From positions 1 through 59,918 of IMG/VR virus record IMGVR_UViG_3300010885_019846: 59,918 nucleotides of DNA; one strand, given 5' to 3'. The first letter of the stretch is position 1. Every line of letters begins with the position of its first letter. The translations under genes were made by a program, and so were the position numbers. Positions 1 through 59,918 of the stretch are shown one piece after another. Under the pieces are notes generated by a model, which was not told the origin of the DNA, did not search any database, and saw nothing but the letters and a program-made list of their open reading frames with translations. The stretch is from a virus.

Positions 1-890
1 CCGTCTTCGCTCTCCATGATCGGTGTCTGAAATGCCAGCGAAGCAATCTTGGACGGTCTGATCAGCGTCTCTTGTGAGCCTAGGAATTGACACTCATACT
101 CGGAGATCCATTGCCGTTCCGATGTGTTCTTGATCGTGGTCTCTTTGAATTTCTCGTCACGACCTGGTACTTGCCACCAATGCGCCTCTACAGGTACGAA
201 TTCAGACTTGCCGTTCTTGGCATTCTGCCACATCTTATAGAACAGGTTCAGCCCGTTCGGCGTGGAGACAATGACAGTCTTGGAAGTCTTTCCCGATGTG
301 ATGGTCGGGTATACGGATGTGAAGAACTCTTCCGCGATCTGCTCGGGGACGAACGCAAACTCATCAAGCATCAGGAAGTTGTAGGACGAACCACGAACGG
401 CACTTGATGAGGTGGATGAACAGATGACCTTCGATCCATTCTCCAAGGTGATGCTCGTCTTATTCCACTCAATAATGCCTTGCTGCAACCACTTCGGAAG
501 GTTTTCGTATGCAACCTTGAACCGATCCATGATGTCTGTCGCGGTCTTGAGTTTGTTGGCGAGAATTGCCGCCTTGTAACTCGGATTGAACAGTACCATG
601 TGCAGGATGCATGCAATCAGGGTGGCTGTCTTTCCGCTCTGACGGGGAATCTTACAGATCGTAAATCGGTTGTCGAACACCGAACGAGCAATGTCTTTTT
701 GGAAGTCATAGAGCGCGAAGGGCATCAGCCCCTCATCGATGGTGATTACCTTGATGTATGTCTCAATGAAATAGATCGGATCTTCGGAGCATTTGATGTA
801 CTCAGCCAACTGCTCCTTGCTGAACTCTTGCTTGACATAGGCTCCCTTGAGAAGGGGGTTGCCTAGGTATGTTTCATGATCATGGCTCAT
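1..890 (-). CDS. 17: Terminase large subunit gp17 (partial, N-terminal 296 residues)
   Basis: ATPase/nuclease motor that pumps DNA into the prohead. The visible part is the ATPase domain. Walker A is KIPRQSGKTA near residues 80-89, aligning with the T4 gp17 Walker A. Walker B is NFLMLDEFAF near 171-180, with D176 and E177 as the expected Mg-binding and catalytic acids. A coupling motif VIVSTPNG follows near 206-213. The nuclease domain lies beyond the left edge. The start is ATG at 890, which overlaps the end of the gp16 gene by 11 bp, as is typical of a terminase pair. Identification is by recalled family similarity and motifs, not by a search. Confidence 0.95.
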   Translation of the reverse strand, partial: MSHDHETYLGNPLLKGAYVKQEFSKEQLAEYIKCSEDPIYFIETYIKVITIDEGLMPFALYDFQKDIARSVFDNRFTICKIPRQSGKTATLIACILHMVLFNPSYKAAILANKLKTATDIMDRFKVAYENLPKWLQQGIIEWNKTSITLENGSKVICSSTSSSAVRGSSYNFLMLDEFAFVPEQIAEEFFTSVYPTITSGKTSKTVIVSTPNGLNLFYKMWQNAKNGKSEFVPVEAHWWQVPGRDEKFKETTIKNTSERQWISEYECQFLGSQETLIRPSKIASLAFQTPIMESED

Positions 891-1332
891 CTATGACCTC
901 GCCCCTGTCGAGAGCCTTTCGCTGCTCACGAATCATCTTCTGCAAGTCAGCCGTGCTACCAACATAGATTGAGTTATTGGTCACAGTCGTGGTCTTGCTC
1001 TTCTCCTCCCGCTTGATGTCCTTCATGCGGCGGTGGAGATCCATGAGTTTGTTATTTGCCTCTAGGGACGATTGGATGAGTTGCGCCACCACTTCATAGG
1101 CTCGGGGCTGCTGACTCTCCTGTGCAAGTTCAATAATCCCCTCAATCGCCTCCTGCGATTTTTCGATGATGCACTTGAGGTTTGTCCGAACTTCCTTGTA
1201 GTCCTTATCCGCGTCTATGGGGGCGTATTCGCCACTCGGGATAGTCTTGACGGGCAGAATCTCTGTCTTCTGCTCCTCGGGCGTAGGATCGATTCCTAGG
1301 GTCTTGGCGATGTTCAGGTCAATTTCACTCAT
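880..1332 (-). CDS. 16: Terminase small subunit gp16
   Basis: DNA-recognition and regulatory subunit of the packaging motor, partner of gp17. It has 150 residues against 164 in T4. The central helical region (residues about 50-105, around NNKLMDLHRRMKDI) aligns with the T4 coiled-coil core NREILKLHKDMKDI, and NSIYVGSTADLQKMI near 120-134 aligns with T4 NATVFMGSPTELMDEI. The N-terminus is acidic and low in complexity, the C-terminus basic then acidic. The next gene downstream is gp17 with an 11-bp overlap, which fixes the role. The upstream gene is gp15, 21 bp away. Confidence 0.9.
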   Translation of the reverse strand: MSEIDLNIAKTLGIDPTPEEQKTEILPVKTIPSGEYAPIDADKDYKEVRTNLKCIIEKSQEAIEGIIELAQESQQPRAYEVVAQLIQSSLEANNKLMDLHRRMKDIKREEKSKTTTVTNNSIYVGSTADLQKMIREQRKALDRGEVIDEP

Positions 1333-1353
1333 TATCAGGGCTTTCTGTAGTTA

Positions 1354-2193
1354 TCAGAACACGAATGGTGTCGGCGGGTATTCTCGGACATAGACCTCTG
1401 CTTGCGTGGCTCCTGTGAACCCTGCGGTCAGAGATGGTGCATAACCACCAGCAGTAACACCCGCCGCTGCGGATGCACCAATGTCGGCAAATGGAGGAAT
1501 CGTTGTCCGATCTTTGCCGTAGTCCTTGATGTCAAAGATGTTGACATTCGTGTTCGTGATGAGCGGTGCGGTCTTGACAGGCCCGTAGAGGTACATCTTG
1601 GCGACGAATTGAATCGTGGCAAAGTTCGTCTTTCGGGTGGCATAGTCACCATACGAACCATCGTCACCTTCGCCCATCGTGATTGATGAAAGCACGATTG
1701 GGATGTCCACATTCGTATCCAACCCATCGATTGCCTTGATGCTGAACACATATTCGGGGGTGAAGTATGGGAGGATCTGCTCGACAATTTGCAAGCAATC
1801 ATCCATGCTCTTCGTCATGGCACTCAGGGTGAGATTCATGTTGTACGGTACGCGCTCGTACCGTCTCTTCAATGAGCCTCTGTCTGCTGCGTTGTATCCA
1901 ACGGTCTGCTGTATGCTGTTCAACTTGCGCGACGAGTCATATTGCAGAGATGTGATTTCGAATCCCATTCTCGGAAGATACGATTCCAAACGCACTTGCT
2001 GCTGATCGAAGTCCGTTCCAATTCTGTCAAGACGGCGCAAGAACTTTTGCTGTGGGCCATACGCAATCGGAATGCGAATGCGCTCCTTTTCATTTCCATT
2101 CTCGTCATTGCGAACGACATGGATGTCGTTGAAAAGGGAGGCGAACCCAACGACCACCTTGCGTACCGTGCCGTGATAGAAGTACTCAAGCAT
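1354..2193 (-). CDS. 15: Tail sheath stabilizer and completion protein gp15
   Basis: Caps the finished tail tube and sheath so that the neck can attach. It has 279 residues (T4: 272). The N-terminus MLEYFYHGTVRKVVVGFASL matches T4 MFGYFYNSSFRRYATLMGDL, and DDCLQIVEQILPYFTPEY near 130-150 matches the highly conserved T4 segment DDMFQIVEQILPYFQPHF. The proline-rich C-terminus YPPTPFVF resembles the proline-rich end of T4 gp15. A GGAG lies 11 bases before the ATG. It is placed between gp14 and gp16 exactly as in T4. Confidence 0.93.
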   Translation of the reverse strand: MLEYFYHGTVRKVVVGFASLFNDIHVVRNDENGNEKERIRIPIAYGPQQKFLRRLDRIGTDFDQQQVRLESYLPRMGFEITSLQYDSSRKLNSIQQTVGYNAADRGSLKRRYERVPYNMNLTLSAMTKSMDDCLQIVEQILPYFTPEYVFSIKAIDGLDTNVDIPIVLSSITMGEGDDGSYGDYATRKTNFATIQFVAKMYLYGPVKTAPLITNTNVNIFDIKDYGKDRTTIPPFADIGASAAAGVTAGGYAPSLTAGFTGATQAEVYVREYPPTPFVF

Positions 2194-2196
2194 GAA

Positions 2197-3090
2197 TCAT
2201 GGATCTCCGAACGGATTCTTCTCGTCAAAGTTGAAGACCGTGTCTGCCTCTATCTGTATGGCTTCGTTCTTCGCTTCGTCTAGGATGCCCATCGTGTCCG
2301 TCTTGCTCACGATTGGCGCATACAGGTTTCTGCCTGCCTTGGCTATGTAGGCGGTTGTTCCCGCCTCCGTCTCTTCGATCCAAGTGCCAACAACATTGGA
2401 TAGAGATATTCGGTTCGGATCGTTGTTAGGCTCATACGAGTAGACCACCGCCCGCGCAGACGCTCCCGTAGTTGCCCCTGTAACTGATCCATCCGCGTAT
2501 TGATAAACGCTGTCGCCTTCTGCGAAAGATCCTGATCCATAGATTCCTCCAAGGTTGAGGTTGACCTTGAACCCTGTTTCGTCGTTGATTGCATCGATCT
2601 CGGGGATGCCCGTGTCGAAATCTTCCTCCGAATACTGAAACAGTTCGCATGTAAGTTGGTACGAGTAGAGTTTGCCCAATTGATAGAATGGGTTCTCATG
2701 CTCGACAAACTTAACCTCAAACAGACCCTTGCTGATCGGTAGGTACAGCAAGTCTCCTTCCAAAGGTCTGCCCATAGTGGTTTCGCGCTGAAAACGCTTC
2801 TTGGATACCGTGAACTTCACGCTGTCCCGAATCTCAAAGCCAAACTTGGTGAATGTATCGCCACCCTCAAATGCGGTGGTAGTGTCCATGTACATCTCCA
2901 CCATCTTGAACGAGGTGAATCGTGAGTACTTGGACTCACCAAACAGATCATCCCGCTTGAGCATGCTCCGAGGGATGTAGTACATCTCATGACCGTATAT
3001 TTTGATGGCCTCAATGGTCAGATCCTCTACGAGATTCTGCTCGGGGAGGTATGTCTTGTTGTTGACTCTGATGTATGGATTGAGTGCCAT
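2197..3090 (-). CDS. 14: Neck protein gp14
   Basis: Part of the head-tail connector (neck) that closes the filled head. It has 297 residues (T4: 256). The segment EMYYIPRSMLKRDDLFGESK near 35-54 matches T4 gp14 (CVYVPREYVNPDLIFGED). Further matches are FTKFGFEIRDSVKFTVSKKRF (about 80-100), PLEGDLLYLPISKGLFEVKFV (110-130) and NPFYQLGKLYSYQLTCELF. The C-terminus around FNFDEKNPFGDP resembles the conserved T4 end. It lies 9 bp downstream of gp13 and 3 bp upstream of gp15, in T4 order. Confidence 0.92.
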   Translation of the reverse strand: MALNPYIRVNNKTYLPEQNLVEDLTIEAIKIYGHEMYYIPRSMLKRDDLFGESKYSRFTSFKMVEMYMDTTTAFEGGDTFTKFGFEIRDSVKFTVSKKRFQRETTMGRPLEGDLLYLPISKGLFEVKFVEHENPFYQLGKLYSYQLTCELFQYSEEDFDTGIPEIDAINDETGFKVNLNLGGIYGSGSFAEGDSVYQYADGSVTGATTGASARAVVYSYEPNNDPNRISLSNVVGTWIEETEAGTTAYIAKAGRNLYAPIVSKTDTMGILDEAKNEAIQIEADTVFNFDEKNPFGDP

Positions 3091-3099
3091 GGTTTGCCT

Positions 3100-3954
3100 T
3101 TATCCCATGATGAAATCGACGGGCAACTCGCCCTTCAGGATGATCTCTTTCTCGATGTCTTCCTTCTGCTGCCACGATTCCTTCATCATCGACTGACCGT
3201 CGAGGGTGATGTCACCAGGCAACTTGATGCCGTTGTACTTGGAGAGATTGACTCCCCATTGCCAACGAACGAGCGCAACCAAATACTTCTTGAGAAGACG
3301 GTCGTTGTAGACCTCGGGATATACGCGGGGGTCTAGGATGCGATATGCCTCAATGATGAGATACATGCCTGGGTTCAACTGCCGCTTGTCCGAATCCAGA
3401 TACAACTTGTTCGCCACGCGATTGAATCGAATGCTCTTGTCGGGAGACAGGAACTGACGCAGCAACTGTAGGTATTGCTGCGTCATGTCGTATTGGACGA
3501 GATCAATCGTGCCGAATGTGTACAGGTCGTTCAATGCATACTGATAGCGAACATCGAACATGCCTACTGACTGCTGCGTGAACGGGAAGATGCGAGTGAC
3601 GCTAACGATCAGGTTCTGCAAAAGGACATTTTCGGGGCAATCAGGATCCTGACTCGTCTGAATTGCTTCGCTATCTTCGAAGCCGTGCCCGTCTGCATTT
3701 TTGTTGATCGTGTTATCTGCCGTAAAGGTAATGTACCCGTTGTTGATGTCTTGTTGGGACACCTTGTACTTCAGGTAGACCTTTTCCACCCCGTCGAAGT
3801 GGTATTCGGAGAAGAATTGGAGTGCGTCATTGACACGATCCTCCAACTGCTCATCCGCTATGTTGATCTCCACTACGGGGTGACCGTTCGCCCGAAGCGC
3901 GTACTCTTTTAGTTCGCTTCGGCTTGAGATCATTCCGCTGCTGCAACTCGACAT
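3100..3954 (-). CDS. 13: Neck protein gp13
   Basis: Neck subunit that joins the portal to the tail terminator. It has 284 residues (T4: 309). Matches include ELKEYALRANGHPVVEINIADEQ near the N-terminus, DALQFFSEYHFDGVEKV near 42-58 (T4 ALELYGEYHFDGLNKG), and the C-terminal LPGDITLDGQSMMKE region (T4 LPGGVTIDGQRLIEE). The chosen ATG has a strong GAGGAGG ribosome site 9 bases upstream and a late-promoter heptamer just beyond it. The gene overlaps the preceding unknown ORF by 104 bp, but this start is well supported. Confidence 0.93.
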   Translation of the reverse strand: MSSCSSGMISSRSELKEYALRANGHPVVEINIADEQLEDRVNDALQFFSEYHFDGVEKVYLKYKVSQQDINNGYITFTADNTINKNADGHGFEDSEAIQTSQDPDCPENVLLQNLIVSVTRIFPFTQQSVGMFDVRYQYALNDLYTFGTIDLVQYDMTQQYLQLLRQFLSPDKSIRFNRVANKLYLDSDKRQLNPGMYLIIEAYRILDPRVYPEVYNDRLLKKYLVALVRWQWGVNLSKYNGIKLPGDITLDGQSMMKESWQQKEDIEKEIILKGELPVDFIMG

Positions 3955-4288
3955 TTGGTGTATCCTCCTCGGGATATTTAGCCTTTATGTCGGGTTCCGC
4001 AAGCCGCTTTGCCTCCTCGACAGCCGCCTCGACTTCCAGGTTCTCGTTGTTCTCTTCTGCAACCAATCTCGAAAACTCAGAAATGCGGCTCAGATACCGA
4101 TCCCCATCTTCCCATTTTCCCGAAACACTCCACGATCCATGTCGGGTTCTATAGTGCCTTCGAGAACCATCATAGAACATGACAGCCAGTTGACTTGGAT
4201 ACTGATATGTTGGCTCAAGAACGAGGAAAATGTTCAATGAAACCTGAAGCCCATCCAAGAAAATTCGATCACCCTCATGCTTGAACAT
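3851..4288 (-). CDS. Unknown 145-residue protein upstream of gp13
   Basis: No family recognised. The first 60 residues look folded, with a beta-rich stretch around YQYPSQLAVMFYDGSRRH and a WSVSGKWEDGDRY segment. The middle is a helical acidic stretch (EENNENLEVEAAVEEAKRLA), and the last 30 residues are basic and low in complexity. Start ATG at 4288 is preceded by GAAGAGGGAG about 6 bases upstream and overlaps the stop region of the fibre gene, so translation is probably coupled. The last 104 bp overlap the gp13 coding region in another frame, so the basic tail may simply be read-out of gp13 sequence. The position suggests a neck or fibre-associated accessory protein, which is inference only. 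Confidence 0.6.
   Translation of the reverse strand: MFKHEGDRIFLDGLQVSLNIFLVLEPTYQYPSQLAVMFYDGSRRHYRTRHGSWSVSGKWEDGDRYLSRISEFSRLVAEENNENLEVEAAVEEAKRLAEPDIKAKYPEEDTPNVELQQRNDLKPKRTKRVRASGERSPRSGDQHSG
3975..3981 (-). promoter_or_regulatory. T4-type late promoter CTAAATA before gp13
   Basis: CTAAATA on the minus strand, ending 20 bp before the gp13 ATG, with the GAGGAGG ribosome site between. It matches 6 of the 7 last bases of the T4 late box TATAAATA and recurs upstream of many genes in this window. Confidence 0.7.
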
Positions 4289-4289
4289 A

Positions 4290-7200
4290 TCAGACTCCCT
4301 CTTCTATTGCACCCTCTACTGCAAGTGGTGCATCGTTCGCCATAATGGACTCTGCGATAGTGATCGTATCAACCACGACTGTAAAGTTTGTCTTCTTGGC
4401 GGTGACGATGATGTGCGAGTTGATGCCCTGAACAGTTCCCTGACCGCTCAACTTTGCAGTTGACGCAAGACTAACGGGATCGGTTGCATTCAGAGCAGAA
4501 ACACCATACATGTCGGGTGTCTTGATGTTTCCATTGACAGAGAGCATTGCAAATTTGTTGTCGCTAACGGCTGTAGATCTTCCAGTTGCACCTGATGCAC
4601 CAACAGCGGTAGCACCCTGATCGCTCAAGATCATGGTGAATGGCTTGATCTGAATATTGCCATTCTGCACAAATACGCCTGGGCCGATGATGTTGGTGCT
4701 GCCAATATCGGCAGATCCATTGACAACACTCACAGGTGCGCGATTTCCAACGATGGTGGCTTTGCCCATCTGCTCTAGGTTGTGGGTTACCTTCGTGAAA
4801 CTTGCACCGTCCGTAATGATCGGGAATGCGTTTCTGCTGAAGATGCCACCAGAGATCTTGAGGTTTGCACCATCCTCCGCACTTGCACCGTAATAGGAAT
4901 TTGAGATTACGGGATACTCAAGCCATATCGTGCCGCCATTATATGCATGAGTGGCAACTGGATAGTTCAGGAACATGCAGTTCGTTGCCCGAATGGTTCC
5001 CCCATCTGTCTGAAGTGCTGTTGCATTGCTGTATGCCCCACCCGAGATATACGGTGTCATGCTTCTATCGTTGAGTGAAGCCGTAGCAGAGTGATTGATG
5101 AACGCGATACCATCACCCTGTACACCACCGACTGTGTGTTCACCGAGATATGTGCGCGTGTTTTTGTTCGTAAACAATGCGCCACCTTGACTTGTCGTAT
5201 GGACGGTGACCCTATAGACATCCATCGTGTTGACATAGTTGGTGAATGTCTTGTTGAGATAGGCTGCGAACGACAGGCCTGCTTCATTACGGACATTCAT
5301 AGTAAGGTACGGGCCGCTTATGCCAACGACTTCGTGACCACCCACAATCAATCGGTTGAAGATGCTGCCGCTGCCACCTGTCACTCCGTATAGACTTCCA
5401 GACAGACCGTATGTACCTGTGATTCCATCCACTAGGGTTAGAGGAGGAGAGATTCGAACAGCGGAACCTGTTGCGGCAATCATCGACTGACCTGTGCCGA
5501 TGTTTACTTGCAGTTTGAACTGATTGGTATCAGTTGCACCCAATGCGGTATACAGGGGCAGGAGTGTTACACCCGTGACTGTCTGTGTGACTACGCTGTT
5601 TGCCTCTGCTCGGATATACAAATCACGATTGATGTAGTTGTACCACGGATTGTCGAGCGTATAAACGCCAGGTGTCAACACGATATCAAACGGCAGGAAG
5701 AAGGCTGATGCCGAATCATTGATCACCGACAGGTTGTATACCGTGGGACGGCTGATCTTCACATTCGGATTTGGAGGCGTAGCCAGCGTCTTGCCGTATT
5801 GGTATGCAGCCTCGTTCACGACATTATACGGATCGCGGTAGTAGAATGCCGCAGAAGCCCTAGGTGCGGTATTCACAGACTTGAACGAGTTCATCATGTA
5901 CGAGAAGTCTGTCGGATAGAGCGGATCCATGGACAGATTCGTGGGTAGGAATGTTGCCTCTGGGTTTCCTGCAATTCCATCCTTGTATGGTGAGGTGGGT
6001 GCAGCCCATACGGTATACGATTGACTGCCATCTCCGAAATTAGAGCATTGGCAATCTGCTCCAGCATTACCTTGCTGGCCTTGTGGCCCCGCGGGGCCTG
6101 CTGGGCCTGCGGGGCCTTGTGATCCCGCAGCACCGTCAGTTCCTGGAGTGCCCTGTGCGCCATCGCAGGCTGTAACGCCAAAGGTCACACCGCTGCAATT
6201 GTCCGACCCCGTATATCCAAACACCACTTGGTAGCAAGTGCCTGTCTTGGTGTTGCTCACCACATAGATGCCACATCCAGTCAAGCCTTTTTGTCCTGCT
6301 GGCCCAATCTCGATGCCAGGGCCTTGGAACTGCTTGTGTCTGATGATCCAGTTCGTTGCCACATATGGGGGCATCATCGAAATCGCTTCGTTGTCAGCCG
6401 TGAACGATGCTGCCCGAGCGGTGACATTCGTGATGCTTGTGCTTACGGGTGTGGTAAATGCAAGAACATTTGTCCCACCGCTAGTAGAGAAGGTAGATGC
6501 GCTGTAAATTGTGTTGTCGTGGTCTGGAATCTCGTTGGTTGTGAGAAGATGGGTATCATCTCCACCGATTGAACCACGATTGAGTTCAGACAAACCCGAC
6601 GAATATCCCACACCGAAGACCGTTCTTGCCCGCAGATCGGGGATGAAGAAGCGATCCGATGTGCAACCTGTTGCCTCGTTGGAACTCAAAGACTGAATCG
6701 TGACAAGGCTGCTTGGAGAGACTCCGCTGAAATTGACGGGAGTTGCACCTGGATACCCGCGCTTGAACTGAAAGCGGGCACTTGTCGTGTTGGCGGCAGT
6801 CAGGCTACCGATTGCATAATCGTTAGTACCACCCCAACCGATTTTGTATTCCTTGTAAGTATCCGACAGGGCATCAACGAGACCGTGAGCAGTCGTTCCC
6901 GTGTAGTCCTCATGCCCCTCGCTGGAGAAGGAGACAATGACATCTCGGGCGGTGTTGCCCGCAGGGCCAGTCGTACTTGATGCAAGACTTGTGACGCGAT
7001 ATTTGTCACCGATGATGGAATACAGATAAGAGTAATTAACCCCATCCATCGGGGTGCTTCCAGACTTGCGTACTCCTGCGCCATCACAGATACGCCATGT
7101 GCTTGGTACTGTGTTGTAACTTCCTGCCCACGGAACGATGGAGCCTACGGGAGTAAAAAGGGATGCCGTTGTCGGTGCCGATGGCAACGAATTGATGACA

Positions 7201-7607
7201 AGACCCTTCTTGCTGTCTGTTCCAACGAGGATGCCCTGAATGTAGGAAGTGCTGTCGGTTGGACGAACAGGAGTTAGTTTGCCCGCATTCGTCGGAGATA
7301 GATAGTAAACGGTTCCTGCGGTGAGCGAAACCGCACCACCATCGATGGGGAGAGTGCCCGTGAAATCGATCTCGCCCTGATAGATGACCTTGATTGACGA
7401 TGGCGTGGTGCTTTCGACAACACCGACTGTCTGCGTAGTAGACAGATCGTTTGCCAATGCGAGGCTGAATCCTGTCGTTCCCCCTGTATAGAGAACGATA
7501 TTGCCTTCCACGAACGAGTGCCCAATAGGCACCGACCATGTGTTTAGGATTCTTCGGCCGTCACTTCCGCCGCCGCCGCCAACAAGAGGGATTGCGCTAA
7601 ATGCCAT
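4290..7607 (-). CDS. Long tail fibre with collar and collagen-like modules
   Basis: Trimeric fibre or collar protein of 1105 residues, likely surface exposed and host-contacting. Modules in order: glycine-rich leader (10-15); beta-rich VEGNIVLYTGG module (28-140); phage tail collar domain with VGSIVPWAGSYN near 153, DRFFIPDLRARTVFGVG near 315 and MPPYVATNWIIRH near 415; collagen-like Gly-X-Y run (GPAGPAGPAGPQGQQGNAG, about 483-516); then about 580 residues of beta-rich repeats ending in a possible parallel beta-helix (VYNLSVINDSASAF, YTLDNPWYNYINRDLYIRAE). The collagen run is expected to trimerise. ATG at 7607 has AGGA upstream. The N-terminal half is homologous to a module in the neighbouring 1121-residue fibre. 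Confidence 0.8.
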   Translation of the reverse strand: MAFSAIPLVGGGGGSDGRRILNTWSVPIGHSFVEGNIVLYTGGTTGFSLALANDLSTTQTVGVVESTTPSSIKVIYQGEIDFTGTLPIDGGAVSLTAGTVYYLSPTNAGKLTPVRPTDSTSYIQGILVGTDSKKGLVINSLPSAPTTASLFTPVGSIVPWAGSYNTVPSTWRICDGAGVRKSGSTPMDGVNYSYLYSIIGDKYRVTSLASSTTGPAGNTARDVIVSFSSEGHEDYTGTTAHGLVDALSDTYKEYKIGWGGTNDYAIGSLTAANTTSARFQFKRGYPGATPVNFSGVSPSSLVTIQSLSSNEATGCTSDRFFIPDLRARTVFGVGYSSGLSELNRGSIGGDDTHLLTTNEIPDHDNTIYSASTFSTSGGTNVLAFTTPVSTSITNVTARAASFTADNEAISMMPPYVATNWIIRHKQFQGPGIEIGPAGQKGLTGCGIYVVSNTKTGTCYQVVFGYTGSDNCSGVTFGVTACDGAQGTPGTDGAAGSQGPAGPAGPAGPQGQQGNAGADCQCSNFGDGSQSYTVWAAPTSPYKDGIAGNPEATFLPTNLSMDPLYPTDFSYMMNSFKSVNTAPRASAAFYYRDPYNVVNEAAYQYGKTLATPPNPNVKISRPTVYNLSVINDSASAFFLPFDIVLTPGVYTLDNPWYNYINRDLYIRAEANSVVTQTVTGVTLLPLYTALGATDTNQFKLQVNIGTGQSMIAATGSAVRISPPLTLVDGITGTYGLSGSLYGVTGGSGSIFNRLIVGGHEVVGISGPYLTMNVRNEAGLSFAAYLNKTFTNYVNTMDVYRVTVHTTSQGGALFTNKNTRTYLGEHTVGGVQGDGIAFINHSATASLNDRSMTPYISGGAYSNATALQTDGGTIRATNCMFLNYPVATHAYNGGTIWLEYPVISNSYYGASAEDGANLKISGGIFSRNAFPIITDGASFTKVTHNLEQMGKATIVGNRAPVSVVNGSADIGSTNIIGPGVFVQNGNIQIKPFTMILSDQGATAVGASGATGRSTAVSDNKFAMLSVNGNIKTPDMYGVSALNATDPVSLASTAKLSGQGTVQGINSHIIVTAKKTNFTVVVDTITIAESIMANDAPLAVEGAIEEGV

Positions 7608-7643
7608 AAGTGGAGTTCCTACCTTTAGTAGTCAGACTGCCAC

Positions 7644-7650
7644 TATTTAG
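7644..7650 (-). promoter_or_regulatory. Late promoter CTAAATA before the fibre gene
   Basis: CTAAATA on the minus strand lies 36 bp upstream of the 1105-residue fibre ATG, inside the 53-bp gap after the glycosyltransferase gene. Confidence 0.65.
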
Positions 7651-7660
7651 CGTCAATTGG

Positions 7661-8872
7661 TCACCCCTCGCCCTCATTGACGATAGCATCGGTTGCAAAC
7701 TTGAGATTCGCCTCAATCCGCTCCCGCTGATCCGCAGGAAACTTATTTTCGTTTAGGAGTTGAATGCTGGCGGTACGGGACTCTCTGTAGTGACCCGTCC
7801 AGAAGGCATGGATAGCAAACTCATCCAAGATCGCCCACTCATAGATGCCCTGACCCACGAAGAGCGCACCCTCGGGATAACGAATCTTAAGAGCCTGTTT
7901 TCCAAAGCGGTAACCCTGATCAAACCGCGAGAATGCACGGCAGAGGCGGGCAGCAGCCCACAGACTCTCTGCTCTCCACGGAGCGACCTGATACGCCTTG
8001 AAGTAGATCTGAATGATGTTGTCAACGGGCTTCTCCAGAATCTCCATGATTCGACCCGCCTGATAGAGGCTGTAGAAGACCTCCTCGTTCCAACCGCCAA
8101 GATCAGCCCGCTTGAGATACGCCTGAAGGGCGGGTTCCCATTGGTTCGAATCGCGGTAGGACTGTGCGAGATAGAAGTGGTAGCGATTGAAGTCTTTCTC
8201 GTCAACCGTGCCCGATGCAAGAGCCTCCTCAAATCTGACCGCATCCTTCTTGTACTTCTCGGGATCCGACGAACGGGCACCATCCTGAATCGGGGTGTTC
8301 ATGAACCCACGCGCAAAGTCACGGGTGCCGATTGGCTCCTTACAGTCCACATACTCATGGAGAACCCCACGATAATAGAAGGGCTTCTTGTTGCTCGTCA
8401 TCTGCGGACGGTGATACCGCGTCTGACCGAACTGTGCAAAGATGTTGTAGAGATCGGCGGTCAGGTTATCCTTGAACTTGACGGGATCGAAACCTGGCTC
8501 AAATACGAGGATCTCGTCTGCGTCAATCATGAAAGCATAATCGGTATCGGTCTTCTGTGCGAGTTCAAGAGCCTCGCTGCGGTTGTGACCGAAGTCCTTC
8601 CACGGACGCTCAAAGAGTTCGCCAGGAATGCCGTTGCGGTCAAAGAAATCCTTGATCTTCTGCTGTGTACCGTCAGTCGAACCCGTGTCCACCACGACCC
8701 AACGATCAATGATGGGAAGAACAGACGAGAGGCAACGCTCGATGACATGCGACTCGTTCTTCACGATCATGCATAGGGTGATCGTCTTGGTTTTGTTTGG
8801 GGCAGCGACCGTATTTGTGGTGCTTGCTGCGGGGGCGACAACGGGCTTTTCAACTGTCAGGGTCTGGCTCAT
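7661..8872 (-). CDS. Family 2 glycosyltransferase with TPR-like C-terminus
   Basis: Predicted to transfer a sugar from a nucleotide-sugar. The GT-A domain shows ITLCMIVKNESHVIERCLSS and WVVVDTGSTDGTQQ (nucleotide binding) and AFMIDADEIL (DxD-type metal site). The C-terminal half is helical and repeated (NRYHFYLAQSYRDSNQWEPA, then LYQAGRIMEIL), like TPR-containing GT2 enzymes of the SunS type. I chose the ATG at 8872, which has GGAG 6 bases upstream, over an ATG at 8884 with no ribosome site; this gives 403 residues. It sits alone between two tail-fibre genes with its own late promoter, so it may glycosylate virion fibres. The acceptor is not known. Confidence 0.88.
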   Translation of the reverse strand: MSQTLTVEKPVVAPAASTTNTVAAPNKTKTITLCMIVKNESHVIERCLSSVLPIIDRWVVVDTGSTDGTQQKIKDFFDRNGIPGELFERPWKDFGHNRSEALELAQKTDTDYAFMIDADEILVFEPGFDPVKFKDNLTADLYNIFAQFGQTRYHRPQMTSNKKPFYYRGVLHEYVDCKEPIGTRDFARGFMNTPIQDGARSSDPEKYKKDAVRFEEALASGTVDEKDFNRYHFYLAQSYRDSNQWEPALQAYLKRADLGGWNEEVFYSLYQAGRIMEILEKPVDNIIQIYFKAYQVAPWRAESLWAAARLCRAFSRFDQGYRFGKQALKIRYPEGALFVGQGIYEWAILDEFAIHAFWTGHYRESRTASIQLLNENKFPADQRERIEANLKFATDAIVNEGEG

Positions 8873-8904
8873 ATCAATCTCCATGATAAAGAGGTTGTGT
8901 CAGG

Positions 8905-8911
8905 TATTTAG
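8905..8911 (-). promoter_or_regulatory. Late promoter CTAAATA before the glycosyltransferase
   Basis: CTAAATA on the minus strand, 32 bp upstream of the preferred ATG at 8872, in the short gap between the 113-residue structural gene and the glycosyltransferase. It suggests that the enzyme is made late with virion proteins. Confidence 0.7.
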
Positions 8912-8939
8912 GCGAATCATATCCACTCACCTGTCCCTG

Positions 8940-9281
8940 TCAAGGAATTTTCGTCACTTCGGGATAGACATTTATCATGCCTTGCACAAGGCGTTGGACA
9001 TTTTTGCTGCCATTGGAATGCAGTTCCAAATCATAAAACCACACCCCTGCCTTGATTCCTGCCGTTCCTGTGGCACCCAAAGAAACTCTAATGTTCCCCG
9101 TTGATCCTGTAATCGATGCATTCAGGGTAGTTGCGCTTGAGGATGAGTAGAACTTACGCATCTGCGCGTAGGCGGTATAGCCACTTCCGATGTTGGTCGG
9201 TGTGCCGTCATCACCCTTCACCACATAGGAGAAGGAGAAGTCTGCGCCCTGATCCATGTCTCTGTTGATCGTCTGTGCCAT
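8940..9281 (-). CDS. Small fibre-associated virion protein (113 aa)
   Basis: Predicted single beta-sandwich domain. The pattern runs from MAQTINRDMDQGADFSFSYV, through GYTAYAQMRK, to IKAGVWFYDLELHS near residues 80-92. The last motif is typical of small N-terminal attachment domains of phage fibres and baseplate proteins (BppU-type); this parallel is recalled, not searched. The start ATG overlaps the stop of the 1121-residue fibre gene (TAATG), so it is translationally coupled to that fibre. The role may be to link or cap that fibre. Confidence 0.7.
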   Translation of the reverse strand: MAQTINRDMDQGADFSFSYVVKGDDGTPTNIGSGYTAYAQMRKFYSSSSATTLNASITGSTGNIRVSLGATGTAGIKAGVWFYDLELHSNGSKNVQRLVQGMINVYPEVTKIP

Positions 9282-12200
9282 TACAGTTTACCGATTGCAA
9301 TCCAAGATAGAGTTTTAGCCACATTTGCTACATCGCCCGATGATGCCTGAGCGATCACATACATTCCCGTAGCAGTTGGGAGTTGATACTGTCCCGAGTA
9401 GTCAAACGAACCAGAAGACCAAGGTTCAGCGGGATCAGATTGGTGATTTTTGGGGGTGACAGTAACAGACCACGGAGTTGCCGAGAATGGCTTGGGGAAA
9501 GTTACTGCCACTCTATTGTCATTGCCACTAGGCGTAGTCACAGTTCCCCATTGCATGAGAATGCCACCTGGCAATACAACATAACCATTGGTTGCTGCCA
9601 AAGAGTCAGTCTCAACGCCAGTACCCGTCTGATACCAAACGAAGCCTTCGGGGTATCCCGATGTGGTTGTGGGAGGAGCATTTTCGCTGACTGTGTGCAG
9701 AGGTCGAACGCTGACTTCGCCTGTGCTGTGATCCACCACAAGGTTTCTGCTGTTTGCGCTACGCTTTGTCTGATCGTATGTCTTGGTTCCACCCGTGAGA
9801 CCGTAGTTCAGGGCAGGATACATCTTCACGGTGGTGTTTGACCCACCCGTAATGTTCAGCAACTGTGCGCTTGCCAACTTGACAACGGCAGACTGGTTGA
9901 TATATGCGCGATTCGTGTTGATGTAATCAGCACTCATACCACCAACGATGGTTGCATCGACCGTGTCGCCACCAACACCCTGCACAAATAGGTTGCCCGT
10001 GATTGTCAGCGTACCTCTGAAGGTGTCATCTGCATCATTACGAAGCACCTTGGCATTAGAACGGAACTGAATGCGATCCGAATCAGTCAGGGTACGCGCA
10101 GCACCCGCCACAGTCGTGTGTGGAATGTCATATCTGATGTAGAAGTTGTCGTGGTTGTGTCCCGTCAGGATCGTTGCCGACAGACCCTTCTTGGAACGAA
10201 TAATCCAATGCATCGTGACATATGGCGGTAGCGTATCAAACGATGCGGGGGTATCGCCCGTCTCTTCAAATTCACCCGTCTGATCAGTCGAAGATGCATT
10301 TGCCGCACCAAAGGGATCGGATGGAACCTTTGCATCCAAGCCATGAGTGTGCTGTGGGATGTTGCTTGGCAGAAGCGTAACAGTATCCTGACCACCAACT
10401 GCACCAAGTGAAAGAGATGGTGACAGGCTGCTGTATTCAGACGAGGTGCCGAATACGGTTCGTCTGCGTAGGTCTGGCAGGAAGAATACAGATCGACCGA
10501 CTGTTGATGCAACGGTGCGCCCGTAAACCTTGACAGAGATGTTGGCATCAAGGGTCGAAAATGCGGTTGTTGTCGCAACGACTCTTCGTGTGGTTGTGTT
10601 TACCGACTGCACGATGATGTCTGCGCTTCCCGTAGCCCATGTGACTGTCAAAGCATCGCCTGATGCAATACCTCGCGTATCTCCCTCAAGGGTGATAGTG
10701 GACGAATCGTAGACGGTTGCAATCGCGTAGTGCTTCTGTCCGATTGCAGAGAACAGATCGCTCCACTCATCCTGTTCCTTTGCAGCACCATCGCAGAGCA
10801 ACCAGCCATCGGGAATTCCCGAGGTTGCGCCCGCAAACGGGTGAACGCTTCCGATTGGGGCTACCGAGCGGAGATATACGAGATCTGTGGGTGTGTCACC
10901 AACTACGATACCCGTGTAGTTTACAACATATCCCGATCCGACTCCTGTGGAAACCAAGATCGCCTTACGAACCTCTCCTGCCAGTACTTCATATGCGCCC
11001 GAGTCTGGGTTGGCAATCATGCTACCCGCGACATCAGGAGACAGGAAGTATGCATTGCCCGTAACGAGCGGATAGATTGAAGCAAGACCACCCGTTGCGG
11101 TGAGTCCAGAGATGAAGCCCTTCGTGACTACGCTGAAGCAAGATCCCGTGACGCTTTCTACAATACCAACAGCCTCTGCATTACCGACTGTGTTTGCCCG
11201 AGCAAATGTCAGAGAGCCATCGAAATCGAAACGAACGACATGCCCCTTAGCAAACCCGTGATTGGCTTGGCAGAATGTCTTTCGGAGCGCATCGGCGCGA
11301 ATCCAATCGGGATGCAACTTGCCATCATCCAACGAAACGGGAATAGACCAAGGAGTCGATGTGGTCAGGGCATGTGCCCCGTCTAATTGATCTGCATTAT
11401 AGTATTTGACCCAATCGTACACAGGGACATTTGGATAAACTGCTGGCCCCGTGCTTCCCGTATAAACGATACCGAAGGTGATGCCAGCCGAACCCGTTGG
11501 GCTGTGTCGCATCGTCAGGGCGGTTCCGACATCGTAACGAGTGAACGAGTTCGATGACCCATAGAAAGTGAACGAGTTGTTCACGCTGGAATCGCTGTAG
11601 CCAAATGCCTTGAAGTTGGGAGACAGGATGTAATTCGTCGAACCCGTAACACCCAAGTTGGTGTTGGTGACGAATGCATTCCATGTCTGCATGTCGGGCG
11701 ATCTGAGATTCCACAGGAATGTCTTGTCTGCCGATGCACCCTTAATGTCGATGCCTGCGGGTGTGAGCAGTTCATCATTGAAGAAATCGGTTCCTGCAAC
11801 AGGGGTGCTGCTTAGTGTAAGAACTCCTGTATAGGACTGTCCCGTAACAACCAACTTTCCACCACTAATCAAATCATCCACACCACCGAGTGCAAACGAG
11901 TGAAGTTGGATGGAGCCTGTGGTGCTTGATCCGTAAGTCCAATTACGAACTTGACCAATAGTCGTTGCGCTTCCTGCTGTGGGTGTTCCGCTATCGGTAT
12001 AATATGCCGTGGCACCTACTGCAAAGGTTCCTGCCGTTAAACCAGCACCAGTCACCACAAAATCGGAGTACCGATTGTATGCAAGTTCGATGATCTTGTC
12101 TTCGATGCGGAGGTCGTTTGAATCGATGTAGGCAACCGTGTTGGACACATTCAGGTTTCCAACTACATTCAGATTTCCCTGAATGGTGAATGTTCCCTCG

Positions 12201-12646
12201 CCTGAGTTTCCGAATGTCACAACAGGTGGCAGCATTCTGTGCGCCCATGTGCGCTTGGGCGTTCCCGCAGAACCCTGACGAGTATCGCTGACATCGCTGA
12301 CGATGTAGTAATCATCCATCATCGGGTTGGCAGAGGCACCTGTTCCTAGATTCTCAAGCCGTACCGCATCGATGATCACCTTGTTATAGTTGTTCGTGAA
12401 TGCGGGTACCCCAATACCAATTCCCGCACCAGGATTGACCGAGATGGTTGCCACTCCGTTGTAATATCCACCCGAGCAGCCAGTTTCCTTGATAAGACCG
12501 CTGTTTGTAGGGCCAACATCGATGTCAAAGATATTGATCGCGCTTGCGGCGGCAATGATCTCATTCGTTCTGTCGAACCATGTATTAAAGGTGTCCGATA
12601 GAACGAGTGGTTGGATGTTGATCAGGTCTGCTGCGGTACAGGACAT
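9281..12646 (-). CDS. Long tail fibre with collar module and gp53-type receptor-binding tip
   Basis: 1121-residue host-recognition fibre. The N-terminal 110 residues resemble a virion attachment domain (IQPLVLSDTFNTWFDRTNEI). A beta-rich segment follows (FTIQGNLNVVGNLNVSNTVA). A module at about 465-820 repeats the collar region of the 1105-residue fibre: ANHGFAKGHVVRF, PIGSVHPFAGATSGIPDGWL, DLRRRTVFGTSS and LPPYVTMHWIIR. The C-terminus (about 1020-1121), with LPGGILMQWGTVTTPSGND, VTFPKPFSATPW and LSWIAIG, is the tip domain found at the end of many tail fibres (gp53-like, Fibritin-unrelated). It probably binds the receptor. Confidence 0.85.
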   Translation of the reverse strand: MSCTAADLINIQPLVLSDTFNTWFDRTNEIIAAASAINIFDIDVGPTNSGLIKETGCSGGYYNGVATISVNPGAGIGIGVPAFTNNYNKVIIDAVRLENLGTGASANPMMDDYYIVSDVSDTRQGSAGTPKRTWAHRMLPPVVTFGNSGEGTFTIQGNLNVVGNLNVSNTVAYIDSNDLRIEDKIIELAYNRYSDFVVTGAGLTAGTFAVGATAYYTDSGTPTAGSATTIGQVRNWTYGSSTTGSIQLHSFALGGVDDLISGGKLVVTGQSYTGVLTLSSTPVAGTDFFNDELLTPAGIDIKGASADKTFLWNLRSPDMQTWNAFVTNTNLGVTGSTNYILSPNFKAFGYSDSSVNNSFTFYGSSNSFTRYDVGTALTMRHSPTGSAGITFGIVYTGSTGPAVYPNVPVYDWVKYYNADQLDGAHALTTSTPWSIPVSLDDGKLHPDWIRADALRKTFCQANHGFAKGHVVRFDFDGSLTFARANTVGNAEAVGIVESVTGSCFSVVTKGFISGLTATGGLASIYPLVTGNAYFLSPDVAGSMIANPDSGAYEVLAGEVRKAILVSTGVGSGYVVNYTGIVVGDTPTDLVYLRSVAPIGSVHPFAGATSGIPDGWLLCDGAAKEQDEWSDLFSAIGQKHYAIATVYDSSTITLEGDTRGIASGDALTVTWATGSADIIVQSVNTTTRRVVATTTAFSTLDANISVKVYGRTVASTVGRSVFFLPDLRRRTVFGTSSEYSSLSPSLSLGAVGGQDTVTLLPSNIPQHTHGLDAKVPSDPFGAANASSTDQTGEFEETGDTPASFDTLPPYVTMHWIIRSKKGLSATILTGHNHDNFYIRYDIPHTTVAGAARTLTDSDRIQFRSNAKVLRNDADDTFRGTLTITGNLFVQGVGGDTVDATIVGGMSADYINTNRAYINQSAVVKLASAQLLNITGGSNTTVKMYPALNYGLTGGTKTYDQTKRSANSRNLVVDHSTGEVSVRPLHTVSENAPPTTTSGYPEGFVWYQTGTGVETDSLAATNGYVVLPGGILMQWGTVTTPSGNDNRVAVTFPKPFSATPWSVTVTPKNHQSDPAEPWSSGSFDYSGQYQLPTATGMYVIAQASSGDVANVAKTLSWIAIGKL

Positions 12647-12653
12647 TTGGTGT

Positions 12654-12860
12654 TCACCGTTTCTCTATAAGTTTCGATACAAGTTCCTTCAGATCGGAGA
12701 CCTCTTGCTCCAGCCTATTTATCCGATCCCTCTGCGCTTTCTGCTCTTGCTTTTTGCGCTCATATGCCATAACCGCATCTCTGTCAGTTGAGAGCAAGGC
12801 ACCTGTTTTGGTGTCTCGCACCATGCTCTCATTCTTGACACGAATGCGGTTGGGCATCAT
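12654..12860 (-). CDS. Small coiled-coil protein (68 aa)
   Basis: Conserved small protein type in T4-like cyanophages, function unknown. The N-terminal half, RIRVKNESMVRDTKTGALLS followed by TDRDAVMAY, is a compact conserved motif. The C-terminal half (residues 37-68, QKAQRDRINRLEQEVSDLKE and so on) is a clear heptad coiled coil of about four heptads. The ATG overlaps the stop of the preceding giant gene. A chaperone or oligomerisation role for the neighbouring fibre is possible but unproven. Confidence 0.75.
   Translation of the reverse strand: MMPNRIRVKNESMVRDTKTGALLSTDRDAVMAYERKKQEQKAQRDRINRLEQEVSDLKELVSKLIEKR
12716..12722 (-). promoter_or_regulatory. Candidate late promoter ATAAATA before the long fibre
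   Basis: GGATAAATAGG on the minus strand inside the coiled-coil gene, about 70 bp upstream of the 1121-residue fibre ATG. It matches the last seven bases of TATAAATA. Being inside a coding region, it is less certain than the intergenic copies. Confidence 0.45.
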
Positions 12861-15800
12861 GTGGCAATGATCCTCAGATTCTTGAGGTGTGGTACCGCCT
12901 CACCTGTCGGGCTTCCAAACATGACGATCTTGACCGAGAAGGTCTTGAACTTGGTAAGGGCGGTGTACCCAATGTTTGTGAATGAAACCTCACGATAGTC
13001 TGTATCCGAGGAGGACACGCCTGAGTCGCTTGTGGTCAACTCGACATAATCTGTGTTTTCAAAGTCAACCTCACCGACAGGAATCGGACGAATGAACACC
13101 TTTACTGAGGACGCAATACTGCTGTTCTTCTTTGGGTTGCACAGCGACATGGCAACCGTCAGATTTTCTGCCTCCATGCCCTCATCAAGCGTCACCTTCT
13201 TGGTGATGTACCGTGCAACGGTCTTGTAATTGGAACCCGAGTTGGTTGGATCCAATTCGCCGTTGTATTGCGAATCGCCCCGCGTTGTTATGGTATTGTT
13301 GTTGATGGTATTGGATACTGTGACAAGGCTTGACTTCTCCAAGTCAAAGACAGGCGACACCATTCCGTCTGTGCTTGAACTCATCGTGACATCAACCGAT
13401 GCTACGCCGCCCTGAGAGGTTCCCGATGTGATCAGGTGGTATCCAGTTGCGGGCACAATGTTCTTGTTCGGCAAGAACTGCGTGTAGTTCGTGACGCTTG
13501 GGCTGCTCTGTACGATGGAAGAATATGAAATTGCAGAGCCTTCTGGTGCAATGTCCACGGCATTGAGTCGCATCTCGTTGATGTAGAACTGTGTGTCACC
13601 ACTTCCACTACCGTTCACGAAACGAATGCTTCCCGTGCTGCTGAAGTGACAGAGATGCAGACGGAACGCCAAGGTCTCGTTGTCGTTCTTCACCATTTTG
13701 CCCGTATTCTGAGCCTTGAAGATCGACCGCATCATCGGCTGCTTTGTGATGTTGTACTTCGGATCCTGCTCATTCGCAAGCAACACGCTGCTGCCAACCG
13801 ATCCCGAGAATAGAGAGTATTCCGAGGAGTTGGTCAGGATACTGATTGCATATTCCTGACCAGGCAACAGATACACGGGGCTGCTAAAGGCGAAGTTCGT
13901 TTGATTGGAACCGCCCGATGTGATCAGATCGCCTGTGCTGATGCTGTCCGAATACAGCGTTGAAGATGCAAAGGGCAGAACCTTCGATGGGTGGGGATAC
14001 CCCGCCATCGTTGGACGAATCTGTACGGTGACAGGAATCGTCGTTAGGCTGTCCTTTGTGTTGAAGTATAGATCGACAGCCTTGACGAAGATACCGCTTG
14101 GGTACTTGGTGGGATCAACATAAAAGGTCTGCGAAACTGGCTCTGTATAGCCACGAATCTCCCCCGCGGCCGTCAAGATCTCAGAAAGGTTTGAAACAAC
14201 CTTGGAGGATTTGACAGATTTGCGACGAGTCTCTGGCAAACGGGTTGCGAGATGCCCATCTTCCGACAGCGAATTATATGTGCCTTCGACCGCATAGACT
14301 GCTTCCGCCGACATCGTCCATGTGCTTGGATCATCGATGTTGGTGCTGTCAATGATACGGATCACATGGCGACCCACAAGGAAGTTCTGCGCGACATAGT
14401 TGTTGTTCACCAAGTTGAAGGAGTAGTCGGTAGCGACCTCTCCCTTGCTGCTGGTCTTCTGTCCGTTGTATGCCGTGCAGTACGGGGTCACATTGACATC
14501 ATCACAGAACACAAAGAAGGTTGTATTGGGCTTGAGACCCTTGGCAGAGATGGAGATTGTCTGTGCGCGGGCAACAGGAAGCACATCACGGGCGATGGTC
14601 TTGTTATTGACCGTCTTCTTCATCGTCTCGGGTGCCACCGATGAATTGATTGCGTTCAGCGATACGCCTTCCGACTTCGCAGACAGCAACTTGTTCCGCA
14701 CCAAGTTGGGGCGGGTGTTCTTTGCATTCTGATTGTCCTTGCCGAACCAAATGGCTTCCCAATCGTTGTAGCGTGTACCGAAGCCGTAGTTGCTGTTCTG
14801 CTGCCAGTTGTCATTCTCACCCTCGACATTGACGATGACCTTTGGCTGCTTAGTCGTGTCGAACCATGTATCGGTAGCGGGGCTGATAGACATGCTACCC
14901 AAGTAGTTGATGATATTGAACGGATTGATTGTCACCGATCCGCTTGCAAGCAGATTTGAAATATCCGCCGATGTCGTATAGGACAGCGTATACAGTTTAT
15001 CAGCGGTAGCACCAGACACATTGGTAATGTTTGTGGCTCCAGTCAACTTATACGAACGAGTAGTGAAGGGAGGACGAACCTCGTTGTTCTCATAATCGAC
15101 ACTTGCGGCAAACAGCGTATCTGTATTGTCTGCGACTGCGTGACCCTTGAACTGATCGACAAGGATACCGCGCTTGGGCATCTCCGTGTCGTTTGTATCA
15201 AGGATGCTCTTCGCCTTGGCTTCTTGCTCAAGAAGATTCAGCGTGGTGTAGTACTCAACAGCCTCGATGCGCTTCTCAAGGTCACCGATGTCGCGCATTG
15301 TATAACGCTTGTTTTCGACATAACGAATAGAAGCATCATCGCTGTTGAGTGTGTACGGATTGACCCTCACCGTATAGAGAGTCATTGCATTTGGATCGTC
15401 TACGGGGATATCCGCATTTACAGACGGTATACCCGAAATGACCGAGAACTTGCGATCACGGGTCAGAACGATCTTGTCGGTTCTTGGCAGGAAATGGGTG
15501 TATGTGAAATCGTCGGAGTTTGCATTCGTATTTGTGGGTACCCATGTGGTGGTACTCATATCCCCACCGACACCCCTGTCGGGACGGAAATCAATGCAGT
15601 CACGCAGACCGTATGTCGTTGCCGTTGTTTTGCTTGTGTACGAGGGAATGTTTTCGTAGTCGGGGTACGATTGTGCCGTGTACGGGCCGAGTCCTGCGCT
15701 GTGGCTGTAGTATTTGAATGTTGCGGTGTATGGGCCTGTGATACCCGTGACACCTGGGTTCAGCGTCAACCGAGACCAATCATAGTGGGCATCGCGCTGA

Positions 15801-17812
15801 CCCGAGTCAAACGAGAAGTATGGAAGCAAGTTGAACCCCGAACTTGCTCCGATGGTTCCAGTAAGAGACAGGACTTGCGTGACATCATTATAACCGTTGA
15901 AATACAGAGTGTCTGAAGTTGACCCCCTACCGTCTCCCGTGAGCGCACCAGCCCATTGACCCGTGAGAGATGTACTGACGGTATTCAGCGTCTTCGACCG
16001 TCTGAATGAAGTCATGGAAGTAGCGGTATTTGCGAACTCCTGCGTGGCGATCACCGTCAACTTCTTGCCCGCGCTTGTGCCAGTAACCGTGACTGACAAT
16101 TGATTTGCGCCCGACCCACGCGCTGCCGTGCCTCCAAGAACCTTGCCGTCATTGTCAAATACCACCACATCTGCATTAGGCAATGCTACTGTTGTGGCTG
16201 CGGGAATGGGGAACTGCATACCAACGGGATCATATGAGTTGATCGTGAAGGCATAAGTCGATGAGGAAGCAGTCTGTGTCGAGTACGAAACGATTGCGTA
16301 GTTGCCTGCCGTGAATGCCGTGACACCCGATCCTTCGGGAATCTGATACAGCAAAGATCCCTGATCTTGCAACTCAAGATTGGCACTCCCGCCCGTGATG
16401 CTGAACAGGTGAGAGGTCGTGCCAGTTTTGTTTGGCATGAACACGCGGGTGATGTTCGAGAATGCGCCACCCGTGAGGTTGATGTCATATAGCGACAGGT
16501 TGTATATCGGCGGGGAGTACGGCTCCGTCCAACGAATTCTTGCAGTACCGATTGCACTACAGGCTGCGCCGCTTGCTCCTGTGGATAGTACGACCTTTGG
16601 ATGGGTCGAAAGCGATGCGGTTGTACCGAATGAATCGGGGATTCCCGAGAAGGTGACCTTTGTGTAAGGCCCAACCGAGCGATTGAAATCTCGGGTAATT
16701 GTACGCTCATGGCTCGATCCACGCGCACATGGAATGTTCAACTTTGTCTTGCCCTGCGTCTCAAACTCGTATCCGAAGACATATGCCTTGCCAGGAGACA
16801 ACTCTGCTTTCAGGACAGTATTGCTTCCGCTAGCAGTTGGGCCTTTCAGAGTGAGTTCAAATGGGGTTACGGTATAGTTGCCCGATTCGTCATAGGTACG
16901 CCGTGCAAGGGTATCCTCAAGCATTGCGTAATCTGGATACTTTTCTACCTTGACAATGTCCCCATCAACCACGCGCATGAATTCAACGAAGCCTACCCGC
17001 GAGAAGTTGTCAACCGATTGCGTGTCGGATGCCGTGAATCCGCGCTGCGATGCAACAAGATCGATCACAAATCGATCAGAACCAGGTGCTGCATAGTTGT
17101 AGAATCCGAATGCAGGATCGTTCAGCGAGGTATCATCTGTAGCAGTAACGAATGACTTGTCTACCGAGAAACCAATCGATGTGGTTGGATTGTCGTAGAC
17201 GCGAACCTGACTCCCTGCGGCACCTGTGAGGTTGTATGCGCCGATGGACTGTGCCGTGTTGAGTACAAAGAACCCCTCGATGAATCGCACTCCGCGATCA
17301 ACCGATGCTACGATTGCATCACCAGTTGTGTTATATCCCGCTGGGCCTGTGACGGCAGCGGTAATACCAATACCATTTGCTGCGGTTGCAGCGAGAATAT
17401 CATTTGCAGCAAACGAACTCAACCCATCCATGTATTCAAAGAACAGGACAGGATACGGGTCTGTCGTATTTGCAAGACCACTTTCTGCGTGTACAACGCG
17501 GGCATTTGCCTTGCCCGAACTGCCCACGACTGTACCGATGAAGTCGCTTGGGCTTACGCCCGTGCCAAGACTAACCTTTGCATACTTAACACGATTTTCG
17601 CTGATCTGACCATCAAGGACAATGCTGCCCTCCTCAAAGATATGGGAGCCTAGTCGCTCAATTTGATTCTGAAGCAAGGTCTGAATCTGCGTCAGTTCTC
17701 TTGCCTGAACGCCATATCCTGGACGGAACATCAAACGAAGAAACTTCTTGTCCTCGCTGAAGTCATCGTAATAGGGGTCTACATTGAACAGGCTTGGGTC
17801 GTATGATGGCAT
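12857..17812 (-). CDS. Giant baseplate-periphery structural protein, DUF4815-type
   Basis: 1651 residues. The N-terminal region contains FRPGYGVQARELTQIQTLLQ near 28-47 and NQIERLGSHIFEEGSIV just after. This is the hallmark of the large DUF4815 virion protein of T4-like marine phages. The rest is beta-rich, with no transmembrane segment or enzyme motif seen, and a C-terminal jelly-roll-like segment (KVFIRPIPVGEVDFE, LTKFKTFSVKIVMFGSP). It lies where T4 has genes 9-12, directly after gp8, so it probably fills the gp9/gp10 role of linking fibres to the baseplate. That functional equation is inference. Confidence 0.8.
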   Translation of the reverse strand: MPSYDPSLFNVDPYYDDFSEDKKFLRLMFRPGYGVQARELTQIQTLLQNQIERLGSHIFEEGSIVLDGQISENRVKYAKVSLGTGVSPSDFIGTVVGSSGKANARVVHAESGLANTTDPYPVLFFEYMDGLSSFAANDILAATAANGIGITAAVTGPAGYNTTGDAIVASVDRGVRFIEGFFVLNTAQSIGAYNLTGAAGSQVRVYDNPTTSIGFSVDKSFVTATDDTSLNDPAFGFYNYAAPGSDRFVIDLVASQRGFTASDTQSVDNFSRVGFVEFMRVVDGDIVKVEKYPDYAMLEDTLARRTYDESGNYTVTPFELTLKGPTASGSNTVLKAELSPGKAYVFGYEFETQGKTKLNIPCARGSSHERTITRDFNRSVGPYTKVTFSGIPDSFGTTASLSTHPKVVLSTGASGAACSAIGTARIRWTEPYSPPIYNLSLYDINLTGGAFSNITRVFMPNKTGTTSHLFSITGGSANLELQDQGSLLYQIPEGSGVTAFTAGNYAIVSYSTQTASSSTYAFTINSYDPVGMQFPIPAATTVALPNADVVVFDNDGKVLGGTAARGSGANQLSVTVTGTSAGKKLTVIATQEFANTATSMTSFRRSKTLNTVSTSLTGQWAGALTGDGRGSTSDTLYFNGYNDVTQVLSLTGTIGASSGFNLLPYFSFDSGQRDAHYDWSRLTLNPGVTGITGPYTATFKYYSHSAGLGPYTAQSYPDYENIPSYTSKTTATTYGLRDCIDFRPDRGVGGDMSTTTWVPTNTNANSDDFTYTHFLPRTDKIVLTRDRKFSVISGIPSVNADIPVDDPNAMTLYTVRVNPYTLNSDDASIRYVENKRYTMRDIGDLEKRIEAVEYYTTLNLLEQEAKAKSILDTNDTEMPKRGILVDQFKGHAVADNTDTLFAASVDYENNEVRPPFTTRSYKLTGATNITNVSGATADKLYTLSYTTSADISNLLASGSVTINPFNIINYLGSMSISPATDTWFDTTKQPKVIVNVEGENDNWQQNSNYGFGTRYNDWEAIWFGKDNQNAKNTRPNLVRNKLLSAKSEGVSLNAINSSVAPETMKKTVNNKTIARDVLPVARAQTISISAKGLKPNTTFFVFCDDVNVTPYCTAYNGQKTSSKGEVATDYSFNLVNNNYVAQNFLVGRHVIRIIDSTNIDDPSTWTMSAEAVYAVEGTYNSLSEDGHLATRLPETRRKSVKSSKVVSNLSEILTAAGEIRGYTEPVSQTFYVDPTKYPSGIFVKAVDLYFNTKDSLTTIPVTVQIRPTMAGYPHPSKVLPFASSTLYSDSISTGDLITSGGSNQTNFAFSSPVYLLPGQEYAISILTNSSEYSLFSGSVGSSVLLANEQDPKYNITKQPMMRSIFKAQNTGKMVKNDNETLAFRLHLCHFSSTGSIRFVNGSGSGDTQFYINEMRLNAVDIAPEGSAISYSSIVQSSPSVTNYTQFLPNKNIVPATGYHLITSGTSQGGVASVDVTMSSSTDGMVSPVFDLEKSSLVTVSNTINNNTITTRGDSQYNGELDPTNSGSNYKTVARYITKKVTLDEGMEAENLTVAMSLCNPKKNSSIASSVKVFIRPIPVGEVDFENTDYVELTTSDSGVSSSDTDYREVSFTNIGYTALTKFKTFSVKIVMFGSPTGEAVPHLKNLRIIAT

Positions 17813-17823
17813 TTATTCCTACC

Positions 17824-20160
17824 TCAGAAGTCGATAACGATCTTGATCTCTTCCTTTTGCTCAAAGCCGCGCTGAATCGGCTTCATATTCTGTATGTATA
17901 GGATCTCTCCAGACCTATATTTCAGTTCGCCCGTGTGGAGAACTTTACTCACGGTGGCAAATCCCTCTGTATAAGATGAGGTCATTCCCGCATAGAATCT
18001 CCCCTGCGTACCCGACAGGCGAAGTGTTCCTGTTGTTCCAGAGGCACCCACCGACCAATCCATCACATAGCCATTGGCTGACCCCGTGCTTCCGTATGCA
18101 AAGGACTGATAGTTATCCTTGCTGAAGGAGTAGGTGTCGAAGGGATGCGTATCGTCCCACGACATCACCAGCGAAGTAGTCTGATCATATGCGTCAACTC
18201 CTTCTCTGATGAGGCTGTCAATTGCAGAGATCTCACCAATTCCACTCAATCCGCGCGACGAAAAGCCCGAATAAAACGGATCTGTTTCTGTTACACATTC
18301 AAGGTGCTTGAACTTGCCCTGCACATTTTCCAAATACAAGAATCCATTTTTGTTGGTTCCCAGTTGAGGTTCCCATGCGTAGACTTCGCCTGTTGCCCTT
18401 GATGGCGAGATTGATGATTTCCAACTTCCAATTCCATGAGCAATATAGCCGCGCACGAAATCGCCACCGCTTCCAGAGAATGAGACATCGGTTGGTGCTA
18501 CCGTAAGTTTGAGGAGTCTGCGAGATTCGGAACCCGCATAGATTCGCTCATCAACATTCATAACCTTCAATCCGTTGATCTGACTGCCATATGCGAATGT
18601 ACCGCCCCTGATGTAAGAGAGAACCAACTCGCTTGTTCCGCTATGTCCCGATACTCCCTGTGTCCAAGAAGACACCGTTCCATATGCAGCGTCATACCCA
18701 CCGACTGTGGATTGCTGTGCAGTCGCACCAACCACAAACGATCCTGTGAGACCGCTTCCAAAGAAATTCAGGCGAACCTGTTTCTCAGTTAGCACAGGAT
18801 TGAGGATCAGCGCGAACTGACGGTAGTCGTTATCTGTGCTTATTTTGCCGCCTTCGCCACGATCAAATTGCTTCACGACCATGAGAGAGGACGCACCCAA
18901 TTCCTTGACGGGATTCGATCCATGCCCACCAGGTGGAGACATGATTGGGGTAGCAAGATTTGCTAGGTTTGCCTTACCTGTCGGAACAGCAAATCCATTC
19001 ACATACTCCAAGGATGCGAAGGTGTAATCCTTGCCCCCATCGACCAACTCAATGGAATCGATCAATTTGGTCACTTCGAAGAATTCATTGCAGGCGGTGA
19101 CACCATTCACGCGAAGAACATCAGTTCCTGCCGTTCCGCCAAATCGTACCGAGACTTCTGCTGCCTGTGCATATGGATTACCCGAATTCGCATATGCGGA
19201 GCCATCACCGACCACTCTGATGTTGGGAACGATGGAGAATGTGCATGCGTTTGCACCACCAGAGATGCTGCTTGAGAACGGTTGGTCTACCGCTATAAAT
19301 GCGGCGTTTCCGCCACCACTCGGAACGAACGATGCAATTGCTCTTCGCTGACCTAGACCATAGCCGCTGTCGATGGACAAAACCATGTCCTTGTAGTAAT
19401 CGGTCTGCAAGAACAAATAGGGAGATGCAAGGGTGATGCCCGTTGTTCCCATAGGGACATCTGCAACAACCGTATTGTTTCCAGCAGGGAATACGCAGCG
19501 ATCAGACACGACAAAAGGTACGACATCTGGATTGATTTGCACATATGCAATCTCACCATCTACCGCTGCTTCTTGCACAGTCCATTGAAGAATCCGCTCA
19601 TCGCTTGTCCGCAAGTAATCGATGAACTCTACGGGCATGTAGCCAATGCTGTTGCCTTGCGTCTTGGTCAGGAACTTGCGCTTCGATTCAGGAATCTGAT
19701 AAAGGAACTTCCACCGATAGCCATCCCCCAATTTGCGAATTCTTGGGTCGGTGTGCATGGGGGCAACTGAAGATACTGCACCACCAGCATTATCGATGCA
19801 TTTGTAGACCCGCTCCTCATCGACCAAAACATAGAACGGGGATGGATCGAGATCATCGAAAAGATCGATGTTGTCCCTGTAGGGAGTGTATACGGTACCA
19901 GGCGTCCAGTCGAATCGTCTGACAACGATTGAGACATCCGATCTATCGATGCGCTTATGGGCAAACGCAGACTTCCAGAAATCCGTATCGTCCTTTACAC
20001 TATCAACACTCGGCGGTGGGGCGTTGTCATCACCCCACCCAACGATCCTGCCGATTGACAGGAAAAGATTGCTATCATCGACATCTCCATAGATGCCAAG
20101 CAGCGCATCTGCTGCGATGCGCTTGTGGTTTTGACGAAATGGGTCGCAGGATCCAGCCAT
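17824..20160 (-). CDS. 8: Baseplate wedge protein gp8
   Basis: Wedge subunit of the baseplate. It has 778 residues, more than twice the length of T4 gp8 (334), because of a central beta-rich insertion. The N-terminus (SNLFLSIGRIVGWGDDNAPP, then DFWKSAFAHKRIDRSDVSIV) follows the T4 pattern of FITFGRSEPW and MWTHMMGTVKV. RKLGDGYRWKFLYQIPES near 142-159 corresponds to T4 PGDGYVWEYLFEIPPD. The C-terminus YRSGEILYIQNMKPI followed by EEIKIVIDF closely matches T4 HSGEMIYMENRPPI and EEINILFTF. It lies between gp7 and the giant protein. A CTAAATA box sits 7 bp before the ATG. Confidence 0.88.
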   Translation of the reverse strand: MAGSCDPFRQNHKRIAADALLGIYGDVDDSNLFLSIGRIVGWGDDNAPPPSVDSVKDDTDFWKSAFAHKRIDRSDVSIVVRRFDWTPGTVYTPYRDNIDLFDDLDPSPFYVLVDEERVYKCIDNAGGAVSSVAPMHTDPRIRKLGDGYRWKFLYQIPESKRKFLTKTQGNSIGYMPVEFIDYLRTSDERILQWTVQEAAVDGEIAYVQINPDVVPFVVSDRCVFPAGNNTVVADVPMGTTGITLASPYLFLQTDYYKDMVLSIDSGYGLGQRRAIASFVPSGGGNAAFIAVDQPFSSSISGGANACTFSIVPNIRVVGDGSAYANSGNPYAQAAEVSVRFGGTAGTDVLRVNGVTACNEFFEVTKLIDSIELVDGGKDYTFASLEYVNGFAVPTGKANLANLATPIMSPPGGHGSNPVKELGASSLMVVKQFDRGEGGKISTDNDYRQFALILNPVLTEKQVRLNFFGSGLTGSFVVGATAQQSTVGGYDAAYGTVSSWTQGVSGHSGTSELVLSYIRGGTFAYGSQINGLKVMNVDERIYAGSESRRLLKLTVAPTDVSFSGSGGDFVRGYIAHGIGSWKSSISPSRATGEVYAWEPQLGTNKNGFLYLENVQGKFKHLECVTETDPFYSGFSSRGLSGIGEISAIDSLIREGVDAYDQTTSLVMSWDDTHPFDTYSFSKDNYQSFAYGSTGSANGYVMDWSVGASGTTGTLRLSGTQGRFYAGMTSSYTEGFATVSKVLHTGELKYRSGEILYIQNMKPIQRGFEQKEEIKIVIDF

Positions 20161-20167
20161 TGCTTTG

Positions 20168-20174
20168 TATTTAG
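20168..20174 (-). promoter_or_regulatory. Late promoter CTAAATA before gp8, overlapping the gp7 stop
   Basis: The TAA of CTAAATA (20171-20173) is the stop codon of the gp7 gene. The box ends 7 bp before the gp8 ATG, with no ribosome site between. Confidence 0.6.
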
Positions 20175-22309
20175 AGTGCTTCCGCTTCCATCAGATAAGA
20201 GAACTCATATGCAAACGGCACGATCTTCTGTGTGCCTCCGATCAGTCTCTGCTGATCGTCATACATTTCCATCTTCAATGTGTGTCGCCCGTCCTTGATC
20301 CCATTGATAGAAACCTTGCGGGTATTGATTCCCACGGTTGCCTTTAGGACATTGTCGAGGTAGATACGAATCTCCTTCGCTTTGTAGTATGCAAGATTTT
20401 CTTCATGGGTTATGCCGAACTGCACGATTGCCCGTCTAAAGAATTCATAATCTGATCTTAGGGTGTTCGCGGGAAGCGGCAAATTGCTCATTACTTGACC
20501 CGCGATTGGGCTAATCGGACTGAATTGTGGTAGGGCCACATTAACGATATTTTCATCCCGACAGTCGAAATGCTGACCCTGTGGCATATTGAAGAATGCA
20601 CGGGCGGTAATTTTTCGGAACTCGCTAGTCTCGTCGTATTCAAGGAGGGCATACTTGAAATCATATGGCTCGGTGTAAAGAGGAGCATGAGGCCCTATAG
20701 TTGACCGAAGATCGCTCTCCCAATCACGCATAGCAGTCAATCCATTCTCACGCCTATATGACCACTCGCCCCACCCACCGTCTGTGGAAACGAAATCGTC
20801 TATCTGTGTGTTCCATATCTTGGCGATATGGTATCCACGCTCAACCATCTTGTTGGCATGTGGGTATACGATCCAGAATGGATCTGCATTTGGGAATCCC
20901 GACTGACTCAGTATTCCCGTAGTGGCAGTCACAAATGAAATGTTGTTGCTGATTGGGTTTCCAATGACAGCCAAACCATTTCCAGAACCCTGTATCAAGA
21001 TGTCGTGGGTGTCGGGTGAATATCCCGCAGCAGTAAGACCGCCGCCTGTGACACCCGAGAGAAACCACACCGACAGATCGTCAAAAGTCTTGAATGTATA
21101 TGGCACATAGTGCCCAATGATTGGAATACGAAACGACATCAGGGCTGATGAGTTGTCGAGATCTTCCTTCGCACATCGCTTGATCAGAACCGATCCAAAC
21201 ATGCCTGTACCAATAGGGTGAACGAGGCGACGAATTACTTCGCGGTAGCGATCAATCACTACCTCACTCTTCAACACATACGACCAATTCTGATAGAAGT
21301 GATTGTCTTGAAGCACCTTGTTTGTGCTAAGACGACCGTCATTGTTTGCATAGTATCCCGCAGACTGACAGAGTGATCCAACAGTAACGGTTCCGTTGAA
21401 ACCCGATCCGCGAACGGAATTGATTGCTATCGTGGGTGCTTTTGTATAGTTGATTCCGAAATCGTCAATGTTGATCTTTCTGATTCCACCCGTGCTGTTG
21501 ACTTCGACAACTGTACCAGTTCCCCGTTGACCGCTGTCACCATTGGCAACGAACTTGATTCTGTCACCAATCTGATAGTCGCTGCCAGCGTTATTGATCG
21601 TTACCGAAGACACCACGCTGTAAACCGTGACTTCATGGAAATCTGCTGCCCCACTATTGAAGTCGATTCCGAGGTTTCCTGTTCTGAATGTACCGTTTCT
21701 TCCCGTTATCAGGAGTTCTGCCACGGGGAAGTTACCGATCTGATAGACCGTTACATCGATGACCCTAGCAGTTGCAACGATGTTGCCCCCCGAATCATAC
21801 TGCACTATGTTATTGCCAGCCGCTTCGTAGATCTGATCACCAAGGCTGTTTGAAATTCGGAGGTAGTTGTTCTGTGTCCAACGACCCGATGACAAGCGCA
21901 TGATGTCCTTCTTGGGATAATAGAACTCGACCGATGCATCGTAAAGGATGCGGAAGAGGAACTCATAGGACTTCTCTGTGCCCTTTGCGAGATAGAATTG
22001 CTTGATGTTCTTGATCAGGCGGCGAGGATCGACAGGCTCATCGGTGGTCTTGTTGACCGCAAGCGTCTCTGGAAAGTTCAGCAGATACTCTGACTTGAAA
22101 TGATCAACAAACTGATCCAATGTGGTGTCGATATCGGGGATGTCATTCATCTCCAACGGCGACAGTATTTTCCCCGAGTTTCGGCGCAAGCCAAGCCACT
22201 CGTAGTAGGCAGACAGAAATGCCACCAAGGTCGGATGATCGACACGGACAAACTCAGGAAGCCTGTCGGGAACAAAGTTTGAGAGTTGTCGATCACCTTC
22301 GATTGTCAT
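20171..22309 (-). CDS. 7: Baseplate wedge protein gp7-like
   Basis: Central wedge subunit, 712 residues (T4 gp7: 1032). The N-terminal half aligns with the C-terminal part of T4 gp7. RLIKNIKQFYLAKGTEKSYE and FLFRILYDASVEFYYP near 95-130 match T4 FYSTKGIEASYKFLFKVLYN. QNWSYVLKSEVVIDRYREVI near 335-355 and RRLVHPIGTGMFGSVLI match T4 SRSYYVMKIKSNLPSSRWKS and FVHPVGFGFIAI. The long N-terminal domain of T4 gp7 is absent, and the C-terminal 300 residues are of another kind. It lies between gp6 and gp8, in T4 order. Confidence 0.82.
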   Translation of the reverse strand: MTIEGDRQLSNFVPDRLPEFVRVDHPTLVAFLSAYYEWLGLRRNSGKILSPLEMNDIPDIDTTLDQFVDHFKSEYLLNFPETLAVNKTTDEPVDPRRLIKNIKQFYLAKGTEKSYEFLFRILYDASVEFYYPKKDIMRLSSGRWTQNNYLRISNSLGDQIYEAAGNNIVQYDSGGNIVATARVIDVTVYQIGNFPVAELLITGRNGTFRTGNLGIDFNSGAADFHEVTVYSVVSSVTINNAGSDYQIGDRIKFVANGDSGQRGTGTVVEVNSTGGIRKINIDDFGINYTKAPTIAINSVRGSGFNGTVTVGSLCQSAGYYANNDGRLSTNKVLQDNHFYQNWSYVLKSEVVIDRYREVIRRLVHPIGTGMFGSVLIKRCAKEDLDNSSALMSFRIPIIGHYVPYTFKTFDDLSVWFLSGVTGGGLTAAGYSPDTHDILIQGSGNGLAVIGNPISNNISFVTATTGILSQSGFPNADPFWIVYPHANKMVERGYHIAKIWNTQIDDFVSTDGGWGEWSYRRENGLTAMRDWESDLRSTIGPHAPLYTEPYDFKYALLEYDETSEFRKITARAFFNMPQGQHFDCRDENIVNVALPQFSPISPIAGQVMSNLPLPANTLRSDYEFFRRAIVQFGITHEENLAYYKAKEIRIYLDNVLKATVGINTRKVSINGIKDGRHTLKMEMYDDQQRLIGGTQKIVPFAYEFSYLMEAEAL

Positions 22310-22321
22310 GGGTATTCTTCA

Positions 22322-24250
22322 TCAGCCGTTGAATGCTGCGTCACTTGCGTTTTTCTTGATTGCAGTCTTTTCTGGGATTGCAGTAACCGAGATGCCCGTG
22401 GAATCAATCATCAAGATCTGATTTCTGCGACCGAAGATGTCCTTCTTCTTGGGTACAACCGTCAGCGACAAGGTTGTTGCACCATCAGCCAAATATTCTG
22501 CCTTGAAGTTACGAAGGGTGACCAAGCCCGTGGTGTAATCAATAGTGCCGATGTTCTTGATGACAACGATCTTGTTTGCACCATCGAGTTTGTAGATACG
22601 CACAACACCGTAACCATCATCATCCATATAGCAATCAACGATTGGCTTGGTCACCGCGCTAGATGTCAAGTCTTGATATCCAAACACGCTGCTCGACAAA
22701 ATTGGCGAGTATCCATCAATTGGATGCAGCAGTTCGTTGTCAAACTTGATGTTGTATGGAGCAGCCCTACCTAGGTTTGGCTCAAACATCTTGGACAAAG
22801 TGATATCTACTGTGTTTGAATTGACCGCAGGCGACGATCCATCGATGATGGACGAGAACTTTGACTGTCTAAAATCCCGCTCAAACATTCCTAGGTAGGA
22901 ATTGTTGAACGACTTGATGAATGTCGATGCTCTTGACTGCACACCCTCTGCATTCATGGTTGTCTTGGACTCATCGTAGTAAATGGTCACCGATGGGTTG
23001 ATATAAAGGATTTCGGGATCTACCACTTCGGGAGTGATTGTGACAAGGTTCCGCTGACCGAGAATGGTCTTTTCGATTGCTTGCTTTTCCGACAGGGAAA
23101 GCCGCGAACCAACCTTGGGCTTAATGCTGATGTACACCTTGCCATACTGCGGGGGGTCATTTTCCTCGCCTCCCCAGATAAAGAAAGCATCAGCCCGATC
23201 CGAGTATTCGCGCCCAAGCAATGCCTTATAATCGTCAGCGGTGACTGCGCGATCCTGTGCCTGATAGTTTCGGGGGGCATAGTAACGAATCGATTCCGTA
23301 TCTTCGGGATTCTGACCACCAAAAGAAGACAGCACCTTTCCATTTGCATCCGTCTTGACCCTGACTTCATATACCGTGTTGTCGCTGCATGTAATCACGC
23401 GCTTCGTCGGTGTATCGTTGAATCCAATACCATTACCCGCTGCACCGTTGGTGTTGACATAGAGAATCGTCACAAGGTTGCCGTTTTCAATTGCCTTGCC
23501 GACCACGCCATCACCGAAATAGACTTCCCACAAGCCATCCCGACCCTGTTGTGTAAAGAATACCGTGGAAGTCGAGTCCAACTTGTTTACATCTGTGGAT
23601 CTCTTCCATATCTGTGCAGTTCCCGTGCTGTCGGTCTGTGACCGCTGAACGACCACACCCACAGTATCGATATCGACACTCAAGTCGGGGATGGTGAACC
23701 GAGCAGCGGTTCCCCCCTGTGTATTTGCCACATAAGACAACCGCTTCTGATACCCCTGATAGAGCGTCACATTCTGTACGATGTTTTCACCATTGACCCG
23801 CGCTGCCTTGTATGTGTCTAGAGTGACGAAATTGACTGCCTTGCCCTCCAAATCCTTACCACGGAAAATCGATCCCTTTTCAAGGAACTTCTTGCCTTGA
23901 ACGACTGACTGTGTGAACGCATCGGTGGCTGGATTGCCAGGTGTCAGCACGACATCAACGACCAACTGCGATGCCTTCCTAGAACGAGGGGTATAGTTTA
24001 GGTGCTTCGCAAGAGAGACCACGGATTGCCGCATGACTGCCGAGTCCAAGAACGACTCGTTTGCCACCATGTTGGCGTAAAACGCCTGATAGTGGGTGTT
24101 GTATGCGAGGAGGTCAAGTACGATTGACAGAGCAGATCCCTCAAAGTCATAGTCTTTGAACTGCTCCTGTCCGCGCAAGTACTCCTTGAGGTTCGTCTTG
24201 ATCTGATCGAACTCAAGCGAATCAATTGGGGTGTTTGAGGTATTGCTCAT
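22322..24250 (-). CDS. 6: Baseplate wedge protein gp6
   Basis: Wedge protein that forms the inner iris of the baseplate, member of the gpJ/gp6 family. It has 642 residues (T4: 660). The N-terminus FDQIKTNLKEYLRGQEQFKD and SALSIVLDLLAYNTHYQAFY is the family signature, followed by NMVANESFLDSAVMRQSVVS and LAKHLNYTPRSRKAS. The middle and C-terminal regions follow the usual gp6 layout (VYISIKPKVGSRLSLSEKQA near 400). It overlaps gp25 by 4 bp at its start, so translation is coupled. Confidence 0.93.
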   Translation of the reverse strand: MSNTSNTPIDSLEFDQIKTNLKEYLRGQEQFKDYDFEGSALSIVLDLLAYNTHYQAFYANMVANESFLDSAVMRQSVVSLAKHLNYTPRSRKASQLVVDVVLTPGNPATDAFTQSVVQGKKFLEKGSIFRGKDLEGKAVNFVTLDTYKAARVNGENIVQNVTLYQGYQKRLSYVANTQGGTAARFTIPDLSVDIDTVGVVVQRSQTDSTGTAQIWKRSTDVNKLDSTSTVFFTQQGRDGLWEVYFGDGVVGKAIENGNLVTILYVNTNGAAGNGIGFNDTPTKRVITCSDNTVYEVRVKTDANGKVLSSFGGQNPEDTESIRYYAPRNYQAQDRAVTADDYKALLGREYSDRADAFFIWGGEENDPPQYGKVYISIKPKVGSRLSLSEKQAIEKTILGQRNLVTITPEVVDPEILYINPSVTIYYDESKTTMNAEGVQSRASTFIKSFNNSYLGMFERDFRQSKFSSIIDGSSPAVNSNTVDITLSKMFEPNLGRAAPYNIKFDNELLHPIDGYSPILSSSVFGYQDLTSSAVTKPIVDCYMDDDGYGVVRIYKLDGANKIVVIKNIGTIDYTTGLVTLRNFKAEYLADGATTLSLTVVPKKKDIFGRRNQILMIDSTGISVTAIPEKTAIKKNASDAAFNG

Positions 24251-24639
24251 CGTAGTCTCTGTAGTGCAACAGTTGTCGAGAACAACCGCTGCACATTTTT
24301 GATGGTGAAATGGATTGTAATGCGGATCTCGTTTTTATCTAGCACATCCACTATGTCTATTGTTGCAGCATTGACCCGAGTTTCATACACCCGAATCATG
24401 TTTGCAATTCGCTTTTTCAATTCCACGACAGCGATTGGATCTACGAGTTCGAACAGAATGTCTTGAACTCCTGAACTGATTTCTGGGTGGAAAGGCTTCT
24501 CATTCTTGCGTAGCAGGATCAAGTTCCGAAGAGACCGCTTGATCGCTTCCTCGTCGCGGCGAAGGGCAACATCATTCGACAAAAGATTGCGGTCGAAGTT
24601 GATGTCAAGATCGATGGATGTATTGGTTGCTTTTGCCAT
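24247..24639 (-). CDS. 25: Baseplate wedge protein gp25
   Basis: Small wedge subunit of the gp25/GPW family, placed at the sheath-baseplate junction, where it helps nucleate sheath assembly. It has 130 residues (T4: 132). The diagnostic segment is LILLRKNEKPFHPEISSGVQ near residues 41-60, with the E-P motif of the family. The C-terminal strand pair (EIRITIHFTIKNVQRLFSTT) is also typical. The start overlaps the preceding stop by one base, and its end overlaps gp6 by 4 bp. Confidence 0.93.
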   Translation of the reverse strand: MAKATNTSIDLDINFDRNLLSNDVALRRDEEAIKRSLRNLILLRKNEKPFHPEISSGVQDILFELVDPIAVVELKKRIANMIRVYETRVNAATIDIVDVLDKNEIRITIHFTIKNVQRLFSTTVALQRLR

Positions 24640-25277
24640 TATCGCAATGCCAGTTCAAGTTCGATGTAATCACGCGATTGCTCAAAATGATGAGCCATGA
24701 GTCGTTCGTGTTCTCCCGTGGGGATCTTCTCTTCGTCAAACCATTCCAACTCCACAAATCCAATGTATAGTTCCTGCTTCATGATCGGGAGGATTGCGTA
24801 TCCAACGATACCGTTTGACTTGTTGTATGATCGGAAATACCCATCGGGCATGATCTCTGTGTGATAGACCCTTGGGTCGTTATCGCGCATCGTTTCGATG
24901 AGGTTCCAGAACATGGTGACAAGGATGTTCTGCAAATTGCCGCCGTCATACGGAACGCCTCGCTCACACGATTCATGAGTGATGCTGAACTTCTTCATCG
25001 GGGTTCCATCAAGGAATTTTCCACCGTTGTGAAAATGGGCAATACGCGCTCTATCGGCCTTGACCTTAATCCGCAGATCGGTCAATGTTTCATGAATGAC
25101 GGTGTGCTTTGCCTGATATGTGGATCCCTTGATGCTGATCGATGCTTCTTCGATCTGCTTCTTTTCCTCGCTTGCCGCGCGGGTGCGGGCATACACGATG
25201 CCCGTGATGATTCCACCAATCATGCTTGAGAGGGCAATCCCGAGTTCAAACCAACCTTGAATTAGCGATGAGAACAT
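24639..25277 (-). CDS. Membrane-anchored protein with GAF-like domain, unknown role
   Basis: 212 residues. A single transmembrane segment (WFELGIALSSMIGGIITGIV, about 9-28) is followed by a short helix and a soluble domain. The domain motif RARIAHFHNGGKFLDGTPMK near 76-95 and ESCERGVPYDGG resemble GAF-like domains seen in other large phages. There is no catalytic signature. It sits inside the baseplate block between the PAAR gene and gp25, so it is transcribed with virion genes, yet a membrane anchor is unusual there. It might act at the host inner membrane during assembly or infection; that is conjecture. Confidence 0.7.
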   Translation of the reverse strand: MFSSLIQGWFELGIALSSMIGGIITGIVYARTRAASEEKKQIEEASISIKGSTYQAKHTVIHETLTDLRIKVKADRARIAHFHNGGKFLDGTPMKKFSITHESCERGVPYDGGNLQNILVTMFWNLIETMRDNDPRVYHTEIMPDGYFRSYNKSNGIVGYAILPIMKQELYIGFVELEWFDEEKIPTGEHERLMAHHFEQSRDYIELELALR

Positions 25278-25280
25278 CCA

Positions 25281-25568
25281 TCAACCTCCACAGTAGACAT
25301 TGGTGCTGCCCCTAGCACAAGCGGAGCCGCAATGGACAGGATCAGCCACCCGTGCTGCGGGACGGCTGTTGATAAAGACCGATGAGGAACCCATTGCGGT
25401 CTTGCTTTGGTGACAAGACGGGCCGCAGCAATGCGTTGCCCAACCGTCTCCCTTTCGGTGCCAGCCAAGACTGTTTACGAATACATTCTTTGACCCCTCC
25501 AAGTTTCTACGGGGTGGGAAGCATCCGTGACCTGAGCAAATATCGGTATGTCTGTGGGCGGCTGGCAT
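25281..25568 (-). CDS. 5.4: PAAR-repeat spike-tip protein (gp5.4-like)
   Basis: Sharp tip of the membrane-puncturing spike, binding the end of the gp5 beta-helix. It has 95 residues (T4 gp5.4: 97). It shows spaced His/Cys metal ligands (HRHTDICSGHGCFPPR at the N-terminus, ATHCCGPSCH near 44-53, DPVHCGSACARG near 76-87). PAAR-type motifs FVNSLGWHRKGDGWATHC and VFINSRPAARVADPVHCGSA are clear. ATG at 25568 follows AAGGAG by four bases. It is separated from gp5 by two unknown structural genes. Confidence 0.9.
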   Translation of the reverse strand: MPAAHRHTDICSGHGCFPPRRNLEGSKNVFVNSLGWHRKGDGWATHCCGPSCHQSKTAMGSSSVFINSRPAARVADPVHCGSACARGSTNVYCGG

Positions 25569-25576
25569 ATAACTCC

Positions 25577-26359
25577 TTAGCAGTCTTTGAAATAACCCCG
25601 ATCCTTCATTGTGGCAAGATACTCCTTATTTGTCACGGGCTTGCCATCTATGAACATCTGATTCCTGATATTTAGGATGAACTCATCCCTGTCTGAAGAC
25701 CAATTATTCGCCGTCTTAATCGTAAACTCCCCATCGATATATCGGCTCGTCAGCGAGGAGTCAAATGCTCTCGCGGTAAACACGATCCCCTTCGGAATGG
25801 GAAAGCCCCCCTTATAAAGAGAAGCAGAGCCGCGAGTCGCATAGTTGTCCTCTGTGAACTTTCTTGGCCCCTGATCACCATAGTCGAATCCAAATGTGTT
25901 CGCGGCGACCGTGTCTCTTGGATCTTCGGGTATCCCGTTTGGATCGGTAAGTCCAAATTCCTGCGGGAAGATGTCATCAAGGTCATCGATCTTGCCGTAC
26001 AGATATCCAGTATCAATGTCGAGTGTCAATCCTGGAGGAAACACTCCGTCCACAACTGCATACTTGATGTCGCCGCCAACAATTGGCGGTGCGCCAACAA
26101 AAATCGCATAGGTTGCCCGCAACTGCATCGAGGTGATACATCCCGATGTATCGTCTTCGGGACGCAACACCCTTTGCTGTTCATAGATTGGACGAGAGGG
26201 AGAAGTTTCGTTGTACGACTTGTTCAGTATTGCGGGACTCAGCCATTGGATATCCGCCGTCATTGTTGACAGAGACTCGTCCTGCTCAAAGAGGTTGATA
26301 TCACCAAAACCGCTAGGATAGTAATAGGTAATTGGCTGAACACCCGACATATTCGCCAT
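25577..26359 (-). CDS. Structural protein with putative Ig (He_PIG) domain
   Basis: 260 residues, baseplate-block protein of unknown role. DGVFPPGLTLDIDTGYLYGK near residues 104-123 is the consensus of putative-immunoglobulin He_PIG domains. That is known from many phage and bacterial surface proteins, and here it is seen directly. The rest is mixed, with tyrosine and glycine-rich loops. It is flanked by the PAAR gene (8 bp downstream) and overlaps the preceding gene by one base. A second ATG at codon 4 is possible. Confidence 0.65.
   Translation of the reverse strand: MANMSGVQPITYYYPSGFGDINLFEQDESLSTMTADIQWLSPAILNKSYNETSPSRPIYEQQRVLRPEDDTSGCITSMQLRATYAIFVGAPPIVGGDIKYAVVDGVFPPGLTLDIDTGYLYGKIDDLDDIFPQEFGLTDPNGIPEDPRDTVAANTFGFDYGDQGPRKFTEDNYATRGSASLYKGGFPIPKGIVFTARAFDSSLTSRYIDGEFTIKTANNWSSDRDEFILNIRNQMFIDGKPVTNKEYLATMKDRGYFKDC
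25669..25675 (-). promoter_or_regulatory. Candidate late promoter CTAAATA before the PAAR gene
   Basis: CTAAATA on the minus strand inside the He_PIG gene, about 100 bp upstream of the PAAR ATG. The intragenic position makes it less certain. Confidence 0.4.
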
Positions 26360-27084
26360 CAGAATTCTCCCGAATCGATCTCATCGGTAAGGCTTTCGAC
26401 CGTAACATCAGGCGACTCAATGGTGATGTTCGGGTTTGTGCCGTATGGGACAGGCTCCACAACTGTAGTTGGCACTTGTGTAACACTCGGTACCTTGAGT
26501 GCATCTCCCATTTGTGGTGGGGACGGTAGAGATGGCAAAGTAGATGCCTTTCCACAAGAAATCGTCGGAATGCTTCCCTGAATTGCCGCCCCGATATCGT
26601 TGATCGCATCTCCAATTTTGCCAACGATCCCGACAATTGCATCCGATGCAATCTGTAGCGAAGGCAAGGTGATTCCATTGATTCCCGCCATGATGTCGTT
26701 GAGCGAAGGCAATCCCCCCAATTTGAGATTGGGAAGATCGAAATCGAAAGAGGATGTGTCGCCCAAGAATCCGCAGATATCGATGTTAGGCACGGTAGCA
26801 AGATCTCCGCGCTGTGCAGCGACCTCATTGATGCTCTGCTTCGATTCGCTGAAATTTGTGGCGACAGGGACATTCACCATACCCTTGATACTGACAGCCT
26901 CGCTGGTTGTAGCGGTAGCCTTCTGCTCCGCACCCAACGAACTATAGGACTTTATTTGACTCGACTGACTTGACTGATACGCCTCGATATCACCCGCAGA
27001 GTAGACAGATCCCTGCGCGTCCTTACTGGGCGTGTCGCTTGAAATCGGAACTGAGTCGGGAAGTCGAATAGGGCCAAAACACAT
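26359..27084 (-). CDS. Unknown structural protein near the baseplate hub
   Basis: 241 residues, not recognised. The N-terminal 75 residues are rich in Ser, Gln and Ala and look disordered or helical. The middle has hydrophobic heptads (LQIASDAIVGIVGKIGDAIN, then DIGAAIQGSIP at about 141-170). The C-terminus is rich in Pro, Thr and Val. It lies between hub gp5 and the He_PIG protein with one-base and 3-bp spacing, so a hub accessory role is the best guess. Confidence 0.6.
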   Translation of the reverse strand: MCFGPIRLPDSVPISSDTPSKDAQGSVYSAGDIEAYQSSQSSQIKSYSSLGAEQKATATTSEAVSIKGMVNVPVATNFSESKQSINEVAAQRGDLATVPNIDICGFLGDTSSFDFDLPNLKLGGLPSLNDIMAGINGITLPSLQIASDAIVGIVGKIGDAINDIGAAIQGSIPTISCGKASTLPSLPSPPQMGDALKVPSVTQVPTTVVEPVPYGTNPNITIESPDVTVESLTDEIDSGEF

Positions 27085-27087
27085 GTA

Positions 27088-28341
27088 TCAACCTTTCGTC
27101 GGTGGTTTCTCACTAGACTTGACTGTCAAGTCTGGTGGGCTGAGTTTATTGATCAAACCATTTACCAATCCGCGCAACTTATCCATGAGTGTTTGCACAT
27201 TCGATGCATTTTCACCTTCAGGATTTAGGTCGATACGAGGAGCCATGATGACCATGTTTCCTTCGCTGGACAAAGTATAAGTCCCCTTGACCTTTTGCAG
27301 GAAGTTGCCACCCACATCAACCGTCATGTTTCCACGGGTATACATCTTGGTATCACCCTTGACCTCAATCTCCAGATCCTTGCCCATCATGATCTTCATG
27401 GTCTTGTCCGCATTGAACGCACAGTTGCCCCGCACAAGGATCATTTTGTCGTTCATGGTGATGTCCCATGCGTTGCCGATTACCTTATGGACTTCGCTGC
27501 CCTTGGGGTGTATCTCCGTGAAAGTACCCGAGCAATGGTACCAATGCATTCTCTCCGCACCTGGCGTGTCATCGTACTCAACGATGTGTCCCGCCTGAGA
27601 CTCATAGACATTATTGAACGGGTACTTTGCGGCATACGGCGTTTCTGGTTCAGACCAAAATCCATATAGCGCAGACATCGAATATTCAAGGCTGTCCTTC
27701 TTCTTCTTGACGATGGTATTTTCGATTTGCTCGTTACGCGCCAACCTGTTCGTATCTGCTTCTCCCATGCGCGAGATCAGCGGGTACAGTCCCGATGGGT
27801 CGTTGAATCCGCGATTTGGATTGATGGTCGGATTCTTGGGCAGTTGATAGGGCTTGAGACCCACATCATTCTTCGCTTTATTCAGCGTGTCGATAACCTC
27901 GGTTTTCTTAGATTCAACGATCTCCGAGATCATCTCCTTCATCTCATCTGGATCGACAAATGGAAGCGGGGGTGCATTTAGCAAGTCATCGGGAATAGGA
28001 ATGTTTACAGTATTGATTCCTCCGATGGTTCCCAACACCACGGGTTCCTGCGAATTCATGCCATCTCTAAAGAAGCCAATCACCCATGTCCCCTGCACAA
28101 GACCCGTGGGAGACCACCCCTTTCCAGAGGTGAATGTACTGTTTACAGGCATGACCACCGATGCCCACGGAAGGCTTTCTGTTGGAATCTCACCCTTGTC
28201 GTTCGTATGCCACCCAAGTACACGCACACGGGCGCGACCCAACTTGAGTGGATCGTAGATGTCTTCGACCACTCCTTGCCACCACACGAAGCCGTTCTTC
28301 CCCATGTAGTCCGCTCTCATAGGTTCTTGATTCATACTCAT
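27088..28341 (-). CDS. 5: Baseplate hub spike protein gp5-like, without lysozyme domain
   Basis: Central puncturing spike. The N-terminal OB-fold (residues about 15-110: WWQGVVEDIYDPLKLGRARV, then VRVLGW and GTWVIGFFRDGMNSQEPVVL) is the gp5/VgrG signature. T4 gp5 next has a lysozyme domain. Here there is instead a helical, charged linker (about 125-240) and then a C-terminal gp5C-type beta-helix with repeated strands (NADKTMKIMMGKDLEIEVKG, MYTRGNMTVDVGGNFLQKVK). The protein has 417 residues against 575 in T4. The ATG follows GGAG by 5 bases and overlaps gp27-like by 4 bp. Confidence 0.85.
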   Translation of the reverse strand: MSMNQEPMRADYMGKNGFVWWQGVVEDIYDPLKLGRARVRVLGWHTNDKGEIPTESLPWASVVMPVNSTFTSGKGWSPTGLVQGTWVIGFFRDGMNSQEPVVLGTIGGINTVNIPIPDDLLNAPPLPFVDPDEMKEMISEIVESKKTEVIDTLNKAKNDVGLKPYQLPKNPTINPNRGFNDPSGLYPLISRMGEADTNRLARNEQIENTIVKKKKDSLEYSMSALYGFWSEPETPYAAKYPFNNVYESQAGHIVEYDDTPGAERMHWYHCSGTFTEIHPKGSEVHKVIGNAWDITMNDKMILVRGNCAFNADKTMKIMMGKDLEIEVKGDTKMYTRGNMTVDVGGNFLQKVKGTYTLSSEGNMVIMAPRIDLNPEGENASNVQTLMDKLRGLVNGLINKLSPPDLTVKSSEKPPTKG

Positions 28342-29822
28342 GACTTCTCCAATGACAATTCTGCCGTCTTGCGGTCGGCTAAGGGTTCTGCGAACGAGTC
28401 TCTGGACAGGGTCATGACCATCTTGTGTTCACGATCCGTGACCATGTGCTTGATCGTTGTGATCAGATATCTGCCACGAAGATAGTCATCCTCAAACTTG
28501 TCCTTCTTCTTGGTGGATTCCTTGGTGATTGGGCGGTATTCAATTACGCTGCCAACCTTCACATTTGTATCGCCATGGCATGTCACGATGAGGTTTACCG
28601 AGTTAATCTGATTGAGCAGCGACTGTCTTGTCAGGATCATTTCTTCGGGATCATGGGCTTGCGCCAATCCTGCCATGGTGTAGGAAGACTTTGGATAGAA
28701 CCGTATGTGTGCATCGGGGGCATTCGTGTAATCCAACTTGCCCACGGGTACCAATGGATTTTTCTCAAGGTGAGATCCATCGTTGGTGAATGCCTTGTCG
28801 TAACTGAACTGCACGGTGTTCCATGTCTTGGTTGTCATGTCATGGGCACAGATAGCAGACGAAAGCATCCCGAGATTCTGCTGCTTGATTTTGTCCGTCA
28901 TGTCCTCGATGACCACAGACAAGATGTTCCGCAATTCGGATTCCATCATTCTATTGTTGTCATCACTTCTAAAGCCATCGGGATAGTTGGTGTAGACGAA
29001 GGCTACAGGGGCGCGTTTCAGCGCAGAGATTGGGACAAAATGGTGCCCATCGGAGTTTTGAAACAGCACATAGTCGCACATTGTGGTGTTTACCTGTGCG
29101 CGGGAACGGTGTGCTAGCCAGTTGATTGCATAGAGAGGAGACCAATATGGGATTACATACGACCGATTGTCAAATGTGCCAAGCACATTCTTTATGTGAA
29201 TCTTGTGATCCCCGAATGTGGCATCGTAGATACCCGCCCCAAGACCTATTGCTGCCCCGATTTCCGCACCGAGTACTGTCCCCACTACAGGAACGGGCGA
29301 CCCAACAAGTGCGCCGACTCCTGCGCCCTTCAGGGTAGAATTCAGAATCCCACCTTCCTCTTCTCTATCGATAGCCAGGTACTCGTCAAAGATGTTCTCC
29401 ACCATCTTCGACACGGGCATATTCTGATACGACTTCGATACCTTGCTCTGCATGCTCTTGATTGCCTGATGGGCAACAAACTCAATACGCACCATCTGTG
29501 CCGATTCCTGTGCCGTTTCCGTCAGCACCGAGATCTTGTAAGTGCGGAACACCAGCCTGACTGGTGGGGAGTTGAGCATAGGCGTTTTGTAAATGATCGT
29601 CAGCGTCTCTCCACCGATGATCGGGAAGTTCTTCACTAGGTTGAGTGAATCGATCAGGGTGATGCTGCCTGACATGCAGTTGGAAAAGATGTCCTCGTAG
29701 ACCACGAAATTCTCGAATATCCCCTTCAGACTCATCGTGAACCCCGTATAGGAACGAAGGGTGATCTCATCGATCACCACATCTCCTGGCTTGATCATTT
29801 TTGACTTGCTAGGCTCTGTCAC
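28338..29822 (-). CDS. 27: Baseplate hub protein gp27-like with glycine-zipper segment
   Basis: Hub subunit that seats gp5 under the tail tube. It has 494 residues (T4 gp27: 391). The N-terminal tube-like domain (MSLKGIFENFVVYEDIFSNC, then LTIIYKTP) and C-terminal region (YLRGRYLITTIKHMVTDREH) follow the cyanophage-type hub protein. Residues about 166-199 form a glycine-zipper hydrophobic segment (GAGVGALVG...GTVLGAEIGAAIGLGAG), probably membrane active. The start codon is GTG at 29822 with GAGGT five bases before it. It overlaps gp5 by 4 bp. The gp27 equivalence rests on position and recalled similarity. Confidence 0.75.
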   Translation of the reverse strand: MTEPSKSKMIKPGDVVIDEITLRSYTGFTMSLKGIFENFVVYEDIFSNCMSGSITLIDSLNLVKNFPIIGGETLTIIYKTPMLNSPPVRLVFRTYKISVLTETAQESAQMVRIEFVAHQAIKSMQSKVSKSYQNMPVSKMVENIFDEYLAIDREEEGGILNSTLKGAGVGALVGSPVPVVGTVLGAEIGAAIGLGAGIYDATFGDHKIHIKNVLGTFDNRSYVIPYWSPLYAINWLAHRSRAQVNTTMCDYVLFQNSDGHHFVPISALKRAPVAFVYTNYPDGFRSDDNNRMMESELRNILSVVIEDMTDKIKQQNLGMLSSAICAHDMTTKTWNTVQFSYDKAFTNDGSHLEKNPLVPVGKLDYTNAPDAHIRFYPKSSYTMAGLAQAHDPEEMILTRQSLLNQINSVNLIVTCHGDTNVKVGSVIEYRPITKESTKKKDKFEDDYLRGRYLITTIKHMVTDREHKMVMTLSRDSFAEPLADRKTAELSLEKS

Positions 29823-29833
29823 TTGTTACCTCA

Positions 29834-30778
29834 TCAGGGCAGTTCAAACAATCGCGTGAAATCCCGCAGCATCGGATCGATGTATTCAGGACGCATCACC
29901 TTGATGTTTCGCTTTGCATCATTGATCGCCTCTTCGTGGGCGATATTGGTTACGATGCTTGCATATCCCAACGAATCGTTGTTTTTGTCAACTCCCATGT
30001 CAATGACCTCTGCACGACCCAACACATAACGATCAATAAGAGAGGATGCGCTTTCTTGTCTCATCCCACTATCCGAGAGGCTTGTGGGTCTGTATAGAGG
30101 AGACATGATTTCCCCATCTGACTTCTCAAAGTGATGCAATCCATATCGATTGTCATCCGTGATACGAACCAAGGGAGCGGAAATGGTCTTTCCTTTGCTG
30201 TTGGTGGTGAAAATGTCGAGAGACAACGCTGTTGGATCACCGATTACCGATGTCTGTCTTGCTGCTTCGCCCTGTAGTTGGAATGCCCCATTTACCGAAT
30301 CAACAACAATCTTGTAGAGATTTGGATCCCAAGACTTCACGGTCGCCGTGGCGATCACGGTGCCGTCTTGCTTCTTTTGCTGTACCGTGTCGCCTTCTTC
30401 AAAGTGAGGAACTCTGCGGTCAAGCAGTCTGTTCTTCTCCACATCCGTCAAACGCGGCGGATATATGAAAAGTGCCTTCCCTGAATACACAGACTCCATT
30501 TGCTTTTCAAACTCGTTCATGCTCATCGGCCACTTGAAGTAAGGATCAAGGATCTCGTTGAACAGCAGAATGATCCAATGATAGTCGGGTCTGCCATAGA
30601 CGCGGCTGGCAATAGTCTCGGGTCTCTCCTCGTCGCGGATGATGTACTCAAGAGATCCTGATTGCGATTCCTTGATTATGTCGAGTATCTTTGCGCGAGT
30701 GAGGATATTTTTTGCGACAACGGGTATGCCGTTTTCGTCCAAATAGCCCACATTCGGGAGAAAGTCGAAGTATCCCAT
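29834..30778 (-). CDS. 53: Baseplate wedge protein gp53
   Basis: Wedge subunit with a LysM-like fold. It has 314 residues (T4: 196), longer because of a beta-rich insertion at about 125-230. The N-terminal part LEYIIRDEERPETIASRVYG and YHWIILLFNEILDPYFKWPM near 42-85 matches T4 gp53 (RPEELANAIYGNPQLYWVLL, then DPYYGW). The C-terminal helix KRNIKVMRPEYIDPMLRDFT resembles the T4 end (IIAKSDINSFMNDLIRIM). It lies between gp48 and the gp27-like hub. Confidence 0.9.
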   Translation of the reverse strand: MGYFDFLPNVGYLDENGIPVVAKNILTRAKILDIIKESQSGSLEYIIRDEERPETIASRVYGRPDYHWIILLFNEILDPYFKWPMSMNEFEKQMESVYSGKALFIYPPRLTDVEKNRLLDRRVPHFEEGDTVQQKKQDGTVIATATVKSWDPNLYKIVVDSVNGAFQLQGEAARQTSVIGDPTALSLDIFTTNSKGKTISAPLVRITDDNRYGLHHFEKSDGEIMSPLYRPTSLSDSGMRQESASSLIDRYVLGRAEVIDMGVDKNNDSLGYASIVTNIAHEEAINDAKRNIKVMRPEYIDPMLRDFTRLFELP

Positions 30779-30786
30779 GTATTACC

Positions 30787-31968
30787 TTAAGGGGTTGGAA
30801 CCATGCCCAACTTCCAATCGAAGCGGTCACGGGTGAGAATCTCAAGTTCGCTGAATGACAGTTCCATGGTTATCTTTGTTGGTGCGCCCATGCTCATGTT
30901 GTCATTGACATCATCAGGTGCGAAGGTTGAGAATGCTGCATCATCGCCATACTTGACCTTGATCCCCTGCAACGAACACTTGAGGATCTTGGGCAGATAT
31001 ACATTCTCCTGATTGTTTCGGTTGAGGAAAGTGATTGAGAATTCTGCTGGATAGTCTAGGAAGCGTCCGTTGCCTTCCGATCTCTTTGGGTGAGCAAAGA
31101 ACTTCAACAAACCAATGATCTCATATACGGTGTTCATTTCCATGCGATTTCGTGGAAGGAATGTGTACGCGAAAGTGAACTCGCGTCTCTTGACTTCCTT
31201 GAACAGGTGCAAAGACATTGGGTTGACCACCTGTCGCTGCTGTGCCGATGCAAACTTTGAGAAAGTACCAGACTCAGCACCAACCAACTCTCCCAACTTG
31301 TCAAGTACTTTTAGATTTGCGAATGCCAATTTCTTACCAAGATCTCTTGCAGCATTCACATCTCCGCTTGCGAGTGCTTTGGGCAACTTGAGTGTGTCCA
31401 GAGAAGACATGCTTGCGTCTTCATATTCAATCCCATATCCAACCTCAAGACCCGTGGGCATGTACAGGTAAATGCGCTGAAGCACCTGTGATGTGCCTCC
31501 ACCAACTCCTGTTTGCTCTTCGGTATATGAGTCGCGCCCCTTTCCTTCAGCATCAAGATTGCCACCCAATGCTGCTTGCGACAGGGTGCCGACAAATAGG
31601 TTTGCTGCTTCCGAGGCGGCACCAGCGGCCGCATCGACTATTCCCATGAGATCGTTCTTTTTCCCTGCGGGTGCATCTGCCTGTGCCTTCGCCGCCGCCG
31701 CCTTAGTTTTGCCAAACAACTTGACCGCCAAGTTTTCAAATGCTTTCCTCTTAGTATCGAGTGAGGCAGGATTGTTGTCCCACACCTCAATACACATCAT
31801 GCTCTGCATTGATGGGTCGCTCATCAGGTCATATGGATACTTGTAATAGCCCAGATCACGGTCATCTCTGTAGAGTCGCCGTTCAAATGCAGACTGCTGA
31901 CGGTTCAGGAGACCCTGAAGTTCGCTGATATCAGCCCTGTTCATTGCGCTGTAGTCGTATTCCTGCAT
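30787..31968 (-). CDS. 48: Baseplate tail-tube cap gp48
   Basis: Sits on the hub beneath the tail tube and starts tube polymerisation with gp54. It has 393 residues. The C-terminal tube-like half is characteristic: LFKEVKRREFTFAYTFLPRN and MNTVYEIIGLLKFFAHP (about 270-310), FLNRNNQENVYLPKILKCSL (330-350) and ITMELSFSELEILTRDRFDW. The middle (about 85-160) is low-complexity, rich in Ala and Gly. I chose the ATG at 31968; an in-frame ATG at 32040 gives 24 extra unrelated residues with no ribosome site, and the ATG at 31944 is also possible. A CTAAATA box ends only 5 bp before 31968. Confidence 0.85.
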   Translation of the reverse strand: MQEYDYSAMNRADISELQGLLNRQQSAFERRLYRDDRDLGYYKYPYDLMSDPSMQSMMCIEVWDNNPASLDTKRKAFENLAVKLFGKTKAAAAKAQADAPAGKKNDLMGIVDAAAGAASEAANLFVGTLSQAALGGNLDAEGKGRDSYTEEQTGVGGGTSQVLQRIYLYMPTGLEVGYGIEYEDASMSSLDTLKLPKALASGDVNAARDLGKKLAFANLKVLDKLGELVGAESGTFSKFASAQQRQVVNPMSLHLFKEVKRREFTFAYTFLPRNRMEMNTVYEIIGLLKFFAHPKRSEGNGRFLDYPAEFSITFLNRNNQENVYLPKILKCSLQGIKVKYGDDAAFSTFAPDDVNDNMSMGAPTKITMELSFSELEILTRDRFDWKLGMVPTP

Positions 31969-31973
31969 GATCG

Positions 31974-31980
31974 TATTTAG
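31974..31980 (-). promoter_or_regulatory. Late promoter CTAAATA for the leftward structural block
   Basis: CTAAATA on the minus strand at the head of the 31-kb leftward block, 5 bp from the gp48 ATG. With the plus-strand box at 31996 it makes a divergent late-promoter pair only 15 bp apart. Confidence 0.7.
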
Positions 31981-31995
31981 ATGGGTTGGCGTTCC

Positions 31996-32002
31996 ATAAA
32001 TA
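31996..32002 (+). promoter_or_regulatory. Late promoter ATAAATA for the rightward structural block
   Basis: CCATAAATAG on the plus strand. Transcription would begin near 32008, just before the GGGAG ribosome site at 32011-32015 of gp4. Confidence 0.7.
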
Positions 32003-32021
32003 GCAGATACGGGAGTTCGCC

Positions 32022-32486
32022 ATAGGTAATAACAAGTCATACAGCGGAAGGTATGTGCCCAAGAATCCGAAGAAGTACAAGGGTGATCCCAACATGTGCT
32101 TCTACCGTTCCCTGTGGGAGCGTCGATTCATGGTGTTCTGTGATGACAATACATCCGTGGTCGAATGGTCATCGGAGGAGGTGGTGATTCCATACATCTC
32201 TCCCATAGACGGAAGACGGCATCGGTACTTCGTGGATTTCTGGGTTCGGCTACGCAAGCCCGATGGAACTGACGAGGAATGCCTGATAGAGGTCAAGCCC
32301 AAGAAGCAGACAGTCAAGCCTGAAAAACCGACCACCAAGCGTGTGTCGAAATCCAAATTGTTTGAGATACGAAACTGGATGGTCAACTCGGCAAAGTGGG
32401 CGGCGGCACAGGACTACTGCGAGGACAGGGGGTGGAAGTTCCGCCTGCTGACTGAGGAAAACATCTTTGGAAAGGCTGGCAAATGA
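32022..32486 (+). CDS. 4: Head completion protein gp4, probable ATA start
   Basis: Stabilises the filled head before tail joining. It is a small alpha/beta, nuclease-fold-like protein of about 154 residues (T4: 150). Matches to T4-like gp4 are PKNPKKYKGDPN, YRSLWERRFMVF, HRYFVDFWVRL, CLIEVKPKKQTVKP and KWAAAQDYCEDRGWKFRLLT. The first conventional start, GTG at 32055, would lose the SYSGRY segment expected in this family and has poorly spaced ribosome-site bases. No ATG, GTG or TTG lies further upstream in frame before the stop at 32001. ATA at 32022 has GGGAG exactly 6 bases upstream and restores the conserved N-terminus, so I set the start there. Confidence 0.85.
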   Translation: MGNNKSYSGRYVPKNPKKYKGDPNMCFYRSLWERRFMVFCDDNTSVVEWSSEEVVIPYISPIDGRRHRYFVDFWVRLRKPDGTDEECLIEVKPKKQTVKPEKPTTKRVSKSKLFEIRNWMVNSAKWAAAQDYCEDRGWKFRLLTEENIFGKAGK

Positions 32487-33073
32487 CGAAGAAACAGGTA
32501 ACACAAGTACTCGGCAAGATGCAAGGTACGGGTCTCCAACTCGGAGATGACCGAACCACCCGTTGGCTTGCCACCAATCTATCCAAAATCAAGACTACGA
32601 TGCAGCAGAAGAACTTCATCGATCACGGCAAGACCGTGGTCAAGAAGCAACTGACTCCAGGAAAGATGGTGTTCTATGGATACAGCCCGAAGACCAAAGA
32701 CGAACTGATGTTTTGGGACGAGTTCCCCATCACGATCATCCTCCACCAACAAAAGGATGGATTCCTCGGGCTGAATCTCCATTATCTTCCACCCTCAAGC
32801 AGAGCAGATTTCCTAAACAAACTCCTCAAATATGTCAGCGACCCAAACTGGATTGCCCACAACAACACCTCGGTGGAGTTCAGGGTCACATACGGTCTGC
32901 TGAAAAATACTGCCAAACTGAAAGCATTCCGACCCTGCATCAAGCGATACTACTACAAGCATATTATGACCAAAGTGGCGTTCATAGCACCGCAGGAATG
33001 GAAGACCGTGCCGTTCTTTCCGCTCGACAAATTCAAGGGTGCATCTCGCGCCGATGTATGGGCATTGGCATGA
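32483..33073 (+). CDS. Conserved T4-type phage protein of unknown role (196 aa)
   Basis: Overlaps gp4 by 4 bp and precedes gp54, so it is part of the head/tail completion operon. The core PGKMVFYGYSPKTKDELMFW and QKDGFLGLNLHYLPPSSRAD (residues about 58-105) looks like a conserved beta-rich domain I have seen in T4-like marine phages without a firm function. The C-terminal region is basic and aromatic (RPCIKRYYYKHIMTKVAF). The T4 gene next to gene 4 is gene 2 (DNA end protector), but I see no clear similarity to gp2. Confidence 0.75.
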   Translation: MTKKQVTQVLGKMQGTGLQLGDDRTTRWLATNLSKIKTTMQQKNFIDHGKTVVKKQLTPGKMVFYGYSPKTKDELMFWDEFPITIILHQQKDGFLGLNLHYLPPSSRADFLNKLLKYVSDPNWIAHNNTSVEFRVTYGLLKNTAKLKAFRPCIKRYYYKHIMTKVAFIAPQEWKTVPFFPLDKFKGASRADVWALA

Positions 33074-33091
33074 TAGATACCTTATAGTCAC

Positions 33092-34108
33092 ATGGATCCA
33101 CGCCAAAACAACCGAGACCCCTCAAACGCTGACCCCTCGTTCATCGACTCCGTGTACGGCCGTGCCCGCGAGACGGGATGGGCTGCGGGCAATCGATGGC
33201 TGTTCATGCTGTTTCCAAACAGACAGGTGCAAAAAGGAATTGGAATGCGTTTCGTGGAAGATGTTGCTCGTCTTGCCACCACATGCAAATCCGTGGTTCT
33301 GAACGAACAGACCTGGTACAGCACCGAACAAAGTTATCTGAATGCTGGGCCAAATCGGATATTCCCATACAAGCGCAATACCAACAATGGCTCGGGCTTC
33401 AAGGTGCAGTTCAATGTCGGTACTGATATGTTTGAGAAGGAGTTCTTTGAGTCGTGGCTTCGATACATTCAGAATCCGATCACCCGCCAATGGCGTTTCT
33501 ACGATGACTATGCCAAGGGAAGTGAGATTTATCTCATGCTGCTTCCCAACCATGTTCAGAACTTTTCAAGCGCGATCAATGCCATGTACAAGGGCAACAT
33601 CATCGGCTATAGGTTCACCGAAGTCTACCCCTTCTCTATGAACATCAACGGTGGATCCCTGAACTACACCAATGTAACAGACCCGCTTTTCTCTGATATT
33701 GGATTCATGTACCACGACATGGTTCCCCTACAGAACTTCAGACTACAGTACGACAATTCAATCCCCATGGTCACCGATACTGGATTCCCCGTTATCGAAA
33801 ATGACCGCTACAGCGCAATACTTGCTGCTAGCCAACAGGGCTTGGACAAAGCAGTCAATGGCTTCACAATTGGTACACAGCGGGCAAGAAACCAATTCGA
33901 AAACAAGCAGCAAGAGCAAAGAAGCATCTTGCAGTCATATGTCAAGCAACTAGAGGAATACAAGGCAGGAGACATCCCACGGGCTGTCGATGGCAGAGTA
34001 GTTTACTCCACCCCACGCCAAGGAGGACTCGATCTGGGTCTTACCCTGCTGTCACAGACACAGGGATTCTTTGGTGCGGGATTCTTTGGAAACGGATTCA
34101 ACCCCTAA
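33092..34108 (+). CDS. 54: Tail-tube initiator gp54
   Basis: Baseplate protein that with gp48 forms the first rings on which the tail tube polymerises. It has 338 residues (T4: 320). The tube-like fold shows GFKVQFNVGTDMFEKEFFES near 108-127, QWRFYDDYAKGSEIYLMLLP near 136-155, and IIGYRFTEVYPFSMNINGGS with LNYTN near 170-195, as in gp54 and the gp19 tube protein. The C-terminus is glycine and phenylalanine rich (GFFGAGFFGNGF). It lies between the 196-residue protein and gp26. Confidence 0.88.
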   Translation: MDPRQNNRDPSNADPSFIDSVYGRARETGWAAGNRWLFMLFPNRQVQKGIGMRFVEDVARLATTCKSVVLNEQTWYSTEQSYLNAGPNRIFPYKRNTNNGSGFKVQFNVGTDMFEKEFFESWLRYIQNPITRQWRFYDDYAKGSEIYLMLLPNHVQNFSSAINAMYKGNIIGYRFTEVYPFSMNINGGSLNYTNVTDPLFSDIGFMYHDMVPLQNFRLQYDNSIPMVTDTGFPVIENDRYSAILAASQQGLDKAVNGFTIGTQRARNQFENKQQEQRSILQSYVKQLEEYKAGDIPRAVDGRVVYSTPRQGGLDLGLTLLSQTQGFFGAGFFGNGFNP

Positions 34109-34130
34109 CTCTTCATTATAGGAGATCGTC

Positions 34131-34841
34131 ATGTCACTATCAGGAATCATCGCATCAGTACCCAAGCATCAGGTAGTCCTGCCCGTCAGCGGTAAGAAGG
34201 TCGATTACCGCCCATTTGTGGTCAAAGAGGAGAAGATCCTCCTCATGGCTTCCGAGACCAAGGATGAGAAGACAATCACCAGCGCGGTGCGCGAGGTGGT
34301 TTCTGCATGCACATTGGGAACCGTAGATGTATTCAAGTTACCCATCGTAGACATGGAATACCTGTTCCTGCAACTCCGCAGTCACTCGGTAGGCGAGACG
34401 GTCAAGCCAAACATCAAATGCAGTAAGTGTGAGATACCCAACGAGTGTGAGGTGAGCATCAAGGAGATTCAGCCAATCAACGACCCAAATCACAAGAAGG
34501 TGATTCCGTTGATCGGTGATATCAGCGTAGTAATGCGATATCCAACCGTGGATGACATGCGGGCGATTGATGACAATATTACCGATGTGGAAAAGGCACT
34601 CGTTCTACTGACCAAGTCCATCGACAAGGTATATCAGGGCGAGACGGTCTACAACGCATCGGAGATGGACGAAAAGGAAGTCAAGGACTTCATCGAACAG
34701 ATGACGCAAGATCAGTTCAAGCGCATCTTCAATTTCATCGAAACCATGCCACGGCTAGAAAAGCACATCAAGTTCAAGTGCAAGTCGTGCGGTCAAGACA
34801 ACGATATCGTATTGAAAGGACTCACTAGTTTTTTCTCCTAG
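34131..34841 (+). CDS. 26: Baseplate hub protein gp26 with zinc-binding cysteines
   Basis: Member of the T4 baseplate gp26 family (PF12322 type), 236 residues (T4: 208). The features are VVLPVSGKKVDYRPFVVKEE near 15-34, DMEYLFLQLRSHSVGETV near 73-90, then two CxxC pairs, KCSKCEIPNE near 95 and FKCKSCGQDN near 219, that should bind zinc. A GGAG ribosome site lies 7 bases before the ATG. The last codons contain a T TTT TTC slippery heptamer, and the -1 frame continues into gp51, so a longer gp26-gp51 fusion (34131-35029) is predicted. The arrangement matches tail assembly chaperones of other tailed phages. Confidence 0.88.
   Translation: MSLSGIIASVPKHQVVLPVSGKKVDYRPFVVKEEKILLMASETKDEKTITSAVREVVSACTLGTVDVFKLPIVDMEYLFLQLRSHSVGETVKPNIKCSKCEIPNECEVSIKEIQPINDPNHKKVIPLIGDISVVMRYPTVDDMRAIDDNITDVEKALVLLTKSIDKVYQGETVYNASEMDEKEVKDFIEQMTQDQFKRIFNFIETMPRLEKHIKFKCKSCGQDNDIVLKGLTSFFS
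34829..34835 (+). promoter_or_regulatory. Predicted -1 ribosomal frameshift site T TTT TTC
   Basis: Canonical X XXY YYZ slippery heptamer in the gp26 frame (codons agT TTT TTC TCC TAG). The zero-frame stop is two codons later. After a -1 slip, reading continues without a stop (LLASTHDNLM) into gp51 to the stop at 35029. Confidence 0.7.
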
Positions 34842-34861
34842 CCTCCACCCATGACAACCTC

Positions 34862-35029
34862 ATGAATATGCTCTCGGTCAACTTCGCCATGATGCAGAAT
34901 TTTCAGTATACGCTTGCCGACCTTGAGAACATGATGCCGTGGGAACGGAGGGTCTACATTGATTTGCTGATGCAGCACCTGAAGGAGGAGAAAGAACGAA
35001 TGGAGGCAATGAAGAACGACAGGAGATAA
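34862..35029 (+). CDS. 51: gp51-like tail/hub assembly protein, likely the frameshift extension of gp26
   Basis: 55 residues if begun at ATG 34862; there is no good ribosome site. It lies in exactly the -1 frame relative to gp26 and is open upstream to the slippery site. The sequence FQYTLADLENMMPWERRVYI near 14-33 followed by DLLMQHLKEEKERMEAMK is the short helical motif (PWER-x-x-Y) typical of gp51 and of the second tail-chaperone module in other phages. Its end is 16 bp before the tape-measure gene. It may be made both alone and as a gp26-51 fusion. Confidence 0.75.
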   Translation: MNMLSVNFAMMQNFQYTLADLENMMPWERRVYIDLLMQHLKEEKERMEAMKNDRR

Positions 35030-35045
35030 GGAAGGGCGAAGTTAG

Positions 35046-37799
35046 ATGGCAGCAGAAGGACTCAATCAACCAAGCGGAACGCCTCAGCCACCGATGAACT
35101 CGGATGGTATTGCATTGCCCAATCCTGCTCCAACACCACCAAGTAGCCTCGATACAAAAAATGCAAATGACGCACTCGACAAATTCTTCGTCGAGATGGA
35201 AGCCATCAAGAAGAGCATCGAGAAGACCACAAAGACACTTGAGACGCAGAAGGCACTTCAGGCAAAGGTCAATGATGCTTATGCCAAGCAGCAGAAGGCT
35301 GTATTGGAAACAGCCAAGCAACAGGATGATCTCAAGAAAGATACAGAGAAATACCGTGATGCAGAGGGCAAGTGGGCGAAGGGCACCGAGGCAATTCAGA
35401 CCAAGTATGAATCCGACTTGGCAAATCTGTCCGAATGCGTGAAGACCGCAGACGAAGAGTTCATGAAAGCAACAGAAGCCTTGGATGCAAATATCAAGGC
35501 TATGGGAGATGAGCGCGACGAGCGAATGACTTCCTTGATTGCGTTGCGCGATTTCAGACAGACGGTTAAAGAAGTCGATGCGGAAATGGCGGCAGGAATG
35601 GGGCAGGATCACTTTGCCGCCATTCAAATGGTGACGGATGCCAATAAGCAACAGGCTGAATCCTCTCAGCAAATCAGCAAAGAGTCGAAAGAGGCATTTG
35701 GTGAGATGGCAAAGGGTCTCAAAGAAGCAAATCTCCAAGATGCCGCAGATAGAGCAGCAGCAGCCTTTGAGAAAATGACCGAGACTGCAAAGAAAAATGC
35801 AGAAGAACTCAAGCAGGCTGCTGAAGAAGAGCAACAAGTACAAGACAAACTGAGTGAATTGAGGGATAGGAAGTCTACTCAGAAATTTACCGATCAACTA
35901 CAGGGTAGTGGCGGCATTGTCGGCTTGGGCGACATCAAGAAGGAAATGGAAGACATGGTTGGCTTGGAGGATGAGCGATTCAAGGCAATGAATCCCAAGG
36001 CAACCGAGGCACAGATCAAGGCAAACAGGGAAGAGTTCCTAATCAAGCAGAAGGACACTCTGACCACCATGGTCGAGATCAGGCAGAAGAAGGAACTTGA
36101 GAAGATACAGAAAGAGCGCATCGCTCAAATCATGAAGGAGAAGGGAGTATCTGCTGAATCGGCCAAGAGATTGGCGGGTGGCAACAAGGACTTCCAAAAA
36201 GAAGATGCCCTGACCATGAAGCGGCATCAGGAAACCCTTGATGCATTGCGAAACATGAACCAAGGTCAACTTGTCATGATTAATCGCATGGAAGAGCAGC
36301 AGATCAAGGATGCAGAGAAGGCGATTGAGCAGCAAAACATGGTGCCTGCATGGGCACAGAAATTCATCGACGGATTTCAAGAGTTCAGGGAAGGTCTAGG
36401 CGGCTGGTTCAAGAAGGATGATGGCTGGTTCAAGACAATCCTTCTCTTCTTGACGGTCGCTGTCGGTGCGGTGCTTGGCTACATTTGGACAAAGATACAG
36501 TTCATTGTCACGCTTCTTACCCATCTGCCATTCGGAATCGGCAGGGCTATCGGCAACATCTTTAGGAGTGCGGTAGGGGGAGTTGGCGGAATCTTCGGCA
36601 AGGTCGGAGAAGCGATGGGCCCATTCACAAGAGGACTCAAGGCAATTGGAGAACTGTTCCCATCCATATCTGGCGTACTTGGTCAGTTCGGCAAAGCGTT
36701 CTCATTTGGCTTCCGTATCGTCGGTAAGGTGTTCTTCTACCTGTCTCTTGCAATCGATGCGATCATGGGCGCATACAAGGGGTTCCAGAAGTTGGGCGAT
36801 ATCCGTGGCATGATCATCGGTGCTGTTGCACAGATCATCAGCGGATTGACATTCGGGTTGCTCGATTTCGAATCGATCTTTGACTTCCTCAACAATACAT
36901 TCGGGACAACAGTCAAGGGGTTTGTCGATGCAACTGTTGACTTGGTGAAGGGATTCTACAATCTAGCAATCAAACCATTTGTCACCGCCATCGGGAACAT
37001 TGTGAAGATATTCCGAGGCGGTGAGGGGATCTTCACCAAGATATTCAAGTCAATCTATGAGATGGTATTTGCAGGATTGAAGTATATGGTCGGGATGTTG
37101 ATCTTTCAGTTCGTCAAAATTCCCGTGTACATCATGAAAGCCATCTTCTATTACTTGAAGTTCTTCTACTATGACATTCCGAAGATGCTTGTAGATAGCA
37201 TCATGTGGCTGTGGAATTGGATCACTAGTGGCGATTGGCTAAGTGATCTTGCTAATTTCGGTGAGTGGCTTAACAACAAGTTCATGGAGTTCTTCAACTA
37301 CATACTCGACAGCCTTGCAGATGCATTGGGAGAGTTGCCCATCGTTGGCAGTTATATCAAGAGTGCCTTGGGTGGGGGAACTAAAGAGGATCCCCTAAAA
37401 GACGCAGTAGAAAAGACGGGCGAAGTCATAGAGGATGCCGAAGATGCATCGATGGCTCTTGCTCAAACGCAGCAGAATTCAGTTACCAAGGCAACAAGTG
37501 CGTTGTCCTCAAGCAACACTTCATCTGTTGTAATTGTTCCCACGGGTGGACGGGCGACTGAGTTTGCGTCCTCTGCACCATCGTACAGCGCATCCTCCGT
37601 AAACAAGGCAACCACAAGTGCATCCACAGCCACGATGAATGCTTCGAATCAGAGTAGCGGAACCGTGGCTATCAATGCACCCACCAACAACATGGCGGGG
37701 GGTGGCGGGGAAATGCCCATAATGATGAGTCCAACGAACAACAGGAACACGGAGCCAACTTTCCGTGCCCTGCTGTTTCAAGAGTGCCCTGCCCTATAA
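35046..37799 (+). CDS. 29: Tail tape-measure / hub protein gp29
   Basis: Sets tail length and is likely ejected at infection. It has 917 residues (T4 gp29: 590). Residues 1-40 are Pro/Ser/Thr-rich. Residues about 40-440 are almost continuous coiled coil (ETQKALQAKVNDAYAKQQKA, AAAFEKMTETAKKNAEELKQ). Several hydrophobic or transmembrane segments follow at about 458-760 (TILLFLTVAVGAVLGYIWTK; FSFGFRIVGKVFFYLSLAI; GLKYMVGMLIFQFV). The C-terminal 130 residues are Ser/Thr/Asn-rich. The layout of coiled coil followed by membrane segments and the place right after the gp26/gp51 frameshift pair identify it. A longer tail than that of T4 is expected. Confidence 0.85.
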   Translation: MAAEGLNQPSGTPQPPMNSDGIALPNPAPTPPSSLDTKNANDALDKFFVEMEAIKKSIEKTTKTLETQKALQAKVNDAYAKQQKAVLETAKQQDDLKKDTEKYRDAEGKWAKGTEAIQTKYESDLANLSECVKTADEEFMKATEALDANIKAMGDERDERMTSLIALRDFRQTVKEVDAEMAAGMGQDHFAAIQMVTDANKQQAESSQQISKESKEAFGEMAKGLKEANLQDAADRAAAAFEKMTETAKKNAEELKQAAEEEQQVQDKLSELRDRKSTQKFTDQLQGSGGIVGLGDIKKEMEDMVGLEDERFKAMNPKATEAQIKANREEFLIKQKDTLTTMVEIRQKKELEKIQKERIAQIMKEKGVSAESAKRLAGGNKDFQKEDALTMKRHQETLDALRNMNQGQLVMINRMEEQQIKDAEKAIEQQNMVPAWAQKFIDGFQEFREGLGGWFKKDDGWFKTILLFLTVAVGAVLGYIWTKIQFIVTLLTHLPFGIGRAIGNIFRSAVGGVGGIFGKVGEAMGPFTRGLKAIGELFPSISGVLGQFGKAFSFGFRIVGKVFFYLSLAIDAIMGAYKGFQKLGDIRGMIIGAVAQIISGLTFGLLDFESIFDFLNNTFGTTVKGFVDATVDLVKGFYNLAIKPFVTAIGNIVKIFRGGEGIFTKIFKSIYEMVFAGLKYMVGMLIFQFVKIPVYIMKAIFYYLKFFYYDIPKMLVDSIMWLWNWITSGDWLSDLANFGEWLNNKFMEFFNYILDSLADALGELPIVGSYIKSALGGGTKEDPLKDAVEKTGEVIEDAEDASMALAQTQQNSVTKATSALSSSNTSSVVIVPTGGRATEFASSAPSYSASSVNKATTSASTATMNASNQSSGTVAINAPTNNMAGGGGEMPIMMSPTNNRNTEPTFRALLFQECPAL

Positions 37800-37804
37800 C
37801 ACAA

Positions 37805-37828
37805 CCGCCACCCATTTCTGAGTGGCGG
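37805..37828. terminator. Hairpin between convergent gp29 and gp32
   Basis: CCGCCAC (37805-37811) pairs with GTGGCGG (37822-37828) around a 10-base loop. It is a stable GC stem in the 60-bp gap between convergent genes. No long T-run is present on either strand, so it could be a weak or bidirectional terminator. Confidence 0.65.
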
Positions 37829-37859
37829 TCGGTTGCCTCCATGGCATGGACAGAGTCAA

Positions 37860-38792
37860 TCACTCATCGTCATCAGCCAACTTCTTGAAGTAAGCAAAGG
37901 CATCTTCGCCTTCGTCATCATCAGTCTTCGCCGCCTTGGCGGGTGCCTTCTTCGCGGGGGTCTCTTCAGCCACAGGCGCAGGCTTAGACTTCATCTTGGA
38001 GCGGAAGTCATCGGGTTCAGCCTCCTCTGCGCGAGTAGCCGCACCTTCAACTGCACCGCCCTTGAGAACCTGATCCATTCGACCCTTGAGTTCCTCATAC
38101 GACTTGAACTGATCGGCAGCAACGAACGGCTGAAGAGCATGCTCCGACTTCCAAAGAGCCTCAAGCCGCTTGTCATCACCATCGAACACTTCTGATGGTG
38201 TCTGAAAGCCGCTCTTCTCGTAGGAGACATAGCCCGACTCAAGATGCGCCTTCAACTTGAAGTTAGCACCCTGCCAAAGGTCAAACGGATTGAACTTCGT
38301 CTCGTCAGGAGAAGTGGGGTTCATTGCCTCCTGCAACTTGTCGAAGATCTTCTTGCCGAACTTGTAGAGGAACACCTTGCCCTCGTTGTCGCGGTTTGCG
38401 GGATCATTGACCACAAGGATGTTGGCGATGTAGGACAACTTGCGCTTGCGGTCGCGGGCAATACCCTTGTTCGACTCAAGCCCGCTGTTCCACAGTTCAT
38501 TGTTTGCCTCGCACACGGGGCACTTCTTGCCTACCGTAGTCGGGCAGTTCTCAATCATCCAACCGCCCTTGCCCTGAAAGCCGTGCGAAAACACACGCAC
38601 CCAAGGAATGTCCTCGCCATCAACGGGAGGAAGGAAGCGAACGACCGCATAGCCGTTACCCGCCTTGTCGCGCTCAAGCGACCAGAAGCGGTCATCATCG
38701 TAGTTCTTCTTGTCGCTGACCTTGGTCATCTCCTTAGAGAGACGGTCGATTGCGGACTGCGAGTTCTTCTTCAAACTTGAAAAGCCTGACAT
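37860..38792 (-). CDS. 32: Single-stranded DNA-binding protein gp32
   Basis: Coats ssDNA in replication, recombination and repair. It has 310 residues (T4: 301). The core matches T4 well: DKAGNGYAVVRFLPPVDGED near 42-61, VFSHGFQGKGGWMIENCPTT, KKCPVCEANN (zinc subdomain cysteines), KLSYIANILVVNDPANRDNE and EGKVFLYKFGKKIFDKLQEA. The C-terminal 70 residues are an Ala/Lys/Pro linker ending in an acidic tail (AYFKKLADDDE), as needed for partner binding. A sigma70-type promoter and AAGGAG ribosome site precede it. Confidence 0.97.
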   Translation of the reverse strand: MSGFSSLKKNSQSAIDRLSKEMTKVSDKKNYDDDRFWSLERDKAGNGYAVVRFLPPVDGEDIPWVRVFSHGFQGKGGWMIENCPTTVGKKCPVCEANNELWNSGLESNKGIARDRKRKLSYIANILVVNDPANRDNEGKVFLYKFGKKIFDKLQEAMNPTSPDETKFNPFDLWQGANFKLKAHLESGYVSYEKSGFQTPSEVFDGDDKRLEALWKSEHALQPFVAADQFKSYEELKGRMDQVLKGGAVEGAATRAEEAEPDDFRSKMKSKPAPVAEETPAKKAPAKAAKTDDDEGEDAFAYFKKLADDDE

Positions 38793-38834
38793 GTGTTGTA
38801 TCTCCTTGTGTGTAGTGTGTGAACGATTTGTGTG

Positions 38835-38863
38835 ATTCTAGCGTGTGTTGGTGATTCAGTCAA
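38835..38863 (-). promoter_or_regulatory. Host-type promoter for gp32 (TTGACT-17-TAGAAT)
   Basis: The -35 TTGACT (38858-38863) and -10 TAGAAT (38835-38840) have an exact 17-bp spacer on the minus strand. The leader to the gp32 ATG is about 35 bases and carries AAGGAG. The -35 overlaps the stop of gp33. Confidence 0.8.
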
Positions 38864-39098
38864 GGGGCAACTTAGACGATTTCTTTGCGCCCCGCATCAT
38901 GTTCTTGTCCTCAAACTCTGCCTTGAGTTTCTCCCGAATCGGCTTGGTCACCAACTTGGCAACCGATTCAGGTTCGATTCCGTGCTTTTCACATAGTTCA
39001 AGGATGGCATCGATGTACTTGCCATCCTTCCTGTTTTTACACAGTTCTTCGATTTCTTTGCTGAATGTCTCTTCAATGTTGATGATCGATCCCATCAT
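38856..39098 (-). CDS. 33: Late-transcription co-activator gp33
   Basis: Links RNA polymerase to the sliding clamp so that gp55 can fire late promoters. It has 80 residues (T4: 112). The cyanophage-type gp33 core is seen as KYIDAILELCEKHGIEPESV and AKLVTKPIREKLKAE (residues about 27-61), parallel to T4 FIIEKMVEEFGMSYLEATTA. The C-terminus (KKSSKLPLD) differs from the T4 clamp-binding end TLDFLL. ATG at 39098 has AGGA upstream and overlaps the preceding stop (ATGATGG); the next ATG codon is also possible. Confidence 0.85.
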   Translation of the reverse strand: MMGSIINIEETFSKEIEELCKNRKDGKYIDAILELCEKHGIEPESVAKLVTKPIREKLKAEFEDKNMMRGAKKSSKLPLD

Positions 39099-39340
39099 GG
39101 AATCCTTTCTTCGATGTTGGGGTCTTCTGTCTCAATCGGCATTTGATCAATGGTATCCACCCAACGATTGATACCCCTCTCAAACTCTTCTGTTGTCAGT
39201 AGAATGCCAATCTGTTCGCCCTTTTCCGTCATGAAACGGATGCAATGCATCTGCTCAGGGTAAACAATAGGAGGCACTTCACTACTCACTCGCGTGAATG
39301 TCCAACCAAACTTCTCAAAGAGCCTTTTGAGCCATCCCAT
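39095..39340 (-). CDS. Unknown 81-residue protein
   Basis: Not recognised. It has an amphipathic, basic N-terminus (MGWLKRLFEKFGWTFTRV) that could bind membrane or nucleic acid, then a small alpha/beta region with GEQIGILLTTEEFERGINRW near 43-62. ATG at 39340 has GGAG 7 bases upstream. An in-frame TTG at 39346 lies too close to that site to be used. It overlaps the nuclease gene upstream by 26 bp and gp33 downstream by 4 bp, so all three are translationally linked. Confidence 0.7.
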   Translation of the reverse strand: MGWLKRLFEKFGWTFTRVSSEVPPIVYPEQMHCIRFMTEKGEQIGILLTTEEFERGINRWVDTIDQMPIETEDPNIEERIP

Positions 39341-39995
39341 TTGCAATCTCCTGAATTTGCTTGAAGTTGTACTTGCTCCAATATGACTTGATTACGGAGC
39401 CAAGACTTTCCTTGTAGTCACCGCGATCCTCGATGAATTCTTGTGAGGTGCCTTCATCGGTGGCAATCAGGACAACGAGTTTTTCGATGCGTTGACCTGT
39501 ACGCTCCTCCCACATATAGGAGTAAGCCGTAGCCTGATGAAAGTAGTTCTTGATCCAAGCCCTTCGCTTCTCCTTAGAGGCGGTCTTGAAATCGATGATC
39601 GAAGGTTCTCCCTTGTATTCACCGATGCAGTCTGTTCGCCCCGCAAGACGGAGGTTGTCTGACCACATTGGTGTTTCGATGGCATAGATCTCACCGATGT
39701 TCTGCAACAGCGGGAACAGCGGATCGAAATGCCACCTCTCGCTAATGTCCGTGGGGACAGTACCCTTTTTCAGGTAGTCCTCAACCAAGGAGTGCAGTTT
39801 ATTGCCCCGATTGATTGCCATCTGCGAAGCCTTGGCATTCTCGGGATCTTCTCTCCACTTCTTCCACTTTTCGGCATCTTCGTGGTTGACTACGGTCGTG
39901 ACCGATGGATACCACTTACCGCTTGTGGGGGATTGGTAATAGCGACCCGCACCCTCGCCTTCGACGGAAACTAACTTCACTTCATTTGTGTTCAT
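39315..39995 (-). CDS. PD-(D/E)XK (Cas4/RecB-like) nuclease
   Basis: 226 residues. The nuclease signature is LAGRTDCIGEYKGEPSIIDF followed by KTASK (about 117-141): the first acid is the D of GRTD, then IDFKT gives D-x-K, and the downstream Q of YFHQATAYSYMWE near 151-163 is the typical Cas4/RecB QxxxY motif. The N-terminal histidine of NRGNKLHSLVEDYL near 64-77 fits the RecB-family helix. It is probably a DNA exonuclease in recombination or host DNA degradation. It shares an operon with the zinc-ribbon protein and gp33. Confidence 0.85.
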   Translation of the reverse strand: MNTNEVKLVSVEGEGAGRYYQSPTSGKWYPSVTTVVNHEDAEKWKKWREDPENAKASQMAINRGNKLHSLVEDYLKKGTVPTDISERWHFDPLFPLLQNIGEIYAIETPMWSDNLRLAGRTDCIGEYKGEPSIIDFKTASKEKRRAWIKNYFHQATAYSYMWEERTGQRIEKLVVLIATDEGTSQEFIEDRGDYKESLGSVIKSYWSKYNFKQIQEIANGMAQKAL

Positions 39996-39996
39996 T

Positions 39997-40251
39997 TTAA
40001 TAGTCCCGCAGTCCGTGCCGTGGGTGCGCTTGTTTGATCTTGGAGATCACTTCCTTGAAACCGCTATCGGGGCGACGAATGCCCAAACGAACTGGATCGA
40101 TAACGGGCGGTGCAGAAGGAATGAACTGCTCCACCTTTTTTTCCCCGCACTTTGGGCAGGGCTGCTTGCATGGCTTGTCGTGATCCTTGATCTTGAGGAA
40201 TTCCTCAAAGATGTGGTTGCAAGCCTTGCACATGTAATCATAGTTTGGCAT
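39997..40251 (-). CDS. FmdB-type zinc-ribbon protein
   Basis: 84 residues. Two cysteine pairs, YMCKACNHIFEEF (about 6-18) and CPKCGEKKVEQF (about 32-43), form a zinc ribbon like the FmdB family. The C-terminal part (PDSGFKEVISKIKQAHPRHG) is basic and may contact DNA or RNA. Small proteins of this kind are common in T4-like marine phages, with no fixed function. A full TATAAATA late box lies 12 bp upstream of the ATG. It is 1 bp from the nuclease gene. Confidence 0.8.
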   Translation of the reverse strand: MPNYDYMCKACNHIFEEFLKIKDHDKPCKQPCPKCGEKKVEQFIPSAPPVIDPVRLGIRRPDSGFKEVISKIKQAHPRHGLRDY

Positions 40252-40262
40252 AACGAGTCAAC

Positions 40263-40270
40263 TATTTATA
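40263..40270 (-). promoter_or_regulatory. Late promoter TATAAATA (exact T4 consensus)
   Basis: GTATAAATAG on the minus strand, the only perfect eight-base T4 late box noticed here. It overlaps the end of the preceding gene and leads into the zinc-ribbon gene. Confidence 0.75.
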
Positions 40271-40814
40271 CGACCTGACTGCCAAACCACGAAGGGACAG
40301 GAGTTTTGCACCACTTTGCAAACCGCTTTTTCTCCCCAATGTAGTAGTTGCGATACGCCGCGACTGCATCATCGGATCGATATTGTTCGGGCATTGCCTG
40401 TGCAAATGGTGTGAGCGCACCGATCTCAATATTTTTGGGGAGATCGAACAAACAGTCGGTCATCAGATTTTGCATGGAATGCACCTTATCGTACCGTAGT
40501 CTGTACTGCTTGAGTAGACTGATTCCATGATCGGACAACCACTCGTAGTTTTCCGACGAGCGCATTGCCCACTTGGTACATGGATGGTTGACCATTACTG
40601 GCAGACACAAACGCATATCCCATTCGGGGTTGGGATGGTGCCAATGCTTGATCTTGCGTCCGCTTTTGCTAATGCGAATTGCAGGAGTACCGTCCAACAC
40701 ACGATGGACTGTGGACAGCATCTGTGCCGTCTCAACGATCATCTTTACGACATGCTTGTCACACATGTCGCGGGCTGCGCCTTCGGGAGTTGGATTGAGT
40801 ACAAAGATGTTCAT
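40266..40814 (-). CDS. Conserved phage protein with HVVKM motif, unknown role
   Basis: 182 residues from the ATG at 40814, which overlaps the previous stop (TAACATG); the open frame upstream is unrelated. The pattern MNIFVLNPTPEGAARDMCDK, HVVKMIVETAQMLSTVHRVL, KHWHHPNPEWDMRLCLPVMV and AAYRNYYIGEKKRFAKW is a widespread phage family of unknown function. It is rich in His, Cys and Asp. I know the family only as conserved hypothetical; similarity to DNA-repair folds has been suggested but I cannot verify it. Confidence 0.8.
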   Translation of the reverse strand: MNIFVLNPTPEGAARDMCDKHVVKMIVETAQMLSTVHRVLDGTPAIRISKSGRKIKHWHHPNPEWDMRLCLPVMVNHPCTKWAMRSSENYEWLSDHGISLLKQYRLRYDKVHSMQNLMTDCLFDLPKNIEIGALTPFAQAMPEQYRSDDAVAAYRNYYIGEKKRFAKWCKTPVPSWFGSQVV

Positions 40815-40815
40815 G

Positions 40816-41061
40816 TTAGTCCATGAAAGAGCCGTGATTCCACAGATGCCAGAGACGATGCTTGAAGATTTCCCAACCAAGACCAATCCAAGAGTCAGCC
40901 TCGTACTCACCCGCCCAACAAGTCATTCTATACATGGGCGGTGGCTCCTTGGGTGCCTTGGGGAATTCGATTGGGATTGCATCAGGCAAAGCAGCAAGTT
41001 CAAACTTCCGCTCCACCTTCTTGGGCTTGCTCACGCGCTTGCGTATCGTCTTCTTAGCCAT
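40816..41061 (-). CDS. Unknown 81-residue protein
   Basis: No family recognised. It has a strongly basic N-terminus (MAKKTIRKRVSKPKKVERKF), a proline-rich middle (FPKAPKEPPPMYRM) and a tryptophan-rich C-terminus (GLGWEIFKHRLWHLWNHG). The charge suggests nucleic-acid or membrane binding. It overlaps the upstream gene by 8 bp and is coupled to the HVVKM gene downstream. Confidence 0.65.
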   Translation of the reverse strand: MAKKTIRKRVSKPKKVERKFELAALPDAIPIEFPKAPKEPPPMYRMTCWAGEYEADSWIGLGWEIFKHRLWHLWNHGSFMD

Positions 41062-41263
41062 TGCGGTGCGCTCCCATCTGCTCTACATTGTCTTCCTTGA
41101 CCCAAAAGGTCTCGGGCCCCCACTCGCTGCTGTGGGTGGTGACAAGATACTGCTTGCCCCAATTTGGGTGCGTCTCTACCCGCCGAACAACGGCGGTCTT
41201 TCGCTCTTCACGGAGCCAAACCTTTTGCTGTGGTGTCTTACGGACGGTGTCGTTGCTTTCCAT
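41054..41263 (-). CDS. Unknown 69-residue protein, first gene of an early operon
   Basis: Starts at ATG 41263. A longer in-frame start at 41326 is excluded because it lies within the -35 box of the promoter that drives the gene. The small beta-type sequence TAVVRRVETHPNWGKQYLVT followed by HSSEWGPETFWVKEDNVEQM (about 27-63) may be an SH3-like domain. GGGG lies about 9 bases upstream of the ATG. The gene heads a run of minus-strand genes down to gp33. Confidence 0.65.
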   Translation of the reverse strand: MESNDTVRKTPQQKVWLREERKTAVVRRVETHPNWGKQYLVTTHSSEWGPETFWVKEDNVEQMGAHRNG

Positions 41264-41297
41264 AGTTGTTACCCCTGTATGGGTTGCGATTGAATGA

Positions 41298-41326
41298 AGT
41301 ATATCACCGAATACAGACCGTGTCAA
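41298..41326 (-). promoter_or_regulatory. Host-type promoter TTGACA-17-TATACT
   Basis: Perfect -35 TTGACA (41321-41326) and -10 TATACT (41298-41303) with a 17-bp spacer on the minus strand, about 35 bp upstream of the 69-residue gene. It probably serves the early operon running to gp33. Confidence 0.85.
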
Positions 41327-41333
41327 GTGGCTG

Positions 41334-41340
41334 CTAAATA
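41334..41340 (+). promoter_or_regulatory. Late promoter CTAAATA before the 145-residue gene
   Basis: CTAAATA on the plus strand, 15 bp before the ATG at 41356, with GGAGG between. It lies 7 bp from the back-to-back early promoter, so early leftward and late rightward transcription diverge here. Confidence 0.65.
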
Positions 41341-41355
41341 GGTTGGAGGTACATT

Positions 41356-41793
41356 ATGCCAACTACCCTGACAATTCCCGAAGTACTGAAGAAGATCTCG
41401 CAGAATTCCAAGAGCCGCGAAGACACGGTTCGACTGCTGCGCGAGAACGGAAACATGACCCTCAAGCAAATCTTGCGGTACGCTTTCTTTGATACCGCGA
41501 AATGGTATCGCAACGATTTGCCCGCTTACACTCCCGATCAGGCTCCTGAAGGTCTGACGATGTCGAGCCTTTTCCAAGAGAGCAAGCGTCTGTACATCTT
41601 CAAAGAGTCCTATAACCTTCCAAGGGAGCGCAAGGACATCCTGCTCATTCAAATCCTTGAGTCGGTTCACCCCGATGAGGCGAAGTTGCTTCAGGAACTC
41701 CTGATGGGAACCTTCGGATATGGCTACGGATTGAACAAGTCTGTTGTACAAGAGGCGTTCCCCGATATCGTCAGTTCGGTTGTTGCTTCCTGA
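41356..41793 (+). CDS. DUF6433-like conserved protein (145 aa)
   Basis: Family common in T4-like marine phages, function unknown. The hallmarks are TLKQILRYAFFDTAKW near residues 35-50, LPAYTPDQAPEG near 55-66, FQESKRLYIF near 72-81, and DILLIQILESVHPDEAKLLQ with KSVVQEAFPDIV in the C-terminal half. It is all-helical. GGAGG lies 7 bases before the ATG. The gene ends convergently, overlapping the RuvC-like gene by 23 bp. Confidence 0.75.
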   Translation: MPTTLTIPEVLKKISQNSKSREDTVRLLRENGNMTLKQILRYAFFDTAKWYRNDLPAYTPDQAPEGLTMSSLFQESKRLYIFKESYNLPRERKDILLIQILESVHPDEAKLLQELLMGTFGYGYGLNKSVVQEAFPDIVSSVVAS

Positions 41794-42319
41794 TAGCATA
41801 CCGAGCGAGGAAGTACGAGTCAACTATGTCGGACACAGGACTGCCACAGTCCTTGCTTTCCTTGTCCATGCCCTTCATCAGGTCGATGCCTGTCTGCTGT
41901 ACAAAGGCAGAATGCATTGCACACTTGTCGGCGTTGCCTTTTCCCGATGCGAACTTCTTCAGAGCCGTGGGGGCGACTGTTTGAAACTTTACCCCCTCCT
42001 TCCACAACTTGTGCTTTAGCAAGCCACAGTTCTCACCAATATGAAAGACCTTCCCCTTAGCCCCCATAGCGTAGTCCTCTATGACGAGAGCGTCAGGTTG
42101 GATCTTGCACTTGGAGACAGCCCAATCCGAAATCAAATCGTATCTTTGCTCGGGGGACAAGAAGTCGGGATACGGATCACCGATGCAAGTCAGAAAGCCA
42201 AAGGTATGTGTGAGTTGGTTTCGCTTGACGGATGTCAGAAACCAACAAGTGGCTTTGTCGCCATCGATCAGAGTCACGGCGGGTGAGGTCATCGAGTAGT
42301 CAATACCAAGCACTTTCAC
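41771..42319 (-). CDS. RuvC-like Holliday junction resolvase
   Basis: RNase H-fold nuclease. VKVLGIDYSMTSPAVTLIDG at the start gives the first catalytic Asp (GIDYS), PDALVIEDYAMGAKGKVFHI near 83-102 gives the Glu of strand 4 (VIEDYA), APTALKKFASGKGNADK is the family lysine loop, and SDIVDSYFLARYAI holds the last acids. The start is probably GTG at 42319, since the longer frame upstream runs through the divergent UvsY promoter and has unrelated residues. The product is 182 residues. It may resolve recombination or packaging junctions; T4 itself uses the unrelated gp49. Confidence 0.82.
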   Translation of the reverse strand: MKVLGIDYSMTSPAVTLIDGDKATCWFLTSVKRNQLTHTFGFLTCIGDPYPDFLSPEQRYDLISDWAVSKCKIQPDALVIEDYAMGAKGKVFHIGENCGLLKHKLWKEGVKFQTVAPTALKKFASGKGNADKCAMHSAFVQQTGIDLMKGMDKESKDCGSPVSDIVDSYFLARYAIRKQQPN

Positions 42320-42330
42320 AAAGGTATGTA

Positions 42331-42358
42331 TTGCACATATCGAATTCTGTGCTAGAAT
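42331..42358 (+). promoter_or_regulatory. Host-type promoter for UvsY (TTGCAC-16-TAGAAT)
   Basis: -35 TTGCAC (42331-42336) and -10 TAGAAT (42353-42358), spacer 16 bp. The expected start point falls at about 42365, right before the UvsY ATG at 42366, with no ribosome site. Confidence 0.7.
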
Positions 42359-42365
42359 CCACGCA

Positions 42366-42803
42366 ATGAACATCGAACGCATCAAAGAAATGGTCGAAAC
42401 AGACTTGAAGATTGATGGTACGGAGTTGGGCGATGAGTCCATCCGCATCCCCAAGTTGCACGGCAAGTACCTGAACATCTACCACGATGAGAGCCTCATC
42501 CTCCGAAAGTTGGAGGCTGATTGGAAGGTACTCCGAAAGCAGAAGTGGGAGTACTACAACGGCAAACTGTCTCAACAGGATCTTGCCGCATTGGGTTGGG
42601 AGCCATTCGGACACCGCATACTTCGACAGGACATTGACACATACATGGATGCCGACCCCGATCTGGTCAAGATGAATTCGAAGTACGACTTGCAAAAGGC
42701 CAAGGTCGAGTATCTCGACTCCATAATCAAGGGCATAAACAATCGTCAATGGGTCATCCGCAACGCAATTGAGTGGAGGAAGTTTATGAGCGGGGTGACC
42801 TAA
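42366..42803 (+). CDS. uvsY: Recombination mediator UvsY
   Basis: Loads the UvsX recombinase onto gp32-coated ssDNA. It has 145 residues (T4: 137). The N-terminus MNIERIKEMVETDLKIDGTE aligns without gaps to T4 MRLEDLQEELKKDVFIDSTK, which supports the ATG at 42366. The central helical part (HGKYLNIYHDESLILRKLEA, then KVLRKQKWEYYNGKL) and the C-terminal ending with DSIIKGINNRQWVIRNAIEW follow T4. The stop TAA is part of the CTAAATA box of UvsW. Confidence 0.92.
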   Translation: MNIERIKEMVETDLKIDGTELGDESIRIPKLHGKYLNIYHDESLILRKLEADWKVLRKQKWEYYNGKLSQQDLAALGWEPFGHRILRQDIDTYMDADPDLVKMNSKYDLQKAKVEYLDSIIKGINNRQWVIRNAIEWRKFMSGVT

Positions 42804-42806
42804 ATA
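42800..42806 (+). promoter_or_regulatory. Late promoter CTAAATA before UvsW, overlapping the UvsY stop
   Basis: CTAAATA whose TAA (42801-42803) terminates UvsY. The UvsW ATG is 5 bp downstream. Confidence 0.6.
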
Positions 42807-42811
42807 GTGCT

Positions 42812-44353
42812 ATGGCAGTAATTGAAGTTCGTAGCATGAATGCAGCCAATCTTCGTGTGATCACGGAGAACGCAATTGCCTACGAATTGCAGGACTACTT
42901 CACATTTGAAGTGCCTGGTGCCAAGTACACACCCGCATACAAGCGGCGCGTGTGGGACGGAAAAATACGACTGTTCAACGCATACTCAGGTCTGCTTCCC
43001 GCAGGACTGATGGACTATCTCGCCACATTCGCAAAGGATCGGGGCTACGAAGTTTGCATCGATTCCACGGTCGCACAACCCGAGATCAAGTTCGATTGCG
43101 ACAAGGTACGAGAGTTTATCAAAGCATTGAAGCCGACTGCAAATGGTCAGCCACTTGAACCGCATGATCACCAAGTCGATGCAGTATGTCATGCACTCAA
43201 TCAGTCTCGCTGCGTACTTCTGTCTCCCACAGCAAGCGGCAAGAGCCTTGCCATCTATTCCATGGTGCGGTACTACCAGAATGCCATCGCACCAAATCGC
43301 AAGATACTGATCGTTGTCCCGACCATATCCTTGGTGGCGCAGTTGTATGCAGACTTCAAGGACTATTCATCCACAGTCTCATGGGATGCAAACGAGAACT
43401 GCCATCGCATCGTGGGTGGTGAATCCAAATTGACCGACAAGCAGATCGTTATATCGACATGGCAGAGCATCTACAAATTGCCCCGTGCATGGTTCGATAA
43501 CTTCGAAGTGGTCATCGGTGACGAGGCTCACCTGTTCAAGGCACAGAGCCTGAACAGCATCATGAACAAATTGACAGAGTGTCCATATCGAATCGCGCTC
43601 ACAGGTACGCTTGACGGGAGCAAGATTCACAAGTTGGCAATCGAAGGTCTGTTTGGCCCTGTGCATCGAGTCATCACGACACGCGAGTTGATGGACAGGA
43701 ATCTGCTGGCAAATCTCAGGATTGAATGCCTGTTGCTACGATACCCACCCGAAGTACGAAAGACGGTGTGCGGTCTTGACTATCACAGCGAGATCGATTG
43801 GTTGGTGAACTGTGAGAAGCGAAACGAGTTCATCGCATTCCTTGCATCGGCTACCCGTGGAAACACGCTTGTGCTGTTCAACTATGTCGAGAAGCATGGA
43901 AAGCCCCTGTTTGAATTGATCAAGAAGACTGCCATGACCGTGATAGAGGATCGAAAGGTGTTCTTCGTGGCTGGCGAGACGGAGTTGGAGCAGCGCGAGG
44001 GCATTCGAAACATCGTGGAAAAAGAAGACAACGCAATCATCGTTGCTTCCTATGGGACATTCTCCACAGGCATCAACATCCGAAGCCTCAAGAATGTCAT
44101 CTTTGCAAGTCCCTCCAAGAGTCGCATCCGAATCCTACAGAGCATCGGTCGCCAACTACGCAAGTGCGAAGGAAAGCACATCGCCAAGTTGTATGACATT
44201 GCAGATGATCTCCATCATGGAGAGAACCTGAACTATACCCTACAGCACTTCCTGAAGAGGGTGAAGATCTACGAGTCAGAACAGTTCCGCTACAAGTTGG
44301 TGAAAATGCCAATCGATCTCAAGATCGTCCGTCCCAAGGAGGAAACCAAATGA
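42812..44353 (+). CDS. uvsW: Recombination helicase UvsW
   Basis: Superfamily 2 helicase that unwinds R-loops and branched DNA, and ends origin replication late in T4. It has 513 residues (T4: 502). The N-terminal domain (YELQDYFTFEVPGAKYTPAY, then WDGKIRLF, LLPAGLMDYL) aligns with T4. The motifs are Walker A LLSPTASGKSLA near 141-152, DEAH in VVIGDEAHLFKA near 233-244, LTGTLDG near 262-268 and SIGRQLRK near 446. I chose the ATG at 42812 (MAVIEVRSMN), 13 codons inside a longer frame that overlaps UvsY. Confidence 0.95.
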   Translation: MAVIEVRSMNAANLRVITENAIAYELQDYFTFEVPGAKYTPAYKRRVWDGKIRLFNAYSGLLPAGLMDYLATFAKDRGYEVCIDSTVAQPEIKFDCDKVREFIKALKPTANGQPLEPHDHQVDAVCHALNQSRCVLLSPTASGKSLAIYSMVRYYQNAIAPNRKILIVVPTISLVAQLYADFKDYSSTVSWDANENCHRIVGGESKLTDKQIVISTWQSIYKLPRAWFDNFEVVIGDEAHLFKAQSLNSIMNKLTECPYRIALTGTLDGSKIHKLAIEGLFGPVHRVITTRELMDRNLLANLRIECLLLRYPPEVRKTVCGLDYHSEIDWLVNCEKRNEFIAFLASATRGNTLVLFNYVEKHGKPLFELIKKTAMTVIEDRKVFFVAGETELEQREGIRNIVEKEDNAIIVASYGTFSTGINIRSLKNVIFASPSKSRIRILQSIGRQLRKCEGKHIAKLYDIADDLHHGENLNYTLQHFLKRVKIYESEQFRYKLVKMPIDLKIVRPKEETK

Positions 44354-44802
44354 CGCAGTTTTACCCCATACGACTGGTTCGGTTGATGACGGGTGAGTTG
44401 CTTATGACGGGAATCTCGGATGGCGGAAAGAACACATATGTCCTTGAGCGACCGATGATTTTGGTTGCAGTACCACATCCCAATCAGAAGGTAAATCAGC
44501 CACAGGATGTGAGCGTGATGCTTCGTAATTGGATGGAGTTCAGTACAGACGATTACTACATGGTTCCCAAGACATCGGTCATGTGCATCATGAAACCCAA
44601 CAGGGACATCATCGCAGACTACACACAAGCCAAGATTCACATGGATACCATGGAAGACATGATAGAAAGCGGAATGATGGATTCATTCATCAATGATGTT
44701 GATGACAACGGCGAAGGCGCGGATGATGATGTTGAAATCGATCAGGGTGAGGAAGAGGGTCACGACGAGTTCCCTGGTTGGGGAGGCGATCCTCGGCTCT
44801 AG
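44350..44802 (+). CDS. Sm-like (LSm/Hfq-type) protein, paralogue 1
   Basis: 150 residues. The N-terminal 100 residues form a probable Sm-like barrel: YPIRLVRLMTGELLMTGISD, then LERPMILVAVP and EFSTDDYYMVPKTSVMCIMK. It resembles the 106-residue protein at 49326-49646. The C-terminal 50 residues are very acidic (DDNGEGADDDVEIDQGEEEG). It overlaps UvsW by 4 bp and is the last gene before the inverted repeat and gp55. The cyanophage relatives I recall have no proven role; RNA binding is possible. Confidence 0.65.
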   Translation: MTQFYPIRLVRLMTGELLMTGISDGGKNTYVLERPMILVAVPHPNQKVNQPQDVSVMLRNWMEFSTDDYYMVPKTSVMCIMKPNRDIIADYTQAKIHMDTMEDMIESGMMDSFINDVDDNGEGADDDVEIDQGEEEGHDEFPGWGGDPRL

Positions 44803-44803
44803 G

Positions 44804-44904
44804 TACTTAAGGTACTTAGAGTACTCTCTAAAGAGTTACTCAAGAAGGACCTAATAGGTACCTATTATTCCTCTTGTTCCCAAGAGTATCTAGTACCTTA
44901 AGTA
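44804..44904. repeat. Nested inverted repeat with perfect 16-bp palindrome
   Basis: The outer arms TACTTAAGGTACTTAGAG (from 44804) and CTAGTACCTTAAGTA (44890-44904) pair imperfectly. The inner arms CAAGAAGGA (44841) and TCCTCTTG (44869) also pair. The centre TAATAGGTACCTATTA (44852-44867) is a perfect palindrome. The left arm has its own hairpin ACTCT-CTAA-AGAGT (44823-44836). The whole fills the 206-bp gap between the Sm-like gene and gp55, which is AT-rich. It may be a terminator, operator or replication element. Confidence 0.75.
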
Positions 44905-44956
44905 GGTAAACTGCCTTTGATTCTAGTAACTTGCTAAAGATTCTTCACGAATCTTC

Positions 44957-44985
44957 TTTACATACCCCACATTGGGTGATACAGT
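44957..44985 (+). promoter_or_regulatory. Candidate host-type promoter for gp55 (TTTACA-17-TACAGT)
   Basis: -35 TTTACA (44957-44962), 17-bp spacer, -10 TACAGT (44980-44985). A 7-bp stem AAGATTC-TTCAC-GAATCTT (44937-44955) abuts the -35 and could be an operator. GGAG lies 5 bases before the gp55 ATG. Confidence 0.5.
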
Positions 44986-45008
44986 CCCACAAACGAAACG
45001 GAGAACAG

Positions 45009-45587
45009 ATGGCGAAGAGAAGAGAAGGAAACCATTACATAGACAACGAACGCTTCCTACAGGAACTCGTTGTCCACAAGAAGGCTGTAACAAAGGCAAA
45101 GAAAGAAGGAATCAAGCCGCCAGGTGTCACCAACTACATTGGGCAATGCTTTCTAGACATCGCCAACAACCTTGCCAAGAAGCCCAACTTCGCCAACTAC
45201 ACCTACAAGGACGAGATGGTCTCCGACTCCGTGGAGAACTGCATCATGTATGCAACCAACTTTGATCCCAAGAAGTCCCGTAACCCATTTGCCTTCTTCA
45301 CGCAGATCATCTATTACGCCTTCCTTCGCCGCATACAGAAAGAGAAGAAGCAACTTTACATCAAGATGAGATGCTTCGAAGAGAACGATCCCACAGGTCG
45401 TTTTCGCAATTGGATGGAAGAGGAGCATACCAAGTATGGTGACTCAGGTCAGAGTCCATTCGCAGACTTCATATCAAATGACTCGCTGACATCGGAGTCT
45501 CTGAAGCCCAAGAAGAAAAAGAAGCGTAAGCGAAAGACAACAGGAGAGCCTCGACATACTCTCGACGATGTAATGGAAGACCAATGA
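45009..45587 (+). CDS. 55: Late sigma factor gp55
   Basis: Directs host RNA polymerase to late promoters of the TATAAATA/CTAAATA type. It has 192 residues (T4: 185). NFANYTYKDEMVSDSVENCI and FDPKKSRNPFAFFTQIIYYA followed by FLRRIQKEKKQ (about 62-120) match T4 [20 protein letters not shown] and [20 protein letters not shown]. The C-terminus has a very basic run (KPKKKKKRKRK) before HTLDDVMED, which may correspond to the T4 clamp-binding SLDFLYE. ATG at 45009 has GGAG upstream; a longer frame upstream has no ribosome site and crosses the promoter. Confidence 0.93.
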   Translation: MAKRREGNHYIDNERFLQELVVHKKAVTKAKKEGIKPPGVTNYIGQCFLDIANNLAKKPNFANYTYKDEMVSDSVENCIMYATNFDPKKSRNPFAFFTQIIYYAFLRRIQKEKKQLYIKMRCFEENDPTGRFRNWMEEEHTKYGDSGQSPFADFISNDSLTSESLKPKKKKKRKRKTTGEPRHTLDDVMEDQ

Positions 45588-46627
45588 TCGCAATCATTAA
45601 CGATACTCACTTCGGCGCACGAAACGACAGCCCGATCTTCCTTGAACACTTCATGGAGTTTTGGGAGAAGACTTTCTTTCCCACACTTGCAGACCGTGGT
45701 ATCAAGCGGGTTATCCACTTGGGTGACTTCCTAGACCGCCGTAAGTATGTCAACTTCCACACCCTGAATCAGGTGCGAACTCGTTTCCTTGAACCACTCA
45801 AGGAGATGGGTATAGAGATGGACATCACTCTAGGCAATCATGATGTATTCTTCAAGAACACCAATCGACTGAACTCGGTTGTTGAGTTATTCGCCGCATA
45901 CCCCAATATTCGTATCCACGAAAAGCCCACCGTGCTTGATCTTGGAGAGATGGAAGTTGGACTTGTCCCGTGGATCACCAAGGAGAACAGCCAAGAGTGC
46001 CTTGACTTCATCGCATCCGCGCCCGTGCGCGTACTCATGGGACACTTTGAGGTGAACGGTTATGAGGTACTTCGGGGAGTTCAATACCACGAAGGAATGG
46101 ATGCCTCCCTGCTCAAGGGTTATGAGGCGGTCTACAGCGGGCACTTTCATTGCCGCCACAGCAAGGGCAACATTCACTACCTAGGCACACAGTATCAGAT
46201 GACCTTTACGGATCTCGGGGAGCGAAAGGGATTTAGCATCCTTCACCCACGCACGGGAGAGATGGAGTTTGTGGAGAACCCCCACCAGATATTCCACCAG
46301 ATCGAATACGATGACACCAAGCAGGACTATAACATTCTAAACTGCAAGCCATACAAGAACACTTTCGTTCGCATCATGGTCAAGGGCAAGAGCAGACCGA
46401 TCATGTTCGACAACCTCCTTGACAGGTTGAACGATGCCCCCGTGCATTCAGTTAGCATCACCGACCTGACGGAAAAGGAAGTAAACAAGACGGATCAGGT
46501 TGTCGATGTTAGCAAGGATACGCTTACCCTGATCTGTGATGAGATTGATGATATGGAGACTGTGGTTGATCCTGTTCGTCTGAAGACCTTGATTCGTGAG
46601 ATTTACAGCGAGTCTGTGCAGGGCTAA
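45584..46627 (+). CDS. 47: Recombination endonuclease gp47 (SbcD/Mre11-like)
   Basis: Nuclease subunit of the gp46-gp47 complex that resects DNA ends. It has 347 residues (T4: 339). The metallophosphoesterase motifs are IINDTHFGARND (4-15), VIHLGDFLDRRKYVNF (43-58), ITLGNHDVFFKNTNRL (81-96), RVLMGHFEVNGYEV (149-162) and AVYSGHFHCRHSKGN (185-199). All metal-binding Asp, His and Asn residues are present. It overlaps gp55 by 4 bp. The partner gp46 lies 3 kb away on the other strand, which is unusual. Confidence 0.96.
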   Translation: MIAIINDTHFGARNDSPIFLEHFMEFWEKTFFPTLADRGIKRVIHLGDFLDRRKYVNFHTLNQVRTRFLEPLKEMGIEMDITLGNHDVFFKNTNRLNSVVELFAAYPNIRIHEKPTVLDLGEMEVGLVPWITKENSQECLDFIASAPVRVLMGHFEVNGYEVLRGVQYHEGMDASLLKGYEAVYSGHFHCRHSKGNIHYLGTQYQMTFTDLGERKGFSILHPRTGEMEFVENPHQIFHQIEYDDTKQDYNILNCKPYKNTFVRIMVKGKSRPIMFDNLLDRLNDAPVHSVSITDLTEKEVNKTDQVVDVSKDTLTLICDEIDDMETVVDPVRLKTLIREIYSESVQG

Positions 46628-46630
46628 ATA
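46624..46630 (+). promoter_or_regulatory. Late promoter CTAAATA overlapping the gp47 stop
   Basis: The TAA at 46625-46627 ends gp47. The ATG of the next gene is 7 bp downstream of the box. It marks the border of the inserted 73- and 808-residue genes. Confidence 0.6.
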
Positions 46631-46637
46631 GAATGAA

Positions 46638-46859
46638 ATGCCCAAGCACTTCGACACGCTAAAGAACGATATCAAAGAGTGGAGTACCGCCGCCACAAGA
46701 AGCGGTGCTGGTTATGTCGGTGACATTATGTCGCTTCGGACAGGGAAGTCTGACACCGCAAAGAAACCCTCGGTTCGGCAACTGAAGAACAAGTCCCCGT
46801 CCCGCGTCGAAATTGGCAAGTTGAAGAATGCAAATTGGAGCGCAGGGGGTATCACATGA
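46638..46859 (+). CDS. Unknown 73-residue basic protein
   Basis: No family recognised. It is basic and Ser/Lys-rich throughout (KKPSVRQLKNKSPSRVEIGK near 42-61), with an N-terminal helix HFDTLKNDIKEWSTA. It overlaps the following large gene by 4 bp (ATGA), so the two are probably a functional pair. It may be a small virion or chaperone protein for that partner. Confidence 0.6.
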   Translation: MPKHFDTLKNDIKEWSTAATRSGAGYVGDIMSLRTGKSDTAKKPSVRQLKNKSPSRVEIGKLKNANWSAGGIT

Positions 46860-49282
46860 TCTTCGGAGACGGATCCAAGGCAACAATCATCACAGCAAGT
46901 GCAATGATTGGATACGATGCTTTTACCGATAGTGATTTCACTAAGTCATTTGAGAGTGGAGAATCACTAGAGGTATTGTACCCACCCGATCATCCAAGCA
47001 GCGGTTCGAAATATTTGTTTGACTCATCACTCGGTAGCACCGTGATGGGCATCATACAGAATCTACGGGAAAGAAAGACTGTGTATTTCCCCGAAGGAAA
47101 GGGGGATGTTGCATATCCATATCAGGGCGAGATCGACATCATATACACACCGACCTTGAATAGCGGCATAAGACCCCTGACGGATCGTGGTGTTACTGCC
47201 GACAACGGAGTCGATGCATTCTTACTCAAGGGTTCGATTATTCGCGGTACCGTAAGTGGTGCGAAGCGTTTCTATGCAGGCCCGTTCAAGAGATTCACAA
47301 AGGAAATCGAAGGGGTATGTCAAGGAGCAACCGCAGTCAATCTCATGGATGGGTCGGATTGTGCTGGCTATCTAAAGGGTTCTTTCTACGAGCATGGATT
47401 CAATCCCGCAGTACACAACCTGTTCAACTATGCAGATCGACCGAACACGGTTATTGATGTAAATGCTCCGTTCAACCTGTCCTTCATGGAAGGAACACCC
47501 TACCATCGATTGGGTTACAACTGGATCAATACGCGCAATAGATTCAAGAGACCAATCCCCTACAGCATGTTGAGCGGGACAGGGAAGGGAGTATCGGCAG
47601 TAGTGATCAGCAAGAGACATGCGATAGTCTCTGCGGATGCGGACATAGACTCCCAAAACCTACGCTTCTACTCGGGAATAACTGGGTTTGTTGTACCAAC
47701 CGTGACTGCTACCGCAAGCACATTCAAGCAAATGTGGGATGCTATTGGTTTCATAAACGAAAACAGTAGCAGCGAGACACTAGCCAAATTCAATGAGATG
47801 AAGCCATACTTCGATGGCATCAAGATATTGACATTCTCGCAAGATTTGCCCGATGACATTCAGCCGATTCGATTGATGGACACCAATACAAGCGATCCGC
47901 TGTTTTATTCGTTGGCAATCGGACAAGAGGCAAGAGGTCATCACGGAACATTCTGTCCACCGATAAAGTCAAGTACATTCGATCCAACATCTCCACCCTC
48001 CTTGCTGTTTGGAAGTTCACAAAAGTGTTCTTCCATGTCATCTCCGTCAGATCACTCAATGCCGAATACACCAAGGACAATCGCAATTGCTCGGGGTGAT
48101 ATCGGATCTCCTGTCATTACCTACCATTACTATGTGCCGATCTTTGTTGGCTTGATATCACAAGTGTCGTTTGCGGATGATCAGAATCAAAACAATCGAA
48201 GTGTATCAGCGAAGATTTGTGGAACGGGAATGGGTTCAAGCAAGCCGATACAGTTTCCTTGGGGTGCCACATTCACGCCATTCTCATTCCTCAATGCATA
48301 CCTATCCATCGGTGGTGGTTCCGCAAATACAACTCAATTGATACGAACGAGTTTTGCCACCAACGAGACATATCCATACCCACCTATTGATTTCGAATCA
48401 GGCCCATCATACCGATCTACAAGAATTGATGTTGTGTATGAAGGGACACCATTGATTTTTGAAGGAACCTCGGGAAGAGAAGAAAGAGAGATCGAGATCC
48501 TTGAGGATTTAGTATATTGCGAGACAAAAGTCAAACTTATGCAAACTTGGTATATGGTCAATGTGGCGGGGAGAAAAATATCATGCGGATGTTCTCTTGA
48601 AAATCCAGGGATTGCCACATATTTCTGTATAGAAGGTCTCTGTGATTGGCTGAGATCATTCTTTAAACAGTTGGGAATGCCGACAAATTTCCCATGCCCC
48701 ACATCCTTCATCGATATTCTTCGTTTAGGAGACACCGATTGGCCGTTGATAAAGAAAAAGTTAGAGTTGTTGGCGGGCTATTTCTGGTCGCTGTTTCGAT
48801 TCTATGGCCCTGGATCGATTATTACTGGTAGTGTATGTGAGTCATTCAGAACATTTAACGATGAGTTTTTCGAAGAGTGGGTAGATCCAGTAAAAGAAAT
48901 GCCTTGTCCAAATCCGATTCGAATACCCCCGCCTATTACTACTGACCCTCTTCCAGAACGCCTATCTGACAAGTGTAAAAAGATACTGGAAGAGGCATGC
49001 CGTGATTGGCAGAGACCACCAACAGATCCTAAAGCCGAAATGACTAAGGATGGCTACGCATGTTATTTCTTGTGGCATGCAGAACATCCTAATGCAAGTC
49101 CTGAAGAACATAGAATGGCTTTTGCGGAATGTTTCCGACAAGCATGTTTGAATAACATTGGAAATGGAACTATTCCAGGGGGCATAGGCATTAATGACAC
49201 TTATCAATGCCCAAGGACCTGTGAGGATATTTACAGAGAATTGGCATACGGAGTCGATCCCTGTACCCATAATAACGGGTAG
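46856..49282 (+). CDS. Large protein with degenerate trypsin-like fold
   Basis: 808 residues from ATG 46856 (AGGGGG ribosome site). Residues about 220-430 show a trypsin-like layout: SAVVISKRHAIVSADADI where the usual AAH is expected, FDGIKILTFSQDLPDDIQPI with the Asp strand, and ARGDIGSPVITYHYYVPIFV in place of GDSGSP. Thus the Asp survives but the His (now D) and Ser (now I) are lost, so it is likely non-catalytic. The C-terminal 250 residues hold many cysteines (ISCGCSLENP, FCIEGLCDWLRSFF, CKKILEEACRDW). The role is unknown; it is probably virion or surface linked. The fold call is from memory of the family pattern. Confidence 0.6.
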   Translation: MIFGDGSKATIITASAMIGYDAFTDSDFTKSFESGESLEVLYPPDHPSSGSKYLFDSSLGSTVMGIIQNLRERKTVYFPEGKGDVAYPYQGEIDIIYTPTLNSGIRPLTDRGVTADNGVDAFLLKGSIIRGTVSGAKRFYAGPFKRFTKEIEGVCQGATAVNLMDGSDCAGYLKGSFYEHGFNPAVHNLFNYADRPNTVIDVNAPFNLSFMEGTPYHRLGYNWINTRNRFKRPIPYSMLSGTGKGVSAVVISKRHAIVSADADIDSQNLRFYSGITGFVVPTVTATASTFKQMWDAIGFINENSSSETLAKFNEMKPYFDGIKILTFSQDLPDDIQPIRLMDTNTSDPLFYSLAIGQEARGHHGTFCPPIKSSTFDPTSPPSLLFGSSQKCSSMSSPSDHSMPNTPRTIAIARGDIGSPVITYHYYVPIFVGLISQVSFADDQNQNNRSVSAKICGTGMGSSKPIQFPWGATFTPFSFLNAYLSIGGGSANTTQLIRTSFATNETYPYPPIDFESGPSYRSTRIDVVYEGTPLIFEGTSGREEREIEILEDLVYCETKVKLMQTWYMVNVAGRKISCGCSLENPGIATYFCIEGLCDWLRSFFKQLGMPTNFPCPTSFIDILRLGDTDWPLIKKKLELLAGYFWSLFRFYGPGSIITGSVCESFRTFNDEFFEEWVDPVKEMPCPNPIRIPPPITTDPLPERLSDKCKKILEEACRDWQRPPTDPKAEMTKDGYACYFLWHAEHPNASPEEHRMAFAECFRQACLNNIGNGTIPGGIGINDTYQCPRTCEDIYRELAYGVDPCTHNNG

Positions 49283-49325
49283 CGTTTAGGTTTCTGCATA
49301 CATACATGACCAAAGGAGATACACC

Positions 49326-49646
49326 ATGAGCGTAGTGAAACTGTTCAGACTGAATTCGGGCGAAGAAGTGATCAGCAAGGTGTTGGACAATTCCCACACC
49401 CGTGCAGGATCTTGGCTACTCAAGTCCCCTGCCATCATCCTCCCTGTCGGAAACGGCAAGTTGGGCATGGCACCTTGGCTTCCCTACTGCGAAACAGACA
49501 GCATGGAACTGCCCGAGAAGGCGGTTGCGTTTGTTGCCACTCCAAAGACTCAGTTGGTCAACGACTACAACGAGAACTTCGGTTCGGGTCTCGTCGTTCC
49601 CGACAAGAGTGTGGAAGCCCCACCGCTTCGGTTGATCACCGAGTAA
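49326..49646 (+). CDS. Sm-like protein, paralogue 2
   Basis: 106 residues with AAGGAG 6 bases before the ATG. VVKLFRLNSGEEVISKVLDN, LKSPAIILPVGNGKLGMAPW and LPEKAVAFVATPKTQLVNDY align by pattern with the Sm-like protein at 44350-44802. It lacks the acidic tail. Relatives near gp46/gp47 in T4-like marine phages are known as Hfq/LSm-like. Its last base abuts gp46, which reads in the opposite direction with no gap. Confidence 0.65.
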   Translation: MSVVKLFRLNSGEEVISKVLDNSHTRAGSWLLKSPAIILPVGNGKLGMAPWLPYCETDSMELPEKAVAFVATPKTQLVNDYNENFGSGLVVPDKSVEAPPLRLITE

Positions 49647-51344
49647 TCAGAACATTCGGCTGAAGTTGCCCCGCTTGGCAAAGTGGACGCATCTGTCGAA
49701 CTTGTCCTGTAGCACTTCCTTGGGCTTGTGGCTAATCACGAAGGTGTTCGTACCTGTCTTCGTGTTCGCCATGATATCAAGGAATGCTTCCATTGCCTGA
49801 TCGTCAAGACTGCCATCAAGGATCTCGTCAAGGATCAACAGGTTCGTGGTGATGGAGTTCTTCATCGACGCGATTGCCCGCCATGCAAACAGCAGGGCAA
49901 TGTCGATCTTCTTCTTCTCGCCTTCGCTGAATGAGGCATAGGTGAAGACATCGCGGTGGCGTGATTTGATCGTCTCGTTGAACTCCTCATCCAACTGAAA
50001 GTTCACGAAGAAGTTCATCTGTGCGAGATACTTGTTGATCGTGTCGTTGATCACAGGCACATAGTTCTTGATGATACGGCTCTTGATCCCCGAGTCCTTC
50101 AGAAGGGTACCCGCGAGGGACAGATAGTGCTGCTCTTCGATCAAGTCCTTCTTGCTTTCGACAGCCTCTTCCTGATTCAGTACGGCATTTGCGAGGTCTT
50201 GGGTTGTATTGGTTGTCGGAGCAGCCTTCTTCGTGGTCAGCGTCTTGATGTGCTTCTCGGTAGATTCGATCTCGTTAGTCTTCTTCATGACGATGGAGTT
50301 CAGCACCCCAATCTCGTTCATGACTGTTTCGATCTCATCAATGCGCTTCTTCGAAACTTCAATCTCATCAGCGAGTTCGGTGACAGCCTTCTCCATCTCA
50401 CCCGCCTTGGTCTTGCCCCTTTCGATTGCATCGCGCTTGAAGTCATCCGCGATCTTCTGAGAGCAAGTGGGGCAGTTGTCATTCTTCTCGTAGAAGGCAA
50501 TCTCCTTGTTGAGGGTCTGTGCCTTCTTCTGAATCTGCGACTTGAGTTGACAGTACTTGTCGTGGTTCTTCGATACCTTGTCGCTATCCCCTACCGCTTC
50601 CGATAGTTCTGCAATACGATCAAGGGAGTTCTTGACGATATCCCGTGCTGCTTCGATTGTTGCATTGGCTATTGCTACCTGTTCAGCCTCCCATGCATCA
50701 TCGACCTCGCTGCGCTTTTTCTCTTCTTCGCACATGCGCCTGAGTACGGTTACGCGCTCCCGCGCGACCGCGAGGGCAGATTCCGCATGCTGCAACTCTT
50801 CCTTGTTGCTGCTGATGCGTTCCTTGAGATGGGCATTCATGGACGAGAACACCCCGATATCAAGAATGCTCTCCACGACAGCCCTGCGCTCCGCAGCGGT
50901 CAGACGCATGAACGGCACATAGTTGGCAGACCCAAGGATGACTACTTGGCAGAACGACTTGTAGTTCATGCCGAGAATCGACTCTTCAAGCATCCTCTGA
51001 CCATCCCTCGTCTTGGAGTCTTGGTCTAGTTGCTTGCCGTCCTTCCAGATCTCAAAGATCTTGGGAGCCTGACCCCGAACGACCTTGTAGTCGGACTTGC
51101 CGTCCGAGAACTCAACCTCAACCATGCAGTCTTTCTCGTTGACCGAGCAGACCAATTGCGGGAGGTTGATGTTCCGATAAGGCTTGTTAAAAAGGACGAA
51201 GGTAAGAGCATCCAAGAGGGTACTCTTACCCGCGCCATTTTCACCCAAAATGAGGGTGGTCTCTGTCTTGTCGAACTGAATCTCCGTGAATGTATTCCCC
51301 GTGCTGAGGAGGTTCTTCCAACGGATAGTCTTGAACTTGATCAT
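49647..51344 (-). CDS. 46: Recombination endonuclease gp46 (SbcC/Rad50-like ATPase)
   Basis: ATPase of the gp46-gp47 end-resection complex. It has 565 residues (T4: 560). The motifs are Walker A LILGENGAGKSTLLDAL near 31-47, zinc hook NCPTCSQK near 291-298 between two long coiled coils (about 180-290 and 300-400), ABC signature FSEGEKKKIDIAL near 474 and Walker B NLLILDEILDGSLDD near 505. It lies on the minus strand, whereas gp47 is on the plus strand. It has its own strong host-type promoter. Confidence 0.97.
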   Translation of the reverse strand: MIKFKTIRWKNLLSTGNTFTEIQFDKTETTLILGENGAGKSTLLDALTFVLFNKPYRNINLPQLVCSVNEKDCMVEVEFSDGKSDYKVVRGQAPKIFEIWKDGKQLDQDSKTRDGQRMLEESILGMNYKSFCQVVILGSANYVPFMRLTAAERRAVVESILDIGVFSSMNAHLKERISSNKEELQHAESALAVARERVTVLRRMCEEEKKRSEVDDAWEAEQVAIANATIEAARDIVKNSLDRIAELSEAVGDSDKVSKNHDKYCQLKSQIQKKAQTLNKEIAFYEKNDNCPTCSQKIADDFKRDAIERGKTKAGEMEKAVTELADEIEVSKKRIDEIETVMNEIGVLNSIVMKKTNEIESTEKHIKTLTTKKAAPTTNTTQDLANAVLNQEEAVESKKDLIEEQHYLSLAGTLLKDSGIKSRIIKNYVPVINDTINKYLAQMNFFVNFQLDEEFNETIKSRHRDVFTYASFSEGEKKKIDIALLFAWRAIASMKNSITTNLLILDEILDGSLDDQAMEAFLDIMANTKTGTNTFVISHKPKEVLQDKFDRCVHFAKRGNFSRMF

Positions 51345-51376
51345 CGCTGTGCGCTCACCTCAAATAGCATTCCGAA

Positions 51377-51405
51377 AGTATACACCGCACAGGCGGTGAA
51401 GTCAA
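51377..51405 (-). promoter_or_regulatory. Host-type promoter for gp46 (TTGACT-17-TATACT)
   Basis: -35 TTGACT (51400-51405), spacer 17 bp, -10 TATACT (51377-51382) on the minus strand, about 30 bp before the gp46 ATG. It fills the space between gp46 and the 37-residue gene. Confidence 0.85.
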
Positions 51406-51406
51406 G

Positions 51407-51520
51407 TCACTTGTTCCACGGCAGTTTGGTTGAGAGCCACTTCCACGCAGGAACGCCCACAAGGGCACCCGCGACAAACATGAGGACGCTCCACCAGATG
51501 GTTCCTAGAATGTGTTCCAT
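51407..51520 (-). CDS. 37-residue single-span membrane peptide
   Basis: A short ORF: one transmembrane helix (WWSVLMFVAGALVGVPAW, about 9-26) with a short N-terminus (MEHILGTI) and a basic end (KWLSTKLPWNK). It is supported by AAAGGAG 7 bases before the ATG and a CTAAATA box 20 bp upstream. No homologue is recognised. Its size and late promoter would fit a small holin-like or assembly membrane peptide; this is a guess. Confidence 0.65.
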   Translation of the reverse strand: MEHILGTIWWSVLMFVAGALVGVPAWKWLSTKLPWNK

Positions 51521-51540
51521 GTCAGTCTCCTTTCTACCTG

Positions 51541-51547
51541 TATTTAG
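51541..51547 (-). promoter_or_regulatory. Late promoter CTAAATA, overlapping the stop of the large Cys-rich gene
   Basis: The TAA at 51544-51546 ends the 769-residue gene. The box leads to the 37-residue membrane peptide 20 bp downstream. Confidence 0.65.
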
Positions 51548-53853
51548 GGCTTGAAATAGAGGTTGGGATAGTGTCTTGCATAGTCCTTATTCGAATGTGT
51601 TTGCAAGGCACGATAAGAGGCTGATGGATTCAGTATTGTATCGGATGCCTGATAGAACACGGGAATACTGAATGTATCAATGACGGTGCTGTACACATCA
51701 AGCCAGTTTTTGATTGGTTGGTTGTTTCCGCGAGTCAGTATGAAGTGATTGGCATTTGCCGCCCGCTTGTAGTTCTGAAAATCGAGGATCAGACTTGGTC
51801 TACTGGTGAATGCACTCGATCCCCCGCCAGAGATTGTATCGTTTGCATTTGCGTATATGGTTGTCGATGCACCATCTGATGCCGATGGAATCTCGGTCGA
51901 AGATGTGTCAACACCACCACCACCGCCACCACCGCCACATGGAGTTGTGTTTTCTGATCCCGAGGGATCGCCACAGTAACATGCAAGCCCACTACCAACA
52001 CTACCTCCATATGTATCATCACCGTTATTGTTACCCTGATTATTGATAACTACGCAACCACAGGAACTGCTTGCAGACCATGATCTGTTTGTGCAAGTAC
52101 AATCACCAACATTACATGGAACAGTATCTGCGCTAACTGTTATGGTTGTGGGCTGACAGCATTGAGAACAATTTGCTGGTGCATTCGGTGGAGCAGATAC
52201 CTGTATATTAACGAAGGGACAGCAGCATGGATTGGTAAATGTTCTAGTGGTCACCGTTATGCAACAACATTGCCCCGATGTTGGTGGAGGATCGCATGGA
52301 TTTGTGCAGCATCCTGCAAATGAATCCGCACCACTTTCAGGCCATGTCTGCTCACCGTAAATTGCATCACTTGCAACAGTATTTGTAGATGTCTGATTCA
52401 GAGGGATTGTAAATGACATCGAATTGGGATCTGATGCGCTCCGCATCCAACCATTCTGACCCGCATAGAACTGATTGTTTCCTGCTCCGTAGTCGGACAG
52501 ATTGACTGATTCCCGAATCTCATTCAGGTATCCCATTGATTCTTTGGCGCAGTAACGAAGGAGTTCGCTTTGTACGCTTTGTGCCGTATATCCCTCGGAA
52601 GGCCCGTATCCATACTGAGAATATGGGCCGCCATACATCATGTTTGAGAACATGTTTCGCGCACGGGTCTGCAACACGCTTCCTGTTGCACCACTCGCTA
52701 TTGTCCCCGTGCAAGCAATCGCTACCATCGACGGTGCGGGGTCGTAGTAAATGAATCCATGTGCATTCCCCTGCACGGAGGCATAGATCATGTCGAGTCT
52801 GAAAGTGATTGCGGGATAGAACGATTCTGCTGCTGCCGCAGTTATCCCATAGAAAGAGGTGCCACCGATATTGCTGTATAGATTGCCGTATGCATCCCTC
52901 TCTCGGCTTAGGTTCAGGTAAAGACCTCCGTGATCGTCGTATTGATTCAGTTCGCGGGATGGATACATCGAAGAGATCAGGGGATATGTTCGGACGAGTT
53001 TGTTGTTCCCAATCGTTGATGCAATCTCAACAAGTGTCTTGTTCCTGTTGTAGTTGGCATATGCATCGTATCCATGTTCATAGAACGGCAAGGCATCTGT
53101 GTAGGGCACACGAACATCGGGACAGATCCATCCAACATCGCATGCCGAAAGAATGCTGTTCTGCGGGCCGCTACTGACCACGGTCTTGTAGAAGGCGGAT
53201 AGTGCGCTAGGTGGGGAAGACCATGTATACAACTGATCCGTGTTGCCCGTGGGGTGTTGTGGATCCCACCAGTACGGACTTGTGTAGTTGCCGTTATTGG
53301 TTAGGGAACGATCCCACGCGGGCGCGGTACCCACGATGGGTGCATATGTCATCTCATACGGGATGTATGGCAGACCCGCGATTGCCCAATCGATATTCGG
53401 ATAGGCAGTCGATAGTTGATTGAAAAGAGTGGTTACCCCGTTGATGTACCGTTGGGTGTTTGTTGATGATATTGAGGTGGATGATGCCTTGGTGGCACCG
53501 ATGATGCCATCTCCAACGATTTGATTCCAATCAGCCGAGCCACGAAGGTCGATCAGTCCCAACCCGCCCGTGCTGCTCGTCACGGGGAACTTGCTGCTGA
53601 TGTACGCTGTGACAGCCGCAGATGCCCCCAGAGCGTTTGAGTAGTAGGTCAGCCCTGCGTCAGAGACGAACCAGGCAACGAGGTTCCCCGTGCCTCCTGG
53701 GCTGTTTGAAAGAGAGTTGAATTGGGCATCGACCTGTTGACCGTAGATGCCGTAGTCGTTCTGCGGGAGCGAATAGGTCACTCCTGCTGAAAACACCTTG
53801 CTCGTCGCAAACGAGTAGGCGTGATTGTAGATTTGAAAGAAGTCGTTTGGCAT
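51544..53853 (-). CDS. Unknown 769-residue protein with Cys-rich and poly-Gly region
   Basis: ATG at 53853 is preceded by GAGGAAAG and a CTAAATA box, so the 12-codon longer frame is rejected. Residues 1-480 look like a folded, aromatic-rich domain, possibly TIM-barrel-like (NIDWAIAGLPYIPYEMTY; FRLDMIYASVQGNAHGFIYY), with no certain catalytic motif. Residues about 510-640 contain 20 cysteines in about 125 residues (CCTNPCD, GQCCCIT, NPCCCPF, CSQCCQ), then a run of eight glycines. The last 100 residues are a separate domain. A late surface or virion protein is likely; its enzymatic role is open. Confidence 0.65.
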   Translation of the reverse strand: MPNDFFQIYNHAYSFATSKVFSAGVTYSLPQNDYGIYGQQVDAQFNSLSNSPGGTGNLVAWFVSDAGLTYYSNALGASAAVTAYISSKFPVTSSTGGLGLIDLRGSADWNQIVGDGIIGATKASSTSISSTNTQRYINGVTTLFNQLSTAYPNIDWAIAGLPYIPYEMTYAPIVGTAPAWDRSLTNNGNYTSPYWWDPQHPTGNTDQLYTWSSPPSALSAFYKTVVSSGPQNSILSACDVGWICPDVRVPYTDALPFYEHGYDAYANYNRNKTLVEIASTIGNNKLVRTYPLISSMYPSRELNQYDDHGGLYLNLSRERDAYGNLYSNIGGTSFYGITAAAAESFYPAITFRLDMIYASVQGNAHGFIYYDPAPSMVAIACTGTIASGATGSVLQTRARNMFSNMMYGGPYSQYGYGPSEGYTAQSVQSELLRYCAKESMGYLNEIRESVNLSDYGAGNNQFYAGQNGWMRSASDPNSMSFTIPLNQTSTNTVASDAIYGEQTWPESGADSFAGCCTNPCDPPPTSGQCCCITVTTRTFTNPCCCPFVNIQVSAPPNAPANCSQCCQPTTITVSADTVPCNVGDCTCTNRSWSASSSCGCVVINNQGNNNGDDTYGGSVGSGLACYCGDPSGSENTTPCGGGGGGGGVDTSSTEIPSASDGASTTIYANANDTISGGGSSAFTSRPSLILDFQNYKRAANANHFILTRGNNQPIKNWLDVYSTVIDTFSIPVFYQASDTILNPSASYRALQTHSNKDYARHYPNLYFKP

Positions 53854-53864
53854 GGGCTTTCCTC

Positions 53865-53871
53865 TATTTAG
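53865..53871 (-). promoter_or_regulatory. Late promoter CTAAATA before the Cys-rich gene
   Basis: GGGCTAAATAGAGGAAAGCCCATG: the box lies 11 bp before the ATG, with GAGGAAAG between them. It decides the start at 53853. Confidence 0.7.
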
Positions 53872-53885
53872 CCCATTCCAAAAGG

Positions 53886-54344
53886 TCACTTCTTCCTAAG
53901 ATTCCGCACCATTGCTATCCCGAAGTTGAACACCTTCTCAACGGTGCTTCCAATGCATTCGTTTGAAAATATGATTTCCGACAGTTCACGCTCTTTGGCA
54001 TGATCATGTTTGAACTTGGCGATCTCTTTCTTGGAGACGGGTTTCTCGTCATGCTTGAATGTAATGTTCTTCAGGCTGACCATGTCATCGAGATCATCGA
54101 CATCCTCGATATCCTTGTTGACGAACTCATCGTAGTCCAGTATCGGCTTGGTGAATGCCTCAGACATTGATGCCCATGACTGCAACAGTTCGGTTGCGGT
54201 TTCACCATATGGCTCAACTGGTCTCTCGGTGATGCCGTTCGGCTCACCCTTTTCGTTGTAGTAGGTTTCGTGAATCCCGTAGGTCACATAATCGTTCAGA
54301 GCGACCCGCTGCACACGCTTGACAAGGCGATAGTTCCAACTCAT
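53886..54344 (-). CDS. Conserved hypothetical protein (152 aa)
   Basis: The start is ATG 54344 with AAAGGAGG 8 bases upstream; a frame open to 54434 crosses the late promoter and is not used. The N-terminal part YGIHETYYNEKGEPNGITER followed by PVEPYGETATELLQSWASMS and KPILDYDEF (about 20-75) is a small protein motif common in bacteria and phages, of unknown function. The C-terminal 80 residues are charged and helical. Confidence 0.75.
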   Translation of the reverse strand: MSWNYRLVKRVQRVALNDYVTYGIHETYYNEKGEPNGITERPVEPYGETATELLQSWASMSEAFTKPILDYDEFVNKDIEDVDDLDDMVSLKNITFKHDEKPVSKKEIAKFKHDHAKERELSEIIFSNECIGSTVEKVFNFGIAMVRNLRKK

Positions 54345-54408
54345 GCTGCGCCTCCTTTGACCATTGGTGGAGTGCCAGAATGTCATTGAGAACAACCAAT
54401 GGTACAGG

Positions 54409-54415
54409 TATTTAG
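54409..54415 (-). promoter_or_regulatory. Late promoter CTAAATA before the 152-residue gene
   Basis: CTAAATA on the minus strand, 64 bp before the ATG at 54344, at the end of the peptidase gene. It supports the shorter start. Confidence 0.6.
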
Positions 54416-54424
54416 CCCACAGCG

Positions 54425-55015
54425 TTAGACGCATCGTGCAAGGATCGCCTCAACTTTCTTTGGGAGAGTTTGGTGACTTGATGCCCTGAAGGAAGAGGGC
54501 ATTTTACGAATGTAATAGGGGATCATTGGATCCTTCTTGAAGTGATCGAGTTTCTTGCGGTGCATTTCCATCAGGTGGTGAATGTAAATGTAGCAATTCG
54601 CTTCCTGCTTGTATCGTTCGATATCGACATTCAATCCATATTCCCTGATCACTTCGACAGTAATCATCTCGCACTCGCGCTCCATGGCGCGGATGGCATT
54701 GAATGCGCGATGCACCGTGCGCGAATCGTACTTCTTGCCATGTAACCACTTCTCAATGATCATCGCTGCCTTGTCGCTTTTGCGATACAAGGTGCTGCCT
54801 GTCACCCATTGAATGAAATGGGAGTACTCATGTGCGAGTACCTCTATCCACTTTGAATTTTTCTTTGCAATACGAATCTGCTCTTCATCGAAGAAGCCGA
54901 AGCATTGCATATCGGGTGTTCTTACAAAGTTGACATTGCAGAACACTAGCCGTATGCCATACTCTTTGAGATCCACTTTTACCGCTTTGACGAACTGCTT
55001 CTCGGCGGCATTCAT
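54425..55015 (-). CDS. Zinc metallopeptidase-like protein (HExxH)
   Basis: 196 residues. EVLAHEYSHFIQWVTGS near 58-74 holds the zinc motif H62-E63-x-x-H66. A later Glu (MERECEMITVEVIREYG near 111-127, reminiscent of SprT/IrrE-type peptidases) could be the third ligand. There is no signal peptide. It could process a phage or host protein, but substrates cannot be inferred. It is 2 bp from the next upstream gene, within a late operon with the membrane and Cys-rich genes. Confidence 0.75.
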   Translation of the reverse strand: MNAAEKQFVKAVKVDLKEYGIRLVFCNVNFVRTPDMQCFGFFDEEQIRIAKKNSKWIEVLAHEYSHFIQWVTGSTLYRKSDKAAMIIEKWLHGKKYDSRTVHRAFNAIRAMERECEMITVEVIREYGLNVDIERYKQEANCYIYIHHLMEMHRKKLDHFKKDPMIPYYIRKMPSSFRASSHQTLPKKVEAILARCV

Positions 55016-55017
55016 GG

Positions 55018-55311
55018 TTAGAACCTCGCTATTTCTCTGCCATTCTCATTGACGATTACTCCGCGATTGTCGAACAATACACGGGAATTTGCAAGGGTAT
55101 CTCCGCTCATGGTGGTAAGTGAACGACATACATTGAAGATGTTGTTGTATGCGCCCTTGCCCTTCTTGCATGAACATGTGTTGGGATTAGTATACGCACC
55201 CATGAGGGAATAGAATGTGCCAAGAATGCCATGTCTGTCATTCGTCGCACCACCGCGAGAGTGGATGTGGTTGAAGAAGTCGGTCATGGTATTGAAAACC
55301 ATCTCATTCAT
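55018..55311 (-). CDS. Conserved phage protein with CSCKKGKGA motif (97 aa)
   Basis: Seen in T4-like marine phages, function unknown. The motif NTCSCKKGKGAYNNIFNVCR near residues 44-63 has three cysteines and a lysine-glycine loop that might bind a metal or nucleotide. Overlaps the membrane-protein gene upstream by 8 bp and is 2 bp from the peptidase gene. Confidence 0.7.
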   Translation of the reverse strand: MNEMVFNTMTDFFNHIHSRGGATNDRHGILGTFYSLMGAYTNPNTCSCKKGKGAYNNIFNVCRSLTTMSGDTLANSRVLFDNRGVIVNENGREIARF

Positions 55312-55678
55312 TGGAATCGTCCCCTGCGCGTGTGAGAGCCTTGTCTGTTGCCTTGAATCCCGAGTAGCCTAATTGGGACATGAAGTAGACCGCAGGGATC
55401 CATTGCCAGATGCCAAACGAAACTGCCGATGCGATTGAAAGCCATGCACCAAGACAGTATCGGCAAGTGAGTAGGTCGAGCATGAATCCCCCGTGGTTCA
55501 ACTGCATGAATAGAGAATAGGAAAGCGACCAGTTGTCCTTTCGCTCCCGCTCATAGTCCTTGACATGGGTCATGAAGTTCAGGAACGGCAACTTACTGAG
55601 ATATGAGTACACCACACTTGTCTCGTAGAGCAAGTACAGGCACATGGCTACCCATAATGAAGCGGCAAGGACTTCCAT
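55304..55678 (-). CDS. Membrane protein, DUF1360-like
   Basis: 124 residues with about three transmembrane segments: VLAASLWVAMCLYLLYETSV at the N-terminus, LTCRYCLGAWLSIASAVSF near 70-88 and IWQWIPAVYFMSQLGYSGF. LLTCRYCLGAWLSI carries the CxxC-x-x-x-W pattern of DUF1360-type proteins. The CTAAATA box overlapping the nrdJ stop lies 6 bp before the ATG. The role is unknown; an inner-membrane location is predicted. Confidence 0.7.
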   Translation of the reverse strand: MEVLAASLWVAMCLYLLYETSVVYSYLSKLPFLNFMTHVKDYERERKDNWSLSYSLFMQLNHGGFMLDLLTCRYCLGAWLSIASAVSFGIWQWIPAVYFMSQLGYSGFKATDKALTRAGDDSNE

Positions 55679-55684
55679 CGGAGG

Positions 55685-55691
55685 TATTTAG
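55685..55691 (-). promoter_or_regulatory. Late promoter CTAAATA overlapping the nrdJ stop
   Basis: The TAA at 55688-55690 ends nrdJ. The next gene starts 6 bp downstream of the box. Confidence 0.6.
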
Positions 55692-57652
55692 CCTGTCCGC
55701 GTGAGGTCAACCACCTCGCACTTGTCGCCTGAGCAGGCAAAGGTCTGATTGCCAACCGTGTTGTCTTCCTTTTCATACTTGGACAGGAGACTCCAATCGG
55801 CATCCTTTGGCATCTTGGCAAGGAGGGCTTCGTACTCTTCCTTTGTGCAGTCCTGATAGGGGGCCTGTCGATATGAGTGATCGGCATAGGGGAGGAACGA
55901 AATGCCCGATACCTCATCGAAATGATCGTAAACCCATGCACCAACCTCCATCCATTCATGCTCCTTGACGGTCACCGTAATGGATGGCTTATGTTCGCAC
56001 CAGTTGCGCTGATATACAAGCCAAAGGTTCAGATGCTCCAAGGCGGTCATATCCTTGCGGAAGACCGAGCCTTCAGGCGACTTCATCGGGAAGGAGAACA
56101 CGGTAGTGTGTTCGGGCTTCATGACATCGGCTTCGTTCGGGAAGCCCATTTCCTTCATCATCTGACACAGGGGATCCTTGTTGTCAGCACGGACAGTACG
56201 GACATAATAGGGTGCGTGACGAGCGTGGATGCCTGAGGCTGCGTCAGTCAACTGCGAGACGGTTCCCGATGGCTTGACACAAGTGATCGCGGCAGAAGCC
56301 TCAATACCAATTCGACTAGCCCAATCCCTGTTGGCATCGACTGCCAATTGTCGTAGGTTTGAAAGAAGAAGCGGTAGACCAAGTTCGTCGTGAAGCCCGT
56401 GCCCCGACTGACCGTTGGTCAACTTGCAGTCAAGAATGCCCGTCAATGAGACTCCGAGAAGAGCCTCCTCACGGCAGTTCTTCGCCCACTCCGAAGAGAT
56501 GTATTGGAAGTTCGTGAGTGATGCTTGCATCGTGCCGAGAATGGTGGCAAGACGAATCTTGCGGGCAAGACTCTCTTCCGTATCATTCTCGCGGACAACC
56601 ACCTCAGTCAGGTTGCAGAACTCGCGGTCTCGCAGGATGATTTCGCTGCACGGATTGGTTCCGAATGCATGATTGGGATCACGACGATCACCCAACTTTG
56701 CCACCGTCTTCTGTGCGGCTGCACGATTAAAGATGCCGCGCTCACCGCTCTTGCTCTTGTAAAGGGAGACCCATTCCTCCATGAAAGTACCAATCTCGGG
56801 CTTCTCCTTGTAAGCAACGCTATTGTTGGCAAGTGCCCGCTGCGGATTGGCTTCCCACCACGCACCGCTCTTTGCATCGCGCATACGCTCGTCGGTGAGG
56901 TTCGACAGGGAGATGAGTGCTGAACGACGAACACCACCAACGACAACGATCTCCGCGATCTTGCAGACGATGTCGTGGCATTCGATGGAGGTCAACTTGC
57001 GACCCGCTGCCTTCTTGAAGGTTTCCACGGTGAAGTGAAACAGATCATTGAGAGGCAGAGGCCCGCTAGCACGACCGCCGAAGGTCTTGAGTCTTGCGCC
57101 CGCAGGACGCACCTTGGAGGTATCCCACTTCGGAATCTGACCGACGATCAGCAGGGATACCAGTTCGCGGTATGCCTTTGCCCAACCCTGCTTGGAGTCA
57201 GCCACAATGATTGTGGTATCCGTGTCCGAGAACTCCTCTGCAATGGTCGGCAACTTGTCCACGAATTCACGCTCGACTGAGAATCCCACACCTGTACCGC
57301 ACATGAGGACATACAGGATCTCATCGAATGCACGAACACGATTGACATGGGCATACGAGCAGTTGTAGCCCGCGATGTTATCGCGCTCAAGTGCCTCGCC
57401 CGCAGTCATCAGGCACCGCATCGAAGGGAGAACCTCAAGGTTACAAACAGCAGCCCGCAGTTCGCTGCGAACATCCTTCGGCAACTTGAAGTTGTAGTGT
57501 TCCTTCAGGTGCTTGTCAAAGAAGTTGAAGTAGCGATCAACCGTTTCGTCCCATGTCTCTCTACGACCATTCTCAGGAAGCCACCGACTGTATCGGCTGA
57601 GGTGAATGAACTGTTGATATGAAGTCGGAAGGCTTGAAATGTCGTTGCTCAT
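55688..57652 (-). CDS. nrdJ: Class II (B12-dependent) ribonucleoside-triphosphate reductase
   Basis: Reduces ribonucleotides to deoxyribonucleotides with adenosylcobalamin, needing no second subunit. It has 654 residues, of the monomeric Lactobacillus RTPR type. The key residues are seen: Cys in AGYNCSYAHV near 95-104; the radical and redox cysteines eleven residues apart in NPCSEIILRDREFCNL near 330-345; Pro/Ser loop CVKPSGTVSQLTDAASG; and the C-terminal redox pair in ACSGDKCEVV, five residues apart. ATG follows TAGGAG by 7 bases. T4 and most cyanophages carry class I NrdA/NrdB instead. It is driven by both a host-type and a late promoter. Confidence 0.93.
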   Translation of the reverse strand: MSNDISSLPTSYQQFIHLSRYSRWLPENGRRETWDETVDRYFNFFDKHLKEHYNFKLPKDVRSELRAAVCNLEVLPSMRCLMTAGEALERDNIAGYNCSYAHVNRVRAFDEILYVLMCGTGVGFSVEREFVDKLPTIAEEFSDTDTTIIVADSKQGWAKAYRELVSLLIVGQIPKWDTSKVRPAGARLKTFGGRASGPLPLNDLFHFTVETFKKAAGRKLTSIECHDIVCKIAEIVVVGGVRRSALISLSNLTDERMRDAKSGAWWEANPQRALANNSVAYKEKPEIGTFMEEWVSLYKSKSGERGIFNRAAAQKTVAKLGDRRDPNHAFGTNPCSEIILRDREFCNLTEVVVRENDTEESLARKIRLATILGTMQASLTNFQYISSEWAKNCREEALLGVSLTGILDCKLTNGQSGHGLHDELGLPLLLSNLRQLAVDANRDWASRIGIEASAAITCVKPSGTVSQLTDAASGIHARHAPYYVRTVRADNKDPLCQMMKEMGFPNEADVMKPEHTTVFSFPMKSPEGSVFRKDMTALEHLNLWLVYQRNWCEHKPSITVTVKEHEWMEVGAWVYDHFDEVSGISFLPYADHSYRQAPYQDCTKEEYEALLAKMPKDADWSLLSKYEKEDNTVGNQTFACSGDKCEVVDLTRTG

Positions 57653-57678
57653 GAAGAACTCCTAATGGGGGATGTGGG

Positions 57679-57685
57679 TATTTAG
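57679..57685 (-). promoter_or_regulatory. Late promoter CTAAATA before nrdJ
   Basis: CTAAATA on the minus strand, 26 bp upstream of the nrdJ ATG. It adds late transcription to the host-type promoter further upstream. Confidence 0.6.
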
Positions 57686-57701
57686 ATGGAGACACACCAC
57701 G

Positions 57702-57717
57702 AATCGATCAATCGATT
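57702..57717. promoter_or_regulatory. Inverted repeat AATCGAT-CA-ATCGATT in the nrdJ leader
   Basis: A perfect 7-bp inverted repeat with a 2-bp centre, lying between the early and late promoters of nrdJ. It is a candidate operator. Confidence 0.6.
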
Positions 57718-57746
57718 ACGCAGTCAATCAGTTTCTTTGTTGTGAG

Positions 57747-57774
57747 AGTCTACTCAAATTGCCGCAGATGTCAA
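57747..57774 (-). promoter_or_regulatory. Host-type promoter for nrdJ (TTGACA-16-TAGACT)
   Basis: -35 TTGACA (57769-57774) and -10 TAGACT (57747-57752) with 16-bp spacer, about 95 bp upstream of the ATG. Confidence 0.75.
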
Positions 57775-57775
57775 G

Positions 57776-57991
57776 TCAGAAGTTGCCGTCAGCAACCTCT
57801 ACGAAATCATCGGGATACATCCATCCAATACGCTTGGCATCGTTCAATCCAAACACAAAGCAGCGTCCGTCACCATTCGGGATCTCTCCATGATAAATGA
57901 ATCTATCACGGTCTTCTATTTGAAACAGCAAAGCCCGTTCGCTGGTGGGATCAGCAATCTTAACTACGGATAATGGTCTTGGTGTTGGCAT
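57776..57991 (-). CDS. Unknown 71-residue protein
   Basis: Not recognised. It is a small, mixed sequence with an aspartate-rich turn and aromatic strands (RALLFQIEDRDRFIYHGEIP near 19-38, NDAKRIGWMYPDDFVEV near 50-66), suggesting a compact beta-domain. It follows the first tandem paralogue by 2 bp. No clear ribosome site; coupling is likely (TAATCATG). Confidence 0.65.
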   Translation of the reverse strand: MPTPRPLSVVKIADPTSERALLFQIEDRDRFIYHGEIPNGDGRCFVFGLNDAKRIGWMYPDDFVEVADGNF

Positions 57992-57993
57992 GA

Positions 57994-58854
57994 TTATGGT
58001 GCTGGTGCTATTAGAATTTCTCGGAAAACTGGTCTACGAATCCTCGTACCTATGTAGTCAACATACAGCAAAATACTTGTCGTTGTTGCAGTTACTTGTT
58101 TGCTGTTCATTGTCACCGATCCTATGTAATCGGTGTTTGCAGTTGGATAATGACTATTGGCACCAGGAGAAGCAGTTCCTTCTGTGTTAGTACCAGTTGT
58201 CATGTTCTTGATCTTGTAATTGGTTGTGAATACTCCATCAGAGTTCACTTCTGTTGACAGATACAGTCTGTATGTTGTGTTGATTGAAACCGTGACACCT
58301 GTATCGACACGGGTAGTTCCTCCAGAGCCAACAAAGACAACTCTCCATGTTGTATCTGTCGTAGTTCCATCGCAAAGAAACTGAAAAAACACGCCACGGG
58401 TGGGTGCTGTATTGGTTGTGCTGTTTTGAAACCCTAGCCTATATGTACCACGAACAGTATTTGAATGTATTGCTGCGGGCAATCTGATTGCTGTTTCGTA
58501 CTCGTATTTGGTAATCAATCCCGTGGATGGTGGAACTGGCATTCCTGGCAAAAGATTGGAGGATGTACCAGCGTAAGCATACCCAGTTGCATTGTTCGTA
58601 GTTCCTGCTTGCAAACTGATAGCACCAGAACTACCTGTGTATCCAAATGCATTCAATATGATTAAGGTATTGTTTCCGAATGCACCACCATTTGCAGTAT
58701 TCACATAGTAATTGCCACCATCAAGAAAAAGAGGAACTGTTGCTTGTGTTTGAGTGCAGTCCGTGAAAAGAGTAGTATCCAATTGATTTGGGTTATCTGC
58801 CAATGCTATACCAGCAAGTGCTTGATCGTTGGTTGCGTCTATTCCGTATGACAT
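57994..58854 (-). CDS. Tandem virion-type jelly-roll protein, copy 1
   Basis: 286 residues. The conserved core shared with the next two genes is LLPGMPVPPSTGLITKYEYE, RLPAAIHSNTVRGTYRLGFQ, FLCDGTTTDTTWRVVFVGSG, YRLYLSTEVNSDGVFTTNYK and the C-terminus VDYIGTRIRRPVFREILI. The pattern fits a concanavalin-like sandwich found in phage fibre and decoration proteins; that is inference. Starts within TGATG, overlapping the stop of copy 2. Confidence 0.75.
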   Translation of the reverse strand: MSYGIDATNDQALAGIALADNPNQLDTTLFTDCTQTQATVPLFLDGGNYYVNTANGGAFGNNTLIILNAFGYTGSSGAISLQAGTTNNATGYAYAGTSSNLLPGMPVPPSTGLITKYEYETAIRLPAAIHSNTVRGTYRLGFQNSTTNTAPTRGVFFQFLCDGTTTDTTWRVVFVGSGGTTRVDTGVTVSINTTYRLYLSTEVNSDGVFTTNYKIKNMTTGTNTEGTASPGANSHYPTANTDYIGSVTMNSKQVTATTTSILLYVDYIGTRIRRPVFREILIAPAP

Positions 58855-59747
58855 CAGATTGATCCTATGAGAATTTCACGGCTGATGGGTCTGCGAACTC
58901 GCACTCCCATGTAATCAATATAGAGGGCAACCGTGGTGGTGGTAGCAGTTACATTACTCTTACAGTTCACCACAGCAGCACCCATTCCGTAAGTAGTGAA
59001 TCCTTCACCTGTGTTGTGTGCGGGATCGCTTGGAGATGCAGTTCCCTCTGTTCGAGTTCCTGTGTTTTCGTTCAGTATCTTGTAGGTCGTGGTATAGATT
59101 CCTGCGGAATTTACTTCAGTTGCAAGATACATTCGATATGTGGTGGATGCAGAAACAGCAACACCTGTGTCGGCGGTGGAATTGCCTCCTGTATTTGGAT
59201 TACACCAAAAGATCATCCAGTTAGTGTTTGTCACAGTTCCATCGCACATGAATCTGAAGTGAGGTCCTGCAAATGCGGAGTCTCCTGGCAAATTCATGCC
59301 ATTCACATCCATGAATCCTGCACGGAATGCACCACGGACAGAATTGCTGTGAATTGTAGCGGCAGTACGGATACGAGTTTCAAACTCATACTTTGTTACA
59401 AACCCCGAAGCAGGAACAGGCAAACCTGGCAGAAGATATTGATGGGTGTTAATTGAACCAACATCCGTGGCATTGTTGAGTGATGAGGTTGTAATGCTGA
59501 TTGCACTTGAAGCACCAGTCAGACCACCAAATCCTGCGGTTGAAGTCGAGTTGGTTGTTCCAAGCGAAGCACTAGAAGCAGCAACACCAAATCCTGCACC
59601 TTCAGTTCCTGATGAAGTAACATTTGTTGTGTAGGTTTGGTAGTTGTTGAAGTCGGAGAACTGCGTAAAATCCAACTGCGTGACAGGTCTTGTCTGCGCT
59701 GTTGCAAACAAGGTCTGATCGTTGATGTTGCGTACTCCATGTGCCAT
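58854..59747 (-). CDS. Tandem virion-type jelly-roll protein, copy 2
   Basis: 297 residues, clearly homologous to copy 1 (YLLPGLPVPASGFVTKYEFE, TIHSNSVRGAFRAGFM, FRFMCDGTVTNTNW, YRMYLATEVNSAGIYTTTYK, LYIDYMGVRVRRPISREILI). The N-terminal 80 residues are Ser/Thr/Gly-rich and differ more. It starts in the same TGATG junction with copy 3 that it forms with copy 1, as expected for tandem duplication. Confidence 0.75.
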   Translation of the reverse strand: MAHGVRNINDQTLFATAQTRPVTQLDFTQFSDFNNYQTYTTNVTSSGTEGAGFGVAASSASLGTTNSTSTAGFGGLTGASSAISITTSSLNNATDVGSINTHQYLLPGLPVPASGFVTKYEFETRIRTAATIHSNSVRGAFRAGFMDVNGMNLPGDSAFAGPHFRFMCDGTVTNTNWMIFWCNPNTGGNSTADTGVAVSASTTYRMYLATEVNSAGIYTTTYKILNENTGTRTEGTASPSDPAHNTGEGFTTYGMGAAVVNCKSNVTATTTTVALYIDYMGVRVRRPISREILIGSI

Positions 59748-59918
59748 CAGAATGTTCCTAGAAGAATTTCACGGGCAATGGGTTTGCGAATGCGAACACC
59801 CATGTAGTCAACCCAAATGTTGATTGCAGTTGTAGTGGTATTTGTCTGTCGCCCCATACCGACTATAGCAGCCATAGTATCGCTAGTTGCAGTCGGAACT
59901 CTGCTGGTTGTGGGAGTA
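59747..59918 (-). CDS. Tandem virion-type jelly-roll protein, copy 3 (C-terminal part)
   Basis: The last 56 codons only; the rest lies beyond the right edge. Reads TNTTTTAINIWVDYMGVRIR then KPIAREILLGTF and stop TGA, matching the ends of copies 1 and 2. Confidence 0.75.
   Translation of the reverse strand, partial: TPTTSRVPTATSDTMAAIVGMGRQTNTTTTAINIWVDYMGVRIRKPIAREILLGTF

Follow-up and report, generated by a model that had tools for sequence, protein, structure and literature searches.

Is gp51 of this phage made as a separate protein, or is it joined to gp26 by a −1 frameshift just before the tape measure gene? The question is raised by positions 34131-35029 of the window, by which we mean the whole 59,918-nt stretch of viral DNA (IMG/VR record IMGVR_UViG_3300010885_019846) that was analysed. 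The initial annotation had predicted a fusion of the two at this point and had likened it to the G/GT tail assembly chaperones of phage lambda. The features of the locus are listed below, each with its basis.

33092..34108, + strand: tail-tube-fold protein, gp54/gp19-like (phrog_3629 E=1e-5, phrog_45 E=6e-5)
34131..34841, + strand: gp26, putative short chaperone TAC-N, 236 aa, two CxxC motifs (PF12322 E=5e-62; phrog_150 E=3e-62; AlphaFold2 pLDDT 88)
34815..34820, + strand: Shine-Dalgarno-like AAAGGA, candidate stimulator, modest here, 8 nt upstream of the heptamer (alignment; signal above the synonymous null over the whole set)
34829..34835, + strand: slippery heptamer T TTT TTC, P-site TTT, A-site TTC (sequence and conservation in relatives)
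34829..35029, + strand: −1 frame (gp51), predicted C-terminal domain of the long chaperone TAC-NC (open frame; match to phrog_634, 'baseplate hub assembly catalyst', E=3e-20)
34839..34841, + strand: gp26 stop codon TAG, one codon past the heptamer
34850..34864, + strand: weak 5-bp stem CATGA/TCATG, not significant alone, at the site of a strong hairpin in many relatives
35046..37799, + strand: probable tape measure protein of 917 aa (position; hydropathy; E=2e-4 to an annotated tape measure protein, a weak match)

Reading frames and proteins at the gp26-gp51 junction

Gene 26 (34131-34841) ends with GGA CTC ACT AGT TTT TTC TCC TAG, in which the heptamer has the phase xxT TTT TTC of the gp26 0-frame. 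The heptamer predicted for this end of the gene was thus found in phase, but it is separated from the stop by one codon (TCC) and not by two. On its upstream side the heptamer is abutted by a TAG of the gp51 frame (34826-34828). The −1 frame therefore opens exactly at the heptamer and is free of stops from there to 35029, as had been claimed, so that both frames are open together only at 34829-34841, the region of the heptamer and the gp26 stop. After a −1 slip, reading would pick up at 34835 (CTC CTA GCC ...).

The alternative is synthesis of gp51 as a protein in its own right, by re-initiation or from its own start after the gp26 stop, and it agrees with the public records. In those inspected no joined CDS was annotated, and gp51 was entered as a separate gene or missed. 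In the window, however, the first methionine codon of the gp51 frame (ATG 34862) lies approximately 20 nt past the gp26 stop, and no Shine-Dalgarno-like sequence was found ahead of it. Residues of the gp51 frame between the slip site and this methionine are conserved (e.g. H8), which also argues against a separate gp51.

The match of gp26 to PF12322 scored 209.8 bits, above the Pfam gathering cut-off of 24.5, and the CxxC cysteines of gp26 and the PWER-x-x-Y motif of gp51 are present as the initial annotation described them. The predicted gp26-gp51 fusion, of 299 aa, matches positions 10-282 of phrog_150 as a single stretch and scores 245 bits, as compared with 212 for gp26 alone. The AlphaFold2 model of gp26 (pLDDT 88, pTM 0.82) matched predicted gp26 proteins of many phages. 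The highest Foldseek probability among the PDB matches listed (0.41) was that of the HK97 TAC, 2ob9_A, at E=1.7, which is below significance; for the model, a likeness of fold to the HK97 TAC is suggestive only. A sequence search of solved structures returned nothing meaningful.

The tail-tube-fold gene upstream of gene 26 gives the locus the order tube-like – 26 – 51 – tape measure. The assignment of the next gene as the tape measure agrees with its position and with the character of its product, which carries four hydrophobic segments within residues 459-700, but the homology is weak (E=2e-4) and no clear sequence similarity to T4 gp29 was found. It is likely to be the tape measure gene, mostly from position. 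Elsewhere in the window, the baseplate cluster contains a gene for a 1651-aa protein (12857-17812, − strand) with strong matches to phrog_358 and phrog_877, both of unknown function, and a beta-1,4-glycosyltransferase-like gene (7661-8884, − strand; phrog_13126) lies amid tail-fibre-like genes. The T4-type late promoter ATAAATA did not occur above chance in the window.

Conservation of the heptamer and frame in relatives

A first scan of viral contigs with relatives of gp26 (34-73% identical) revealed an in-phase T TTT TTY in 80 of 80, and in 78 of these the −1 frame matched gp51. The second scan was profile-based and was joined by scans for relatives of Mendera and Aeh1; it yielded 83 distinct junctions, a small number of them on contigs that the first scan had also covered. 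T TTT TTN was present in 82 of the 83, and the gp51 profile matched no frame but −1. Only L202 departs from this: in this Menderavirus record the frame changes where gp26 ends, as compared with an otherwise near-identical relative, probably through a homopolymer indel in the sequence. The same layout occurs in 13 named phages, S-PM2, Syn1, S-CAM22, S-CRM01, P-RSM6, S-PRM1, Aeh1, Aeromonas 65, VH7D, Vibrio K567, Bakedbeans, Mendera and phiM7, which span Kyanoviridae, Straboviridae outgroups and other T4-like groups. A further scan of viral contigs, for relatives of the K567 gp26, found none.

Comparison of the junction across related T4-like phages, which the initial annotation had proposed as a check, therefore shows both heptamer and frame to be conserved. 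Homologues with gp51 in varying frames were not seen, the frame being −1 wherever the gp51 profile or tblastn finds gp51, and the heptamer was lacking only in Ackermannviridae, one Vibrio phage and the frame-changed Menderavirus record. Homopolymers are error-prone and L202 does show a frame change at this place, as would be expected if the break were a sequencing error in a gene that is really one continuous open reading frame. This explanation is refuted, its probability being close to nil: well over 100 contigs and finished genomes, differing in sequence, all break frame at this heptamer.

Kuttervirus (Ackermannviridae) and Vibrio phage K353 lack the heptamer but still have gp51 in the −1 frame. 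In L086 and L106-L120, which are Kuttervirus and its relatives within Ackermannviridae, a gp51-like C-domain follows gp26 in the −1 frame, with neither a ribosome-site-backed start nor T TTT TTY. The stretch GAR ATT TTC ATT TAA TTTTTGAAATTGATTTA is near-identical among them, although their proteins are only about 70% alike, and the sequence suggests that it may be a non-canonical slip site.

The relatives also bear on separate synthesis of gp51. A start with a Shine-Dalgarno-like match within the first 25 gp51 codons was found only in Mendera (TTG) and S-CRM01 (ATG at the stop) among the other distinct junctions tested, while L043, L057 and L047 (the last with a frame itself incomplete) have no start codon there at all. 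The claim that gp51 has no other good start is upheld: these junctions share no conserved start with a ribosome site. On the other side, S-CRM01, Mendera, K567 and VH7D have a TAATG or TGATG overlap of stop and start past the heptamer, and re-initiation may add to frameshifting in these phages. Overlap of the gp26 stop with a gp51-frame ATG just past the heptamer was seen at L089:3172-3185, L087:3195-3210, L090:3319-3335 and L097:2313-2330; both frameshifting and re-initiation are therefore possible there.

Codon usage at the Phe-Phe dipeptide and the separate gene 51 of T4

The heptamer might be a mere by-product of a conserved Phe-Phe dipeptide, carrying no signal. The dipeptide is indeed conserved here even in T4 gp26, which has GLKEFF. 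However, the codons chosen for it are not those expected of a by-product. Only one of the 37 FF dipeptides in the window's 39 long open reading frames is written T TTT TTY, and that one is the junction itself; in the relatives, FF is so written in 21 of 191 cases (11%) elsewhere, as compared with 48 of 48 at junctions. Conversely, the site reads T TTT TTA in L145, L156 and L191, so that the dipeptide becomes FL while the site stays slippery. Natural controls are provided by T4, Mosigvirus and Karamvirus, in which a full-length gene 51 stands on its own. In T4, JM10 and myPSH1140 the GLKEFF of gp26 is kept, with the FF codons TTC TTT or TTC TTC, which are non-slippery, and in two Acinetobacter phages with a separate gene 51 the FF of gp26 is lost. 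We consider the by-product explanation extremely unlikely.

T4 gp51 is a 249-aa protein encoded by one open reading frame, divergent from gene 26. It is colinear with the predicted fusion over its full length, the junction included (hhalign probability 98.6; E 6e-17 by HMM in a two-sequence search), and both T4 gp51 and the fusion span phrog_150 nearly end to end. This colinearity and the phrog_150 coverage support, at the level of sequence, a fused product. T4 makes the N+C form as one chain, which stands against a separate gp51 in the window phage and, with the missing starts described above, makes that reading very unlikely.

Candidate stimulators of the slip

Signals flanking the heptamer were sought by comparing 98 non-redundant junctions with a synonymous-codon null, the phylogeny of the relatives being left uncorrected throughout. 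An energy test was used in place of base-pair covariation because the register of the stem moves between lineages. In 42-nt segments starting 0-12 nt from the heptamer start, folding energy was below the synonymous expectation (mean z −0.75 to −1.1), as compared with a mean z of −0.17 (sd 0.15) in 42 other segments along the genes. Upstream, the Shine-Dalgarno-like stretch approximately 8-12 nt from the heptamer surpassed all others within the final 200 nt of gp26 over the 98 junctions, at −6.1 versus −4.6 kcal/mol for the null (Wilcoxon p 3e-9, relatedness ignored). The window's own elements are weaker: its AAAGGA scored a modest −4.6, and its downstream hairpin had a z of about 0 at offsets +6 to +18. 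Rfam contained no recoding element at the junction.

Shine-Dalgarno-like strength and hairpin strength showed a weak inverse relation (rho −0.22, p 0.03, relatedness ignored), which is only suggestive. We propose tentatively, giving it a little under an even chance, that two partly interchangeable stimulators, the upstream Shine-Dalgarno-like stretch and the downstream hairpin, are swapped between lineages and tune the TAC-N/TAC-NC ratio in T4-like phages, the slip having moved to the non-canonical A TTT TCA in Ackermannviridae and having been replaced by a separate full-length gene in Tevenvirinae.

These signals also bear on transcriptional slippage, in which the T run would give rise to mixed mRNAs that fuse the frames. 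Many relatives do have seven or more T at this place, but in the window and about half of the relatives the run stops at six, the next base being C or A, and a run of six is short for transcriptional slippage. The phase xxT TTT TTN is invariant, and the Shine-Dalgarno-like and hairpin signals exceed the coding expectation at the spacing of ribosomal frameshifting. Both observations argue against a transcriptional origin, which we regard as very unlikely. In favour of a transcriptional origin, E. coli genes have fewer U7 runs than expected, for which transcriptional slippage or indel mutation may be the reason (PMC4066793).

Proposed mechanism

The conserved heptamer and −1 frame, the non-slippery FF codons of the phages with a separate gene 51 and the colinearity of T4 gp51 with the whole fusion together argue for short and long tail assembly chaperones, TAC-N and TAC-NC. 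We conclude that gp26 very probably undergoes a −1 slip on T TTT TTC that yields both TAC-N and the gp26-gp51 fusion TAC-NC, and the lambda G/GT-type reading of the initial annotation is supported to that extent. Most ribosomes on gene 26 would halt at TAG 34839 and release the 236-aa TAC-N. A minority, with tRNA-Phe in both the P and the A site, would move back by one base on U UUU UUC, bypass the stop and translate the gp51 frame to 35029, giving the 299-aa TAC-NC. Slippage is probably aided by the upstream Shine-Dalgarno-like stretch and, in many relatives, by a hairpin just past the heptamer; this help is suggested by the statistics over the relatives and would be weak in the window phage. 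By analogy with lambda gpG and gpGT, many copies of TAC-N and few of TAC-NC would coat the tape measure protein, the gp51 domain would recruit the tail-tube protein, and both chaperones would depart before the tail is completed. If the fusion is made by such a slip, gp51 is not a separate protein in this phage, and in T4 this long form comes from a complete gene 51 that stands by itself.

A large comparative set with natural controls thus indicates that gene 51 of cyanophage-type T4-like phages would be the frameshift half of a tail chaperone and not a stand-alone gene. This fits the view that T4 gp51, the 'hub assembly catalyst', is the long chaperone. The junction set can be used for measuring how slip site, Shine-Dalgarno-like sequence and hairpin set the ratio.

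Comparison with known systems

Vladimirov and colleagues reportedly found frameshifting to be conserved in several T4-like groups, with separate genes 26 and 51 in T4's own group. T4 gp26 matches TAC-N and T4 gp51 matches the entire fusion, but the two T4 genes are separate and divergently oriented, with no slippery site. In lambda, the slippery heptamer is G GGA AAG, in place of the T TTT TTC found here; the gp26 of this phage is larger and has CxxC motifs, the tail is of the contractile T4 type, and gp26 and gp51 are likened to the lambda proteins by analogy. Lambda gpG and gpGT bind the tape measure protein, and the T domain recruits the tail subunit (PMC5009743).

The TACs of T4-like phages were assigned by Vladimirov, Gautam and Davidson (Virology 2022; cited in PMC10885494 and PMC12846349), and the gene pair of that work is the same as here, gp26 (TAC-N) and gp51 (TAC-C/NC). 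The citing passage of PMC12846349 also credits that study for poly-T sequences as −1 signals known from the TAC-N genes of T4-like phages. As the gp26-gp51 arrangement has been in the literature since 2022, it is less surprising than the initial annotation made it; the contig is an additional member, and the Shine-Dalgarno-like and hairpin stimulator analysis is that of the present work. The TAC locus of Vandenendeviridae and Andersonviridae, exemplified by phage Adele (PMC12846349), likewise has a −1 frameshift, with a conserved poly-T motif, ahead of the gene for the tape measure, but the motif is GTTTTT and the phage families are different ones.
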